Below are positions 1-5,548 of a DNA stretch of 5,548 nt, one piece after another. The notes under the pieces are model-generated. The model saw only the letters and a program-made list of their open reading frames with translations. It searched no databases and had not been told where the DNA came from. This DNA comes from a bacterium (GTDB lineage: Bacteria; SZUA-182; DTGQ01), in the NCBI GenBank assembly GCA_023512255.1, contig JAILZY010000148.1, positions 1 through 5,548 of the forward strand, in the 5' to 3' direction. Every line of letters starts with the position of its first letter. Position 1 is the stretch's first letter. A program made the position numbers and the translations under genes.

Positions 1-138
1 ACTATTGTCTTTTACCTCAATACCCTTCCCCTGCAGCTTATCTACTTCTCCTAATTTTAAATATGGGGAACATCTGTGGAGAGATGCACAAAGTGGCTTG
101 ATAAATGAGCTGGGATATACTATTATTTTACCCTTCAT
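1..138 (-). CDS. Partial divergent gene, N-terminal 46 codons, unknown product
   Basis: Reading leftward from an ATG at 138-136, the frame stays open to the window edge, so only the N-terminus is seen. The peptide begins MKGKIIVYPSSFIKPL, carries a Cys-x4-Cys pair (CASLHRC) near residues 17-23, and then has a soluble, charged stretch (LKLGEVDKLQGKGIEVKD) that reads like real coding sequence. The codons are A+T rich, unlike the large gene beside it. There is no Shine-Dalgarno sequence, but a TATAAT box ends six bases before the ATG, which would fit a leaderless transcript. An in-frame stop lies further upstream, and no other start codon lies between it and this ATG. I do not recognise the family. 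The frame is short enough to be chance; the protein-like composition and divergent position are the only support. Confidence 0.35.
   Translation of the reverse strand, partial: MKGKIIVYPSSFIKPLCASLHRCSPYLKLGEVDKLQGKGIEVKDNS
98..126 (+). promoter_or_regulatory. Sigma-70-like promoter for the rightward activase genes
   Basis: TTGATA at 98-103 and TATTAT at 121-126 are separated by 17 bases, the ideal spacing for a housekeeping promoter, with one and two mismatches to the -35 and -10 consensus. Transcription would start near 132-134 and leave a leader of about 78 bases before the ATG at 211. An overlapping TATACT (116-121) sits too close to the -35 to be preferred. The promoter lies inside the putative divergent reading frame, so if that gene is real the two transcription units interfere or are co-regulated. 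Judged by eye only. Confidence 0.45.
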
Positions 139-165
139 TCCAGAATTATAGTGAAATAAGGAATG
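136..165. repeat. Inverted repeat CATTCC / GGAATG in the divergent control region
   Basis: CATTCC (136-141) and GGAATG (160-165) are perfect six-base inverted arms 18 bases apart. They flank the minus-strand TATAAT box and the left arm covers the divergent ATG. This could be an operator for a dimeric regulator, but six-base arms are common by chance and no regulator gene is seen in the window. Confidence 0.2.
145..150 (-). promoter_or_regulatory. Candidate -10 box for the divergent leftward gene
   Basis: On the minus strand this is a perfect TATAAT. It is followed by six bases (TCTGGA) and then the ATG at 138-136, so the predicted transcription start falls on or next to the start codon. No good -35 is seen 16-18 bases upstream (AACCTG at best). 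The perfect box could be chance in A+T-rich DNA. Confidence 0.3.
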
Positions 166-193
166 GTCAGGTTAGTGAAGGCTAGCGTTTTTG

Positions 194-200
194 AAGGGAG
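194..200 (+). promoter_or_regulatory. Ribosome binding site of the large activase fusion
   Basis: AAGGGAG lies ten bases before the ATG at 211. An in-frame TGA at 205-207 means translation cannot begin further upstream, so this site and the ATG fix the N-terminus. Confidence 0.7.
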
Positions 201-210
201 TGACTGAAAC

Positions 211-3200
211 ATGAGCCAAAACCTTGAGGGCGAGAAAAAAATCTTTTGCCTTGGGATTGATATCGGATCAATCAGTGCCGATTTTGCCCTCGTTGATCAG
301 GATCGTAACATTGTCAAGACCTCATATCATCGAATAAAAGGGCAGCCAATCCCTAAGACCCTTGAAGTTTTAAAGACAGAGTTTGTCGATTTCCTGGCTC
401 AAGAGTCAGTCAATCTGTCCTTTACTGGCAGTGGTGGACTGCTCCTGAGTCAACTGCTGGATACCCATTTTATCAATGAAATCATTGCTCAGATGAAAGC
501 AGCTATCCTGCTTCATCCTGAGGCCAGAACCATTATTGAAATCGGGGGTGAGGATTCTAAGCTCATCCTGCTCGACTACCAGCAGTCTTCGCAATCTTTG
601 GTGCTGAAGGATTTTGCCATGAATACCATGTGCGCTGCAGGGACCGGCTCGTTTTTGGATCAGCAGGCCTCGCGGCTTGGGATATCAATTGAGGAAGAGT
701 TTGGAGAGCTGGCCATGAGGTCAAAAAATCCGGCCCGGATTGCTGGACGGTGCAGCGTTTTTGCCAAATCGGATATGATTCATCTCCAGCAGGAGGCCAC
801 CCCAGACTATGATATCATCGCTGGGCTCTGCTTGGCTATGGCCAGAAACTTCAAGGGAAATATTGGCAAGGGAAAGGAGTTTCAAAAGCCTATCCTATTT
901 CAGGGGGGTGTGGCCGCCAACAAGGGGATGGTGAGGGCTTTTGAGACCCTGTTTAACTTGGCTCCAGGCGAGCTGATCATCCCGCGATATTACAATTGTA
1001 TGGGAGCCATTGGAGCGGCTCTGGTCGCTCTTGAAAACCCGCGGCCTATAAGGGGAGGCGAGGTTATAGAAAGGATAACCGACTACTTGGCTAAGGAGCG
1101 CCAGAAAGCCTCATCCCTGCCGCCGCTGCGCCTTGGCGCTTATAAATATCAGGCAGCATCTGATAGCAATAAAGATGAGGGGGAATCATACTCTCCTAAG
1201 CCAGGATCTTCTCAGCCGGTCGGCGGCGAGGGAGAGCTAATTGAGGCCTATTTGGGTATTGATGTCGGATCGATCAGTACCAATGTGGTGGTGATCGACA
1301 GCCGCGGAAGGGTTTTGGCCAAACGATACCTGATGACTGCCGGGCGGCCAATTGAAGCTGTTCGCCGAGGGCTTGATGAAGTTGGGCGGGAGGTAGGAAG
1401 CCGGGTGCGGATCGTGGGCGTAGGCACGACTGGATCGGGAAGATATCTAATCGGCGATTTTGTGGGTGCTGATATCATCAAAAATGAGATTACAGCCCAG
1501 GCCAAGGCAGCCGCGGCCGCAGATCCCCAGGTTGATACCATCTTCGAGATCGGCGGCCAAGATTCTAAGTACATCAGTCTTGATCAGGGTGCGGTTGTGG
1601 ATTTTGAAATGAATAAGGTGTGTGCTGCCGGAACAGGCTCCTTTCTGGAAGAGCAGGCAGAAAAGCTTGGGATTAATATCAAGGAGGAGTTTGGCCGCTT
1701 GGCCCTGTCTGCTTCCCATCCAGTCAGTATGGGTGAGCGCTGCACGGTATTTATGGAGTCTGACCTTGTTCACCATCAACAAAATGGTGCAACTAAGGAG
1801 AATCTGGTGGCTGGCCTCAGCTACTCGATTGTTCATAACTATCTCAACCGAGTGGTGGCTGGCCGAAAGATTGGGAATCGAATCTTTTTTCAGGGGGGAG
1901 TTGCGGCCAACAAGGGAGTGATCGCCGCCTTCGAGCAGGTCCTGCAAAAGCCGATCATTGTTCCCGAGCACCACGAGGTTACCGGCGCTATTGGAGTAGC
2001 TCTGATCGCTCAGGAGGAGCGGAAGCTGTGGACCCAGAGTAAATTCCGGGGATTTGACCTAAGCCAGCGGCGCTATGAGATTGAAAGCTTCGAATGTGCA
2101 GGATGCGCCAATCATTGCCAGATTAAGAAGGTGGTTCTCGATCAAGATCGGCCACTATTCTATGGCAGCCGCTGCGATCGCTATGACGAAAAAAAGGCCG
2201 ACAAGCCACAAGCTCACCCCGTGGATCTTTTTGCCTTCAGAGCGCGGGAGCTTCATCGGCAGTATCTTGCCTACTCCTTGGCAGAAGCCCCCTACTCCTC
2301 TGCCGCGGCCAGGCCGCGGGTAGGGCTCCCTTTATGCCTCTTTTTCCATGAACTCCTCCCTTTTTGGCGGACCTTTTTTGAAGCCTTGGGATGTGAGGTC
2401 GTTCTCTCTCAGAACACAAATAAAGAGATCATCAATCAGGGGGTTCAGGTAGCGGTTGATGATACCTGCTTTCCGATCAAAGTGGCCTATGGACATATCC
2501 ATAATCTCATCCGGCAGAAGATAGACTATCTCTTTTTACCCAGCATCATCAATATGCCGACCGATCAGAGAGGCATCCACAACAGCTTCAACTGCCCCTA
2601 TGTGCAGACTATTCCCTACACGGCGGCTTCGGCCATCAATATCGAGCAGACAGGGATAAGGCTTTTGCGGCCTGTGGTTTTCTTGCGGGGAGGGATTAAG
2701 TCGATCCGAAAAACCCTCATCCAGCTTGGCCAGGAGCTTGGCCGCTCAGAGCGCGACTCGCTTCAGGCCACTGTCCAGGCTCAGGCCGCTCAGGAGGGTT
2801 TCTATCGTAGCCTCCAAAAGAAGGGACAAGAGGTCATCTCTGCCGCGGTTTCCGACCGGGAAAGGGTTATGGTTTTAATCAGTCGGCCATACAATGGTTG
2901 CGATTTTGGGCTTAACCTTGAGGTCCCTAAGATCTTTCGCGAAATGGGCTTTCTGATCATCCCGATGGATTTTCTCCCCCTCCATCAGCATCAGATCGCT
3001 GAAAGCTGGCCTAATATGTACTGGCGATATGGCCAGAGAATCCTGAGTGCAGCCCGCTTTATACGCGAGAGGGAAAACTTTTTCGCTATCTATCTAACCA
3101 ATTTCAGTTGCGGTCCTGACTCTTTCATTACCCAGTTTTTCCAACACGCGATGAGAGGAAAGCCTTACCTGCAGATCGAGGTCGATGAGCATAGCGCCGG

Positions 3201-4602
3201 TGCCGGAATCATCACCCGCTGCGAGGCCTTTGCCGATAGCCTGCGAATGAGGAGGCAGCCAGTCTCATCACCGGCGGCGAGAAGGGAGGGGCAGCAGATG
3301 GGGCAAGAGGACTATTGTGAGGCCTGCGAGCATAAGCCTTCAGCAGAGCGGCTCAAGCATTCTTTGCGCCGTGAGACCTATGCTCAGCGCACGCTCTACA
3401 TTTCTCATATGTCAGAGCATGCCCATGCCCTGTGTGCTGCCTTTCGATCTCAGGGGGTGATGGCCGAGGTTATGCCAGAGTCTGATGAGCAGACGCTCCA
3501 CTTTGGCCGTATGTACACCTCTGGCAAGGAATGCTTCCCCTGCCTGATTACTACTGGGGACATGGTCAAGATTACCCGCTCAAGTCAATTTGATCCCCAA
3601 AAGAGCGCCTTTCTCATGCCCTCCGGCGATGGCCCCTGTCGGTTCGGACAGTATCACCAACTGCACCGGCTGGTCCTTGATCGGCTAGGGTTTTCTGAAG
3701 TGCCTATCTACTCTCCCACTCAGGGGGAAACCTTCTACCGCGAGTTAGGTATTGTGGGAAAAAGATTTATTCGCCTGGCCTGGCAGGGGATTGTGATGGT
3801 CGATTATCTTGAGAAGTGGCTTTTGCGGAACCGACCCTATGAAAGCTCTGTGGGTGAAGCAGAAAGGCTGTATAACCGATGCCTCAACCTGCTCTGTCAG
3901 ACCATTGAGACAAGGGGTGAGGCATGGTCGGCTATCGACGACATCCTATCAATTCTTGGCGAATTTCACCGAAAGCCAAAGACAAAGCCGCGGCCTATGA
4001 TCGGGATTGTCGGTGAGATTTTTGTTCGATCAAATCGCTTCAGCAACAACAACTTGATCCGCCAGATAGAGGACCTTGGGGGAGAGGTCTGGATGTCGCC
4101 AATTACCGAGTGGTTTCACTATATCAACTATACCAGCAAGATTCACAGCCTGGTCAATCGGAATTTTAAAAACCTGCTGTCAACCACCATTAGGGACTTT
4201 CTGCAAAAAAAGGATGAGCGCAAGATCCATCGGCTGCTCTGCCCGCTTATCCCTGATGGCCAAGACCCTTCAGTCGAGCAGCTGCTTGACAACAGCCGTC
4301 CCTACCTGCACCCTTCCTTTGAGGGTGAGGCCATATTGAGCATTGGCAAAGCTATAGATTTTGCCGCTAAGAATATGGCTGGATTGATCAATGTCATGCC
4401 CTTTACCTGTATGCCTGAAATCGTCGCCCAAAACATTCTGGTGGGGCTCAGCCGGATCTTCGATGTTCCGGTGCTGACCTTCATACTTACCGACCAAACG
4501 GGGGAAGCGGGGTTTGAAACCCGGGTGGAAGCCTTTTTAGACATCCTCAAAGAACGGAAGCTCGCGGAGGTTAAGCAACCATGGCAAACTTCTTGGGAAT
4601 AG
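211..4602 (+). CDS. Tandem acyl-CoA dehydratase activase fused to DUF2229 / dehydratase-like halves
   Basis: This 1463-residue protein is, by family knowledge, a cytoplasmic ATP-driven electron-transfer protein; its substrate is unknown. Domains in order: ASKHA-fold activase 1 (about residues 12-275; GIDIGS, IGGEDSK, CAAGTGSF with Cys141, GRC with Cys181, FQGGVAANKG); a low-complexity linker (276-346); activase 2 (347-600; GIDVGS, GVGTTGSG, IGGQDSK, Cys471, Cys511, FQGGVAANKG); a Cys-x2-Cys-x3-Cys-x18-Cys motif (629-655); dehydratase-like half A containing the DUF2229 signature (702-1012; Cys753, Cys795, Cys967); a linker with another CxxC (1036-1039); half B (1055-1450; Cys1108, Cys1143, Cys1400). 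In HgdC-type activases the two conserved cysteines of each monomer hold one [4Fe-4S] at the dimer interface, so the two domains here could form an internal pseudo-dimer. Domain 1 is the more divergent copy (SAD after the first GS motif, FTGSGG in place of GVGTTGSG). No signal peptide or membrane segment is seen. Length fits the long DUF2229 fusion family (about 1400 residues). The family assignment is secure; the reaction is not. Confidence 0.93.
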   Translation: MSQNLEGEKKIFCLGIDIGSISADFALVDQDRNIVKTSYHRIKGQPIPKTLEVLKTEFVDFLAQESVNLSFTGSGGLLLSQLLDTHFINEIIAQMKAAILLHPEARTIIEIGGEDSKLILLDYQQSSQSLVLKDFAMNTMCAAGTGSFLDQQASRLGISIEEEFGELAMRSKNPARIAGRCSVFAKSDMIHLQQEATPDYDIIAGLCLAMARNFKGNIGKGKEFQKPILFQGGVAANKGMVRAFETLFNLAPGELIIPRYYNCMGAIGAALVALENPRPIRGGEVIERITDYLAKERQKASSLPPLRLGAYKYQAASDSNKDEGESYSPKPGSSQPVGGEGELIEAYLGIDVGSISTNVVVIDSRGRVLAKRYLMTAGRPIEAVRRGLDEVGREVGSRVRIVGVGTTGSGRYLIGDFVGADIIKNEITAQAKAAAAADPQVDTIFEIGGQDSKYISLDQGAVVDFEMNKVCAAGTGSFLEEQAEKLGINIKEEFGRLALSASHPVSMGERCTVFMESDLVHHQQNGATKENLVAGLSYSIVHNYLNRVVAGRKIGNRIFFQGGVAANKGVIAAFEQVLQKPIIVPEHHEVTGAIGVALIAQEERKLWTQSKFRGFDLSQRRYEIESFECAGCANHCQIKKVVLDQDRPLFYGSRCDRYDEKKADKPQAHPVDLFAFRARELHRQYLAYSLAEAPYSSAAARPRVGLPLCLFFHELLPFWRTFFEALGCEVVLSQNTNKEIINQGVQVAVDDTCFPIKVAYGHIHNLIRQKIDYLFLPSIINMPTDQRGIHNSFNCPYVQTIPYTAASAINIEQTGIRLLRPVVFLRGGIKSIRKTLIQLGQELGRSERDSLQATVQAQAAQEGFYRSLQKKGQEVISAAVSDRERVMVLISRPYNGCDFGLNLEVPKIFREMGFLIIPMDFLPLHQHQIAESWPNMYWRYGQRILSAARFIRERENFFAIYLTNFSCGPDSFITQFFQHAMRGKPYLQIEVDEHSAGAGIITRCEAFADSLRMRRQPVSSPAARREGQQMGQEDYCEACEHKPSAERLKHSLRRETYAQRTLYISHMSEHAHALCAAFRSQGVMAEVMPESDEQTLHFGRMYTSGKECFPCLITTGDMVKITRSSQFDPQKSAFLMPSGDGPCRFGQYHQLHRLVLDRLGFSEVPIYSPTQGETFYRELGIVGKRFIRLAWQGIVMVDYLEKWLLRNRPYESSVGEAERLYNRCLNLLCQTIETRGEAWSAIDDILSILGEFHRKPKTKPRPMIGIVGEIFVRSNRFSNNNLIRQIEDLGGEVWMSPITEWFHYINYTSKIHSLVNRNFKNLLSTTIRDFLQKKDERKIHRLLCPLIPDGQDPSVEQLLDNSRPYLHPSFEGEAILSIGKAIDFAAKNMAGLINVMPFTCMPEIVAQNILVGLSRIFDVPVLTFILTDQTGEAGFETRVEAFLDILKERKLAEVKQPWQTSWE
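2303..2319. repeat. Perfect 17-base G+C-only palindrome inside the fusion gene
   Basis: CCGCGGCC and GGCCGCGG are perfect inverted arms around a single A. In mRNA this could fold into a six- or seven-base-pair all-GC hairpin with a loop of five or three bases. It encodes the Ala/Arg-rich hinge (around residues 698-703) between the four-cysteine motif and dehydratase-like half A. A role in slowing ribosomes at a domain boundary is possible; alternatively it is just GC-rich alanine and arginine codons. Confidence 0.35.
3282..3300 (+). promoter_or_regulatory. Possible internal ribosome site and in-frame ATG between the two halves
   Basis: AAGGGAGGGG at 3282-3291 is followed by six bases and an ATG at 3298-3300 that is in frame (Met1030). 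Sequence and spacing are at least as good as the gene's own start. It falls in the non-conserved linker between dehydratase-like halves A and B, so initiation here would give a separate 434-residue half-B protein. It may be active, or a relic of a former gene boundary. The purine run also encodes ARREG, so chance is not excluded. Confidence 0.3.
4566..4570 (+). promoter_or_regulatory. Ribosome binding site of the third activase
   Basis: GGAGG lies ten bases before the ATG at 4581 and inside the last codons of the large gene. It decides the start at 4581, because the first conserved motif (LGIDVGS) begins only four residues later. Confidence 0.75.
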
Positions 4603-5021
4603 ACGTCGGCAGTGTGACGACAAAAATTGTGCTGATTGACGCAGAACATAACATTTTATTTGATACTTACCTTCGAACCGAAGGAGGGCCCATCCACGCA
4701 ATCCAGCGCGGCTTCAAACAGCTTTACGAGACGGTAGGCGAGGCTGTGGTTTCAGGTGTTGGCACCACTGGGAGCGGGCGCCGCCTGGCCGGCATTATGG
4801 CAGGAGCCGATATTGTAAAAAATGAGATAACGGCACATGCGGTGGCCGCCCGGTGGGTAGAGCCCAAAGTTGGTACCGTAATTGATATCGGCGGACAGGA
4901 TTCCAAAATCATCTGGATGCATGTTCGTGGCTCACTAGGAATCATTCTTGGGTACTTCTGGAGACTGGTAAGACAGCCGTACGTGAAAGATTTGATTTGG
5001 CGCATGAATTGGGGCATTTAA
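4581..5021 (+). pseudogene. Truncated single-domain acyl-CoA dehydratase activase (third copy)
   Basis: The frame opens with a clear BcrA/BadF/HgdC-type activase: GIDVGSVTTK near residues 6-15, GVGTTGSGRR near 60-69, KNEITAHA, and DIGGQDSKII ending at residue 111. It then leaves the family abruptly at about base 4914. The last 35 residues (starting WMHVRGSLG) are out-of-frame reading of the following peptidase fragment, ending at TAA 5019-5021. A complete activase has about 250-330 residues; the CAAGTGSF cysteine, the second cluster cysteine and the FQGGVAANKG motif are all missing, so the product cannot hold the [4Fe-4S] cluster or complete the ATP site. It overlaps the large gene by 22 bases and has its own Shine-Dalgarno, so the intact ancestor was very likely translated with that gene and served the same system. 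G+C (about 60% in the line counted) matches the large gene, not the sequence after the break. Confidence 0.85.
4908..4920. other. Junction between two unrelated broken genes
   Basis: The last activase codons that fit the family are ATC ATC at 4908-4913. The first peptidase codons that fit are GAT GCA from 4916, in a different frame. The switch therefore lies within a few bases of 4914. No inverted repeat, target duplication or insertion-sequence end is visible beside it. Either a deletion or illegitimate recombination in the genome, or an assembly chimera, would look like this. Confidence 0.75.
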
Positions 5022-5509
5022 TCCTGCATCCATGGTTAGAGCCGAACAAGATCTTAAACAGGGAAACGAACAGAAGAATCGAAGAGGAAGCGCATCGTTT
5101 TGCTGAGGCCTTTCTAATGCCAGCGGATTCATTTGCGAAGGAAGTACTAGTGCCTTCTCTGTCACAGTTACAAGTTTTGAAGTCGAGATGGAAAGTGTCC
5201 ATTCAAGCAATGATTAGGCGGCTGTTTCAGTTGGATATCATCGATGAACATACGTACAAGAATATGAATGTACAACTATCGGTAAAAGGTTGGAAACGGT
5301 TTGAGCCACTAGACGATCAAATTCAAAAAGAGGAGCCGTCCACCCTGAGAGATTCGATCGAATTGCTTATCGAAAACCAAATAAAAACACCTGAAGCCAT
5401 ATTGTTGGACTTAAAGCTTCCACAAGACGAGGTCGAAACTCTATGCTCGTTACCCGCGGGAAGGTTGAATCCTCAGAAGCTTGGGTTGCAGATTCGTCGC
5501 TTGAAATGA
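4914..5509 (+). pseudogene. ImmA/IrrE-family zinc metallopeptidase, C-terminal fragment
   Basis: From base 4916 to the TGA at 5507-5509, 197 residues fit the ImmA/IrrE (COG2856) family. These cytoplasmic peptidases usually cleave or relieve a repressor, as with ImmA and ImmR of ICEBs1. The fragment opens with DACSWLTRNHSWVLLE, then RERFDLAHELGHLILHP with the zinc-binding HExxH at 5003-5017, then EEEAHRFAEAFLMP, which supplies the usual third ligand (Glu) and the family's LMP signature. A helical C-terminal region follows. Relatives of this type are often about 350-390 residues with an N-terminal XRE helix-turn-helix; that part and the front of the peptidase domain are absent. The only normal start codon in frame before the HExxH is TTG at 4997, just two codons before it, with a weak GAAAGA upstream, so a functional product is unlikely. 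G+C is about 35-45%, lower than the left side. The gene normally travels in mobile or stress-response loci; the next gene overlaps its stop. Confidence 0.8.
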
Positions 5510-5548
5510 ACAGTATCGTTACAGGATACGATTGGGAGACGAGACGTA
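5506..5548 (+). CDS. Start of a gene coupled to the ImmA-like gene, partial
   Basis: An ATG at 5506-5508 overlaps the TGA stop of the peptidase gene in the classic ATGA arrangement and opens a frame (MNSIVTGYDWETRR) that runs off the window. There is no strong Shine-Dalgarno before it, as expected if translation is coupled to the gene ahead. Fourteen codons are too few to name a family. The overlap suggests it forms an operon with the intact form of the ImmA-like gene, perhaps as its partner. Confidence 0.4.
   Translation, partial: MNSIVTGYDWETRR

Follow-up and report, generated by a model that had tools for sequence, protein, structure and literature searches.

The window analyzed here, a stretch of 5548 bases that makes up the entire contig G000:C7 in a genome of 172 contigs, encodes a large protein that we believe, with a probability of roughly 0.6, to be a member of a widespread family that joins an archerase-type donor to a dehydratase/reductase-type acceptor in a 2+2 fusion, with a 14-cysteine cluster scheme that would serve ATP-driven reduction. 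The ORF itself encodes two activase domains of the HgdC type, then a 4-Cys module and finally two dehydratase-like halves, referred to below as half A and half B (Table 1). A sequence-only reading of the window had proposed such a 2+2 order, two activase domains and then two dehydratase-like halves, and the Pfam domains, the folds and ~100 relatives all agree with it. The family is already present in databases as DUF2229 or "acyl-CoA dehydratase activase"; the literature that we searched contained no functional work on DUF2229 or on COG3580/3581.

Table 1. Features of the window, with residues numbered along the large ORF.
Feature	Nucleotides	Strand	Residues	Characteristics
Single ORF	211..4602	+	1463 aa	activase 1 - activase 2 - 4-Cys module - half A - half B
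Activase domain 1	244..1050	+	12-280	cluster Cys141 and Cys181; GGED replaces GGQD as phosphate motif
Activase domain 2	1243..2019	+	345-603	cluster Cys471 and Cys511; phosphate motif is the canonical GGQD
4-Cys module	2020..2226	+		C629-x2-C632-x3-C636-x18-C655, between activase 2 and half A
Half A	2314..3261	+	702-1017	Cys753, Cys795, Cys967; DUF2229 and weak HGD-D match
Half B	3376..4560	+	1056-1450	Cys1108, Cys1143, Cys1400; HAD/BCR/DCCP fold family
Foreign 3' end of ORF	4416..4602	+		apparent split-type half-B tail, directly after PFTCMP
Separate single-activase gene	4581..4916	+		5' end only; overlaps ORF stop; foreign segment

Domain composition and conserved cysteines

A Pfam search of the ORF identified two BcrAD_BadFG activase domains (PF01869, 276.7 bits in two stretches, cut-off 31.5), a DUF2229 domain (PF09989, residues 703–921, 211.7 bits against a gathering score of 29.4) and a sub-threshold HGD-D match in half A (PF06050, residues 929–1011), which at 26.9–27.9 bits was just below its gathering score of 28.4. 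TIGR00241 also matched in two stretches (324.3, cut-off 125.4), and the equivalog models for class I benzoyl-CoA reductases (bzdQ, benz_CoA_red_A/D) scored far below their cut-offs, e.g., 163.6 of 578 for benz_CoA_red_A. There were no Pfam matches above cut-off to the 4-Cys module, and no Pfam or NCBIfam family matched half B (nt 3379–4560, residues 1057–1450); the analyses below now assign a fold and predicted cluster sites to these C-terminal ~395 residues.

Both activase domains align with 1hux and 4eht at the cluster cysteines, which HgdC and its homologs carry in their CAAGTG and CxVF motifs, and the nucleotide motifs are kept in the two domains alike. The GGED of activase 1 (residues 110–117, nt 538–561) has its E in 86% of relatives and the GGQD of activase 2 (residues 446–453, nt 1546–1569) is found in 100%; the branches of activase 1 are also longer than those of activase 2 in our tree, and the ATP sites of the two domains may be non-equivalent. 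In this tree, which includes long branches and whose bootstrap support is not fully settled, activase 1 is separated by one branch from activase 2, on whose side the single activases also fall, a topology that fits an origin of the pair by a single duplication and fusion.

Fourteen cysteines (4+4+3+3) are invariant or nearly so in ~104 aligned relatives. Six of these had been singled out as landmarks from the sequence, and all six are at the residues given for them (C753 in TCFP, C795 in NCPY, C967 in CGPDSF, C1108 in ECFP, C1143 in GPCR and C1400 in CMPEIV); the 104 relatives deviate at these half A and half B positions only by a few gaps and by a single A in place of C1400. The eight further invariant cysteines are C141, C181, C471, C511, C629, C632, C636 and C655, the last four forming the 4-Cys module, which is probably a [4Fe-4S] (or Zn) site.

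The mosaic 3' end of the contig

Up to ~nt 4415 the window shares 78–79% identity with the corresponding gene of a congener (G001); this similarity is then lost over a few bases, immediately after PFTCMP. The first residue past this junction, E1403, is G in 94% of relatives, and the last ~61 residues are 53% and 49% identical to the split-type half-B tails of two other loci (L145 and L143, respectively). The ORF overlapping the stop codon codes for the N-terminal 112 residues of a single activase, a gene order as in split operons such as L143. Since the contig switches lineage near nt 4416, these comparisons indicate that the last ~61 residues of the ORF are not native and represent the split-type tail of another lineage, and we caution that the last residues of the window ORF should be treated as stemming from other DNA. 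At a second junction (~4917) the activase breaks off into an ORF at 4997–5509 (M78 peptidase/spr1629-type repressor-antitoxin), and the segment 4917–5548, with its lower G+C (~0.43), is likely from a third lineage. Searches of 12 genomes from two split-version lineages did not identify the source of the foreign 3' segment, nor did the rest of the window's genome yield the native 3' end of the gene. We consider misassembly the likelier cause of the junctions, and recombination a less likely alternative. The architecture described above is independent of this foreign tail, because ~100 intact relatives carry it.

Halves A and B are paralogous and share a fold

When we aligned profiles of half A (residues 700–1020) and half B (1056–1450) with hhalign, using ~99 relatives, the match reached 96.7% in global mode (E-value 4e-10) and 77% in local mode (2e-5), and paired C753 with C1108, C795 with C1143, and C967 with C1400. 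Reversed profiles gave no more than 4%, and twenty block-shuffled profiles no more than 42.6% (global) and 20.6% (local), so the order of landmarks that the two halves had been said to share is above chance, with all three cysteine pairs aligned. The stretch at ~890–923 does align with that at ~1264–1300, although the "E-x-G-x-x-V/I" pattern used to describe both is loosely worded. As for the AG..TR.EAF landmark, its half-B copy (~1430–1442) is in the foreign tail, and genuine fused relatives have YDG...TRLEAF.

Profile alignment of the HGD-D family with both halves gave 92% and 96% (reversed controls ≤0.5%). Direct sequence comparison of the halves with the solved structures gave no more than weak matches short of significance, located at the C-terminal Cys of DCCP and HadC, and hhalign against BzdO/HgdA-like sequences alone gave no match, these being four sequences, too few to mean much. 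The AlphaFold2 models of residues 618–1463 (99 sequences; pLDDT 90.3, pTM 0.90) and of half B alone (109 sequences; pLDDT 93.8, pTM 0.93) both found their best fold matches in the same family, with 3o3m_D the top match common to the two halves. For half A these were HadC (Z 15.1), BzdN (14.6), DCCP (13.9) and HadB/BzdO (10.8–11.6), with the first unrelated structure at 7.3, and for half B HadC (14.5), DCCP (13.9), BzdN (13.5) and HadB/BzdO (9.4–9.8), with the first unrelated structure at 7.7; the HadC/HadB and BzdN/BzdO chains were told apart by chain length and PDB molecule names. The similarity to solved structures is remote (Z 14–15, rmsd 4–5). Because the HAD/BCR/DCCP family heads both lists, far above unrelated folds, the models indicate that halves A and B share the fold of its subunits. 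Different folds in the two halves, named in the sequence-only reading as an outcome that would speak against it, are ruled out by the fold matches of both models.

One predicted cubane per acceptor half

The three cysteines per half had been likened to the cubane sites of dehydratases, which the invariant triplets support, and also to double-cubane proteins, a resemblance that is not supported as the distal cysteines are missing. Known double cubanes have six cysteines within one subunit (Cys36/73/100/263/293/327 in BzdN; PMC11971306), and the six cysteine positions of a DCCP-like reference, L123, match those of BzdN. In profile alignments to HGD-D relatives, C753 and C1108 fall on C73 of L123, and C967 and C1400 on its C324, while the middle cysteines are offset from its C100 by 4 columns (half B) and ~14 columns (half A). 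C36, C261 and C291 of L123 were without conserved counterparts in this alignment, the residues there being H713/S1068, Y1307 and an unconserved C1344. In half B the cysteine spacing (35/257) is near that of the single-cubane site of BzdO (Cys95/128/380, spacing 33/252; PMC11971306), and a stand-alone half B, that of L143, contains three cysteines in total. Because the distal-cubane cysteines lack counterparts and the spacing of half B is BzdO-like, each half likely has one three-Cys cubane. A protein of the double-cubane [8Fe-9S] type, as DCCP and BzdN are, with one such cluster per half or one shared between them, would account for the ranking of DCCP and BzdN near the top of the fold matches for either half, but we regard it as extremely improbable and have set it aside on cysteine count and positions: six cysteines are needed per subunit (PMC11971306) against three invariant ones per half, the counterparts of C36, C261 and C291 are not conserved, and the L143 half B could not supply more than its three.

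Donor and acceptor modules as separate genes

The usual form among the loci that we fetched is the fused one of ~1400 aa, and there are also split versions. In two loci (L019 and L021) the gene is split after half A; in L143 three consecutive genes code for the two halves (A and B) and for a single activase that ends in a 4-Cys tail, and L150 has these same parts on one stretch. In Monoglobus the same three modules occur in a row as separate genes (UL127_RS11265-11275), named by NCBI, in order, "acyl-CoA dehydratase activase-related", "2-hydroxyacyl-CoA dehydratase" and "acyl-CoA dehydratase activase". With HGD-D, a split-type half B scores 29.6 bits, above the gathering score, and the split half B of L143 exceeds the cut-offs for both DUF2229 (6e-10) and HGD-D (7e-7); thus both halves and the dehydratases are linked by sequence alone. 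Modules encoded by separate genes in other genomes are what one would expect of a donor dimer and an acceptor dimer before fusion, and the existence of separate half A, half B and activase genes, together with the folds and the invariant cysteines, backs the earlier suggestion that the two dimers are here combined in one polypeptide.

Gene neighborhoods

No stable operon partner was identified across ~85 sampled loci, in which the neighbors were heterogeneous (RmuC, YfiO, metallo-beta-lactamase, ComEC and others, with haem biosynthesis/cytochrome assembly genes in some deltaproteobacterial MAGs), and given this heterogeneity we dropped the reading of function from nearby genes. Nor were there consistent CoA-metabolism or amino-acid fermentation genes in the neighborhoods sampled. 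The combination of a widespread family, usually without a fixed operon partner, and of halves that both resemble relay-type beta subunits would suit a maturation factor or ATP-driven reductive activator in which halves A and B do no more than pass electrons on to the true acceptor, another protein. We consider such a role quite unlikely, since no partner was found in the neighborhoods sampled and one site of half A (D970, S971, D992, H994, T1002, R1003 and E1005) is strictly conserved and looks to be beyond the needs of a relay. In several deltaproteobacterial MAGs (L042–L055), genes for glutamyl-tRNA reductase, porphobilinogen deaminase and a cytochrome c assembly protein are located divergently upstream of the fused gene; this gene set may reflect shared ancestry only.

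Proposed mechanism and comparison with known systems

In known systems the [4Fe-4S] cluster of the activase lies between the two subunits of its dimer, and a shape change powered by ATP passes an electron to the beta and then to the alpha subunit of the acceptor, the clusters of which are ~12 Å apart (PMC11574389). We infer that in the fused protein activase 1 and activase 2 would pair within the chain with one [4Fe-4S] between them (C141, C181, C471 and C511), that the 4-Cys module would hold a further cluster, perhaps the point of electron entry, and that halves A and B would associate into a pseudo-heterodimer in which each half has its own three-Cys cubane. By binding and hydrolyzing ATP, the two activase domains would then drive single low-potential electrons into the cubanes of the two halves, where the substrate would be reduced.

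There is no specific indication that this substrate is a CoA ester, because both halves are nearer to the beta-type (HadC, BzdN) than to the CoA-binding alpha-type subunits (HadB, BzdO) and no CoA metabolism is evident among the neighboring genes sampled. Tentatively, and at somewhat less than even odds, we speculate that the protein represents a further HAD/BCR/DCCP branch, a self-contained, CoA-independent, ATP-driven low-potential reductase on a single chain, with one cubane per acceptor half, a built-in 4-Cys cluster as electron inlet and a substrate new to the superfamily. A true one-chain 2-hydroxyacyl-CoA dehydratase or acyl-CoA reductase, which would bind a CoA ester and carry out ketyl-radical dehydration or Birch-type reduction, appears rather unlikely to us; while the HAD-like fold, the three-Cys sites and the NCBI names of relatives ("acyl-CoA dehydratase activase", "2-hydroxyacyl-CoA dehydratase") are all in its favor, it has against it the nearer match of both halves to the beta-type (15.1 vs 10.8–11.6 and 14.5 vs 9.4–9.8), the HGD-D score just below cut-off in the window protein, and sampled neighbors without consistent CoA or amino-acid fermentation genes.

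The proposed 2+2 reductase resembles HgdAB/HgdC and HadBC/HadI in its activase cluster cysteines, the fold of its acceptor pair, one predicted three-Cys cluster per acceptor subunit, and the use of an ATP-driven donor with an acceptor, and differs from them in being one polypeptide with a duplicated, diverged activase, an extra 4-Cys module and neither half specially alpha-like. With DCCP and its reductase DCCP-R (PDB 6eno, 7yyl) it shares the fold of both halves and an ATP-driven activase of the same family; however, DCCP, for which acetylene, azide and hydrazine are substrates, has six cysteines per subunit for its [8Fe-9S] cluster, whereas the ORF has three per half and is without the distal-cubane cysteines. 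The class I benzoyl-CoA reductases (BzdNOPQ, MbdONPQ), with two different activases (P, Q) and two different acceptors (N, O), likewise have a 2+2 composition, but they consist of four separate proteins, BzdN has a double cubane, and their aryl-CoA substrate is defined. The DUF2229-type "acyl-CoA dehydratase activase(-related)" genes of Monoglobus and Paraclostridium belong to the ORF's own family, with fused or split modules; Monoglobus UL127_RS11265-11275 differs in its three genes, and Paraclostridium MTR78_RS17005 in the absence of the 4-Cys module and the half-B cysteines. ATP-driven reduction below the usual biological potential range is confined to few enzyme types, and a common single-gene version of one of them, in which a single chain keeps donor, relay and acceptor at a 1:1 ratio, would lend itself well to testing.

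Distribution of the family

Some match to the ORF was present in 55 of 97 related genomes (plain activases counted), with long versions in ~30. A scan of one genome per species yielded at least 573 confirmed stretches, the best 80 of which include those of Deltaproteobacteria, Nitrospirae, Planctomycetota, Zixibacteria, Armatimonadota and other MAGs. A relative of 1282 aa on a Paraclostridium bifermentans plasmid (L172, 4189–8037) keeps the activase and half-A cysteines and is without the 4-Cys module and all half-B cysteines; therefore, not every member of the family can carry all clusters. Its neighbors include genes for a Crp/Fnr regulator, an ABC transporter, cupins, a hemerythrin and a hydroxylamine reductase. 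DUF2229 is also matched in Thermotoga maritima and Lactococcus lactis, as well as in Thermus composti and Deinobacterium chartae, two species in which one would not expect an oxygen-sensitive low-potential enzyme. In Streptococcus mutans, SMU_0438c, which is alike by annotation name, is up 2.2-fold on manganese depletion (PMC6952196).
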